This document shows positions 1 through 64,000 of a DNA stretch of 64,000 nucleotides, piece after piece (position 1 is the first letter of the stretch; each line of letters opens with the position of its first letter). Origin of the DNA: Beroe forskalii. Its lineage: Eukaryota > Ctenophora > Nuda > Beroida > Beroidae. The stretch lies in contig WFMF01000388.1 in the NCBI GenBank assembly GCA_011033025.1, positions 106,219 through 170,218 of the forward strand, given 5' to 3'. The position numbers and the translations under genes are program-made. Under the pieces are notes generated by a model that saw nothing but the letters and a program-made list of their open reading frames with translations, ran no database searches and was not told the origin of the DNA.

Positions 1-2756
1 TGGATGGTTATTAAGCTTTATGCTATAGGTGTGCGTAATCATATTATTGATATTCCATTTCCCGCTGATCATTAGTCAAGATGACAAGAAGTACCTACCG
101 TGTTTCGAACTGAAACCGGAAACTCTCCCTACGCCATCACTGACAGGCTTATTACTTTATTACCTTATTACTTTATTACATAATCAGAGTGGGAGAGTCC
201 TCCTCCGGTACAGCCCTTGCGCTGCCTATAAAGTTAAGTTAAAAGAAGATACCATATAGGAATGAACTAAGAGCCAAATTTTCCAGGGCTAAATAACGGG
301 CGATTCCAGAAAGCTTGGTATCACATAACCACAGAAGCACATAATATCAAAAACCTATGAAGATCTGAGTTTTGGCCCCAAAACGACACCACCTTAGCCT
401 AGTGAAAGGCATTCATGATAAAATGATATCATTTCTGTGGGCCGAAAGAAAATTTTTAAATCATAATTTGATCCGATAGCCCTACCCTGGCGTGGACCCT
501 GATGGGGGAGTAAGTAAATTTTCAACCTATGAAGGCTTTCATTGGTATATCAGAGACCACTAAAAGCTTGCATCAGATAATTCGAATCTTGCAAATATCG
601 CAATGAAAATCTTGCCTTTCCTATGAAGGCTTTCATTGGTATATCAGAGACCACTAAAAGCTTGCATCAGATCATTCGAATCTTGCAAATATTGCAATGA
701 AAATCTTGCCTTTCCTATGAAGGCTTGCAGTGGAATATCAGAGACCACTAAAAGCTTGCATTAGATCATTGGAATCTTGCAAATATTGCAATGAAAATCT
801 TGCCTTTCCTATGAAGGCTTGCAGTGGAATATCAGAGACCACTCAAAGTTTGCATAGGACCAACTGAATCTTGCAAATATTGCAATGAAAATCTTGCCTT
901 TCCTATGAAAGCTTGCAGTGAAATATCAGAGACCACTAAAAGCTTGCATAAGATCATACGAATCTTGCAAATATTTGAATTAAAATCTTGCCTTTCCTAT
1001 GAAGGCTTGCATGGGAGTCTACATTATGACAGGCATTTTCCTACTGTTGGGTCAGCCAAAAGACTGCTCAACGTGTGAAATATTGCAAACTTCTTTAAAG
1101 CTTTTTGTTGCCAAATGCTAGATTTGTCTTCTGTCTCATACGGCAAATCTTGCAAAACCACCAAATAAACTTGCTGGTCCCTAATTGATTTAAATTCCGC
1201 TGGCTATGATGAGCAGTCTTTTGGTAATCTCATGCAAGTTTTTTGGTGACTAGTGCATTATACCATCGGGGGGGGGAGCCTATAGTAGGGTTAAAATGGC
1301 CGCCAATTTTCTTGCATCTGGCAAGCTATAACATGGAATGTGCTATTGGTGTTATACTACCGTACAACTGTACTTCTGCCGTTCAACTACCGTTCTAGTA
1401 CCGTAATTCCTCGCTGCTTACTGTCGTATGTGGTGTTTGGTTTGATTAGCTAGTTAGACCGGATTGATAATACAAAGGCACATTCTGTGTATGTGTAGAT
1501 TACTATAACACCGTACAGAGTATGTGGGTGTTATTAAACTGTTATTAGCGCAGTCTAACTCATTTACTAATGAAGTTTGTCATTCGGAACGGAAACTAAC
1601 GCCTCTACCGCACTCACCTGATGAAAGTTGGGTGATAATCATGTTACCAAGTCCCAGACGAATGCAGTTAGAATAAGAATATGCCGTACACTGTACAGAG
1701 AATCCACTCGATAACTCATGCTGTTAAAATCAGAAAAAGTTGATGGATCTAAAAATAAATAAGAGAAGAAAAAACTACTTCAATTGCTTTTTACCTGCCG
1801 AAATGAACCAAATATGCCCACTTTTAAACATGAACATGCATCTCAGACTGTGAAGAAAGTAGGTAGATATTTACAGCTCAGTTCGTTGACTTGGGAACTT
1901 CTGAACTTGATAGTGTGGTATGCGGAATTTCTAAGTTATGAGGGTGGCAGGAACACCTACTGCAGTAGATGCATGCTTGATATGCTGTGAAGCTGTGGTG
2001 TGTTGTGTAGGGAGTTCAGATGTTGTAAGGCTGTCAATTAGGTACTAGACACTTACACGGTGATGTATCTTTGTAAGGAATCAGCATACTTCTAAAGTTC
2101 TAAGGCATGTCATACTTCCATGGTACACAGAAATTCTTGAGAAATTCTTGAGATATTATTATTCTGTCCTTGGCATGATTTTTGACTTCAAGATAAAAAT
2201 CCAAGCGTTCGCAAGGTTTCGTTGTAGGTAGGAACGATCCCATATTGTTAACTGTATATTGTTAACTGAGTGTCTTCAAAGAAAGATACGAAGATGGAAT
2301 CGTTCTAATGGAGATTTGATTCTTGGATAGTTGAATCCGTGTCAAAATGTGGTCATCCTTTCCCTTGAGATACCGAGAGTGAATTACGTGATTGGCTTGC
2401 GTTCCACACTCTTAACTTTAAACTTCTTACGCCTTAACATTCCAAGTACTACCCGGACGCGACGTTTGTATTCAAGGTGACACGGGCTGACACCCGTGTC
2501 CTCCCTAAATTAGCGCCAAATTTTATCTGTAGCGCGCTGCGAAATCTTTGTTGCTTTCTACGCGCTCCACGCACGTTTTCAACTTAATTTTACGTTTTTC
2601 ATTCAAGTAACCATGTGGCCGGCCTGGCTTGAGCTGCCTGGCTCGCTCATGAATACGCCCATTCTGGGCCAGAGATCAATTAGAAAACGATGCTGATTCT
2701 TTTTCCAAAAAAGATTGCAGTAAATGTGTGTAAACCCCTGTTTCTCCCCCTTCCAG
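1..2756. other. Sequence upstream of the first visible PLC-gamma exon; no gene seen
   Basis: The first PLC-gamma exon in the window starts inside the X domain, so this stretch is probably part of the preceding intron. I looked for the exon that should carry the first catalytic histidine (Ser-His-Asn-Thr just before Tyr-Leu-Thr-Gly), ending in AC before a GT donor, and did not find one. Short open frames here have no recognisable composition. A 94-bp tandem repeat fills 524-1012. A small hairpin (GACACGGG with CCCGTGTC) lies near 2479-2500. Confidence 0.6.
524..1012. repeat. 94-bp tandem repeat, about five copies
   Basis: Each unit begins CCTATGAAGGCTT and contains TATCAGAGACCACTAAAAG and AATCTTGCAAATATTGCAAT. 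Copies start near 525, 620, 714, 808, 902 and 995, with a few substitutions each. The longest open frame through it lacks coding character. Confidence 0.85.
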
Positions 2757-3464
2757 GTACCTGACAGGAAACCAGATCACGAGTAAGAGTAACGTTGAGG
2801 CGTACGTGCAGGCCCTCCTATCGGGATGTAAGTGTGTGGAGTTGGACGTGTGGGAACGACAGAACACCATCATGATCCTGCATGGTAACACCCTCACTAC
2901 CATGATTGCAGCTAGTGATGTCCTGGCGGCTATCGAACAGTACGCCTTCAAAGTTTCACCGTGAGTTTATGGCATTATTTTGGTGTGAAATGGATTGTCT
3001 AAACGAAATGAGTAGCATAGCTAAGTGTGTCTCGTTTGATTTGGTCGAAGTCGTTTGTCTGTTCGCTTGAGCTGACCTTCAAATACAGTGTGTGATCCTT
3101 CAATCGTAGCTGGTGTCATCATTGAAAAGACAGCTTCAAATTTCAGGTATCCACTGATATTGTCAATAGAAAACCACCTTGGTCCTCAGATGCAAGAAGA
3201 CTTCGCTAAGATGATTAAAGAAATCCTTGGAGGTATGAAATTGTTTTGTCACCAGACACAATTAACGGCATTTTATTATTATTCTCTGAATAGGTATTGA
3301 TCATTTCATTTGTATTCGATTTTCCTCGAGTTTCGTGAATACCAATATATCCTTAAATCTGAAGAAAACCTATTACACTTCTAGATAAGTTGCTGAGTGC
3401 GCCGCTCCCTGATGGTGGACAGTTGCCATCTCCCAACATGCTCAGAAATAAAATCATCATAAAG
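2757..3464 (+). CDS. PLCG: PLC-gamma X (catalytic) domain, three exons
   Basis: The exons at 2757-2960, 3147-3232 and 3385-3464 encode the TIM-barrel X half from YLTG to the linker. HGNTLTT keeps the second catalytic histidine. VELDVW supplies the Glu and Asp that bind calcium in this family, and ILSIENH supplies the further calcium-binding Glu. IIIKDKK at the end of exon 3 and start of exon 4 (3692-3728) keeps the substrate-binding lysines. The enzyme should therefore be active, provided the missing upstream exon carries the first histidine. The start at 2757 follows the acceptor CCCCTTCCAG and completes a codon begun in the upstream exon. Confidence 0.93.
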
Positions 3465-6400
3465 GTGGGTAGTGAGCGGAATGGGTGCCAATCTAGCGTG
3501 TGCTGTGATTACCTTTCCTTACCCGTCACAAGCTTCCAGAAAACTGTGATACCTAATTGCACCATGTAAAACACCCTTATTGGAGACTTTGTTTTATTAT
3601 TGTTACGATTACTTGAGTTGTTGTTTAATGAGTTCACATCCAAGCTGTTTGCCAATAATTGATTTGCTTTGTTTATTCAACATTATTACAGGACAAGAAA
3701 CATCTACGGGATTTCAATCATGAGTACCGTGAGTCCTTTGCATTTATTGCTGCTTGACATGACCCTGAGGTAGACGTGCAGAACTATTTGATCTATTAAA
3801 TATTACCTGTACCCCTCCATATCTATGAACTATTACAATAATCAGGTCTCAGCGTTTCACTCCCTATTATACGCCCAACAATCTCCCCTCCTTTCATCAG
3901 TAAAAACAGACATTGTCCGCCGCGGTGAGATATACTTCGAGAGTTCACTGCACGCCAACGACTGGAGTCGTCGAGTAGTCCTCATGACTCCGGAGTTCCT
4001 CTACTACTCCTATCAGGAGTCGGATAGCGACGAGGGGGAGATGAGGGAGCGGATTGGGGCTATCAATGGCTCCCCGGCTGGGACAACCCTCAAACTGTCA
4101 GACCTTCATCTTGCTGAACCGTGAGTATTGTTAGTGGAGATTGGAGAATTGCTTGGGGGTGCTTATAGCAGTTTTGGCGACATCATGTTTGATTATTTTG
4201 CTTTGATTGTGGCTCGAAAATTATCGATGAACGCGGTGCGACAGCTGATCATGTTAAGAGTGACTCCCTCGACTCAGGTGGTATTGGGGCGGTGTGGATG
4301 CCAACGCTGGCAACTACTATATCAGCGAGTATGTGAAGAGTATGATAAGTCTGATGGGAGAAGAGATCAACCTGTCCGGGGACTTTGCTATCAGACCCCG
4401 CACTCAGGGTGTGGGAGAGTTCGTCCTGCTCTTCCTAGAGTAAGTCAGGAGTGAGTTGTTGTGAACAGCGAGTAATTATTGAGTGGACGCAGACTAGATG
4501 AAAAGTGAAAATGAGCGAATAATGGCAATCAGGCTTAAAATCGAATTCGTTCCAAACTGCAAGCTTCAATCCTTATCTAAACCAAATATAAACCTTACGT
4601 CTTAGTTCACAGAACAAAGCCAAGAAGATCAAAGTTCAATCAAAGTACGAGAGAGGGTTCCCGCGTTACTTTATCGAGGATTACCCCGGAGCCCCTACGT
4701 TTGAGTCCCTTTACGCCCTTGTCAAGCACTACCAAAGGGTGTCTTTCTCTGTGGACAAGGTGCCACTAATCCTCAAACGACCCATACAGGAACCGAGGAA
4801 TTTCGCCAAAGAAATGTGGGTTTTCTAATTTTTTGTCTCTTTGAACCGCTTTAAATCGTCACTGATTTTGTCCCTTAATTATGTTCGAAATAACTTGTCA
4901 TTAATTTTTATTTTGTTACACCCGTCTTTACACAATTGATGAACGGAGGAGCAAAGGGAGATATCTTTTCAGTTGGTTTCACTACGGAGCCACGTTTGAG
5001 GATTCAGAGCGAAGGTTGAGGGATCACAAGGTGAATGGTGCCTTCTTGGTAAGAGAGCTCCCAGATAACAAGTTCAGACTCGTCTTCAGATGCGCCGGAT
5101 CGGTAAGTGGAGGACAGGAGGAAGGGAGGAGTTAGCTGGATGACAGGGATATGGGATGATCTACTAAGGGATAAGTGTAAAAAGTAGCGAAAGTTGGCTA
5201 CGTGAAAAAGTTCCACCATCCACAGTTCTATGATTCAATAATCAATGAAGATAATCGCGTTTTGTGTTATTGTTTCAATGTCGGTAAAAGAAACCTTATC
5301 GAAATATTTGTCAGGTACGATCATGTAAAATCAGACAAGATGGTAGACTCTGGATAATAGGGAATTCTCAATTCGAAGGGCTTACACAACTTGTGGACTA
5401 CTATAAGAAGCGTCCTCTGTATATCACGAAGAACAATCAGGAAATAAAGCTGACGAAGCCTGTTGAGATGATTCCTTTAGATCAGGTCGGACATGTTTTT
5501 AAATTTTACCTTGTTGTCAATTTATTGATTTTCCTATTCTTTCCTATTCTGTTGTTGTGGTAAAGAATTCAAAGTTATACCGGTGTTGCCGGTGTAGAAG
5601 TACTTTCAGCCCGCCGTTGTTATTGTTCATTGCTACAATACGATTCCCGTCTCAAGGCGTGGAAGCCAATGTCTGATTCAATAAACTAAAGCCTTTCATT
5701 GCGTATACAGTTTCGAATGGATCGTGTTTGTCTGACGCAGGGGTCTGGCAACGCCAGACAAGATAGTGTTCGCAGTGTTTTTCATTAGCAGGACAAAGTC
5801 CGATAGGTAATATTCATCACAAGCATCCAATCACGGTGTGAAATGATTCCGCCTTGCATGGCACATGACACCCATCATGACATTCGAACCTTATCCTAAA
5901 ATAGTAAAAACCACATAGTTCCCTTGCCCTTGGAAGGCATCATTGGAATTAGAACCGCTCTCCTTCATGTTTCACTTGAGATCAGATTTCAAATGATCAA
6001 ACTCAGCCGTCTCAAATGGATCGCCCTAAAATCAGTATAAATATCTTGATGAACTTTCATCAGTATCAGTTGATTTCTCATCGTTTCTTCTAAGAAGTAT
6101 TACAGTTCACTACGTTATAACTCGTCTCCTCTTCCACCCGAGTTACACTATGAGCAGAACGTACAGTACCTTCACCTCGCGTTACTCAGTCCTCAAGATG
6201 CTGGGAGAGGGCGGCTACGGCTTGGTTTGTCTTGTCCGGCGGACATCTGACGGAACTCTGCACGCCGCTAAGGTGGTGGCAGACGACAAGTGTCGGAGGA
6301 AGACGTGGTGCGGGGAACGGAAGTGCTGGATTCCTGACGAGATCTTCCTCCACGAGACACTGGAACACCCGCACATCGTGACGCTGGAGGAGATCTACTA

Positions 6401-9400
6401 CCAGGAGGGCAGCTGGGTGCTGGTCATGGAGTTCCTACCTGGGTACAGGGACTTGTTCGACTACATCGTGGAGACAGGTCCTATGTCCGAGGGGGATGCT
6501 GGGCAGCTGGTGGCTCAGCTTCTAAACACGCTCACCTATCTGACAGAACAGGGCATCGATCACCGGGACATCAAGGATGAGAATATCCTCTATAACCCTG
6601 TCACCAAGCACATCAAGCTCATTGACTTCGGCTCCGCCTCACGCCTCCCCTCCGGACGTTACACCTCGTACCAGGGTACGGAAGTGTACCTGCCCCCTGA
6701 GTTCCACAAGTACAAGTCCTACTCCTCTCAGCCTGCCGCCAGCTGGGCGGTGGGGTGTCTGACGTACGCCCTGCTGAACGGTCAGCCCCTCTTCAGATCA
6801 GTGCGGGAAGTGGAGGAGTTCAAGGTGCCTGTGTGTGTAGCTCCTGGTATCAGTGACATGGCGGAGAGGTTCCTGGCATCCCTGCTAACTGTGGAGGAGA
6901 CAAGGAGGATCTTACCTGGTGGCGCGGTGTTTCACCCCTGGATTCAGCGGGCAATAGCTGAGAAGTGAACTCGTGATGTTAGATTTTTATCAGGAGAATA
7001 TGAATATGAAGTTTCGATGAGATTTTGATATCATGCTTATTAATTATTGCTTTTTATCGTTTTTGTTTATCAAATGACAATTTAATTCTTTTTACTGAAT
7101 ATAGTGGTCTATTATCCCATGCTCTGCAGTACCTAATAAGCGCGGGGGGGGGTGGATAGCAATTTTCAAGGAGGGCCAGGTACAATTAAATAGCACCCAC
7201 CCCGTTTAATCGATTCTGGAATTTTTAAACACATTTAGTGGAAAATCTACTCAGAAATGGTCTTTTTTCAATTTTATGAAATTTTCGGTAATTTGATTAA
7301 AACTTGGCTAAGAGATAGTCTGACTAGTTAAAATCTGTGAAATATCAATCACTTCATGAACAAAAACAATTAAGGAGTAGATTCGTTTCATCACAAATCC
7401 AGTTCCACCCACTTATTTGGCAAACCCCACTGGTTTCCCTGTAAACTTCTAAAATCCAAAAAGCCCTCTTTTCACCTCTCAAAACTGCGAGCCGTGTATC
7501 AGTACATTTCTCAGTCATCCACACTCCTAAAATTCTGAGTTTATCCGACTAAGGCGTACTAACATATGATTATCAGGTGAGCACGCCGGCCGACTACCAG
7601 CTCCTGAACCAGGAGTACGTGACGGAGGAGGAGATCAGAGAGCGACCGGAGGAAGTGTACGAGGCCGAGGAGGACTACCACGGTCGAGCAGAGGACGAAC
7701 TGACCTTCCTCAGAGGGGCCATCATCCGAAACGTGGAACAGGACTCAGATCACGTCGGATGGTGAGTCATTTGAATACTGTAGTTCTGATAGGTAAAATT
7801 TTAAAATGGAATTTTTGGCTGGAATTTATTATGATCATCAAAGCTGGAAATGGAAAAATCACGGTGTGTTGTGGGAGAATTGTGTAGTAAGTCGAACTCA
7901 AAGCAGAGGAAGCAAAAGTAAAACAAACAACGTTTGATTTCAATGCATTAATCTATTAATCTATCAATTACGGTAAGGAAGTTAAGATTGCTCACTAACA
8001 ACCTTATACTGCCATCGGCCATGCTAGCAGTGAGATTCTTCTATTTCCTTCATGAAGTCCTTAGCTGCAAGATACTACCGGGTTGGCAGAACTTATGTTT
8101 TATCAAGGCCATATTCGGCTAACTAACCCTGATATACCGTTTGTCCCTCGCAGATTGCCAAACCAGTTCCCCCGTGACGGCCATCGGCATACACCATCCA
8201 ATCACCACCAATAGCTTTGACACTCGATGCCATATCATTGAAGCCTTTAAGGCTTCGTTGATACCTATCGTTGAGAACTCGCTTACATCTTCATCCAAAT
8301 CCATACGTGTAGATTCGTAAAATATCCTTAACGTCCAGGCTGAAATCGGAAAAAACAATAATATCATGCTAACTCGACATTTCTTGTGCCTTAAGGGACT
8401 ATTCTTCGAGCCCAAGCCGAGTGGAATATGGAAAATCCACACCGATATAGTGTGTAGTAACAATATCATTTAACGATCCGAGCAAAAGTTACGAGGCCGC
8501 TCCGTGAACTGGATTTCAAACTCGGTGAACGGTCCGTGAGTATAGGTGATGCATTATAGACCATGAAGCGCTAGTTGAGATCATAGTTAAACAAATTGAA
8601 AAAAGTAGATACGTCAATATGTTTGACTTCGAGAAAAAAAAGATTTAATTACTTTATTATATTTCACCTGTAGAGAGTGAAAACTCTCGTCTGCCGGTAC
8701 GTCTTCTATTGTATAGGTGTTCAGCGTTGGTGGTGTAGATGGTTGAGTTAGGATATGCTGAGATCTGGGTTGATGAACTGGATGAAGGATGTCTCGTGTA
8801 AGGTTGCTGAACCCTGCTCCAAACTGTTGTTCAGACCTTTTGTCGGTAGTTCGTCCAATTCAACAACTCTGTTCGATATGGATATGAGGGTTATCAATAG
8901 CGAATTATTTCACACAATCTATATCAGATGGGGTTGTGTAGAGCATGTGAGATTTAAAAAATTATCCAATCACGTTCGTTATATCAAAAGATCAAAATAT
9001 GTGTGATGGTAGATAGAATTACAAGATGCAAAGGAAATTTAAGGTAAAATTGATCAGTTTTTTTTGCTGGTAATGATTTTAATGATTTCAGAACATAATG
9101 CCTGTTGTTGCTTGTTACTGCCACTGGGACCTTTATCTCGAATATTTCTAATCTTCTGAAGTTCTGATATCTTCGTTAGAAGGATTAACGTTGAAGTGGG
9201 GAAAAGGAAACATATAAAAGAAAGAAAGTTTCCTGTCCTGTTAGGTATTCAACTATTCATCAATATCGATACAAATATTGATATCAGTACCGTTAGCAAT
9301 GAGACCTGTGCATGCCAAACCTCTATCAATAGCCATTTTTGGCTCTACTTGAAAACCTTACATCCTCTATGTCCTACTAGTTTACTTGAGTGTTATATTA

Positions 9401-12400
9401 GTCTGAGAAACAATAAAAAGCCTGAGAAACCTCAAAAGCCTAGGGTACTTTTAAAAAGGAACATATAAAAGAAAGAAAGTGAGACCTGTGCATGCCAAAC
9501 CTCTATCAATAACCATATTCGGCTCTACTTGAAAACCTTACATCCTCTATGTCCTACTATGTCCTACTTTCTACGAAAACCTGTATTCCGGTTGAGTAAA
9601 GTTCCGGACTTTGTTGGAAAGTTGATACCGTTCAATGAAGTGTTGAATGATGTGATGAGTGTAGAGGAGGCCGAGGGAAAGGTGCTTATAAACGTTAGGG
9701 GAGGGTGGAGAGGTGAGTGAGGCAGTATGTTTCACTGTAGTCAGGGTACAGTGTCACAGTAAGTTTCACTGTAGTCAGGGTACAGTGACGCAGTAAGTTT
9801 CACTCTACCTAGCTGACAGGAAGGCTCCTCTACAAACTGGTAGCTGGTTGCCCCCTCACAAGTTATCGTGCTGTCACCGCGTACTACGAACACTCCATCC
9901 CCAGTCGAGCACCCCACTTTTACCAGGGTCCCGGCCTCCACAGGGAACATGGTGTCACTTGTCAGCATGGTCCAGGCGGGGTCCAGTCCAGAGCAAAGAG
10001 CTGCGGGGGCGTACAGTGTCATAGCAATGTAGAAATGTAGAAATATGGCGGAAGTAATATAGTCTAGATTCAGCCAAAAGAATGTAATGATGCTAGATAA
10101 TATGACGTCCAATGTTGAGTTAATTGATATTGCCAAGATTTTAAATGCTAAACCTTTAAAACGATAGCTAAGCTGGTATAACTCGTCGTTGATTTCATAA
10201 GTTTTGAAGCAAAAGCTGAACTTTCTGTGGACGCCCATATTTTCATTGAACTCTTGATAAATTTGACAAGATGGGAAATTCACAGTGTTTGTTGTTTCAC
10301 CTCCTTCTCCGATCAACTCTACCATCTGACTAGACCCGTATCTGACAGTGATAAATCCTGACTGAAAATCTGGAGTGCGATTGAAACAGTTTCCACCAGC
10401 CTGACTTGCAAGCCAAACTTGTGAGCCTCCTAGGGCGCAGATTTTATTGCAGCAAATATCTATGTTTATATCTCCACGTCGCTTGTTGTCCTCATCATAG
10501 ACGCTTGTTTTTAGCCATATTTCTGAGTTTGTGAAGGAGGTCGTGATGATTCTCTCATCTAAAACTCTCATTTCCAACTTGATGTTGTCCAAGGTAAAGT
10601 CAGATGAATGGATAGTATCATCACTACATGACTGCATTGTCTTCCAGCCTGAAAGTTGCAAAATTACAGCAATGTGTTTCCCTTTTTGAGAGGTTATGGA
10701 ACCCTCTGACGCTTTCATGCGGGTCTATAATATATAGACACTTGCCTGATCGGGTCCATATTGGTTTAGACCCTCGCCCTACGGGCTCGGGCCAAAACCA
10801 GATACATCCCTCAGGTTAATGCCTCGGGAAGTATCCCAAAATGGACCCGATACTCCGATAGAGCGATAGGCGCGTATCTATGTATAATATAGATGAGACT
10901 TTGGTATTGGTGCATAATAACCTGCATCAGTTGAGTGGACATCCTGAAATACACCACAGAGTATCAGTGCTAACGCACAAATAATGTTGCTCCTCATCGG
11001 TCACATTGCTGAGCTGTGGAAATGGTAGTAGAATGAGCGATTAACTCACGAATATGGGAGTATGTTATCGAAAATTATCACACGAGGCGTCAGCCGAGTT
11101 TGAAAATTTTCGATAACACACGATAAATGAGTTAGTTAATTGAATTATCACCTGCGCAAAAGTGGCAGTTGCCTATTTTGGGCCTAAAGATGGCCATTAT
11201 GGCCACATTTTTGGAGATATGAGCTTCAAACATTTTTGCCCATAAATTAGTTTTTTGGCCATCGAAGCAAAAATCCTGACCGCATTTTGATTGCACATGA
11301 AACATCCAGGAATTTGAAAAAAGTGGAAGATCATGAATCATGATTGAACTAAATTATACGGACGATTACATTCAAAAAAACTTTCCGGGCGAAAATTGAA
11401 GATTGAAATTCATGCCTCATAAAATATAACGGCAAAATTCTGTCAATGGCATTTGCCAAATTAATTCGCATCCACACGAGAAAGCCCAGGATAATGTGAA
11501 TTTGACGCTGCTGTCGATTGGTACCTCTTTTTCAACCATTTATAAATAATTCAAGATCTGGAGCGATGCTCCAACTAGACCAGGTTTAAGTGGGGTTGAC
11601 AATAGGAGAGACCAATGCATCTTGCATGCATTCAAGGGTGGTTTGGAGCTTCTTTCGGATATAAAGACATGAACGCTATTCCCTCCCTTCTAATAGGTCC
11701 TTATCAAATTAGCCATGTCAAGAAACCCCCGTTCTTGATGCCTCTAACTTCATAATGAAAATGCTGACCCTATTCTAAAAGCGTAATTTTCCCATTTATA
11801 TGCAGACGACCAATCTACATAATTGATGACACAGCTTGTGAAATACAACAATTATGGAAAGGCTGAGAGGAACTCAGGTCTCCATAACAAGGACGCTTTT
11901 GATAGTTCTGGATCCGGGAGACTCTTTGAAAAGGTTATGTGAATAGCACGTCGCGTAACATTAAGGTTAGAGCAGAGGAAGATGCTTGCAATTAGAACCG
12001 GGTGTTGCTGAGCAAACTGGGTTATTAAATACGTGCTAAAATCGTGAAAAAGAACGGCAACACTAGGTCTGTGAAGGGATAGTACTTCTGTGTCATGCTT
12101 TGTAACTGGTATATGAATATTTATCTTCAATTTATTACGTAAAAATTGTGCTAAATCTTCAATTCAAGTATTCAAATCGTGGAAGAAAATGGGAAAATGG
12201 AGTTGGAGATTCCCAATTTTTGTTGAGAATTTGAAATGACAAGATCAAGGGTGAATAATTTCCGTGAATTTTCAAGTCCGTGAAACTTAAGTCTGTGATA
12301 GTTAATAATTATCACGCTCCCATAGTTATCAAATTGCAATTTTGCCTATTTCAGTGCGTGCGAAGCCACAACCCAATTTGTCGAAAATGAACTTTAATAA

Positions 12401-15400
12401 AATCTTGAATCTTGGTAGCTCTCTGCAAACTGTGTCAAAGGCTTTTTTGAAATCAATGAAGCAAAAGAACAAATAAGCCCCCTTTTGTAGCTGTTTCTGA
12501 ATACATGTGTACAAACTACAAAGACATGGTCGCTAGTTTGTGCATTTTTGCAGAACCCTAGCTGGTTGATTGGATCTGGGCAGAATTGGTTCCTGAAACA
12601 GATCAGTCTATCTAACAGGACATTTGCAAAAAGTTTGCCAAGATTACTGCCAACTGCAATTACACTGTAATTATCTGGATTGTAGTTATCCTCCTTTTTT
12701 TGTAATGGGGTGGCAAGGGCCACATTCCAAGGATAGATGCCTTGTCCATTGTCTGTCCAAGCATGCATTGAAGACTCTACCATAATACATTTGAGGAGAT
12801 TAGGACTGCTGTTCTTGAGGAATTCATTGGTAAGACAATCTTCTGATGAGGCTTTACCAACCTTGGGTTTCTTGATACTCGTAGTTGGTTCTTCTTGAGT
12901 GATGCTCCTATTGAGAGTTTCGTGGAGGTTGTCTAGGTTTTTCTGTGTATTAGTGTAGGATTCTGTCATATTCGAGGTGAGATCATCTGGTAATGTTTTT
13001 TGTTCTATGAGATCTTTGAAGAACTCATAGAACGTGACCAGGTCGTGGAGGTCCATAGTTTGAGGTTCATTTTTGAAGGATTTGAGGTTCATAAATTTGA
13101 ACCAGTTGAAGGTTATTTCTCCAATTATCCTGTGGTTTAATTTTGCAAAGAAAGACCCCCTTTTTTCTTGAGTATCTTTCTGTATTCTTTCCTCTGCTTA
13201 TAGTAATCTTCCCGATTTTCTTTGGTGGGGGTTTTGCATGCCCGTTTAATTTAGCTTGTTGACTTTCCGTTTGGCTTTTCGACATTCGATGTCAAAACAA
13301 GAGGCTTTGTTGTGGTAGTGTTTCTTGGGTGGGATCTTTTTCCTTTCCAGTGTGTTATTGGCCACATCCTGAATAATGCGGATGAGCTACTCGTTTCCTA
13401 AATAGACATCATGAGGGGTGACCAGAGTTTTTACACATGTTAACATATGAAATTTACAAGAATTTACAAGAATTTTAAAATATAATTTGTGACAAAAGCA
13501 ATGTCAGTCAAATCACACACACAAGTCAGTAGCTTATGTTAGACGGAGATGATATTGTGATTCGGTGATGTGTTATGGTGATTGGAATTGATTTGATGCA
13601 AAGTCATCAACGTACTAATTCGAGGAAGAAGAAGAAAGGATACAAAAAAGGGGTTCACAAGAACATCAGACCGATAGAATATCTGGTACAATTTGAAATA
13701 CTTAAAGGAACTAGGTGAGATAGGGGATCATAATGCGGGCACGTACAGAGTGTATGGACCAAAGAGCAAACAGAGAGATGCTGAAGAGAAATAAGAACTG
13801 ATCAGAGATGAAGTAACAGGAGTGATACTGCAGGAGGAGCAAAGCAACAAGAACTCAGGAAGACCTGGAGGAGGAGAATGAGAAAAAGAAGAAATGGATA
13901 GGGTTGATGTTGTCCCCTGGCCTATGCATGCCCCACGCATGGGACACAGTTAAGCCCAAATCGGTACGCAGCCAGGACCCAGGTGAGCATCGGGGGGGGC
14001 ACCCGCTTCCCACACATATGTAGCAGGTGGCTGATCACTACCAGCGCAAGTCGGAAACACCCCCTCTTTTCCACTCAGCCATCTGGGATCCAAACTGAGA
14101 GGGACACTTAGACAACACCCAGGCCCTAAGAGATGAAGACTTGGAAGATGAAAAGAGCAGACAAGGCTGGAAAAACAAAGAGCAGGAAGCGGAAGGAGGG
14201 AAAGACTGAGTAGAGAGAGATTGAAGGTGGAATCACAGGAGATCTAAAATGAACTTTCACCTTGCTGAGACAATTCCTTTTTGTACTTTAGAATGCTCTT
14301 GTACATAATTTTGATTGCCCTGGTCGTGATTTGAATATGTCTCACAAGTGCATCATTGAAGGGTTCAGCAGGACCTGGTGGAGTTTTCCTGGCTATCTGA
14401 ATGCCATTGAGAGGAGTATCCCATGGTTGATGACTCAAGACTGTTGATCAATGAAACCATCTTTTGCCTATGTGATGCTGCTAGCGGACAAGTGGCAAGG
14501 ATGTGTTCTTCGTCTTCAATGGCTGAGATGTCGATTCCTTTTGAAGAGCAGAAGTCACAGATCCTTTCTGCTTTAGGAATGTTCTTGTGTCTACCAGTTT
14601 CAATATTGAGTTTGTGAGGATTACAGCGGATCCTTGCAGTAAATTTCCTGTCCTCAAAATTTCGGGCATGGTCCAGGTAATGCTCCCACGTGATCTTGTC
14701 TTTGACTGTAGAATGAGAGCCTGCTTGATTGCTCCAGGGTAAATCTCCATGCCTCATTGCCTCAATGAAATGATTCTAAAGGTTCTTGACCAGTAACACG
14801 GGAGATGCTGCTTCAGCAAGATGAGTGGCCGAAACAGAAGCTGTCAGTAATTGATACTGATTATTGCCGTCTGTCGCAAAACTTTCGATGATAGACTTCA
14901 TGTTGGAGTACCATGATAAGCCAAAATTTACTTGTTCGTTGAATGTTGCCTTGGCAAGGTTTGAATCTTCCATCTCAGCCAGTCTCTTGAAGTATTTGAC
15001 GCAGAGCTTCAGACTATCAATAAGAAGTGGAAATCCGCCAGTTTCACCCCAGGCAGCAGAGTTGGATGCATTGTGCCTTATGCCTAGCAGATACTTAAGG
15101 TGGCGTAGATGAACCTGCTCAAGGCGCATCTTGGCAATTTTGGAGACACAATTGTTTATGTCACAGTCACGGTCAAAGCAGGAGATAAGGTGTTTCACAA
15201 CAGGTCGGCTAGGAAGCCAGACTTGGCACCCGTAGGTTAGGATGGGTGTGACAAGGGAACCAAAGAGTTGCTGTAGGTTTTTGGGATCCACGTATCTCCT
15301 GTCAACAGTGTTCCTAAGACTGAAGTATGCCCCGAGGCCTTTCTTGTAAATTACGTCATTTTGAAATTTTGTGAGGAACGGATTTTTTTTCGAAAAATCC

Positions 15401-18400
15401 CCAAATTTCGTACCTTATAAATTTGTCTTGTACGGTATGTAAGGTATGGTTTTTCGGCTCTCATAGACAGTATGGTATTCAGATCATGCTGGCTGTTATA
15501 TTTTCAATTTACTGTTCAACTCCATCACACATTGTAGTCTCAATACCACCCTTGTGCACTTATAAATATTTTCCGTTAAAATCAAGTCTCTGTCTCAAAG
15601 CGTTCAAATTGTTTACCGTGGTTTGGAATTGTTACTAATTGTAAATGTAAGTTGTAACTTCATTCATGTATCATTTTTCTCAGTTTCAAAGAAAAGTGGT
15701 ACTGCATTTTAAGAACACAATTTGTCTAATATGTTATTACGGATAAAGAGATAAAGAGATAAGAATTACCGACCGTGGGAGTTTCATGTGATACTTAATT
15801 ACTTTTGCTTTTGATGTTTCTCGTTTTACCGTACCGATTGCAGATAACTTTTAATTTGATTTAGCAATACTAAAATATCAAATAAAATGCCTGAATTTGA
15901 ACTTGTACATTGAATATTAAATCATTTTAATTAAATATTAATATAATTTTCGTTTTAGTATAAAGGTGCTTCATTTGGGCCTGCAATCTTATATTGCGCA
16001 ACTTCACAACTAGGGCAGCCCCAGATATGAAGTTGCAGCCATAAAATTTTGATTCAGTTAGTTTTTTTCTAAAATTTTCGCCTTTTCCAGTCGATGTGGT
16101 GAATCTACCTTATATCAGACATAAATTATCACGGACATTACATTCACGCTGAGCACTTCAGCGTGAATATTAAGGCCCGTGAAAATTTTGTGACGGACCA
16201 GAGAATCCATTGGGCCAATCCTCTAATTTTACTATGTCAAGGAGACGTCTAATAGACTTCAGGAGGCCTTTATATTAGGATTGCATGCTTACACCAAGCT
16301 AGTCGGTTAATTAGTATAACACTGTGGTCCCATATTTTGTCACTTATTTTGTCACTTATTTTGACTCTCTTCATAGCTAAACGATGAAGGCGTTTCTCTT
16401 CCTTGTCATGGCCCTTTCTATGCTTTCTTCCGTGGAGGCTAATAACCTACGTGCGTGTCTTCGAGCATGCTCTAGAGGTAACTCTTAAAATGTTATTATA
16501 GTTATACCAAGAAATTCAACCATTATTACAGTGATATTCTTGAAATTCCGTTCTAAAACTGATATATTTCAGAATATACGAATTCTTTTGATTTTGATCA
16601 ATATGCTTTTTTATCTTAACCATTCATATTTTTTGTTCATTGTTAATCACTTAATCTACCGCAATACTCCCTGCAGGTACGGCAGCAATCCAGGCGTTTT
16701 GTCGTGTAATACCTCATCCAGCCGTTAGAGCTGCATGTTGGGCGGTACAGTTCGCCTCGCCCGCAGCATGCAGTGGCTTCTGTTACATGTACTATTCGTG
16801 AGGTGGTGCAGGAGCAGCATCCAGCAGTCAATGGCGTACCTGCTCCTGATTGGTTTTTGGAGCAGATATACTTATCAGTATGATTATAATTAATCTACAT
16901 ACATCATAATTGCAATCAATATCATTCATATTAATATCATTTAAGCCCCAATTTTATTGTTGATTAAGATTTCAAATATTTATATGACGGTGGTTTGAAG
17001 ACCACAAAATTAAGATCAATACATAATTAATATATGTTTCATTTTGATACATTTAAGATGAGAAACTGAATAAAAGGACTAAATGATTTAATATGATGCC
17101 GAATTAGGTGTTTTTTGTTTATACTGGTTATAATCCATTGATTCAATAAATTGTGAATTGTATGCAATTAATTTTCTAATTTTGTAGTAATTTTATAAAG
17201 ATTGTCGTAGTTGTGTCTCCTACAACTACCTTAGGAGGTTTATTTATAAAGGTTGTAATTCGGGGATTTTTCAGAAAAATCCCCATTTTATCACCCACCA
17301 TGAAATTTCGAAATGACGTCATTATCATATGTTAACAAGAGTAATAAATTGAAAATCCCCATATTTTCAACCTATCAAAATTTGAAACACCGAAATTTTA
17401 TCCCATATAAATACACCTCCTAAGGTACAAATAGATATTTATATTGACAACTATTAGGGAGTCACGTATTACGTCATCAACCGAAGGGGGGGGGGGTGGT
17501 TGCCAAATGATGACAGAGAGGAGAAAGGGGTTCATAGGCTTTGTTGACGCCAGCAAAAATTCCACATTTCCACTCTCAAAATTGTAATTTTGTAGAGTTT
17601 TGAATAATTAAAGACATGAATGCGGTTACTTTTGAACTATTACTTTCATACAATTTCTGTTGAATTAGGGCAGGTTTCAAGATGGGAAATTGGTTCTTCC
17701 CAGCCAAGCTGAGAACAAAGCCTGGTTTAGTGGTTTAAGCCCAATTCCGAACCATTGTTAATCTAGTGGTGCTGGGTCAGTTGGTAACTGAACGGATTGA
17801 CCTGTTCTGTCATTCTCAAGCTAACCACCGAGGTGGGGGGTCGGGTGCCACCTGCTACACCTAGTTCTTGGACATGTTACCCTCAGGCCCACAGAGGTGG
17901 GGCTTCTGTTGGTGGCCTGCCACCCAGGTGACAGGTGCTGTCTCTCCTTCGTCCTCAATTCTCACTCTTGCTCGGCACTGGACATGTTGACCTTCCAGTG
18001 GCTCATGCCAACCGCATTACTGGTACCGGTAAAGTCTTCTTAAGGTTTTACTGGTTCTCCATTCACCTAGTTCCTGTCTCGACAGAAGACTATAAAAGAA
18101 CCTTTACCTCTTCAATAGTTTAACTTAACCGGGCAAAGAACCTGTAGCTATCGTGGGCTTTATAATGCATGACCAGCTATAAACAGGGCACAGGACCTGT
18201 ATATACACGCCTCACATATTTAAGCCCACGCTCCAAATCTTCAGTCTATTTCAGACCGTGCAAAAACTCAACCAGTGGCGTGCTCACAGGGCACAAGGTT
18301 TTGAGGGTCTCCTCACTCTTTTCTAACCATAGGGATCAGGGCAGTCAATCTTCGGAGGGGCGCCCCCGACCAATTGTTACTCCTAGAGTATCACCACCTG

Positions 18401-21060
18401 GTACCATGTAAGAGGTTGCTAGCAAGCCTAATAGTGCAACCAGTTGGGTCCCAGTAGAACTCTCTGCAATTGAGAGTTGCCATCAATCCCCGGATGTGTT
18501 GGTCTGTTGGATATTGCACCAAAAAGATCTGTTGAATCCTTTATTGCTATAAATATAATGTTTCCAGTAAATTTAATCATCAAACTTTGTTAAGTTCTGT
18601 GTTAAATTCAAATTGAAAAAGGATAAACGTGCTATTTTGATAATTATTTGTTCTCCTAGGTTTGTTGGCGATTACGGGCCGAGGAAGCGGAAGCGTTTCC
18701 CCAAGAAGTTCGTCAGACTCTACGAGTGGGAAGAGGAGGAAAACCTCGACAATCCACTTGGTTTGTTCAAGTTCAGTTTTTTTATATGAATTTTGCCTGT
18801 GATTCAATGTTCATCAGATATCGTATATTCCTGTATATCTGATATCACTGGGATCATATTCCTGTATATCGATGAGATCATATTCCCGCAATTCCAAACA
18901 GCATCATTTCCTGTCACTGCTTGTCAGACGTTGTCGAAGGCGAAGGGGTCAGACAACGTCTGACAAGTCACTGCCTCCACACCCAGGCAACATGTGCGAG
19001 GGCATGATCCAACTGAAGAAGTCGACCGCGCGACTACACACGGTCTCTGACAACTCGTACATCCCCCACTACATCTCCATCAAGTGCGAGGGTCGGGAGG
19101 AGTACCGGATGGGATTCAAGCAGTACGAGGAGATGGAGCGGTGGTTCGACTCCATCACCAACCCCAAGAAGAGCAAACCCCTCAGCAAGAAGCCCACCAA
19201 GCGGAAACAGTCCGTGGCGTACTCTGCCCTGGTCATATACGCAGTGGCTATTCCTGCCCCCATGGAGTTTACGGATGATTACATTGCGTCGCTAAACTAC
19301 AGGGAGATGTCGTCTTTTAACGAGAACAAGCTGGAGTCACTCACTCAGAAATCTACTGCTGCCAACCTTCTGGTTGGTGTGCTGTGTATAATAGGGGCAC
19401 ATTCATATTATTATAACAGTATTAATACGGTGCTGTGGACTTTGCAACATTGAATGTATTGATCGATCCAAATTTACAATTTATGTTATAGCTTAGTAAT
19501 GTTTATCTTGGTGTCTATCATCTATCCTATATGAAAGTATTAAAATTTCCCTTTAGAACAAACTTGATCTTCGATATATTCAGGCTTTCACAAGCTCGTG
19601 CCTGGGACGAGTGTATCCGAAAGGGATGCGCACGAACTCCAACAACTACGATCCGCTGCTGGCCTGGAATTACGGGATCCAACTTGTGGCGCTGAACTAC
19701 CAGACCCCTGACAAAGGGATGCAGCTGAACTGGGGCAAGTTCCACAACCACAACGCCGGGTGTGGCTACGTCAAGAAACCCTTCGACATGGTCACCAACA
19801 AGTTCGACCCCCGTCAGGACTCCTTTTCCAACTCAGTGGCCCTCTTTATCAGGGTGGTTGGCGGTAGAATGCTCTTCAGCGAGTCGGGAAACTCTCCTAA
19901 AGTGAAGATATCCATGGAGGGTTTGGATTGTGACGTTACAGCAGCAGAGACCCTGCCTGCCAAGTCGAGCACGTGTCCGTACTGGGGGGACGGGAAGGTC
20001 ATCAGCTTGCTGTGTCTTAACCCCGACATGGCCATGCTCCGCTTCGAAGTGACGGACACTAACGATTTCGGCGATGAGAAGTTTATAGGTCACTGTACGT
20101 TTCCCATCAGACAGCTGATGACAGGGTGGCGGTGCGTGCCGCTCTTTGACGGCTACGGCCACGAGAAGCTGCTAGCCCGGCTGCTGGTCCACATCGAGAT
20201 GGAGATCCTCAAGAGCTCGGACCCGGAGCGGGAAATGAAGCGAGTGCGGGGAGAGATCCTCCAGCTAAACGAGCATCTGACGGAGGTTAGTCCCGTGTCA
20301 GAGCAGGACATAGCACGACTCAAGGAGATAGAGGACAAGTACTTCGAACTCTCCTTCCTCCAGAGGAAAACAGAACTCGACCAAAACAGGTATGGTTTCG
20401 TACGATACTACTTCATCATGACTTTCCTCATCTCCCTTCATTGATTTTGCAGCTGAATATTTCTCCTGTTCGGTTTTTTGGCTCTTGCTGTTCCATTTGA
20501 AATTTCGAGTCTTATTTAGCTGACAGCACAATTATCTTTTGGAATTTCCAATTCTTCTCTATCTTTTTAAAGCTGGTCTTCGTTTGTATTCCATTATATC
20601 AATAGATATTTATTCATTATATCATGAATAGATATGAGCTTGATTTCTCTGAAAGTTTGATTGCAGCATTGATGATTTGGACGATTTATTGCGGGAATTT
20701 TATCTTTTGTTTAAAATGGAGAAAACTCAAAGATAAGAAGCATATAGGAATTCTGGAAAGCAGAGGTAATCATTTCATGCTCAGACTTACAATTCTCGGT
20801 ATCTTTTCATCTAAAATTGTAAATTATTGTCTTTATTTGCTAGTCTAATTTGACTTTTTTCTTATCTTTTTCTAATCTATAGCACTGTTCAAATAGACAT
20901 TTTTATTCTTTTCATGAAGTTCAATCTCCATGATGAGCTATGAATTTTATTCCCACTCAGGGTGGCAGCCAACAGTGCGATGTCTGGACATGTTAGGACT
21001 CTTTCTAGGGGAAAGACATACGTGAGATTGTCAAAGAAACGTTCCAAGCCATTGTTATAG
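2757..21060 (+). CDS. PLCG: Phospholipase C-gamma (5' end outside window), 14 exons
   Basis: This gene encodes a PIP2-specific phospholipase C that produces IP3 and diacylglycerol at the plasma membrane downstream of tyrosine kinases. Exons: 2757-2960, 3147-3232, 3385-3464, 3692-3728, 3901-4120, 4278-4439, 4606-4815, 4973-5102, 5315-5485, 7577-7761, 18660-18760, 18987-19372, 19584-20389, 20961-21060. All junctions are GT-AG and every phase joins, giving about 958 residues to the stop. Domain order is X, half PH, SH2, SH2, SH3, half PH, Y, C2, the order specific to the gamma class. The N-terminal PH/EF-hand region and the first catalytic histidine lie upstream. Introns are 150-2100 bp except intron 10 (10.9 kb). 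An AATAAA at 21290-21295 is a plausible poly(A) signal. The protein is clearly PLC-gamma but divergent, especially in the first SH2 and the SH3. Confidence 0.95.
3692..4120 (+). CDS. PLCG: PLC-gamma X-domain exit and N-terminal half of the split PH domain
   Basis: Exon 3692-3728 is only 37 bp and links the X domain to the gamma-specific insert. Exon 3901-4120 encodes the first half of the split PH domain: RRGEIYFE, then DWSRRVVLMTPEFLYYS, then an acidic stretch (SDSDEGEMRE) where vertebrate PLC-gamma also has an acidic loop. It ends at LHLAEP, directly before the first SH2. The match is by position and pattern rather than by strong identity. Confidence 0.85.
4278..4815 (+). CDS. PLCG: PLC-gamma N-terminal SH2 domain (divergent)
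   Basis: Exons 4278-4439 and 4606-4815 encode WYWGGVDANAG, a long helix, then GDFAIRPRTQGVGEFVLLF, which stands where the SH2 core GSFLVRES normally is. The arginine that binds phosphotyrosine is kept (AIR), but the residues around it are changed. The second exon gives YFIEDYPGAPTFESLYALV, the usual SH2 C-terminal half. The second exon's acceptor is the TTAG ending at 4605, not the later CACAG, because only that join keeps the frame. Phosphotyrosine binding is inferred. Confidence 0.85.
4973..5485 (+). CDS. PLCG: PLC-gamma C-terminal SH2 domain
   Basis: Exons 4973-5102 and 5315-5485 encode IWFHYGATFEDSERRL, then GAFLVREL with the conserved FLVR arginine, then CKIRQDGRLW and FEGLTQLVDYYKKRPL. 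In vertebrate PLC-gamma1 this domain holds the enzyme autoinhibited by binding the phosphorylated linker tyrosine. Tyrosines just downstream in exon 7577-7761 (ADYQLL and QEYVTEEE) are candidate equivalents, by position only. Intron 9, which follows, contains the PIM-like gene. Confidence 0.9.
5728..5761. mobile_element. 34-bp hairpin MITE, hAT-like, copy 1
   Basis: The element starts TTGTCTGACG and ends CGCCAGACAA. Flanking 8-mers GATCGTGT (5720-5727) and GATAGTGT (5762-5769) match at 7 of 8 positions and are read as a target-site duplication. It lies in PLC-gamma intron 9. An 8-bp duplication is typical of the hAT superfamily; the assignment is an inference. Confidence 0.7.
6036..6070 (+). 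promoter_or_regulatory. Candidate promoter of the nested PIM-like gene
   Basis: TATAAAT occurs at 6036-6042, about 110 bp upstream of the kinase ATG at 6150. An initiator-like TCAGT lies about 30 bp downstream, near 6066. This spacing suits a core promoter inside PLC-gamma intron 9. It is a pattern match only. Confidence 0.4.
6150..6968 (+). CDS. PIM: PIM-like serine/threonine kinase, intronless, nested in PLC-gamma intron 9
   Basis: This is a single-exon 272-residue protein that is all kinase domain. The glycine loop is GEGGYGLV (19-26), the ATP-anchoring lysine is in HAAKVV (Lys41), the catalytic loop is HRDIKDEN (138-145), and the magnesium motif is DFG (159-161). The activation segment ends GTEVYLPPE, and HPW lies near the C terminus. 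LVMEF followed by DLFDYI, and the exact HRDIKDENIL and LIDFGS strings, are typical of the PIM family, whose members are constitutively active because they need no activation-loop phosphorylation. The ATG at 6150 precedes the glycine loop by the expected distance. Lack of introns in an intron-rich region suggests a retrocopy origin. It lies in the same orientation as its host, with its own candidate TATA box. No clear poly(A) signal was found. Confidence 0.92.
   Translation: MSRTYSTFTSRYSVLKMLGEGGYGLVCLVRRTSDGTLHAAKVVADDKCRRKTWCGERKCWIPDEIFLHETLEHPHIVTLEEIYYQEGSWVLVMEFLPGYRDLFDYIVETGPMSEGDAGQLVAQLLNTLTYLTEQGIDHRDIKDENILYNPVTKHIKLIDFGSASRLPSGRYTSYQGTEVYLPPEFHKYKSYSSQPAASWAVGCLTYALLNGQPLFRSVREVEEFKVPVCVAPGISDMAERFLASLLTVEETRRILPGGAVFHPWIQRAIAEK
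7577..18760 (+). CDS. PLCG: PLC-gamma SH3 domain split across a 10.9-kb intron
   Basis: Exon 7577-7761 encodes the linker and the first half of the SH3: AEEDYHGRAEDELTFLRG, then NVEQDSDHVGW. Exon 18660-18760 completes it: FVGDYGPRKRKRFPKKFV, then an acidic stretch. DELTF and the strand after GW align with vertebrate PLC-gamma SH3. The usual ALYDY is replaced by AEEDYHG and the second Trp of WW by Phe, so classical PxxP binding may be weakened. The split falls inside the codon for the conserved Trp (phase 2). The intron between contains other genes and repeats, described separately. Confidence 0.88.
9724..9808. repeat. 36-bp repeat at the splice donor of the nested CCP gene
   Basis: Just over two copies of a ~36-bp unit containing CAGTAAGTTTCACTGTAGTC follow the last CCP exon in its reading direction (minus strand). 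The unit recreates sequence next to the donor at 9808. Confidence 0.7.
9741..10997 (-). CDS. Secreted protein with one CCP/sushi module, nested antisense in PLC-gamma intron 10
   Basis: Exons on the minus strand: 10997-10922, 10648-10154, 10000-9809, all GT-AG and in phase. Exon 1 encodes a signal peptide (MRSNIICALALILCGVF, cleavage near DVHS). Exon 2 encodes ~165 residues with seven cysteines, including a CCNKIC cluster, that I do not recognise. Exon 3 is a CCP module with four cysteines (ALCSG, VGCSTG, TITCEG, SCQLG). After SCQLG there is either a donor (GTAGAG) leading to exons I could not find, or read-through of 22 codons to a stop at 9741. The first intron contains a MITE (about 10742-10870). 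CCP modules mediate protein binding in extracellular and complement-like proteins. Expression and the 3' end are uncertain. Confidence 0.68.
10742..10870. mobile_element. MITE of the CCGATCAGGCAAGTGTC family, copy 1
   Basis: The stretch between ACACTTGCCTGATCGGGTCC and GGACCCGATACTCCGATAG is homologous in reverse orientation to 33045-33150. Imperfect inverted flanks rich in TATA(A)TATA surround it. It sits in the first intron of the nested CCP gene. Confidence 0.65.
11064..11117. repeat. Imperfect hairpin
   Basis: GTTATCGAAAATT at 11064 pairs with AATTTTCGATAAC ending at 11117, around a GC-rich loop. It may be a relic MITE. Confidence 0.5.
12329..13430 (-). pseudogene. LINE (non-LTR retrotransposon) reverse transcriptase fragment, degenerate
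   Basis: On the minus strand, broken frames read in order: the endonuclease-RT linker (FDIECRKAKR), the RT fingers with DNYSVIAVGSNLGKLF, where the family has NYRPI, and motif A with FIDFKKAFD. A frameshift separates the fingers and motif A, and the YxDD box is missing. This is an inactive relic of a non-LTR retrotransposon inside PLC-gamma intron 10, antisense to the host gene. The clade is not determined. Confidence 0.8.
13440..14240. other. Spacer between two LINE fragments; nothing recognised
   Basis: I see no coding exon. A short G-run (GGGGGGGG near 13992) and purine-rich stretches are present. It may be untranslated LINE sequence, but I cannot show that. Confidence 0.4.
14365..15340 (-). 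pseudogene. LINE C-terminal fragment with zinc-knuckle-like motif
   Basis: The minus-strand frames read GLGAYFSLRNTV, then LVTPILTYGCQVWLPS, which is the thumb/connection region found after RT in many LINEs. After a frameshift, ICDFCSS then EEHILATCPLA form the C-x2-C ... H-x4-C motif of LINE C termini. It lies upstream, on the minus strand, of the RT fragment at 12.3-13.4 kb, so the two are separate or rearranged insertions rather than one collinear element. Confidence 0.75.
16143..16167. repeat. Short perfect-arm hairpin upstream of the peptide gene
   Basis: TTCACGCTGA at 16143 pairs with TCAGCGTGAA ending at 16167 around a 5-base loop. It lies about 220 bp upstream of the ATG at 16384. 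A regulatory role is possible but unsupported. Confidence 0.5.
16384..16801 (+). CDS. 72-residue secreted six-cysteine peptide, nested in PLC-gamma intron 10
   Basis: Two exons, 16384-16477 and 16677-16801, join in phase 1 with a GTAACT donor and a CTGCAG acceptor. Residues 1-19 form a classical signal peptide with a long hydrophobic core, cut after Val-Glu-Ala. The mature ~53 residues have cysteines at 25, 29, 40, 52, 63 and 67, spaced C-x3-C-x10-C-x11-C-x10-C-x3-C. This almost mirror-symmetric pattern, with Ala-rich segments, suggests helices stapled by three disulfides. The mature part is mildly basic, with four Arg and no Asp or Glu. This is the architecture of host-defence or signalling peptides, but I do not recognise the family. 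An AATAAA at 17069-17074 could end the transcript. Size, small exons and lack of a homologue I can name leave some doubt that it is a gene. Confidence 0.75.
17229..17425. mobile_element. 197-bp MITE with TA target sites
   Basis: Inverted ends CCTTAGGAGGTTTATTTATA and its complement (TATAAATACACCTCCTAAGG, one mismatch class apart) are flanked by TA at 17227-17228 and 17426-17427. An internal hairpin GGGGATTTTT / AAAAATCCCC is present. TA duplication suits Tc1/mariner-type mobilisation. It has no coding capacity. Confidence 0.75.
18921..18966. mobile_element. 46-bp hairpin MITE, hAT-like, copy 2
   Basis: TTGTCAGACGTTGTC pairs with GACAACGTCTGACAA around a ~16-base loop. It is flanked by perfect 8-bp direct repeats GTCACTGC (18913-18920 and 18967-18974). 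The insertion ends only 20 bp before the PLC-gamma exon at 18987, between the probable branch region and the acceptor. Confidence 0.85.
18987..19372 (+). CDS. PLCG: PLC-gamma C-terminal half of split PH domain and start of Y domain
   Basis: The 386-bp exon gives GMIQLKKS, IPHYISIKCEG, YRMGFKQYEEMERWFDSI, matching the last strands and C-terminal helix of a PH domain with its conserved Trp. A lysine-rich linker (KKSKPLSKKPTKRK) follows. Then comes YSALVIYAVAIPA ... YREMSSFNENK, the opening of the PLC Y domain (vertebrate SELVVYCRPVPF ... YRDMSSFPE). The donor at 19373 (GTTGGT) is chosen because it joins phase 0 to the next exon. Confidence 0.9.
19584..20389 (+). CDS. PLCG: PLC-gamma Y domain and C2 domain
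   Basis: One 806-bp exon carries the rest of the Y half-barrel: GRVYPKGMRTNSNNYDP, GIQLVALNYQTPD and GCGYVKKP, the best-conserved stretch of the gene. The arginine of the PLC substrate loop is kept. The C2 domain follows (ALFIRVVGGRML, FEVTDTNDFGDEKFIGHC, GWRCVPLFDGYGHE). After it comes a charged helix (EREMKRVRGEILQLNEHL) not typical of vertebrate PLC-gamma, which probably forms a short coiled coil. The donor CAG-GTATGG ends the exon at 20389. Confidence 0.95.
20961..21060 (+). CDS. PLCG: PLC-gamma last exon, basic C-terminal tail
   Basis: The 100-bp exon after the acceptor CCCACTCAG adds 32 residues rich in Arg, Lys and Ser (GHVRTLSRGKTYVRLSKKR), ending at TAG 21058-21060. The tail could bind acidic lipids, but that is inference. 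Phase 2 joining to exon 13 supports it. Confidence 0.85.
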
Positions 21061-21361
21061 CTCTGCGAGAGGGAAGTGAGATGTTAATCATACCATTATA
21101 ATTCTTCACTTCTTTCCTTTTTACTGATTTTCCCTCCTCTCTATATTATGTTCTTTCCTGTCAATATAAGCGATAATTGGCCGGTGTGGCCCATAAGATG
21201 CGCAGAGCAGATTTTGCAAGATGTTACGATTGAGATGGTGATTTTGATGGACAGTATCAACTTCGCAAAAACTGAAACTCTTGCTAGACAATAAAAATCA
21301 ATGATTCGGAATATTATTAAAGGGTGACAGTCAAACAGGCCTTAATGTCATGGACATACTA

Positions 21362-24300
21362 GTCAGGGTCGAAATAGAATCCCGTGCATAAAGAATGTTA
21401 ATAGGGAGTTGGGACCGGTTTTGGGTATTTTTGACTATGCTGAATCGATCTAGCTATGCCGGCATTTTTTGTTTTGATGACGTCACCCATTTAGGGCCGC
21501 GCCCATTTTTGTCCTATCGCAAACCAAATTTACGCACTAGAAAAATTATTCTCTAGCTAATATGGGGTGTAGGGTATCAAACTAGTGGTTTTTTGGGACG
21601 AGAAACACGATGCAACCATCAGTTTTGCTCTTAACTGGTCCTGTGAAGAGTCTCGGGTGACCACGCCCTTCTTTGGCCTAAGCGCGATGGCCAAATTTTC
21701 AAGTTTTTGATTCTAAAACATGGTTGGCATGTAGGGTATCAAACTAGTGGTTTTTGATACAAGAAACACGATGCAACCATCTGTTTTGCTCTTAACTGGT
21801 CCTGTGAAGAGTTTCGGGTGACCACGCCCTTCTTTGGCCTAAGCGCGATGGCCAAATTTACAAGTTTTTGATTCTAAAACATGGTTGGCATGAAGAGTAT
21901 CAAACTAGTGGTTTTTGGGACAAGAAACACGAAGCAACCATCTGTTTTGCTCTTACTCTCTTAACTTGTCCTGTAGATAGTTTCGGGTGACCACGCTCCT
22001 CTTTTGCCTAAGTGCGATGGCCAAATTGACAAGTTTTTGATTCTAAAACATGGTTGGCATGTAGGCCGTAGGGTATCAAACTAGTGGTTTTTTGGGACGA
22101 GAAACACGATGCAACCCTCAGTTTTGTTCTAAACTGGTCCTGTGAAGAGTTTCGGGTGACCACGCCACTCTTTGGCCTAAGCACGATGGCCAAATTTAAA
22201 CGTTTTCGATTGTAAAATATGGTTGGCATGTATTGTAGGGAATCAAACTAGTGGTTTTTAGACGAGAAACGTGATAAAACCATATTTCCACACTGCCGAT
22301 GTTCCTGACTCAAATGCTGATGAGTGCTGAAGTCCGATTCAAGATAAAGGATGCACCACCACCAGCAACCACAGGATCTACTGTGCTATGACGGGACCTT
22401 TGCCTTCTGGCACTCTAAACCACCTCCTTCCTGAAGATGCTCTGAAGAAAGTAGCTCAACGTGCCAAGAAGCAGAACCCACGTCCCAGAGCCCCTCCAAC
22501 CCTTGGTGACCTGGAACCACATGACAATTTATCAGTTCCTAACAGAGAGTGTCATCCCAGCACAGATTTTTAGGATTTTGAAGTTCCCCAGGAGCTCTTC
22601 TACCAGAAGCTCCCCAGGAGCTCTTCTAACCAGCTCTTCATCCTGCTTCTCATATTGCTCCTCATCATGCAGAGCTTCTTTCGTAGTCAGATTACAGATT
22701 CTGTGGCCTCCCTACAATCTAAATCCTCCTCATCCACAAAAGCACAAAGACGCTGTTATCTACCTGGAGGCCTTCCAGCCCATTCCTGCTAAGTGCTAAC
22801 TGCCCCATCATGGATCCTCATCCTGAATCCTCATGTGCTGGACTTCGAGAAGGCTAACAGATCCTCCCTCTCCTCTATCTTCTAAATGGAATATCACAAA
22901 ATGATTGTAAACAAAATTTTCAAGTCGGTCGTATACCTAATAACTCCTCGTGAATGAAAATAGTATTAGTTATGCTATGTGACTTGGATGAACGGGTAGA
23001 AGCTGCTGACCTGTTTTTTCGTTGTCGACCTCCTACTATAATATAGGAGACTGGAGACGTGTTTATACTTTTATAGGACACGGGGTCAAGCCCAAACTTC
23101 TATCTGAACTGAAAATTCATGGGACATTCCTAACTCCTTCAACTTGTATTAGATTTGTTTCAACTGCAAAAAGTTTAGGATTTACTCTGGACTCTAAACT
23201 GAGTATGACTTCTCAGATAATGAAATTGAAGAAAAATTGTTTCAGAATGATGAGAAAAATTGCAGCAATGAAACGATTCCTCACGAAGAATCAGTGTGAA
23301 ACTCTTATTCATGCACTTGTTTTCTCCAGTCTTGATTACTGCAATTCTTTGTATTATGGGATCAGTTCAAGTAACATGAAGCAACTACAGATGATACAAA
23401 ATCGTGCTTGTAGGATCCTCCTTGGACTCAAGAAAACTGAATCTGTCAATGACCATCTTCAAGAGTTGCATTGGCTAAGAGTTCAGGAGAGAATCGAATT
23501 CAAGGTTATTTTGTTAACATTCAAATGCTTGAATAGTCTTGCTCCATCCTATCTGTCTGATACATTGCAATACAACAACATCAGTGGAAGTCGCACTCCA
23601 ACACTTAAACAGACTTCATTTAAATCAGCCGCTGGTAGTCAATCTTTCACTTCTAGTGCGCCTACTCTTTGGAACAAACTCCCATCTGAACTTAAAGAAT
23701 GTACTGATATTGGGATTTTTAAGAACAAACTTAAGACCTTTTTATTCAAGAAAAGTTTTAATATCACAACCAATTGAAAATTAATTAAATTTACATTGGA
23801 GAACATTTTGATTATGATGCTTTGAATCAACATGCCTTATGCATGTTTTTTTGAAATTTTGATTTAAATGTTTCTTTCCAGCTCTAATAGACAGCTGTGC
23901 ATAAAGGGTTAGTTTTAACTTCTTTCGTTGCTGTCTTCAAGCCACCATAGTTTATTATTATTATTATATAACTTCTGATGGATGTCGTGGATGGGTGCTC
24001 CTATATTAGTATATTGAGTCTGCTGCTCCTTCAAGGACTTTAGAAGTTCCGCACTGAAGGACGCTGAAAGCTGATGAGGCTGTTTTAGTACACTTTAAAA
24101 GCATTGGTAGCCCTGGTGGATCCCTGAGGATGTCTGACATGGACATTAAACATGAGGGAATGTGAAACATTGCAAGTGGCTACATCATCTGAGTTTGCAA
24201 TCCATGTTGATTCATAGAAGTGCTGGATGGGGAGCTGATCAGGAATGAAGGAGGTTAAGAAAGGTCTGTAAGTTTCAACCTAGGACGAAGGCAGGGCAGC

Positions 24301-25403
24301 AAGCTCCTTAACACGAACCTTTCACTCAGATATTGTAGTCTCAGGTCGATTTAGGATTATGCGCGATGATAAGGTCGCAGCAGCAATATTGATGTATGAA
24401 ATAATTCGACTGAGTAGTTATTTAAGTTTATGAAATATCTGTTAAATTGTGTTTGACAAATACAAGAATGACTTTGTTAGTTCCATAAATTTTGATAGGT
24501 ATAATTATTCTCGATTTTGCTCAATACTGGACATTGGATATTATATTCAGTCCTTGTTCCTCTGCAAAAAAAGGTGTCTTGTGCAAAAGAACTGGTCGAA
24601 ATGTAAGAATTGCCTGTGTTAGCTATTAGTGTCACCACTTATGGACAAGATAGAGGATGCAGAACTTTCCTCTAAGATTTGCCAATGGCTTTTGTCTGCA
24701 AGTTCAAATGATCTCGATCAAAAACTTGTAAATTTGGCCATCGCGCTTAGGCCAAAGAAGGGCGTGGTCACCCGAAACTCTTCACCGGACCAGTTAAGAG
24801 CAAAACAGATGGTTGCATCGTGTTTCTCGTCCCAAAAAACCACTAGTTTGATACCCTACATGCCAACCATGTTTTAGAATCAAAAACTTGAAAATTTGGC
24901 CATCGCGCTTAATAAGCAAAAGAGGGGCGTGGTCACCCGAAACTCTTCACAGGACCAGTTTAGAGCAAAACTGATGGTTGCATCGTGTTTCTCGTCCCAA
25001 AAAACCACTAGTTTGATACCCTACATGCCAACCATGTTTTAGAATCAAAAACTTGAAAATTTGGCCATCGCGCTTAAGCAAAAGAGGGGCGTGGTCACCC
25101 GAAACTCTTCAAAGGACCAGTTTAGAGCAAAACTGATGGTTGCATTGTGTTTCTTGTCCCAAAAAACCACTATTTTGATACCCTACACCTCATATTAGCT
25201 AGAGAATAATTTTTCTAGTGCATAAATTTGGTTCGCGATAGGACAAAAATGGGCGTGGCCCTAAATGGGTGACTTCATCAAAATGAAAAATGCCGGCATA
25301 GCTGGATCGATTCAGCATAGTCGGGAATACCCGGGACCGGTCCTAACTCCTTATTAACATTATTTATGCACGGGATTTATATATTGACCATTTCCACCCT
25401 GAC
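21362..25403. mobile_element. Fold-back DNA element family A, copy 1 (4.0 kb, with LINE insertion)
   Basis: Termini GTCAGGGTCGAAATAGAATC and its complement are flanked by TA (21360-21361 and 25404-25405). Each arm of roughly 0.8-1 kb holds several tandem ~165-bp subrepeats containing GGGTGACCACGCCC and CAAACTAGTGGTTTTT. The left arm runs 21362 to about 22290, the right arm about 24730 to 25403, in opposite orientation. The interior (22290-24730) has short open frames shared with copy 2 but no transposase I recognise, so it is non-autonomous. TA duplication suits a Tc1/mariner-type transposase acting in trans. Confidence 0.85.
23090..23970 (+). pseudogene. 5'-truncated LINE inserted in the fold-back element
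   Basis: Comparison with copy 2 (48120-48125) defines the insertion exactly: the empty site reads GGGGTCAACTTCTGATGG. The 881-bp insert encodes the C-terminal part of a LINE ORF2: SLGFTLDSKLSM, LDYCNSLYYGI, ELHWLRVQERIEFK, FKCLNSLAPSYLSD, LWNKLPSEL. It ends in a stop and a (TTA)n tail, as in CR1/L2-type LINEs. The frame is intact over more than 220 codons, so the insertion is young. Endonuclease and RT core are absent because of 5' truncation. Confidence 0.88.
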
Positions 25404-25405
25404 TA

Positions 25406-28277
25406 TACTGTATAAGTGTATAGTATGATACCTACTATGAAATGTGTCAGTGATATAATGGACCTAGTAAGTAGTAAGTTTGGATTTCTATTTTCCACGC
25501 TTCAAAATTTTTCTGTCCTCTTGAACGTACTCATGTGTGATGTTTTACCTATTTTATGGTTTATCTATTATTGATAATGATGATTAATTTAGTAGTTGTA
25601 CAGTGTATTTGATCCGCCTATATATTTTGTACATACAAGTTGGAGAATTGCATATCTTTCCTTAATCCGTCTTACTGACTGTGGTCCATGCCTTGTTCAA
25701 ATCGACTTCCATATGATTTCCTATGATCGTGAAATGATGAGCATGGCCCAGAACAGAATACATTATGCCATTTATGGGGATTTAAGTATTGATTTTACAG
25801 TTTTAAGTTTCATGATCCCCACCGGTCACCGATTATATCTTCTTGAGTTCTCGAGAAAAAACCCCCACTAATAAGTGATAATTGGTGGAGGGGAAACGTG
25901 ACGGACCTGAATGCATCCCATTTGATATACCTCATCTTTATGATTGCCAAGATTGGTCCCAAACTTTTCCTTTTCACCGGATGTTCACGGAAATTTGGGC
26001 GTTGGACCGGCTTTAGATAATGAGAAATTTATTTATGAAGGAGCTGCAATTGTACTCGAGTTGTAGAAATCGTATTAAAAACTACAGCTTTTCTTGAACC
26101 CCTCTACTGTGAACTTTATTTATGTAAACTTGTATAGCTGTTCATAGGCGTGTTTACTGTCAGGTATGATGTTAGATTCTCCTTATATTAATATTTCATT
26201 TATTGATGATTGGATAAATATTTTGTTTAGAATTGATATTTATCATGACGTTGATGTTCACATTATGTTCTATTTCGTTGTGAAAAATTTGTCGTTATGA
26301 CTAACTTATAGTAATGTTATTATATCAGGAAACATTAATATGCAGTATCAGACTTAGAAAATTTAAATTCATAGTTATGAATACAAATTAATTTGCTAAT
26401 TGGTATTGGAAAGACAGAGTACGCATTGTCAGCGACAATCAGTTTTCTATTTTTCCTGTATTAATTAACAATTATCAAGTTAATTTGTATTCTAGTTTTT
26501 ATCAACCTTATCCGAAAATCGGTCGGTATGATATTGATTATTGATTTTCAAATGCTAAGGTGTCATGCCCACCAAAGTCCAAAGTACCTACTGAAGTACT
26601 GAGATGTACCATTGTTGAACATTGTGCACTATTTTGGACCGTTAAAGTGTGTATCCAATAATGCGGTAATAAAATGTTGATTAATACGTTAGTCTATTAC
26701 ATTACTCTACGACTTCAAGCTTTCAAAGCAATATAAATGCCACTTGCCACTCCCAGTCCCATCTAAGCATCTACGAATGTAGGTCAGCCTCTCCAAATGT
26801 CTTGTATCAGCTGGTATAAGTTACCTCTGTGCAGTTACCTCAGTTCTTCTAAAGTTCTAAATTACATTGCACTGTATGATATCTACCCACCTATGTACAA
26901 TTGCCCGCTATTCAATGTCTGATTTGATGTGATGTAGTACTGAAGTACATCCAATGGGTTAAGTGTATTTTTCAGCAGTTTACAATCAATTCATGAACCT
27001 ACTCTATTCAAGCAATATATTCTTGATCACCATATTTTGATCCAATATAGGTACCTATACCTATTTTGTCTTTTTCAAGCTTCAAGTTGGTTACGTCAAC
27101 TGGTTAATTAGGTAACTGATCATAGTATCTGGAGGTATACTATACAGACTGAATTGGCTTATTGCCATATTCTAAGAGAGAAGGAGGAAGGTATAACTAA
27201 TGTTAAGTTCACTATTTTGTTTACTTGTTTAGTTTATCCTTCATTGGTTTTCTTCTCTTCATTTATTTATCTCTCATAATTTTTGTTCCTCCTTTTGTAC
27301 TTTTGTACCTATAACTCTTGTTTTACTTTTAGCCTTAGACCTATGCAGCAGGATAGGTACCTAAACAACAGGGTACTGATAACTTGATTATTGACATCCT
27401 CCACTCACTCACCCACTTGCCTCTCTGTGTCTTTTTCATTGTGAGTATCATCTTGATATTAACACAATTGTACACGAAATGTACCATGTATTCATGTATT
27501 ATGATGTATAGTAGTGTGCAATGCAGGTACTGTTTGAGTATGCTTCTCTGTGCTTGTTGTTGAGCTTGCACTCCGATGCATTAGCTCTGTGTACAGCTTA
27601 GTTATTGGTTGGGGCTTTGGCCTTTGATACAGGTACACTGATTACCAATAGAGCTATAGGTACCCCATTCTTTTTTATTTTTACTTTTTTATTACTGAGT
27701 GTACGTGACCAATTCCTCAATTCCAAGTAAGCTAGTACACACCTAGCATATTTATTTTTCTTGATGCTTTGATGAGTATTTACCTATTTAATTAATTGTT
27801 ATCTTGGCACATTTAACAATCAATTTTACAGCTTTTTTCATTGTGTCTTACATGTTTGTTTACATATTTCAATTCATAGACAAAATTTATTTCCAATACC
27901 ATACACAAACTATTTCACTACCTTTGACAAAGTTTAGCACTTCAGCAGCAACAGACTATATTGAGGCTGTGACTTGATAAGAAAGGCACATTGATACATT
28001 GCAGTTCTGAGACGTCGAGGCTCCTGCTATAACCAAATAAACACCTTGTTAAATGTTAGTACTTTCTGGCTTTCGAATTCGTTTTTTGATCTCCCCTGAT
28101 AAAGTGATACTGCTAAAATTATTATTGCTAAAAATAGATTACTGCTGAAAAAGATTTTATCTTATTCCATAGAAGCTTTCGTTTTACAAGCTCGAACGCA
28201 TGTTTTAGATATTCTGGCTTTTCTTCAAACTCTCTAACGTGTCTCACTATTTCAGACTCCCTCTGAATACCCCCCTC
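25406..28277. other. Intergenic, AT-rich; no gene seen
   Basis: Nothing supports an exon here. Homopolymer-free AT-rich DNA extends to the 5' end of the first DOMON gene. A splice-acceptor-like TCACTATTTCAG ending at 28255 suggests a 5' untranslated exon somewhere upstream. Confidence 0.55.
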
Positions 28278-31004
28278 ATGTCACTCCAACCTTTCCTCCC
28301 CACGATTATCCTCCTCCTACTCTCCCTCCCCCTTGCCACGTGGTGTGCTCTGACCTGTAACTCTGGGGGTGCTCTGTGTCTGGCTACCCCCACGGGGTGT
28401 ACCTCAGACTGTGATTTCCTCCTCAAGTATGCTGCTGCCTCAGCCACAACCACACAGGTTGGTATAGACATGGAGGGGTTTTAGGAATGATTCAATGATA
28501 TGTCTTTAAATAGTGTGTTGCAACTTCCATTCACGAAATAATTTTCTGCAGCTGTTAAGTGTTAGTTAGTACTCACTTGAACCTGACCTTAACAGAAATT
28601 AATTTTAGAGTTTATACTAAAAAACTAAACTCTTTCGAACGAGTGAAATGTCTTCTCAGATAGAGATGTCAGGTAAGCTAACTGCTCATTCCCTCTCCTC
28701 CTCGGCCCCTTCTGTTTGGCTGGCATTCGCTTTATCCCCCAACGGTCGGATGTCCACCTCCATGATGATATACTCCTGTCAGTTGGTCAGCGGGTCTTAC
28801 TCAGCCAGAAAACTACCTGCAACTGGCTACGGCGTCGACAAGTGAGTTGAGTGACTGGGGTCCAGGTTACTGGCGACAACTTACAAATTTCTCTCAAAAT
28901 CTTCAAGTTTATTTTAGTTTAATGAAATGACAGCTTTTTGAAAGATGATTGAATAAACTAGAAATAATTGACCCGAATGTAGCGTCACATGCTGTTTCTC
29001 GACAGTGGTCAGTCAGTTGTCATTGACAAAGGGGATCTGGTTGGTTCTAACGCAGACGGTACGATGTCATGCTCCTTCACCATGGACAACTCAAATCTTC
29101 CATCAAGTGATCAGACAGTGGTCCTTGGAATGGGTGGGTCCGTGAGAACTGAGATGCAAAGCTCGCGTCGTGTTTTTCTGCCTTCTTTGCTCTGCCAAAT
29201 AATCTACGAAAATTTATGGATGTGCACTAATTTTGTAGAAACATTATTTGCTGTCCGGACTTCATTGATGATTGATGATTAGATAAAGGACCCCGAGTAA
29301 AATATGTGACACTCTGCAGGGTTGATGCAAGGTACGAATAACGTTAGGAAACACTCTAAAACCCCTGCTAACACAGGCAGCAGCCTTTCCCTCATCCAAC
29401 AGTTCGGACAGGGTGAGTTGACAGCCCCACATTCACGTACTATTTGGAGTGTGGGCACCAGGCAGGAGATTTCATTCATTACTCTGTACCATGCCCGTGT
29501 ACCATGCACCAGCGCTTACACGCACACATGTTCACCAATTTAATCAAGACGTTAGGGGTTATTAGCTCCTCCAATAGCTGCAGCAATCTTCTTTTGCCTC
29601 AAACTTCTCAGTTATATTGATTAATTCTACGTTTCAGCTGCCTGCAGTAAACCATCTGTTCCCAATGGATCTGTCACCCCGGCTTCTGACACCATTGCAT
29701 CCGGTGCATCGTACACTGTGTCATGTGTAGGGGGTGCCACTATTTCGGGGAGCCCTACTGTCACCTGCACAGATGGCACCCTCTCTACTCTCCCCACCTG
29801 TACTCTTACTACCTGTAGCAAGCCATCTATTCCCAATGGATCCGTCACCCCGGCTTCTGACACCATTCAATCCGGTGCATCGTACACTGTGTCATGTGTA
29901 GGGGGTGCCACTATCTCGGGGAGCCCTACTGTCACCTGTACAGATGGCACCCTCTCTTCTCTCCCTACCTGTACTGTCAATGTTGTCACCTCCTGTAGCA
30001 AGCCGTCCATTCAGGATGGTACTGTGACACCAGACCCTGGACCTATAGCGACTGGTGCGTGATATTTCTGCTTTTCAATGTTTCCTTTTGATTTTTCAGA
30101 TTTTGGCATAGTTTTGGTTGTAAGTATCTTTAAACAGTGTTGCGTTCGTTGGAAAATTCTAACTGATACTAAATTCGCTCAATTTCCACTATATCAAACC
30201 TGATGATGTTCCAACTAACTCCCCCATATTCCAGGTGAAACGTACAGCGTGTCATGTAACCCGGGTTTCACGCTCTCCGGTACTCCGGACATTATCTGCA
30301 CTGACGGAACACTAGCTACCCCGTACCCGCAGTGTACGGCAGATAGCAGTACCCCTGCTGGGACATGCTCCAAACCTTCCATCCCCGGGGGAGGGGTGTC
30401 CCCTGACCAGGAGAGTATTGGTGTAGGGGAGGCGTACACAGTAACGTGCAGTGAGGGGTTCACTCTTAGTGGGGGCGGGGGGACTGTCACCTGCTCGGAT
30501 GGGGGCGTGCTCTCAGCGCTACCTACCTGTACAGCAGGTAAGTTATTATAACTCTACCTGTACAGCAGGTAAATTCTCATAACTCTACTTGTACAGCAGA
30601 TAAATTATCATAACTCTACCTACCTGTACAGCAGGTAAATTCTCATTACTCTCATAACTCCTGTACACTGTACAACAAGTAAGTTCTCATAACTCAAATT
30701 ATCTGTACAGCAGGTAAATTCTCATAACTCTACCTGTACTCCAGGTTTGTCTGACGTCGTTAGACCCATTATTTAAAATTTTAAATTTATTTTAAATTTA
30801 TTTAAAATTTTAAATTTATTTACGTCACGACTCTGCGAGTCGTGGCGCGCGCGCTTCGCGCGCGCGAGGGGGTCAGGCAACGCCTGACAACTCCAGGTAA
30901 GCTGGTAGGGGGTAATCAAAACTCTATTTGTTCTTGTACAGCAGGTAGGGACAATTCTTTCACACTACCCACTATTTATTGCTCGTGTCGCAGATAGCAG
31001 CTGA
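28278..31004 (+). CDS. Secreted DOMON plus four CCP/sushi modules
   Basis: Exons 28278-28457, 28660-28841, 29006-29133, 29320-29412, 29638-30054, 30235-30537 and 30994-31004 join in phase to about 437 residues. The signal peptide is MSLQPFLPTIILLLLSLPLA. Residues ~25-190 form a DOMON domain: an early CTSDC pair, VWLAFALSPNGRM, SCQLVSG, and SFTMDNSNLP. Four CCP modules follow, each opening CSKPS and closing TCT. DOMON domains bind heme or sugars; CCP modules bind proteins; the product is extracellular. The ATG at 28278 is preferred over an upstream in-frame one at 28239 because an acceptor (TTTCAG) falls between them. The 3' end is ambiguous: the exon at 30994 gives Asp-Ser-Ser-stop, while an alternative at 31495 gives a ~30-residue Cys-containing tail. 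No GPI signal is seen. Confidence 0.85.
29638..29998 (+). repeat. Recent tandem duplication of a CCP module inside one exon
   Basis: The first two CCP modules are nearly identical in DNA over ~180 bp (29638-29817 and 29818-29995). They differ at a few positions, such as GTTCCC/ATTCCC and GCATCC/CAATCC. The third and fourth modules are much more diverged. Confidence 0.85.
30538..30745 (+). repeat. Minisatellite built from an exon-intron junction
   Basis: The exon ends ACCTGTACAGCAG before GTAAGT. About five further copies of CTGTACAGCAG followed by GTAAATTCTCATAACTCTAC follow, each ~35-40 bp. Each copy recreates the last exon bases plus a donor-like GTAA. The last copy is interrupted by the hairpin MITE at 30747. 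Confidence 0.85.
30747..30890. mobile_element. 144-bp hairpin MITE, hAT-like, copy 3
   Basis: The element starts TTGTCTGACG and ends CGCCTGACAA, with a perfect 8-bp duplication CTCCAGGT at 30739-30746 and 30891-30898. The interior has AT-rich repeats and a CpG-rich hairpin (GCGCGCGC). It inserted into a donor-like repeat unit of the junction minisatellite. Confidence 0.85.
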
Positions 31005-31494
31005 GCAACTGTCTTTGTATTTACTTTCCAACTCCAAGGCCTTGAGATAATGGGATTCGTAAACGATTGAGCCTTGTGATGACTTTGTAAATGATTAATA
31101 AGCGTGTACCAATTATTCAGCTAGCTTCTTTTGCATTTTGTGTGGTAAATTATACCTTGAAAGGCGAATTAAATTGAGTACTAAGATTCGAGGGCTGAGG
31201 TCTGACGGCTTGATATTCTACTGTGCAGTATTAGTTTCTGTTATACTCTTAAAAATTCTCTCCATTTGATTTTATATGTTATTATACGTGTCTACCTCTC
31301 AAATCTCTGGATACATCCTTTTTGGGAAGCTCCATTTGGATTTTAGAAGTAGTGGTGTCAGAGTATAATGAACTTGCAGCCGAGGAAAATGTCTCCAAAC
31401 AAAACCAGTCCAAAAAAGCAAGACCTTTTACTCATGTAATTAGAACTTGTTTTCGAGCAAAACCATGTATTATCCTCTTCACGACACTTTTCAG

Positions 31495-31620
31495 ATAGCT
31501 CAGCTGCTGACAAGCCGTGCACTGTTAAGAACAAATGCTACGGCTGTCCGAGGACTGCACTGGGGTTGGGTGCTCCTTTAAGTTAACCTGGTCTAACTCA
31601 ACTGATGGGGATAAGATAGA
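31495..31620 (+). pseudogene. Orphan DOMON first exon with frameshift
   Basis: After the acceptor CACTTTTCAG one frame reads DSSAADKPC ... and stops at 31584-31586. A second frame, entered without an acceptor, reads SEDCTGVGCSFKLTWSN and ends at a good GTAAGT donor. This second frame matches the exon 1 end of the next gene (GCTDQCTFKLSWQ). The two frames differ by one base, so this looks like a broken DOMON exon, a sequencing error, or an alternative 3' exon of the upstream gene. No partner DOMON exons follow before 32105. Confidence 0.6.
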
Positions 31621-32104
31621 TGTAAGTGGGCAAATTCTAGTGCTGCAATCTTAAAGGCTATAAGTATATCACCTAGGGGCTATATCAGTTGGGGAATGTA
31701 TAACCTAGGGTTTCCTTGCTGGAATTCTCTTATCATCCTTGATATGACGCCAAATTTGATAACTAATTCATAAATGTGGAGAAGTTACACTCCTCTCGCG
31801 TGTCGCTCCCAAGTGAATAGTATCTTAGTAGCTATGGGGTTCCTAAGTTATGATTCTGTGGGCTGTATAGCCCTGTTGATTGATAATGTTGTCGCAGCAG
31901 ACAATAGTATATCATGGCTCTTTCCAATAAGTCTTCATTACTTACATAATGATGATATTGGTACCCTCGATGTCATAATATGAATTTTATTACTACTATT
32001 CTATCTTTGAATATCTTTTAATGCAGTTCGCTATGGATAGATATCCAATGAATTAAGAATACTCCACTCCTTATAGCGTAGCTCCATGCTTGTAACAGCA
32101 CACA

Positions 32105-33713
32105 ATGAAAGTATTCTTGTTGTTTGCACTCCCCTACCTTTGCTTGCTTAACGTTGTGCGTTGTCATGGTGACTCGCATCATGATGATGGAGGTGTTACC
32201 CCTAACAACGTCCAAGAAACAAGCAGTGCAGCTAACAAACTCGTAGCTGATCCCAGTGGGTGCACTGACCAATGTACTTTCAAATTGTCATGGCAGAAGG
32301 GTGAAACTCATACTAAGGTGAACATAATCCGCAGCATATGTTCCAAGTAGTGTCCGTGAAAACTGAAAATAGCTATCTCTGCTGAAAGAATGTCCAAATT
32401 TTCATTGATTGCATGTAGTGGATGTGGTGCCAAGTCAGCTGGATTAAACGATTCAATTTTTCTTATTGCCAATTAGCCACTGCAAAAATTAAGTGGATTT
32501 TTGCTGTTTCAATAACTCAATTGTCATAATACTATTTTGCATTTGAAATAACGAAAGTAACTCCTTCGCCCTCTTCAGGTTGAGATATCAGGCATTCTTA
32601 CCGAGTTTAGACTTACCACCGACGAAAACGTGTGGATTGCCTTCGGATTTTCTAAATACGGTGAGATAATTTTGATTTTAGCGTTTGGTACAAAATATTT
32701 TTGAACGTCATCAGTCATCTCCGGTCTTTTAACGTCATTTACTCGGCCATTATCCGCCTCCACTATAGTGAAATATCGAGCCTTGAATTTTAATAAATAG
32801 TGATAAGGAGTATTTACCATGTATTCCACTTTTACAGGAACGATGACTGACTCTGATATTTACTTGTGTTTGAAAACTGGGGCACAGTATTCTACGAAGA
32901 AAGTTAAGGGTTATTCGCACGGGCTTGAACAGTAAGTTATGAATTTATTCAATTTATAAAGCAATCAGATTCACAATTTGTAATTATTGCACTATTAAAC
33001 CTTAGGTAAACTACAAGAGTCCAGGGAATAAAAATATGAAATAGAAGGGCGACTATCGGGTCCATTTTGGGATACTTTCCGAGGGCCGAACCAGTTTAGT
33101 CCCGAAGGGTGAAGCTCTTAGCCAATATATAACCGATCAGGCAAGTGTCATGTCATATTGTCGAATGTAATATTAAGCCAACTATGACACATCAGAGGGT
33201 TCTGTAACCACGTGACCTTCCCCGCAGGGGCTCTGACAAGGTGCTGGATGCGAGTGTGGTGGGTTCCTACCAGGATGGCATCCTGAGCTGCTCCTACTCC
33301 GTCCCCAACACGGAACTCACAGACACGCTCCAACCCATGTTCTACGGGGCAGGTAATGTCTCAGGAAGCCTTGACACCGGTATCTTGTGATACTGCAGCT
33401 GCAAATTGATTTTATTTATACAATCTTATATGAAATACTATATACGTTCCTCTAGTTCAATAGAAATGCCTCTGATAATATATCCTGCTCTGTATGAGTT
33501 GTAGTAAGAGTTATCCCTGATCTCACACATTCCTTCTCCACAGGACCCGTGACTGCATCGGGAAGTGTGATGACGCACGTTAAAGTCCCGTCCACCACAT
33601 CTGAGAAGTTCAGTTTCCTCTCAAACGAGGTGACTGGAGGTGGGTCCTCCCCTCCCGCCCTGAGTAGGGTGGTGTTGTGTGTGCTGCTGTCAGTGGTTGG
33701 GGCACTTCTCTGA
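32105..33713 (+). CDS. GPI-anchored DOMON protein
   Basis: Five exons, 32105-32317, 32579-32660, 32838-32931, 33228-33352 and 33544-33713, join in phase to 227 residues. Residues 1-20 are a signal peptide (MKVFLLFALPYLCLLNVVRC), followed by a His/Asp-rich stretch (HGDSHHDDGG) that could bind metal. The DOMON domain carries CTDQCTFKLSW, VWIAFGFSKYG, DIYLCLKTG and ILSCSYSVPN. The C terminus is a small-residue linker followed by a hydrophobic end (VVLCVLLSVVGALL), the form of a GPI-attachment signal. It lies 1.1 kb downstream of the DOMON-CCP gene in the same orientation, so the pair probably arose by tandem duplication. AATAAA is at 34346-34351. The ligand is unknown. Confidence 0.9.
33045..33150. 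mobile_element. MITE of the CCGATCAGGCAAGTGTC family, copy 2
   Basis: It shares ATCGGGTCCATTTTGGGATA and CCGATCAGGCAAGTGTC with the reverse complement of 10742-10870. It lies in the third intron of the GPI-DOMON gene. Confidence 0.65.
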
Positions 33714-35056
33714 GACATGTGGTGAGCTGTACGTGTTATTGTAGGAATACGTTTTGTGGCGTGGGGCTATAATGGACTGTAACTGTGGTGTTGGGACATA
33801 CTGTGTACTCAGCTTGGTATTACTGAGCAATCTGATGTCTATGGGACTGCTTCACAATTTGCATAATGTTAAAAGAGAGGGAACCTTACAATGAGGTATA
33901 GACTTGGACTGGCAGACTGCCCTCAAATAGTACAGAGTTTATTCTTGATCTCGTGACCATCAGATCCTGACTGGCGACACAAAATATTTCCGGTATTTGC
34001 CCGATGTAATTTTGATGAATAAGATGTAGAATCGAATTGAATCGTGACCCTTAAAATTTTATGACAGGAACAAATACCAATGGCTATTGAAGTATCTCGA
34101 AAAGCGATGACTTTTCAGTTTCAATGGAGGGCTTTAGGTTCAGATTGTTAGTTCATTTTCAGATAATTTTTTATCAATAATTATATTAGTTGCTGGTCAA
34201 TGAAGTATTTGAATATTGGTGGCGTAAGCCCTATTTATAAAATATGATTAAGACAACCCACCATACTGAAGGCTTGGTCCGCAAAAGTCTTCATAGATTG
34301 TACCAGGATTCGGAAATACAGGTCGACCTGATTTCGAAATGAAAGAATAAAGCTGATGTGGTAAACCCCCATCAGTTTACCAACCTAATTTTTTCTGGAA
34401 ATCGTTATCAAAGCCCTTGAAAAATACGAATTTTTGGATGTTTATATAAAACTAAAAGACAGTGAGACAAATTAATGTTTGAAAATAGATAAAAATTATT
34501 AGCATATCAACAAAACCCAATTAATACTATTTCTAGTTTCTAATGACTATACCATCAAAGTTGTTAAATTGTAAGTACCGTTATGTTTAGCCATACAACT
34601 TCAAAATCAATGTCCAATGATTTTAGGCACAACCCTGTTTATTATTTCATGAAGTGTAATGATACTGTTTACAACATCAGATATGTTTCATACCATGAAA
34701 TAGGATAACATATTTTATGATGAATATCAATTTCTGAAATTGTTTCAGGAACAGTTAAATACAAATAAAATCAATCTTACCCCAGTTAATAAATAAGGTT
34801 AATATATCTGTACAAATTGTCCAAGCTGACATATTGATATAATGCAAACTTACCTCGCATGACAAGATTCCACACAACGCTACCATTCAGTTTAAATCTG
34901 ATTAGTCTGTGAGACTACCCCATTCATCAGTTAAATTATTCTGTAAGATCTGTGAACCTAGCTCTGGCATAAAAATACCTTGGTTTGATCACATCACTGG
35001 TCAATATTGTTCATCTCATCTTGCGACGCAATGACTTCCTGTCCGATTGTGTCAAA
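33714..35056. other. Intergenic between convergent genes
   Basis: This stretch holds the 3' flank of the GPI-DOMON gene (candidate AATAAA 34346-34351) and the 3' flank of the minus-strand gene ending at 35057. I see no exon in it. Confidence 0.6.
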
Positions 35057-38000
35057 TCAGCTTTCCTGGTTGACCGTAGACCAGACAGAATGTCTCTTCT
35101 TGACTCCCACATCGTAACTCTTACTGACCCGTCTACTGGCGGCAGCATTACAACTCCCTTGCTGTGGCTGTTGTGGCTGCTGTTCCCACTTCTTGTGGGG
35201 TGTGGCTTTGTTGTTGTAGGCTGCACTGAACCTCTCAATGGGGTGGTTCATCTTCAGTTTCATCTGGTCCAGCTGCCGGGTGTTCTGGGTGACTGCAGTA
35301 CTGCGGGAGTTGCTGCTGCTGTACTTGTTCCACGCACAGTGCTTCCTCAGTGGGGATACCAGGGGGAGTGAGGTGGGGGAGCAGGGGGAGTGAGGTGGGG
35401 GAGCAGGGGAGTGAGGTGGGGAGCAGGGGGAGTGAGGTGGGGGCAGGGGGTGAGGTGGGGAGCAGGGGGAGTGGAGGTGGGGGAGCAGGGGGAGTGGGGG
35501 GGGGGGGGAGTGAGGTGGGGAGCAGGGGGGTGAGGTGGGGGGCAGGGGGGGAGGTGGGGGGCAGGGGGAGTGAGGTGGGGGAGCAGGGGGGAGTGAGGTG
35601 GGGGAGCAGGGGGGAGTGAGGTGGGGAGCAGGGGGAGTGAGGTGGGGGAGCAGGGGAGTGAGGTGGGGGAGCAGGGGGAGTGAGGTGGGATACCAGGGGG
35701 AGTGAGGTGGGGGAGCAGGGGGAGTGAGGTGGGGGAGTAGGGGGAGTGAGGTGGGGGGAGCAGGGGGGAGTGAGGTGGGGAGCAGGGGGGAGTGAAGTGG
35801 GGGAGCAGGGGGGAGTGAGGTGGGGGGGCAGGGGGAGTGAGGTGGGGGAGCAGGGGGTGAGGTGGACTTTCTCTGAAGGAGCAGGGGGAGTGAGGTGGAC
35901 ATTCTCAAAGGGAGTGAGGTGGAAATTCTCTGGGGGAGCAAGGAGTGAGGTGGACAATTTCTAGGGGATGAAGTGGAAGTTCTCAGGGGGAGTGAGGTGG
36001 ACATTCTCCGGGTGAGCAGGGGGTGAGGTGCGCATTCTCAGGGAGAATGAGTTGGACATTCTTAGGGGGAGTGATGTGGACATTCTCAGGGAGAGTGAGG
36101 TGGACATACTCTGTGGCGCAGGGGGAGTGAGGGTGACATTCTCTGTGGGAACAAGAGGTTGAGGTGGACATTCTTTGGGTGAGTGAGGGTGTTCTTATGA
36201 GGTAGAAACTCTCTTACCGGTGTAACTGGTATCCTCTCAATGCCAAAGAAGGGTTGTTTGCTCTGTCTCCAGCAGATGGTTCTGTCTCTGTTGTACCTCA
36301 TGTATCCTTTACCTGCCCCTGCGTTCTGCAGAAGAGACCAAATTATAGGAATCAGTGATCGAGGCTGTGAATTTTATAAGTGATTTTATCTAGCATTTGG
36401 ATTTTGGCACATCCTGTTGGCCGTTGCAAAAAAATGGGTGGACCAATTGATCCATTCAATTTTTGCAAAAAACCGAAGCAAAATACCCCTAGAAAGCATG
36501 AAACCTGTGCTGGTTTGTCGTGGTGGTCGTGTCTGTGAAGGTCCTTGTCCCTCTGGTTCATCAGCATCAGGGACTTGAAGTAGTTGTGGTTCTTGTCGAG
36601 GCCTCCCTTCACTCCGTTTATCTGGTGAGGGCTGCCTGTCAGTGAGGTGTTTACAGAGAAGAACGGGTTCTCTAGCGTTCCTACTTCTGCTTCTTGTTGT
36701 AGCAGCAGTCTGAAATGAGGCGGCTTAGATATGAATTGGTTTTTAAGCTCATGGAAGCTCATGTGTGTAGCTAAAATTTTTCCGGCAAATGGCTGTGATA
36801 GGTCTTTCTTAAAATGTTTAAATGACTGTTACATTTCCTGGCCACTTATAATTCATTTACTCATGTACGATCACTAATTTTACTTACTCTGATACCAATC
36901 GAATGATGACTACCATTTCTTAGAAATCGATGATCGAGTGATTAAGTGCCACCAAATTGGTGTCAACAATGAAAACAATGAGCTGTGCGGTTATCGAGTG
37001 TCATTTGGCGGTTTCCACCATTTAAATACTTGGCTGCAGAATTCTAATTCAGTCAGACATTACGTATGTGTTTTGTGTCATGCACTTTGCATGACTGCCA
37101 ATCTCTTGCTGATATTTAAAAGATTCATCCAAGCGAAAAATGTTATGTTTCTGGCGGTGATTTATGATTCACGAGACTCGTGAGTCATTCGGTTAAAATT
37201 TAACATACTTGAGTCTCAAATCCATCGAATATCAATTTATCGATGTGGTCGTAAGGAAATTATGTCATCTGCACGAGGTGTCTACCTTTTATGGATAAAA
37301 TGTGACATCTTTTAATTGCAAATAATGAGGAAACATCAAAAAGCTATTAAGTAGAGAAATGAAATCGATTAGATAAGATCGGTGTTCTATCATGTTTTAT
37401 TACATTAGGGACAGAAAATTTTAATCAAGAACTGCATCATTCATATTTTTACCTTGAAATGAAATATTGAGAGTCACTGTCAAGATCGGTCACGTCTTCT
37501 TCGGTTTTGAAAGATAGAAAACGAAAATTTTCTCGAATCTTGTGCCGTTCGTTCGTGAGGAACAAAAGAAAAGCGATATCATATAATAATGGTGGCAACA
37601 GAGATTCTATAAATAAAAATTGTTTCTCCTTGATTAAAGTCTCGTGGTGTGTGTTGTTATTGTGCGAACTTTGTGACCGTACTTTAATACGTTCCGCTTG
37701 ACGAATAGTCGGTTGCGCGTGACGTCATTATCGCACTTCAAAGTGTTGTATTAACGATGCCAAGTGACATAAAAACTTTGATCCGATATTCTAATGCATG
37801 CAGGATATTACTTTCATGCAGTTTTTTAATCACGGGATATACAAAAAGTATCGAATTGGTAATGAATAATGATGCCGGCAGATTCTCGACATGAAATTCT
37901 GTGCAAAAGTTTGAGCATGTCCGGATGGCCCTTTAATCAAAGGTTCCCGAAATTTTTCATCGATGCATTCAATTTTCGAAAAAAAGGTCTCCGTTTTTCA

Positions 38001-38638
38001 AATTAACTTAAGGTCAAGTGAAGGGGTCTTTTTCACAATTTGAAAGCAATTCAATTGTTCATGTTGAAGCTTTGAAACGATGAGCAATATTTGTACAATA
38101 TGATTGATTGATTCATTGGTACTCAAGGTCTCACGAAAACCATCCTTCTTGCAGTTCGAAAATTAAACTCACAAGAACTGTGTTTCTGTGATGTTCTCAC
38201 TCACTTGAACTGTGTTTTTGTGATGTTATCACTCACTTGAGCTGTGTTTCAGTGATGTTCTCACTCACTTGAACTGTGATTCTGTGATGTTCTCACTCAC
38301 TTGAAATGTGCCTATGATGTTCTCAATCACTTGAACTGTGTTTCTGCGGTGTTCTCACTCACTTGAACTGTGTATCTTTGATATTATGTTCTCACTCACT
38401 TGAACTGTGTTTCAGTGATGTTCTCACTCACTTGAACTGTGTTTCTGTGATGTTCTCACTCACTTGAACTGTGTGATGTGTTCACTCACTTGAACTGCGT
38501 TTCTGTGATGATGAAGGTGCTGGGAAGGGGCCAGGGTGTCTCCTGCATGGCGGTTACAAACGGGCTGTACATGACGGTCTTCCTCTTTTTGTAGCCGCTG
38601 TACAGGGAGTTTCTCTTGTTGTACCCGCCTATTGCCAT
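35057..38638 (-). CDS. Protein of unknown family, four exons
   Basis: Minus-strand exons: 38638-38490, 36709-36505, 36325-36218, 35341-35057. Phases join (2, 0, 0) to about 248 residues. The protein is basic, with no signal peptide or membrane segment: GGYNKRNSLYSGYKKRKT near the start, FKSLMLMNQRDKDLHRHDHH mid-protein, MRYNRDRTICWRQSKQPF, and a Gln/Ser-rich C terminus (QQPQQPQQ). Third-position G/C bias supports coding in all four exons. Short basic Tyr-rich proteins of this kind include ciliary microtubule inner proteins, but I cannot place it. The last acceptor is uncertain: the site before 35341 keeps the coding frame, while a nearby AG would give a shorter tail. Minisatellites lie at the donors of exons 1 and 3. 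Confidence 0.7.
35342..36205. repeat. G-rich minisatellite in the last intron of the unknown gene
   Basis: Two zones. From 35346 to about 35865 a ~19-20-bp unit GGGGGAGCAGGGGGAGTGAG recurs with many length variants. From 35865 to about 36205 a ~30-bp unit adds GTGGACATTCTC. Long G-runs on the + strand could form quadruplexes. Proline-rich open frames on the minus strand run through it by chance. Confidence 0.85.
36710..38489 (-). other. Intron 1 of the unknown minus-strand gene
   Basis: It contains a junction minisatellite next to the donor and otherwise AT-rich DNA without an exon I can support. A short open frame at 37507-37701 has no coding character. Confidence 0.55.
38168..38495 (-). 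repeat. 31-bp minisatellite built from the exon 1 donor
   Basis: On the minus strand, about eleven copies of ACACAGTTCAA-GTGAGTGAG with ATCACAGAA continue downstream from exon 1, which itself ends ACGCAGTTCAA before GTGAGTG. Each unit therefore carries a complete strong 5' splice site. Units vary by a few bases. Confidence 0.88.
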
Positions 38639-41004
38639 CTTCACATCGTCCTACTCCCGCCTCCTAATATCCTACTCACCATGATAGATAGTACATTGTT
38701 AGCAGATGGTTTTGTAATTGTAGATACAGGCACTCCTGCAGTAGAGTCCTGCATCATTTAGAATCATTAAGAGTGTGGATCGATTTTGATATCTCCTTAC
38801 GTAAACTGTATGAGGCGGCCAACGTTTCATTGGTCGATGAATGGGAAGGGCCAGGATCGATCAACTCATTTGATCGACTGATGAGTTTTAAATGGAAACT
38901 CTTTGAGCTAGTAGGGAAACAACTAAATATTGCTCATTTAAACACGATTCAAGTCATTAGTGACCAGTAAAACACATTGTTCTTTCAAATGGAGTTGATC
39001 GTTCGACCATCATTTCAATCGATTGTATCGATTTACGATATCTACCACAGAAAGCTATCAGTATAGTCAATAAATAGAAACAGCTGATGAATTTCAATAA
39101 AGTAAGAGTCATCTAACGAATGAGCAGACTTGAAACAACCAAACATCACCACAGTAAACTATGATCAGTGATCACCATACAGTATACACTAATGTACCGA
39201 CACCACTATAGTATCATGTAGGAATATTACACAGTGATCAGGTTACAGTGGAAGTAGATACGTCTTTCAGGGCAAGTCATGTAACGAACTTAAGTATAAC
39301 CCAACGTAAAATGGCGCTGGGTCTGGAGGCCTGGACCTTATTTACGTTGGGTAGCGGCCCGAACCTTGGATAGCGGCCCCGTTTATTTCGTAGATTTCAC
39401 GAGTTCTTGGAGCGCCTTTCGAAATTTCCACATCACTGCCATATGTTCATACGTTATACAGTTTTACGTGATGCTGAAATTTCCGATTCCCGTGAAATTG
39501 GAAAGACGACCAGTAGTTTCAGCAATTTGGTAAGATGAGAAAAATGCAAAAGTGTAGACGAAATTAATTACGTCAACTTCACATTCAAACACTTCAGTCC
39601 GGGGAGTTTACCACAGCAACTCAGCCAATACCTCAATATAATACATGCAATTTTCAAGACTTGTTTAAGATTATTGGGAGCAAAAAACAGTTCTACGTAA
39701 CGAAAATCATTATTATCGAACCAAATGGAATATTTACATAGTAACTCAGATTAATATAAAGACCGCATAATCAGTTTAATTAATTTCAACAATCAAAATT
39801 TAATGTTATATTTGATTTGTGTTCCAAGTGGCTTGATTCAGCAATATTTGCTTAATGTGTCATTAGTCAATATTTTGGGTTTATCAAGTTAATGATTGAA
39901 TTCATATACTAAAATGAGTTGAACACTTCGCATAATTATTTTTGTTGTTTTGTAACTTATGACCTGTAATTATTAGAGTACGTGATGTAAATACATCATT
40001 TTAATGATATTAAAGTTAAACGAACTATTAAACTCTGTCTCTTTGTTCAATCACAAACCACAGCAATAATTTTTGTTTCAGTTTCAGTCAAGTAAGCTCG
40101 AAATTAGGTTTCATGAAAAGAATAAACAAAGGTAAACAGGTGATTTACTGATAACAGGGTAACAGGTAGAAGAACACGATTGTAGAGGGAATAGTTTAAT
40201 AAGTTAGTAGTTTAGAGCGTTTTAAGGTTCCCAAGAGGTAGTTCCATATAAATCCCAAGTAAAGAAGAACCTTTGATCTCCTAAATGTAATCGAACATGA
40301 GTCATACTCAAAAGCTAGCTGTCAACCATGAAAACTTGCAACATTAATAAAGCAATAAAGAGCACCTGTCACAAATCAGCAAAGCTAAGCATTCTCATCG
40401 GCAGTTGAAAATGAAATCAATGGACGACAGGCGGCTCCGTGAGCAGTGCTCATCACAAGGCGACAGCTTGATAATTGAAATCCAGTGCAGCTTGCAGTGC
40501 AGTATGTTAAAACTCTGACTTTTCATTAGGTCTCATTATGTGCAGTTACATACTTTGATGTGCAACGCCGAGTTCACCGTGTAATACATGCTCATTAATG
40601 AGACTTTGCCACTGCAAGGATGAAATTAGGTGGTTCTAGCGGCACTCTTCTAATCGAGCCACATGTTCTCAAAACGCGGCACACCTTAGCACATCGACAT
40701 ATATACAACGAAAATAACACAAAATACTATAGGTTTTGTTACCATAGCAGACGCAGCCGCCATCAGGCTACACCGGGACATGTAGCCTCACGTCCCAACG
40801 GATGAAATTGTAATTGTATACCATTTACCAGTTTAAAGGAATATGATGTAATAAAGGGAACTAATAACTATAACTAACAACGTTGAGTATTTATAGAAAC
40901 CATAATGCATGCGATTAAGTGGGAATCTGGTAGCGGAATGCCGGATAATGGATGAAGGTGCGTCATGAGACGTATGTAGAATGTATCACACTGTATCCAG
41001 GTTA
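38639..41004. other. Intergenic, AT-rich; one hairpin element
   Basis: I see no gene. A 54-bp hairpin at 39299-39352 has perfect 12-bp arms (ACCCAACGTAAA / TTTACGTTGGGT) and may be a tiny MITE. The upstream promoter of the minus-strand gene should lie near 38640-38900 but shows no clear TATA box. Confidence 0.5.
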
Positions 41005-41140
41005 TGCGGGGGAGTCATTGACTGCCTCACATCGTGATCTCTGGTGGCTGATGGGAGTCATTGACTGCACCTGACATGCCGTGATCTCTGGTGGCTGATG
41101 GGAGTCATTGACTGCACCTGACATGTCGTGATCTGCCTCA
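41005..41140. repeat. ~58-bp tandem repeat, about 2.5 copies
   Basis: Units contain GGGAGTCATTGACTGC and GTGATCTCTGGTGGCTGAT. Confidence 0.75.
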
Positions 41141-41189
41141 GATCACCTGCCCAGATCACATTGTGATCTGGGGCAGGTGATTATTGATG

Positions 41190-43425
41190 TAGGTATATCA
41201 CTAGTCTGATGCAGGTGTAATGCCAGTCTAATGCCGGTCTAATGCAGGTGTAATGCCAGTCTAATGCAGGTGTAATGCCAGTCTAATGCAGGTGTTATGC
41301 CAGTCTGATGCAGGTGTAATGCCAGTCTAATGCAGTTATATCACCAGCATAATGTAGGTGTAATGCCAGTCTAATACAGGTGTATCACCAGTCTAATGCA
41401 GGTGTAATGCCAGTCTAATGCAGGTGTAATGCCAGTCTAATGCAGGTGTAATGCCAGTCTAATTCAGGTGTAATGCCAGTCTAATGCAGATGTAATGCCA
41501 GTCTAATGCAGATGTAATGCCAGTAAAATGCAGGTGTAATGCCAGTCTAATGCAGATGTAATGCCAGTCAAATGCAGGTGTAACTGTAAAGCCAGTCTAA
41601 TGCAGATGTAATACCAGTCTAATGCAGGTGTAATGCCAGTCTAATGCAGGTGGAATGCCAGTCTAATGCAGGTGTAATGCCAATCTAATTCAGGTGTAAT
41701 GCCATTCTAATGCAGATGTAATGCCAGTCAAATGCAGGTCTAATGCCAATCTAATGCAGATGTAATGCCAGTCTAATGTAGGTATATCACCAGTCTAATG
41801 CAGGTGTAATCCCAGTCTAATGCAGATGTAATGCCAGTCTAATGCAGGTGTAATGCCAGTCAAATGCAGGTGTAATGCCAGTCTAATGCAGGTGTAATGC
41901 CAGTATACTGCAGGTGTAATGCCAGTCTAATGCAGGTGTAATGCCAGTCTAATGCCAGTAATATATTGGTGTAATGCCAGTCTAATGCAGGTGCAGTAAT
42001 GCCAGTCTAATTCAGGTGTAATGCCAGTCTAATGCAGATGTAATGCCAGTCTAATGCAGATGTAATGCCAGTAAAATGCAGGTGTAATGCCAGTCTAATG
42101 CAGATGTAATGCCAGTCAAATGCAGGTGTAACTGTAAAGCCAGTCTAATGCAGATGTAATACCAGTCTAATGCAGGTGTAATGCAGGTGTAATGACAGTC
42201 TAATGCAGGTGTAATGCAGGTGTAATGCTAGTCTAATGCAGATGTAATGCCAGTCTAATGCAGATGTAATACCAGTCTAATGCAGGTGTAATGCCAGTCT
42301 AATGCAGGTGTATCACCAGTCTAATGCAGGTGTAATGCCAGTCTAATGCAGATGTAATACCAGTCTAATGCAGGTGTAATGCCAGTCTAATACAGGTGTA
42401 TCACCAGTCTAATGCAGGTGTAACTGTAAAGCCAGTCTAATGCAGATGTAATGCCAGTCTAATGCAGGTGTAATGCCAGTCTAATGCAGGTGTAATGCCA
42501 GTCTAATGCAGGTGTAATGCCAATCTAATTCAGGTGTAATGCCAGTCTAATGCAGGTGTAATGCCAGTCTAAATCTAATGCAGGTGTAATGCCAGTCTTA
42601 TGCAGGTGTCATGCCAGTCTAATGCAGGTGTAATGCCAGTCTAATGCAGGTAATGCCAGTCTAGCAGGTAATGCCAGTCTAATGCTGGCAATGCCAGTGT
42701 AATGCCAGTCTAATGCAGGTGTAATGCCAGTCTAATGCAGGTGTAATGCCAGTCTAATGCAGGTGTAATGCCAGTCTAATGCAGGTGTAATGCCAGTCTA
42801 ATGCAGGTGTAATGCCAGTCTAATGCAGGTGTAATGCCAGTCTAATGCAGGTGTAATGCCAGTCTAATGCAGGTGTAATGCCAGTCTAATGCAGGTGTAA
42901 TGCCAGTCTAATGCAGGTGTAATGCCAGTCTAATGCAGGTGTAATGCCAGTCTAATGCAGGTGTAATGCCAGTCTAATGCTGGTGTAATTCCAGTCTAAT
43001 GCAGGTGTAATGCCAGTCTAATGCAGGTGTAATGCCAGTCTAATGCAGGTGTAATGCCAGTCTAGTACAGGCGTGATGCCAGTCTAATGCAGGTGTAATG
43101 CCAGTCTAATGCAGGTGTAATGCCAGTCTAATGCAGGTGTAATGCCAGTCTAATGCAGGTGTAATGCCAGTCTAAATTCCAATGCCAGTAATGCCAGTAC
43201 ATGGTGTAATGCCAGTCTAATACAGGTGTAATGCCAGTCTAATGCAGGTGTAATGCCTGTCTAATGCAGATGTAATGCCAGTCTAATGCAGGTGTGATGC
43301 CAGTATAATGCAGGTGTAATGCCAGTCTAATGCAGGTGTAATGCCAGTCTAATGCAGGTGTAATGCCAGTCTAATGTAGGTTTAATGCCAGTCTAATGCA
43401 GGTGTAATGCCAGTCTAATGCGGCC
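41190..43425. repeat. 22-bp minisatellite, about 100 copies
   Basis: The unit is TAATGCCAGTCTAATGCAGG plus TG. Variants (GATG for GGTG, TATCACC for TAATGCC) recur in blocks, and longer higher-order blocks repeat, for example near 41460-41600 and 42000-42140. The most homogeneous part is 42715-43180. Period 22 keeps no frame, so it is not coding. Confidence 0.95.
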
Positions 43426-44034
43426 CCCTTCCCGGGGCCGGGTTTTTCATCCTCAGAATAGGGAAGCGCGGCGCGTTACCTACCTGGGCAGGCAAGTTCA
43501 TTACGCGGCGCGTACACACACCTATGAGTATGCGGGCTTTGGAAGTTGCCCGTCTATTTCTCCTGACTGGAAGTGGATAGGCGATGGCAAATGTGATCAC
43601 CGTCACTCTTCCACATTTGGACGGTCACACTCAGTCTCACATGTGCGCGCTTGTTTTTTAGCCACCCCGTCAGAAGAAAATGAAATTGAAATAGACGGGC
43701 AGCGTCCGTCGAGATCATTTTAATTTATAGGCCAATAAGGTACCAAATCAGTCTTTTTCAATTTCAGAAGCATAACGCCACAACGTAAACAAATGAAAGA
43801 TGTTCTGATAATGGGAACATATATAAAATTGAATGCAGTTATGATCATAACATTCGTTTCTGTAGTGATAATAATCAAGTAATGAAATGGAAATCATTTC
43901 ACTTATTTTCATTATAATTACTAGTCGGTTCTCGTCCTACGGACGGCGAATGATGGCAGCCGCATGAGCTAACGGCCACATGTCCCTTTGACAGTGATTT
44001 GACCGTGCGAGTTTGAGGGGAAATTGAAACTTTA

Positions 44035-44600
44035 ATTTCTGCGAAAAAAGCTTCCCACGCCCCAACGGTAACCCAATATTGCCGACAATATTCTCAAACC
44101 TTTACTCATCATAAGCAACTCCATAGCGAAGGAATTTTGAAAAAATTCGAAAATATATATTTTTGTGAAAAGGGCGTGGCCTCCCACGCCCCTAGGGTGA
44201 CCCAATCTGGACAAAATTTTCAAACTTTTATTCATCATAAGCAACTTGATGGCGAAAGAATTTGAAAAAATCGAAAGTTTAATTTTTGCGAAAAAGGGCG
44301 TGGCCTCCCACGCTCCTCAGAGTGACCCAATATTCGGACAAAATTCTCAAAATTTTTATTCATCATAAGCAACTCAATGGCGAAAGAATTTTGAAAAATT
44401 CGAAAGTTTAATTTGCGAAAAAAGGGCGTGGCCCGCCACGCCCCCTCAGGGCGACCCAATAATTCGGACAAAATTCTCAAAATTTTTATTCATCATAAGC
44501 AACTCGATGGCAAAGGAATTTTGAAAAAATTCGAAAGTTTGATTTTTACGAAAAAAAGGGCGTGGCTACCCACGCCCCTTAGGGTGGCCGACAAAATTTC
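44035..44600. repeat. ~120-bp tandem repeat with GGGCGTGG hairpins
   Basis: Nearly five units share TTATTCATCATAAGCAACT and GGGCGTGGCCTCCCACGCCC. The latter is an inverted repeat within each unit. Confidence 0.85.
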
Positions 44601-44884
44601 TCATTATTTTTCTGATTTATTATAAAGTTTTTGCAACACGATTGAAAAATAATTTCATTGCCTACTTGAAGTTGCTAACGCCTGCCACATATATATATAT
44701 ATTAACAACACGCATTATATATAGTAAGATAAGATAAGTCCTAGTTCAAATTGATAAAGAATTTAATAAATCTTGATAATGATTTCAAACAATGCAATAT
44801 TTCAACTGAAGGCTTATGACACGATGAGTAGATAGATGTTTTCATGGTAGTCACCAGTGTCATGAATACTGACACAAGTACACA

Positions 44885-45660
44885 CTACACAACTGGAGAG
44901 TATACTCATACTGACAGTGACACCAGTGTCAAGTACACTGACACCAGTGTCAAGTACACTGACACCAGTGTCAAGTATACTGACACCAGTGTCAAGTATA
45001 CTGACACCAGTGTCAAGTATACTGACACTGACAGCGAAACCAGTGTCAAGTATACTGACACCAGTGTCAAGTATACTGACACTGGCAGCGACACCAGTGT
45101 CAAGTATGCAGAAACCAGTGTCAAGTATACTGACACCAGTGTCAAGTATACCGACAGCGACACCAGTGTCAAGTATACAGATACTGTCACCAGCGTTAAA
45201 GTATACTGACACCAGTGTCAATAATATTAATACTGACACCAGTGTCAAGTACACTGACACCAGTGTCAAGTATGCTGACACCAGTGTCAAGTACACTGAC
45301 ACCAGTGTCAAGTATACTGACACCAGTGTCAAGTATACTGACACTGACAGCGAAACCAGTGTCAAGTATACTGACACTGGCAGCGACACCAGTGTCAAGT
45401 ATGCTGACACCAGTGTCAAGTATACTGACACTGGCAGCGACACCAGTGTCAAGTATGCTGACACCAGTGTCAAGTACACTGACACCAGTGTCAAGTACAC
45501 TGACACCAGTGTCAAGTATACTGACACTGACAACGACACCAGTGTCAAGTATTCTGACACTGACAGTGACACCAGTTTTAAGTATAGTGACACCAGTGTC
45601 AAGTATACTGACACCAGTGTCAAGTATTATGACACTGACAGTGACACGTGTCAGATTATA
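44885..45660. repeat. 21-bp minisatellite, open in several frames
   Basis: The unit is GACACCAGTGTCAAGTATAC plus T, interrupted by GACACTGACAGCGA variants, over about 35 units. Because 21 is a multiple of three, frames on both strands stay open for more than 200 codons with 7-residue periods (SVKYTDT on +, VSILDTG on minus). GACACCAGTGTC is almost a palindrome. Confidence 0.92.
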
Positions 45661-46394
45661 TTTATATCTGGACAGTGTCACCATCCGATTCACTTCAAAT
45701 CGCGTCAACAAGTCCAGTCAGAATCAATTAATGATAATAGTGATCAAAATCTACAATATAGACATTACTCTGATGTAAATTAATCTGAAATAAATTTGAA
45801 TAAAGAATTTTCTTCTGTAAATTCACGCGGTCATAAAAGGAGTACTTTGCTTAAAACTTCATAATATAATTATGCAATAAACAATATGAATAAATTTTGG
45901 TAAAATAAAGATTCTGGGAGATTCTGGTCACTGTTTGCCCGTCAACGCCCCTTTTGGAACCCTAATTAATGATTGGTATCACTTTGGTATCACTTTGTGC
46001 CTCCTTCATGCCCAAACGGGATATGAAGGATGTAAAAAAGGAGGACAAGGGAGAGCCCTTGTAGCGCGCACTACCAAAAAAAGGAGCAAAGAAGGTATTG
46101 AACTTGAAGGAGTCGTCCACAAGGCATCCAATGACCAAGATTTTTCTGAAATTTTTCAAAATACTTTGCCTAAAGTAAATTCAAGCAAAAAATCAAAACA
46201 TTTACGGCTTGTATCATACTATCATAACAAACCATCCAAACTGATTGAAATAATCGTACTAATTTTCAATTCATTAGATTTATAAATAATTAAATGGAAT
46301 TGTCAAAGTTTTATTCCTCTCCGTCAAACTCCAAGTCATGAATTCATGAGAGTGATTTGATATCAAAATGCATGCCTGAAAGTGTAATAAAATA

Positions 46395-49300
46395 GTCCAG
46401 GGTCGAAATAGAATAGTCCAGGGTCGAAATAGAATCCCGTGCATAAAGAATGTTAATAAGGAGTTAGGACCGGTTTTGGGTATTTTTGACTATGCTGAAT
46501 CGATCTAGCTATGCCGGCATTTTTATTTTAATGACGTCACCCATTTAGGGCCACACCCATTTTTGTCCTATCGCAAACCAAATTTACGCACTAGAAAAAT
46601 TATTCTCTAGCTAATATGGGGTGTAGGGTATCAAACTAGTGGTTTTTTGGGACGAGAAACACGATGCAACCATCAGTTTTGCTCTAAACTGGTCCTGTGA
46701 AGAGTCTCGGGTGACCACGCCCATTTTGGACTAAGCGCGATTGCCAAATTAACAAGTTTTTGATTCTAAAACATGGTTGGCATGTAGGGTATCAAACTAG
46801 TGGTTTTTGGGACGAGAAACACGATGCAACCATCAGTTTTGCTCTAAACTGGTCCTGTGAAGAGTTTCGGGTGACCACGCCCCTCTTTGGCCTAAGCGCG
46901 ATGGCCAAATTTTCAAGTTTTTTATTCTAAAACATGGTGGGCATGAAGAGTATCAAACTAGTGGTCTTTTGGGACAAAAAACACGAAGCAACCATCTGTT
47001 TTGCTCTTAACTTGTCCTGTAGATAGTTTCGGGTGACCACGCTCCTCTTTTGCCTAAGTGCGATGGCCAAATTTACAAGTTTTTGATTCTAAAACATGGT
47101 AGGCATGTAGGGTATCAAACTAGTGGTTTTTTGGGACAAGAAACACGATGCAACCCTCAGTTTTGTTCTTAACTGGTCCTGTGAAGAGTTTCGGGTGACC
47201 ACGCCACTCTTTGGCCTAAGCACGATGGCCAAATTTAAAAGTTTTCGATTGTAAAATATGGTTGGCATGTAATGTAGGGAATCAAACTAGTGGTTTTTAG
47301 ACGAGAAACGTGATAAAACCATATTTCCACCCTGCTGATGTTGCTGACTCAAATGCTGATGAGTGCTGAAGTCCGATTCAAGATAAAGGATGCACCACCA
47401 CCACCAGCAACCACAGAATCTACTGTGCCATGACGGGACCTTTGCCTTCTGGCACTCTCAACCACCTCCTCTCTGAAGATGCTCTGAAGAAAGTAGCTCA
47501 ACGTGCCAGACGGAAGCAGAACCCACGTCCCAGAGCCCCTCCAACCCTTGGTGACCTGGAACCACATGACAATTTATCAGTTCCTAACAGAGAGTGTCAT
47601 CCCAGCACAGATTTTTAGGATTTTGAAGTTCCCCAGGAGCTCTTCTACCAGAAGCTCCCCAGGAACTTTCTAACCAGCTCTTCATCCTGCTTCTCATCTT
47701 GCTCTTCGTCATGCAGAGCTCCTTTCGTAGTCAGATTACAGATTCTGTGGCCTCCCTACAATCTAAATCCTCCTCATCCGCAAAGGCACAAAGATGCTGT
47801 TATCTACCTGGAGGCCTTCCAGCCCATTCCTGCCAACTGCCCCATCATGGATCCTCATCCTGAATCCTCATGTGCTGGACTTCGAGAAGGCTAACAGATC
47901 CTCCCTCTCCTCTATCTTCTAAATGGAATATCACAAAAATGATTGTAAACAAAATTTTCAGGTCGGTCGTATACCTAATTACTAATAACTCCTCATGAAT
48001 GGAAATAGTATTAGTTATGCTATGTGACTTGGATGAACAGGTAGAAGCTGCTGACCTGTTTTTTCGTTGTCGACCTCCTACTATAATAGGAGACTGGAGA
48101 CGTGTTTATAGGACACGGGGTCAACTTCTGATGGATGTCGTGGATGGGTGCTCCTATATTAGTAATATATTGAGTCTGCTGTTCCTTCAAGGACTTTAGA
48201 AATTCCGCACTGAAGGATGCTGAAAGCTGATGAAGCTGTTTTAGTACACTTTAAAAGCATTTTGGTGGTCCTGGTGGATCCCTGAGGATGACATGGACAT
48301 TCAACATGAGGGAATGTGAAACATTGCAATTGGCTATATCATCTGAGTGTGCAATCCATGTTGATTCATAGTAGTGCTGGATGGGGAGCTGGTCAGGAAT
48401 GAAGGAGGTTGAGAAAGGTCTGTAAGTTTCAACCTAGGACGAAGGCAGGGCAGCAAGCTCCTTAACACGAACCTTTCACTCAGATATTGTAGTCTCAGGT
48501 CGATTTAGGATTATGAGCGATTATAAGGTCGCAGCAGCAATATTGGTGTATGGAATAATTCGACTGAGTAGTTATTTAAGTTTGTGAAATATCTGTTAAA
48601 TTGTGTTTGACAAATACAAGAATGACTTTGTTAGTTCCATAAATTTTGATAGGTATAATTATTCTCGATTTTGCTTTATACTGGTCATTGGATATATTCA
48701 GTCTTTGTTCTTCTGCAAAAAAGGTGTTTTGTGCAAAAGAACCGGTCGAAATGTAAGAATTGCCTGTGTTAGCTATTAGTGTCACCACTTATGGACAAGA
48801 TAGAGGATGCAGAACTTTCCTCTAAGATTTGCCAATGGCTTTTGTCTGCAAGTTCAAATGATCTCGATCAAAAACTTGTAAATTTGGCCATCGTGCTTAG
48901 GCCAAAGAAGGGCGTGGTCACACGAAACTCTTCACAGGACCAGTTAAGAGCAAAGCAGATGGTTACATCGTGTTTCTTGTCCCAAAAACCACTAGTTTGA
49001 TACCCTACATGCCAACCATGTTTTAGAACCAAAAACTTGAAAATTTGGCCATCACGCTTAAGCAAAAAAGGGGTGTGGTCACCCGGAACTCTTCACAGGA
49101 CCAGTTTAGAGCAAAACTGATGGTTGCATCGTGTTTCTTGTCCCAAAAAATCACTAGTTTGATACTCTACATGCCAACCATGTTTTAGAATCAAAAACTT
49201 GAAAATTTGGCCATCGCGCTTAAGCAAAAGAGGGGCGTGGTCACCCGAAACTCTTCACAGAACCAGTTTAAAGCAAAACTGATGGTTGCATTGTGTTTCT

Positions 49301-49549
49301 CGTCCCAAAAAACCACTAGTTTGATGCCCTACACCTCCTATTAGCTAGAGAATAATTTTTCTAGTGCGTAAATTTGGTTCGCGATAGGACAAAAATGGGC
49401 GTGGCCCTAAATGGGTGACGTCATCAAAATAAAAAATGCCGGCATAGCTAGATCGATTCAGCATAGTCAAAAATACCCAAAACCGGTCCTAACTCCTTAT
49501 TAACATCATTTATGCACGGGATTTATATATTGACCATTTCGACCCTGAC
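46395..49549. mobile_element. Fold-back DNA element family A, copy 2 (3.15 kb, no LINE)
   Basis: Its structure is the same as copy 1 and it is closely similar throughout. The left terminus is locally duplicated: AGTCCAGGGTCGAAATAGAA occurs twice (46394 and 46415). The right end CCCTGAC at 49549 is followed by TA. Subtracting the LINE from copy 1 leaves 3161 bp, almost exactly this length. Short shared open frames (such as 47430-47618) carry a one-codon difference but match no transposase. Confidence 0.85.
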
Positions 49550-50249
49550 TATATTGGCACTTGCAAAACACGAAGGTATTTAACCTCCAAAATCCAAATC
49601 CAATCCGAAGTCCCTTCCCGCTCCAGTGACAAAAGTGAAAAACTACCTTGAATTGAGTCTTCACGCCGAAAACATAAAACAACACCTACTTACGGATGAA
49701 ATTGAAATAACGGCTGTTTCTTATCATGTCAATTGTCAGGATAATAAGGTGGTGTGGTCAATTGATGGGCTTACGTGGATGTCGCAAGTTGTGAAACTTC
49801 CACACGACCACCATTTGTACGTGCGTGATACTGATTTAACTGTTAACAATAACAGGATATTGATAACACATACATACATGGTACCGTGCGTCTCGAAAAT
49901 TTTAGAACGGTTCTCATTTCCTGAACTCGCGACCATTGCGTGATGCAATCAGGATATTCAAGAATATTCGCAGCTGCCTTGATTAAAGTCCACTGTTGAT
50001 CAGGATGTGCGATATAATGGGATAACATTCAACCGCGTATTTACACGTGTGTCTAAGTGTCTAGTCCGTCCAAGTAATAAACATAACATAAATGCAACGC
50101 ATGCAGCAATGGTTTGAAACGGGTCAGTGTTAATTCGAATTGAGATCAAAACATGATGGGGGTATAATCAGTCTGGGGTATGATGAGAGTCTTCTTGGTG
50201 TATCTGACCGGATAGCCGGTCTAATACCCGGCTAGGTGGTATTAGGAAG

Positions 50250-50803
50250 TCATTTCGCTAGCTCCTGTACTATGTAACCTTCATTTATCAGCTGATTCTT
50301 TTGGCCTTGAGTCAGCTGGCCCGGATGTATTGTGATGACCTGGAATGAGGGGGATAAGTTAGACTTAAAGCTTATAGGACAAAAGCTGACTTAGCAACTC
50401 AACTTGAAAACAAAGTTAATAGATGTTTGAGGATTAAAGACCATTGAAAATAATATGAGGTGCACGAAGTTCAAGTTTTACCTCGAATGTGTCCTCCTGA
50501 GTTTCTGTGATCTCGATGATTCCAGCAGTAACCGTGTTCATCCTGATTTCCTCCAATTCCGATCCACTATCTTCACTTCCTACCAAGGAACAGTTGTTAA
50601 AATACTTTTTCTTGATTCCTTGAACAACAGCGAAAATCAGGTGTGACCCGAAACATGAATAATACAAAAAGGGAATTATTAAGAAATTTCAATCGTACAG
50701 CTGCGATCAGACCAAACTAAGCCACTCTCAGAGTCAATGGATCCTAACCTGGACTATGTCTTGTTCCAGGAATGTAACTGTCTTCATCAGTGTCCGTGGG
50801 TGG
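50250..50803 (-). CDS. ADD: Adducin last three exons
   Basis: Exons 50803-50749, 50579-50482 and 50339-50250 encode PPTDTDEDSYIPGTRHSP, then an acidic Ser/Glu stretch, then VITIHPGQLTQGQKNQ and a stop (TGA at 50252-50250). The basic MARCKS-related domain that ends vertebrate adducins is absent. These exons are tied to the gene by phase and spacing, not by identity to known adducins. Confidence 0.8.
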
Positions 50804-53800
50804 CTGAGGAGAGAGAGAGAGAGAAAAGTTTTAGAAGATTCATGTTCTGAAACACTGGAATGTCTCACTACGATTCAAATGGTAGACCAAAATGGGAATT
50901 AAAAAGGTGCTGGCAAATAATCAAATATTTCAAACATGCAATAAATCATGTTCATGACTGAGACACTTTGTCAATCACTATCAGTCGACATCCGTTATTG
51001 ACAAGATGATACAATTTTAATCGTTTGTGACACACAATCGAAGCCACTGATGCACAATGCTCAATAATGCAGATTGATGAACCCGAAATCAATCCCATGA
51101 ATCATCACCACACCAGGCTGTATCCTCAATCCTGCTTGATATAAGACCTGATGACGTAAATCTTCTGGTGAGGCAGGTTGTGCTGTTTGGGGGCCTTCAC
51201 TTCCATTAACAGGGTCCATCTTCGAACGCTTCATATTGGGTCGTCCAGCGAACGACGCGTCGTCAGCAGTGCTTCCTTCTCCCAATGAAAAGTAGGGATT
51301 TTCTGAATCGTAAGGGGTCTCTCCTTCGCCCATGGAAAAGTACGGGTTTTCTGAGTCGTATTCATAAGGATTCTCTCCTCCCAGGGAAGAATAGGGGTTG
51401 TCTGGGTCATAAGGATTCCCTCCCATAGAAGAATAAGGGTTTTCTGGGTAGTCAGAACGGCCCCTCTCCATTCTTGAGAGAGGGTCTTCTGTGTCTAAAG
51501 TACTTCCTCCTTCCCTTTGATCGTCAGGATTTTCTAAGTCGTCAGGGTTCCCTTCAACCGTTGTAGAGTGAGGGTCTTCTTGGTCAGCAGTGCTTGTTCC
51601 TTCCAAAGCAGAATTCTCTGGGTCCTCAGGATTTCCTCCATCTATTGTAGTGTCACCCTGTGCTCGGTTGTGCACGTGAATATCTCTTGCGGAAAGGGAA
51701 ATCCATTTGTGCACAAACTTGGTTAATGAACTATCATATTTTTAATAATTTACCCTGAAAGCAATATTATATCCAGTATCCACATATACATTATACATCA
51801 CACATATACATCACACATATACATCACACAAAATGTACATTGTACACTGTACAAAATACATTACATCTACACTCAGACAATACAACACAAATTTCAGGAA
51901 TACATCTAACTCACAGCATCCTGCACATCATCTATAGTATCCATCTCGACTTGGGGCAACTCGTCGTCTCCCAGCGAGCTAGCCTCAGCCAAGGGGTCTT
52001 CGTCTGTCTCGGAAGGCACGGTCTCCTCCAGCATGCCCGGAGGAAGAGTGGACCTGTCTACTTCAGGACCAGATGAGGAGGATGAGGAGGACTGGGGAGA
52101 GAATGGGTGTTAGAAAGGATGAGTGGCGCGCGCACACACGGATTTTGAACGAGCTTTCGGTGCGACTGAGTCACGCACAAACACAATAATGGACAAATAT
52201 TGAACAATTTTTCTCTCGTTGATTTCAAATTACATTTCTTTAAGAAATAAAACACTGACCTCGTCACTTAGACTCTCAACCATGGGCTCGTCCGATCTCC
52301 CACCATCTGAGCTCGGGTTCTCAACATCACTGCTACTGTCCTGAGGTGAACGTGATACGTTAGGAACATGATTCTTTGGAGACGCGATATTCAGATGAGA
52401 CTGAGTGATTGGGACCAATTCTGTAAATTTAGATATTATTTGGATTGTGATAATAGAATACAAAAATGATGCTTCAACGTTTCTATCCGGATATCCAACA
52501 ATTAACACACTGATACAGGGAACGAAGAACATTGATCTTTTTTGATTGGACTAATTAATGATAAGCACATATTATGGTAACATCTATTTGTGTTTTATAA
52601 CACAAAGATCTATGTTGCCCAAATAGTGCTATACATTAAGTTGTTGAAAATGATTTAGTACAAAATATTATGCGCGTAAAAATTCAGGAACAAAGGAGCT
52701 AAGGAAGGGATTTGATCAATCAGAAATCATCATGAATTTGATCGATGAGAAATCATACTGATACGACAAGAATGTCGGAAATAGTAATATTCACAACCAT
52801 TACTTATACAGTACGAATATTAAAGTTGATTCAGGTTGATTCAGCATAATTACGCGTATGAACATCCATTAGTTCTGGTAGCTGAGCCATGCCTGCCAAT
52901 AATCTCATATTTTCGCCTTGTCGAAATCACTGAATTAAATACAACTTTAGCAAAGTCACTTCCCCAAAATCACGCGTCTTGGTAATCGCTGAATCTACTG
53001 TCATGCAAAATCTATATAAAAAAGTTTCACCGCTCATTAGAAAATCTCACTCAGATGAAAAGGAAAAGGACATGCAAATCAAAAGGCGGCTCATGCACTC
53101 ATCTCTAGACATGATCTCGTGACACGGTCGAGATGAGGAGAGGATTAGAGGAAGAGAAGGTCACGAGGGAGATTAAAATCTGCACAGTTCACATTACACA
53201 AGAATCACAAAAGAAATAATTACGGGTTTGAAATCATTCCGCTCACACAAATAAATTGCAAGATTCACGTTTCACTTCCAAAAATCACGTTCACGAATCG
53301 AGTGTAAAACTTGGAAGAGGAAGATACAAACCACTTTTCATGAATATTTGATCACCACTGCGGATGACACACTGTCTCATATTGACAGAGCAGAGAGATC
53401 ATGTCTATGATAGAAAGCGAAGCAGGCATAAACACGACGTGTCTCGGACTCACGTTACTACTCAGCACCACATCACTCAGGACGGAAGGGGACGCCACGT
53501 CCACCAGACTGCTGCCCATGTCCGATCCCTCCACCGGAACTGGCACCCCATTGACAAACACCTCCTTTTCCACTTGGTGCTCTGGGATGAACTCCGCTAC
53601 GGGGGTCTCGTCATCTGACTTGGTGGAGTGGTAGCCTCCCTCCGTGGAGTCACTCCCATGACCATCTGACGAGGAACTGTCACTGCTCCTCCTCCTCCTC
53701 CCTTCATCTCCAGGACCCACGTCTGTGTAGTGACTGCTCAAGTCATCGTAGGGAGAGGACTCCCCTGAGGGAGACTTCCTGGGAGACAGCATGTTGTTGG

Positions 53801-56800
53801 GGTCGTCCCTCCCTCCGCGGGGCGTGTCAAATGGCGCCCCTGACGAGGACCTGCTTGAAGGCCGGGACCCATCGGAGTCTGGTCCGTGGTAGGGTTTGGA
53901 GGTTGGCTCACCAACTCGCTCCCCAGACGTATCGGGCTTCCTGGCATCCGATAGTAACCGAACTCCGCTATGCTCGGGGTCTGATGAGTCTCCTCCCTTA
54001 GAATCACCCTCCAAACTGCTATCTGAATCGTGGGGTGGAGATCCCTTCTGATCTGTGGGGAGAGGAGGTCGGGATGGAGGCATGTCATCGTCTGATCCAC
54101 TGGAACGATCGTCTCTGGAGTCCAGGGGTGGAGGGGGACGAGAGGGGGGCATGTCTTCGTCAGGAGACTCGTTGGAGGATCTACTGGAGCTGTGGCTGGA
54201 TGATTTACTGCCCCTCTTCTTGGGGCGACGTTTCTTTGCGTCCACTGGGAGGGGAGGTCGGGAAGGAGCATCATCTCCGCTGATGGAGTGAGATGAGCCG
54301 CTAGACGAGTGACTATACGATAATCTGGTGGTCCTGGTGGTTCTCTTTGTGGTGGTGGTTTTCTCAGTGGTCTCGAGTTCAGTGCCAATTAGGGGTAAGG
54401 GGGGCCTTGGGGGAGGAGGTCCTTGATCCTCCGGTTCACTTTCTCCTTTGGGCTTCTTTTTCTTACGTCTCCGAGTGCTAGAACCACAGGAGCTGCCACC
54501 AGATCCTGTGAGGAGATCGCAGATTTAGTGAAGAGATCATTACGTTCGTACCAACCTCGGCTTTGGAGGAGTACTCTGCCTGCATTTCTTCTAACTGCCT
54601 CTCGATTTCTTTCATCCGGTTGCTAACTTCTGTTATATCGCCTTGTTGGAATCTTGTTATTTCTTAGATATCAAAAATAAATATCGAAAAAGCACTGAGG
54701 AATCTTATTAAAATGCAGCAGGTTATAATAACGGATTTAAATATCCCAGCGACAATTGAGGATACTATTTCAGCTATTTTAAAGTATCAGTTACGACTCA
54801 AAAATCATAGTATGGTCTACAAATACACTCTCTGACGCCACACTGAAACTGTCCTCTGTCGTTTATTCTTCTAAACACAGATGACACACTCTCAACACAA
54901 GACTTACTTGAGTGAGATTGGGAGGAGGAATGTAGGGAGTCGTTGGAGGCCTTCTCATGTCCGGGTCTTGGTCCCTGTCAGTCAGTGTGTTATTACACGA
55001 ACACAAGACACATTCCCCACCAGGGCTGCTAAACATGTCTCATGTCCTAAACATGTCTCATCCCCTACTAGGACATCCTAACACATAGTTCCACCCTTCA
55101 ATATCAGTATACAGACAGAGGAGGGATAGCAGTTGCTTATTAATAGTCATGTAAAGGTTAGTTGATTGATTTTGAAGGAAGATGATCTACATTAATTGTA
55201 GTTTACCTACATTAAAATAGGGATTTAACAGCAGATAATCAATTCAAGAGGGATCGAATTCATTGATTAAGAAGATAAGGAATTTTAGCACACTTTTCGC
55301 TGTTAAATTAAGACTTTGGTTGCTAATAAAGTGCTTCATTAGTTTAAGCAAAGTGGGGTGAGGCAGCTTGCCCAATGAAGGAATATTGAATTAATATGAA
55401 TAAATGTAATATGAATAGAAGAATTCTCATTTACAATTCCATAAGATAATCAATCAGCATGCATTAAAAGAATTTATTCAGCATATTATTGTGATAATAT
55501 AAAATGGGTTTAGTCAGATCCTATAACATAAAATAAAATTACTGAAAATAAACAGCTAGATTATTAAAATACAAATGAGTTTAGTAGTGATTATAGAACG
55601 CTATGCTATTCAAGTATTGATAAAACGAGTAATAAATATGCTTTTGGCTAAAACACGAAAACAAACAAAAAACAAGACCAGCTAAGTTTGATAAGTTATG
55701 TAACCGAACTATAAAAAGGTAATAAATTCAGCTAAGAATTTAAAGCGCTAAAAGCGTGATAAAGCGATAGAGCAAGATAATAGTAATACAGCACTTACAC
55801 TCAACACATCACAGTACAGTCTGCTTCCAAATTACCTTGTCAGGCTTCCTCCGTGGCTCATCAGGCGGTGAGATTCTCTGCTCCACAGGTACAGGGTTCT
55901 TGAACCAAGCACTGCGCTGGTTCGCTACGTCACTCCTGTTGCTGTCACTAGGTGGTCCGTCCATGCCTGGGACTATGGGAGGGTACTGTACAGCAGGGTA
56001 GGTTGGCATCTGGTCCTTGAAGACGGAGGGGGTCTTGTAGGGGTAGCCCGTGTTCATGCCATCGTTATCCAGCATCCTCATGTAGGACTCGAACTCTAGC
56101 TCGCCTGGACCGTACTGAGAGGGAGGGGGTTCGAACAGTTTAATCATTGTGTGAGTCATTCATTCTCTCAGTGGACCCTTAATGAGCATGGTTGGTGAAT
56201 GCTGCAGTTTCTTTCTCGTGAGTGTTTGAAGTTTTCGAGCGGTTGATCTATAAATAGGGCGTGATTTACATTCTCCATCTCGAATCTCAATCACGTGAGC
56301 CATCATGAAATTTTCCTCTGAAACCTAGCACTGTATTTCTTTCCATTTATACGTGACTGGGATCAAAGTGGAACGCAGACCGCAGTTTCCGAGAAACGGC
56401 ATATTATTCAAAAGTTGGGATATAGCCAAAAATTAAATTAGTCTTTTGCGCGCAATATAATCGAAATTTTGCGCTATCCGCCAAAGTAAAATATCTGGGC
56501 CGCGTACGTAAAATTTTCCTAAATTTAACATTTTTTTTCAGAAAATTGCCAAAATCTACGGTGGGACAGCTTTGTCTTATGACGTTACCTGAATCTGATA
56601 AGACTTGCAAATAAACATATAAAATTTGGAGACTGGTTAAATTACGTTTGGTAGGACGTTCTGTCAATTTGAAGTCAATCAACGGGTCAAAGATGTAGAA
56701 AAATAGAAAGGTTTTGTGGGCAAAACTTCCTCAGTGATTGTACACTCCTGTGATTGTACACCCCGGCGAATGTACAATCTAGAGAATGTACACTCCGGTG

Positions 56801-58778
56801 AAGGGTGAAAAATGAGGTTTCAAAAGTTTAACAAATACTGAAGATAAATCTTACCACTCTGCCATTTGGGTTGCAGACAAGTTCAACTGGTAGGTCTCCT
56901 TCGAATTGTTGGTTAGACTCGAAGGTACGCGCATGTAGGTTGTCTTTTCCACATCTGTAACAAACTTAAAACTCAGACCCAACATCACAAAATACATACA
57001 TCGACTGATTAAAAAAGCGTGATTTCACGGGCATTTCAACATCAGTTGATAGGGTTATATAAGGTTACTGTTAAGAGTTATTGATTCCTAATAATGATAG
57101 ATGATGAGTTATTATAGAACCAATTCATGAATTATGTCTGCCAAGTATAAGCCGTTATTTTACCCATCAACCAGTTACCCCATCGTACTATGAGCATTAT
57201 AACGCACCAAACATTTCACATAAGGATGACCCAACACAATAGCCGCCAGTTCCACTAACCTAAGTACTCGCCATTGTATTTCGCATGCTTTGGTAAGTTG
57301 TGCCATCCACAGGAAGGCTTCCTCAACCGTCTCACCGACGCTCACCAAGCCATGATTCTCCAGGATTATTACCTGGAATTAGCACTGAATCTACTAATTA
57401 TAAAGTGGGCAACAAAGCATTTTACACGGTCACGAGTACGTTTAGTTGAGCGCGAAGTTTCTAGGAAGTGTGGTGAATGTGCATTGCTGGGGTTAATTTT
57501 AGAGTTAATTATGCTTCTAGCTCTTATTCGACAACTGGGAACGTAAATTTATAAATTAGCCCGGGTAAAATAACTACCAACCATAGAATGTCAATGATAA
57601 CAGAAGATCCGATGAAACTGGAGTAAATCATGTCTAGTGAAGCTTTGAATAGCCTCATTCTCTCCCTAAAACCCCTAACAACCCTCCCTACAACCCTAGC
57701 AATATTTTCACTCCCCCAACTTCATAATATCACATGCTTGATGAATTTGAGCTTTGAAGGTAACAACATTTTCTTAATAATGAAAATTTTACTTTCGATT
57801 TTGAGGGCGTTTCCTCGCCAGACGTTTTCTTGTAAATCACCGAGTGAAGTATTAGCTGATCAATATCATCTACCTTTGAAAGTTTGAAATATATGCCATT
57901 ATTTTCATTTTCATCCGGTTAAAATCGAGTCCAAGTAGCCATAAAAATCATCTCCTGTGTATCATTTCAGCCCCACGATTGAAAATTAAGTTATGCAAAT
58001 CGAATTGGATCATAAAATCCACACGGGACCAGATATCGAATTACTTCTCTAGCGGTCCCATTATCAAAACGTGATGATCCGGTGTCATGTTCATCCAGGG
58101 TCAAAGTGAGACTAAAAATAAAATAAGTTAAGGGAAGTTTATCATACAACACACATGATAGATGATAGTTGAGCTCATGAAACATGTTTAAAACACCGAT
58201 GCACAATCTAAAGTTTGTGAACCTCAATCAATAGCCTTTTACTTGTTACACTGCATGATATTCCGATTGCCACATGACAATCCCGAGTCATGAGTAAAGT
58301 TAGGTAATTTTAATCTTATGTATTGAATTATATGGAGACACACGAATGTAATGTTAAATCATACGGGAAACAAGGAATGATTAAATCGGGTGTTGTAAAT
58401 TTCATTCACCTTTCTCTCCATACACCCTAAATGTATGATGAGACTATGAGAGCATTACGGATGAATTATCCGAGCCAAGTCCCTTTACGACTATGTGATG
58501 TAAGCCCAATACCAGCACACCTTTCCTCAAAATGGGACATGAGGAAGGGCAAGGTTAAGCACCTCAAAAAGTCAAAAGATCGCATAAGATGGTGCACTAC
58601 TTCCCTCCAAAGATGGGGGCTAACTAAAACATCATTCACTTCAGAACATAGTTGAGAATTGCAGCTTTGTTTTGGTTTGACTTACATGACTATCTTCCAG
58701 TAGGTCCTCTTGGAGTTGCTTCTGTTCCTCGGTGCTGGGTACGAAGCCTTGGTAACTGCTGTAGGAAACTGGGCGTAC
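50250..58778 (-). CDS. ADD: Adducin (5' end outside the readable part), 13 exons
   Basis: Adducin caps actin filaments and recruits spectrin at the membrane cortex. Minus-strand exons: 58778-58686, 57372-57260, 56954-56855, 56114-55836, 54974-54908, 54662-54552, 54505-53454, 52400-52260, 52091-51915, 51657-51148, 50803-50749, 50579-50482, 50339-50250. Every phase joins, giving about 961 residues, or 791 without the 510-bp cassette. The head is the class II aldolase-like fold (ENHGLVSVGETVEEAF), and the neck contains ELEFESYMRMLDNDGMNTGYPY, the best adducin signature. The tail is much longer and more Ser/Asp-rich than in vertebrates. The N-terminal head exons should lie further right but were not found; repeats fill 59.5-64 kb. 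Confidence 0.93.
51148..51657 (-). CDS. ADD: Adducin cassette exon with NPY repeats
   Basis: The 510-bp exon begins after GAGCACAG and ends before GTCTTA; both ends are phase 0, so it can be skipped without changing frame. It encodes acidic repeats of the form DSENPYFSMGEG, ENPYSSMGG and DNPYSSLGG, preceded by degenerate EDPENS/EDPHST units. Repeated Asn-Pro-Tyr in an acidic, Ser/Gly-rich context suggests a disordered, phosphorylatable segment. If the donor is not used, translation runs on to a stop at 51061. Alternative splicing is inferred from phase only. Confidence 0.75.
53454..54505 (-). CDS. ADD: Adducin large serine/proline-rich tail exon
   Basis: This 1052-bp exon encodes ~350 residues. 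It opens with a basic block (STRRRKKKKPKG), then threonine-rich KTTTTKRTTRTTR, a second basic block (KKRRPKKRG), repeated DDDMPPSRPPLP units, and a long Ser/Asp-rich disordered stretch. FIPEHQVEKEVFVNGVPV near the end is more ordered. The basic blocks could replace the phosphoinositide-sensitive C-terminal domain of vertebrate adducin; that is inference. It ends at donor GTGAGT. Confidence 0.85.
55836..57372 (-). CDS. ADD: Adducin head end and neck exons
   Basis: Exons 57372-57260, 56954-56855 and 56114-55836. The first gives VIILENHGLVSVGETVEEAF and ACEIQ, the end of the aldolase-like head. The second encodes 33 residues including DNLHARTFESN. The third begins YGPGELEFESYMRML, with GYPY after it, the neck region that mediates oligomerisation and membrane-skeleton contacts in known adducins. 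These carry the family identification. Confidence 0.95.
57373..58685 (-). other. Adducin intron; no further exon seen
   Basis: AT-rich DNA. An open frame at 58431-58655 on the + strand has no recognisable features. Confidence 0.55.
58686..58778 (-). CDS. ADD: Adducin head exon, first one visible
   Basis: The 93-bp exon encodes RPVSYSSYQGFVPSTEEQKQ and an acidic end. It aligns with the stretch just before the conserved HG loop in vertebrate adducins (CYDYTGTAMDIEQN). Bounded by CCCACCAG and GTAAGTC, it is phase 0 at both ends. Confidence 0.85.
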
Positions 58779-59502
58779 CTGGTGGGAGAGGTAAATCAAA
58801 CACAAGGAAATGTTCTCTACATCACCATTTCCTGAAAAGTAACAGAATCGGCTGCGGATAGAGAAACAATACTTGTAAAAACTCCCTTTTTAGCCTGTGA
58901 TTTCCAACTTTCAAAGCCCTAAATTCAACCGGACGACCGGTATGAATTCAGTGTCCTTGTAAAATCATGAGACCAAGATCGCTAATCTGATGCAGATGAA
59001 CTTGTCACTTGTCACTCATACAGCAGCAATGCGTTGCTTGAATGACTCATCAAGCTACAATGATTATTTAGTACAGTGTTCAATACTCGATTCAATACTC
59101 TTGAGTTGAGAAGCTGTTTACACATAGTTTATTAGTGTATCACTGTATCATGTATAACTTGTATAACATAACGAGGTGTACAGTGCTCACGCTACTGATT
59201 TTAGAGTGTGAAACAGTGAATCTCTCCCTTTTAGAGTTGATGTGCAATACTGAATGTTAATGTACAATGTACTGATTGTATATGAGTGCATGTCATCAGC
59301 AGCTTGATAGAACAGTGCACGCTACATTCTCTAGATTTGCTCACATAGCATGGATAATAATACTGCAATAAAACTCAAATGATGGTTATACCGGTAGTAG
59401 ATTCTATGATCATCCTCGATCCTGACACTTCAAATTTTGAACAAAAATTCGAAATTTTCCGCGCGATTTTTTCATCTTCTTCCACGATTTGAATAGGTAC
59501 TA

Positions 59503-62456
59503 GTCAGGGATGAATTGGTCGAATATCTAAATCCGTTGGCTTTGAATGTTAAAAGCGATTTAGCAACTGGATATGTTATTTCAGACCCTAAGGAAGCTAA
59601 CTTGACTTGTGGTCAATTTTGTATCAGCCGACCACACCCTTTTTTGACCACGCCCATTTTGCGTGTAGGAAAATTGCCATAACTTCGGTTCTTTTTGGAG
59701 TTGAGAGCAAAGGTTCCACCTTAAAATGACCGCAATGGCCACATTATGCCAGGCGGATGATGGTTCCAAAGCCTTGGGACATTCCGTTTTCGAGTTACAG
59801 CCCAAAAACTGATTTTCCATCACTCGCGAGGCAGCGCCTTGTGAAAAATGTAACTTTGGTTGCTTTTCGAGTTGAGAGCAAACGAACCACCTTAAAATGA
59901 TCGCAATCAGCACATTATAGGGGGTAGGTAATAGTACTGAAGCCTTAGGATCTTCTGTTTTGGATTAATTACTCAATAAAAAGAATTTAAATTATGTAAT
60001 TTGCGGATTGGGATGTTTGATATAAGTCACATGATAAATTTATTTTAAACCGAGGTTTCTTGAAATTGTGATTGACACTTTTGCGACAAGATAAACTGCT
60101 CTTTAAGGGAGTCTTTAAATAAGCTTCAAGGCAAAACACACCCCAATCAACTCGTAGCATACCCCTATCTACTCTTAGCATACCCCCTTCAACTCCTTGC
60201 ATACCACTATCCACTCGTAGCATACCTCTGTCAACTCATAACATACTCCTATCAACTCATAACACACCCCAATCAACCCATAACACACCCCTACGAAATC
60301 GTAGCATACCCCCATCAACTCATAACATACCCCAATCCACTCATAACTCACCCCTCTGCACCTATAAGCCATCCCTCTCAACTCATACCATACACCTATC
60401 AACTCATAACACACCCCTATCACCTCATTACACACCCATATCAACTCATAACACACCCTATCAACACTTAGCATACCCCTCTCAACTCATAACACACCCA
60501 AGTCAACTCATAACATACCCCAAATCAACTCATAACAAACCCCAATCAACTCTTAACACACCCCAGTCAACTCATAACATACCCCAATCAACTTATAACA
60601 TACCCCAATCAACTCATAACATACACCTATCAACTCATAACATACCCCTATCAACTCATAGCATACCCCAATGTACTCATAACACACCCCTATCAACTCA
60701 TAACATACCCCTATCACCTCATATCACACCCCTATCAACCCCAAACACACCCCTATCAACTCGTAGCATACCCCTCTCAACTCATAACATGCCCCTACAA
60801 ACTCATAATACCCCTATCAACTCTTAGCATACCCCTCTCAACTCATAGGCACACCCCAGTCAACTCATTACATACCCCAATCAACTCATTACATACCCCT
60901 ATTAAATCTTAGCATACCCCTCTCAACTCATAACACACCCCTATCAACTCATAACATACCCCAATCAACTCATAACATACCCCTATCAACGCATAACACA
61001 CCCCTATCAACTCGTAGCATACCCCTCTCAACTAATAACATACCCCTATCGACTCAACAATTTTTGATAGATAGATAGTTGACTGGGGTCTGTTATAAGT
61101 TGATAGGGTATGTTATGAGTTGATAGGGGTGTGTTATGAGTTGAGAGGGGTATGCTAAGAATTGATAGGGGTAGGTTTTGAGTTGATTGGGGTATGATAT
61201 GAGTTGACTGGTGTGTCTTATGAGTTGAGAGGGGTATGCTTAGAGTTGATAGGGCATGTTATGAGTTGAGAGTGGTATGCTACGAGTTGATAGGGGTGTG
61301 TTATGAGTTCATAGGGGTGTATTATGAGTTGATAGGGTATGCTACGAGTTGATAGGGGTATGTAAAGAGTTGATCGGGGTATGTTAAGAGTTGATAGGGT
61401 ATGCTACGAGTTGATAGGGGTATGTAAAGAGTTGATCGGGGTATGTTAAGAGTTGACTTGGGTGTGTTATGAGTTGAGAGGGGTATGCTAAGTGTTGATA
61501 GGGTGTGTTATGAGTTGATATGGGTGTGTTTTGAGGTGATAGGGGTGTGTTATGAGTCGATAGGTGTATGGTTTGAGTTGAGAGGGATGGCTTATAGGTG
61601 CAGAGGGGTTAGGGTTATGAGTGGATTGGGGTATCTTATGAGTTGATGGGGGTATGCTACGACTTGATACTTCCGTAGGGGTGTGTTATGGGCTGATTGG
61701 GGTGTGTTATGAGTTGATAGGAGCATGTTATGAGTTGACAGAGGTATGCTACGAGTGGATAGTGGTATGCAACGAGTTGAAAGGGGCATGCTAAGAGTAG
61801 ATAGGGGTATGCTACGAGTTGATTGGGGTGTGATATGCCTTGAAGCTTATTTAAAGACTCCCTTAAAGAGCAGTTTATCTTGTCGCAAAAGTGTCAATCA
61901 CAATTTCAAGAAACCTCGGTTTAAAATGAATTTATCATGTGACTTATATCAAACATCCCAATCCACAAATTACATAATTTAAATTCTTTTCATTGAGAAA
62001 TTAATCCAAAACAGAAGATCCTAAGGCTTCAGTACTATTACCTACCCCCTATAATGTGCTGATTGCGATCATTTCAAGGTGGTTCGTTTGCTCTCAACTC
62101 GAAAAGCAACCAAAGTTACATTTTTCACAAGGCGCTGCCTCGCGAGTGATGGAAAATCAGTTTTTGGGCTGTAACTCGAAAACGGAAGGTCCCAGGGCTT
62201 TGGAACCATCATCCGCCTGGCATAATGTGGCCATTGCGGTCATTTTAAGGTGGAACCTTTGCTCTCAACTCCAAAAAGAACCGAAGTTATGGCAACTTTC
62301 CTACGCGCAAAATGGGCGTGGTCAAAAAAGGGTGTGGTCGGCTGATACAAAATTGACGACAAGTCAAGTTAGCTTCCTTAGGGTCTTAAATAACATATCC
62401 AGTTGCTAAATCGCTTTTAACATTCAAAGCCAACGGATTTCCAAATCACCCTTGAC
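59503..62456. mobile_element. Fold-back DNA element family B (2.95 kb)
   Basis: Arms 59503-60120 and 61845-62456 are inverted copies, over 90% alike by eye. The termini are GTCAGGGATGAATTGGTC on the left and, in complement, GTCAAGGGTGATTTGG on the right. Both ends are flanked by TA. The centre is a satellite in mirror orientation. Open frames in the arms (near 59600-59900 and 62056-62409) are copies of each other, not a transposase. Confidence 0.85.
60125..61840. repeat. Inverted ~22-bp satellite in the centre of fold-back family B
   Basis: CCCCTATCAACTCATAACAC-type units run to about 61050. Their reverse complement (GTTATGAGTTGATAGGGGTG) runs from about 61085 onward. The symmetry axis is near 61065 (GATAGATAGATAG). 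Variants AGCATACC, CGTAGC and CCAATC recur on both sides. Confidence 0.9.
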
Positions 62457-62819
62457 TATACTTGAATTGAAGATTTTTCAATATTTTCGTTAATTGCAAT
62501 GATAGATTTTCATATCGCAGTTACTAAAGTTGGAAGACTGGAAGAGTTCCAGAGTTTTTCATCCATAATAGGCAACTCAAACTGTACTATAGTTAGTATG
62601 TTAGTACATCGTAAGGCATAAGCGATCCAAGAATCATGATGGCACTTAGGCAGTGTACGTGATATGAACCTTGAGCTCGATTATGAGATTATGGAATGCA
62701 GAGTACAGTTGCCGGCGACCATCAGTTGATTGCAGTTAGTTGTAACATCATCAATCATACATACTTACATACTAACCACAGTCAGTTGATGGCCCTAACA
62801 GCACAGGGGGGGGGCCAAC

Positions 62820-64000
62820 CCCCCAAAACCCCCCAAAATTAAGCCCCCTATTGGAAATTTGTTATATCCACCAGGGGGTTAAATTTAACCCCCCAAAATT
62901 AAACCCCCTATCGACAGCAAAAATTAAACCCCCCAAAATTAAACCCCCTATCGACAGCAGAAATTATTCTAGTATGATTCAAAAAAGCACCAAAATGAAG
63001 AAACAAAAAGTACCATTTGAAAAATTGCCAAAAACACGAATAAAAAGGTACCATTTCGAAAGGCTTTTTTAAAAATCGGACAAAAAAAAATTGGTACCAA
63101 TTTAGAAGGTACTTCTGAGAAATCAGAAACGAAAAGGTACCAATTGAAAATGATGCCAAAAATCAAAACAAAATTGGTACCATTTAAAGGGCTGAATACC
63201 TGAAACAAAACAATTTACCATTTTGAAAGGATGTTAAAATCAGAAACAAATGGTACCATTTAAAAATATGCTGAAAAATCAGAAACAAAAATGGTACCAT
63301 TTCATAAAAGTTCCAAAAATTATAAAACAAAAATGGTACACAAACCGGAAACAAAAATGGTACCATTTCTAAAAATCATAAAAATCACCACCAAAAATGG
63401 GTACCATTTTGAAATGGTGCAAAAATCAGGAACAAAAATGGTACCATTTGAAAGGATGTTAAAATCAGAAACAAAATGGTACCATTTGAAAAGATGCTGA
63501 AAATCAGAAACAAAAATGGTACCATTTCATAAAAGTTCCAAAAATTATAAACAAAAATGGTACCAAAAACCGGAAACAAAAGTGGTACCATTTCTAAAAA
63601 TCATAAAAATCACGAACAAAAATGGTACCATTTTGAAATGGTGCAAATGAGGAACAAAAATGGTACCATTTTGAAAGGATGTAAAATTCAGAAACAAAAA
63701 CGGTACCATTTGAAAGAGATGCTGAAAATCAGAAACAAAAATGGTACCATTTCATAAAAGTTCCAAAATAATAAACAAAAATGGTACCAAAAACCGGGAA
63801 ACAAAAATGGTACCATTTATAAAAAAACCAAAAAACGAAAAAAGGACCAAAAATGTTGCAAAATATTTTAAAGGATGTAAAATCAAAACAAAAGGTACCA
63901 TTTGAAAAAAAAAAAAAAAAGGAAAAAAAAGGGCCCCTGAAAAAATTCCCGAAACAAAAATGGAAAAAAACCCCTTTAAAAAAAAATTTTTTCCAAAATT
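62820..64000. repeat. C-rich repeat, then array of AAATGGTACCATTT palindromes, then poor sequence
   Basis: CCCCCCAAAATTAA units occupy 62820-62960. From about 62990 to 63890 the palindrome AAATGGTACCATTT recurs every ~35-60 bp between AAAATCAGAAACAAA-type spacers, about 20 times. From about 63800 the sequence turns into A, C, G and T runs and is probably unreliable consensus near a contig end. Confidence 0.8.

Follow-up and report, generated by a model that had tools for sequence, protein, structure and literature searches.

Within the window, by which we mean the whole 64,000-nucleotide stretch of Beroe forskalii DNA analyzed here, two short exons (Table 1) can be joined to encode a precursor of 72 amino acids, from which a cationic peptide with six mirror-symmetrically spaced cysteines would be released. 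We favor, tentatively and short of calling it probable as a whole, the reading that this is a real, lineage-specific ctenophore gene, the product of which adopts a helical hairpin stapled in the 1-6/2-5/3-4 pattern and acts as a membrane-active host-defense peptide. The reading frame, the splice-site consensus, the cysteine geometry, and the helicity predicted for each exon were observed directly, whereas splicing, secretion, disulfide formation, and the overall fold we infer; membrane attack, suggested by charge, scaffold, and analogy, is only a conjecture because the helix moments do not exceed those of many shuffled helices (see below).

Table 1. Features of the peptide gene and of the PLC-gamma gene that hosts it, in window coordinates.
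Feature	Position	Strand	Description
Coding exon 1	16384..16477	+	94 bp; ATG 16384, signal-peptide-like stretch, helix-1 region with Cys25 and Cys29
Candidate signal-peptide coding part	16384..16440	+	residues 1-19, VEA/NN; from hydropathy, cleavage site read by eye
Intron	16478..16676	+	199 bp, GT-AG, phase 1, GC 0.27; from splice-site consensus
Coding exon 2	16677..16801	+	125 bp; Cys40, 52, 63, and 67; stop TGA 16799-16801
PLC-X, host gene	~2755..3096 (best stretch)	+	Pfam PF00388
SH2, host gene	~5249-5404	+	Pfam match below its cut-off
SH3, host gene	~7667..7762	+	PF00018, E 6e-4, below its cut-off; upstream of peptide gene
PLC-Y, host gene	~19518-19781	+	PF00387; downstream of peptide gene
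C2, host gene	~19842-20120	+	PF00168; downstream of peptide gene

As read from the sequence, the exons join in phase, and the coordinates, the borders and phase of the intron, and the length of the product all agree with the original prediction. Residues 1-19 look like a signal peptide, as had also been proposed: the N-terminus has a hydrophobic core at approximately residues 3-13 (by hydropathy), and Val-Glu-Ala precedes the putative cut. The remaining 53 residues contain cysteines at precursor positions 25, 29, 40, 52, 63, and 67, that is, in the spacing C-x3-C-x10-C-x11-C-x10-C-x3-C (gaps 3-10-11-10-3). This mature peptide is Ala-rich and contains five Arg and one His, Lys, Asp, and Glu all being absent (computed pI 9.2, GRAVY +0.42); its charge is only +5. 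The cysteine pattern, the approximate size, the net positive charge, and the lack of acidic residues thus correspond to what had been described. A 12-nt inverted repeat (16673-16684 / 16832-16843, 92% complementary) links the acceptor site of the intron with the 3′ flank, which could reflect RNA pairing, or chance. On the minus strand, a Cys-rich frame of 83 codons (16643-16894) was set aside as largely a reflection of GCA codons for Ala, which give TGC on the opposite strand.

For the surrounding gene, the plus-strand frames of window positions 1-28,500 were scanned with Pfam profiles, stops being read as Gln. The five domains recovered (Table 1) are those of a PLC-gamma, and the frame at 19,557-20,444 has PLC-gamma 2 and 1 as its best matches among solved structures (PDB); the second half of the SH3 was not located. 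Since SH3 lies upstream and PLC-Y downstream on the same strand, the peptide gene lies within PLC-gamma between the exons for these two domains, in the same orientation as its host, which bears out the intronic location originally assigned to it. The interval corresponds to one intron, or possibly two. Another PLC-gamma intron, between SH2 and SH3, likewise harbors a single-exon frame (6030-6968, plus strand) for a PIM-like kinase of the CAMK group. The genome search with this kinase listed 93 matches at E up to 1e-3, 43 of which align over at least 200 residues without a stop, which suggests a large, intron-poor kinase family. Elsewhere in the window, at 29625-30551 (plus strand), there are frames whose sushi (SCR) repeats closely resemble one another in sequence.

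In an antiparallel hairpin, the positions of paired residues have a constant sum. The cysteines of the peptide are in such a register (25+67 = 29+63 = 40+52 = 92), the center of which is Pro46 in a PHP motif. Because this register fits an antiparallel hairpin, the disulfides are predicted to be Cys25-Cys67, Cys29-Cys63, and Cys40-Cys52 (1-6/2-5/3-4), with the turn at Pro46. A helical wheel places the three cysteines of arm 1 at 340, 20, and 40 degrees, compared with 160, 180, and 220 degrees for the three of arm 2; the Arg residues of helix 1, at 140, 180, and 220 degrees, occupy the face opposite its cysteines. AlphaFold2 in single-sequence mode predicted, for exon 2 alone (residues 32-72), helices at 33-41, 46-55, and 60-71 (mean pLDDT 83.4) and, for exon 1 alone, a single helix spanning residues 2-29 (mean pLDDT 87.8), the latter being weak evidence for helix 1 because the signal peptide is included. 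The helix moments are reached by 8.0 to 15% of shuffles of each helix's own residues, so none stands out, and helix 4 is barely amphipathic. Stapled antiparallel helices, which the original prediction had suggested in general terms, are the likely architecture, refined here to a putative 1-6/2-5/3-4 pairing around a PHP turn. Structure prediction, which had been proposed as a check, gave helices for each exon modeled alone and yielded no relative: neither Foldseek nor VIA-align found a solved structure resembling the exon-2 model. The sequence speaks against an internal duplication having produced the symmetry, since a tandem copy keeps the order of the spacing, whereas that of arm 2 is reversed.

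Could two open stretches have been joined, by chance, into a symmetric cysteine pattern, without there being a gene at all? We regard this as unlikely, although it is the rival explanation that survives best. A single set of rules covering the start codon, the signal peptide, the donor and acceptor sites, and the stop codon, with at least six cysteines in the mature part, was applied to the window. Two start codons led to three candidates, of which two contain exactly six cysteines and one, the peptide gene, is mirror-symmetric. When the window was randomized 868 times with an order-3 Markov model, no mirror-symmetric candidate appeared, but candidates with six or more cysteines arose from a mean of 0.17 start codons per randomization; therefore, mirror-symmetric ones should arise a few times per genome, by multiplication approximately 2, or approximately 0.2 with the cysteines of each arm on one face. 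When six cysteines are placed randomly in 53 residues, exact mirror gaps result in 0.3% of cases and mirror gaps with each arm's cysteines inside a 60-degree helical arc in 2.3e-4 of them, which argues against chance, although these probabilities are descriptive, since the pattern had been singled out before they were computed. Synonymous codon usage is intermediate and does not discriminate: of 2000 base-composition nulls, 8% equal or exceed the score of the peptide gene, and of 160 coding windows, 8% equal it or fall below. A simpler coding score is weak as well, the value of exon 2 being attained by 12.6% of 707 open stretches of noncoding DNA. That no relative of the peptide was found (see below) is likewise compatible with chance. 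On the other hand, the reading frame begins with a signal-peptide-like stretch and has consensus splice sites, single-sequence prediction gave clear helices for both exons, and the GC content of the exons (0.49 and 0.54) is higher than that of the intron (0.27) or of the adjacent 500 bp on either side (0.35 and 0.30), although 9% of 126-bp stretches across the window, and 7% of nearby ones, also attain the exon-2 value.

The entire genome (216,145,372 bases) was searched with the 72-aa protein and with its 41-aa exon-2 part, both at E up to 10, and with 601 bp of DNA. The two protein searches and the DNA search found the peptide locus as a single copy, a result that strongly diverged paralogues can escape; the statement that the window contains no second copy can thus be extended to the genome. 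As for relatives, the available portions of the literature on ctenophore, antimicrobial, pheromone, saposin-like, sponge, and bryozoan peptides contain no recognized 3-10-11-10-3 spacing, which does not establish its absence from print. The peptide does not appear in the accessible text of a library screen with Mnemiopsis (PMC10537229), of PMC9525235 and PMC6278862, or of a study of placozoan secretory cells (PMC12013895), and the Synoicum turgens peptides described in excerpts of PMC13208793 have another disulfide pattern. No model in Pfam or NCBIfam matched at E up to 10, and the PDB sequences gave no meaningful match (one designed repeat protein, E 3.2, was taken as chance), in keeping with the lack of a family match noted originally. 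A scan of viral and prokaryote contigs by exact short stretches, which finds only close relatives, detected none either, as expected for an animal gene.

Several observations on the same genome were made alongside. Papain-family (C1) peptidases are abundant, with at least 153 matches (150 of 303 candidates scored; L010 and L016 are examples), many of which are single open frames of more than 300 codons, and the gene in L016 has Cys-rich C-terminal repeats read as ShKT domains. Among 30 papain-family loci in which silicatein-type enzymes were sought, 16 contained the active-site motif, in which the catalytic Cys was present in every case; 14 were misframed or lacked the region, so that this count is of limited informative value. 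Wnt matches comprise 11 pieces on six contigs, as befits an animal genome. The 13,339-bp mitochondrial contig (G000:C1134) carries COX1, with TGA read as Trp, and fast-diverged, T-rich frames read as nad, cox, and cob genes, among which no atp6 was recognized; ARAGORN, run with its bacterial setting and hence liable to overlook unusual mitochondrial tRNAs, found no tRNA gene on it. According to the available part of PMC6991124, rapid evolution and the absence of mitochondrial tRNAs, ATP6, and ATP8 form a set unique to ctenophores among animals, and genetic code 4 applies. The contig thus points, with high confidence, to a ctenophore rather than to the sponge that the PIM-like kinases and sushi repeats might suggest. 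Two frames on this contig (L044, 4311-4694 and 7546-8652) share an initial stretch of approximately 55 residues, which may reflect duplication of the beginning of one gene and its fusion to another frame.

The predicted 1-6/2-5/3-4 topology is that of saposins and of attractin. Saposin-like proteins have approximately 80 residues, form a compact bundle with four or five helices, and have bridges 1-6, 2-5, and 3-4 across them, so that the peptide, the two exon pieces of which are predicted to be helical, would resemble a shortened saposin in topology; however, the saposin B profile did not match it (Pfam, E up to 10). The search of the genome with SapB_2 lists three matches, all on another contig and none at the peptide locus; they are located approximately 1 kb apart in one open frame of 1397 codons (G000:C169, ~105,997-108,138, minus strand; L005-L007), a prosaposin-like gene that is intronless there. 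Attractin, a pheromone protein of Aplysia, has six cysteines bridged I-VI, II-V, and III-IV between two antiparallel helices, but its spacing and charge differ from those of the peptide. The closest case that may work alike is provided by turgencins A and B from the ascidian Synoicum turgens, which the available sections of PMC7024374 describe as antibacterial and without sequence relatives, a 1-6/2-5/3-4 helix-loop-helix-like fold having been assigned to turgencin B by NMR. Like the peptide, they are from a marine invertebrate, cationic, and contain six nonadjacent cysteines with CX3C at both ends (PMC7024374). However, their gaps are 3-4-8-2-3 and 3-4-7-2-3 rather than 3-10-11-10-3, the register of their inner pair is off by two, they have 35-36 residues and are amidated, whereas the mature peptide has 53, and their motifs CXMAC and KKXGG (PMC7024374) are absent from it. 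BLASTP aligned the peptide with turgencin A only at a nonsignificant E of 1.6 (5/14 identities) and gave no alignment with turgencin B. Because both spacing and alignment fail, the peptide is not a turgencin. Viscotoxins also have the 1-6/2-5/3-4 pattern, and earlier peptides of this pattern typically carry two adjacent cysteines (same source, available sections). Together with plant alpha-hairpinins, which have four cysteines (PMC11591084, accessible text) instead of six, viscotoxins share with the proposed peptide a disulfide-held helix-loop-helix and a defense role. The original suggestion that the family may be undescribed thus holds for sequence and spacing, neither of which found a match, but not for the likely architecture, which is of a known kind because its topology is known from turgencin B and viscotoxins (PMC7024374).

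What the peptide does can be proposed from its scaffold and charge. In the favored host-defense mechanism, the signal peptide would be removed after residue 19 of the precursor, and the 53-residue cationic product would fold such that its short helices form two antiparallel arms around the PHP turn, held together by the three bridges predicted above. Helix 1 would carry Arg23, Arg27, and Arg31 opposite its cysteines, and by virtue of this Arg face the stapled, protease-resistant bundle would bind and permeabilize microbial membranes. It is possible, if rather doubtful, that the peptide represents a ctenophore-specific "mini-saposin" family, that is, an exact mirror six-Cys helical bundle of approximately 45 residues that evolved independently, in an animal lineage that branched off very early, as a native secreted defense peptide. 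Alternatively, the same stapled hairpin could present a receptor-binding face and serve as a secreted signal, either a hormone or a waterborne pheromone comparable with attractin. Near-mirror six-Cys hairpins of the 1-6/2-5/3-4 type do act as the Aplysia pheromone, and the gene is single-copy, whereas defense peptides often form families. Yet, the absence of acidic residues and the pI of 9.2 suit membrane binding better, and the peptide sequence contains neither a dibasic processing site nor a C-terminal amidation glycine. Moreover, the neuropeptides reported by a mass-spectrometric survey of ctenophores that targeted short amidated peptides are of another type (PMC9525235, the available text of which mentions neither cysteine nor disulfide), and we consider a signaling role improbable. 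A component of feeding or adhesive gland-cell secretions, that is, a prey-immobilizing or matrix peptide, is the least probable of these roles: candidate genes of Mnemiopsis tentacles and colloblasts are enriched in signal peptides and some match animal toxin genes (PMC6278862, accessible text), and compact disulfide-stapled cationic peptides would suit such secretions, but the peptide matches no solved or profiled toxin sequence in the PDB or Pfam.

If real, the gene would supply a native disulfide-rich candidate for a defense or signal peptide from a ctenophore, and thus from one of the earliest, or the earliest, of the animal lineages to branch off. The stapled helical hairpin of the 1-6/2-5/3-4 type would then have been reached independently once more, here with a mirror symmetry exact to the residue, so that convergence of the scaffold could be examined cleanly, in a peptide small enough for direct synthesis and testing.
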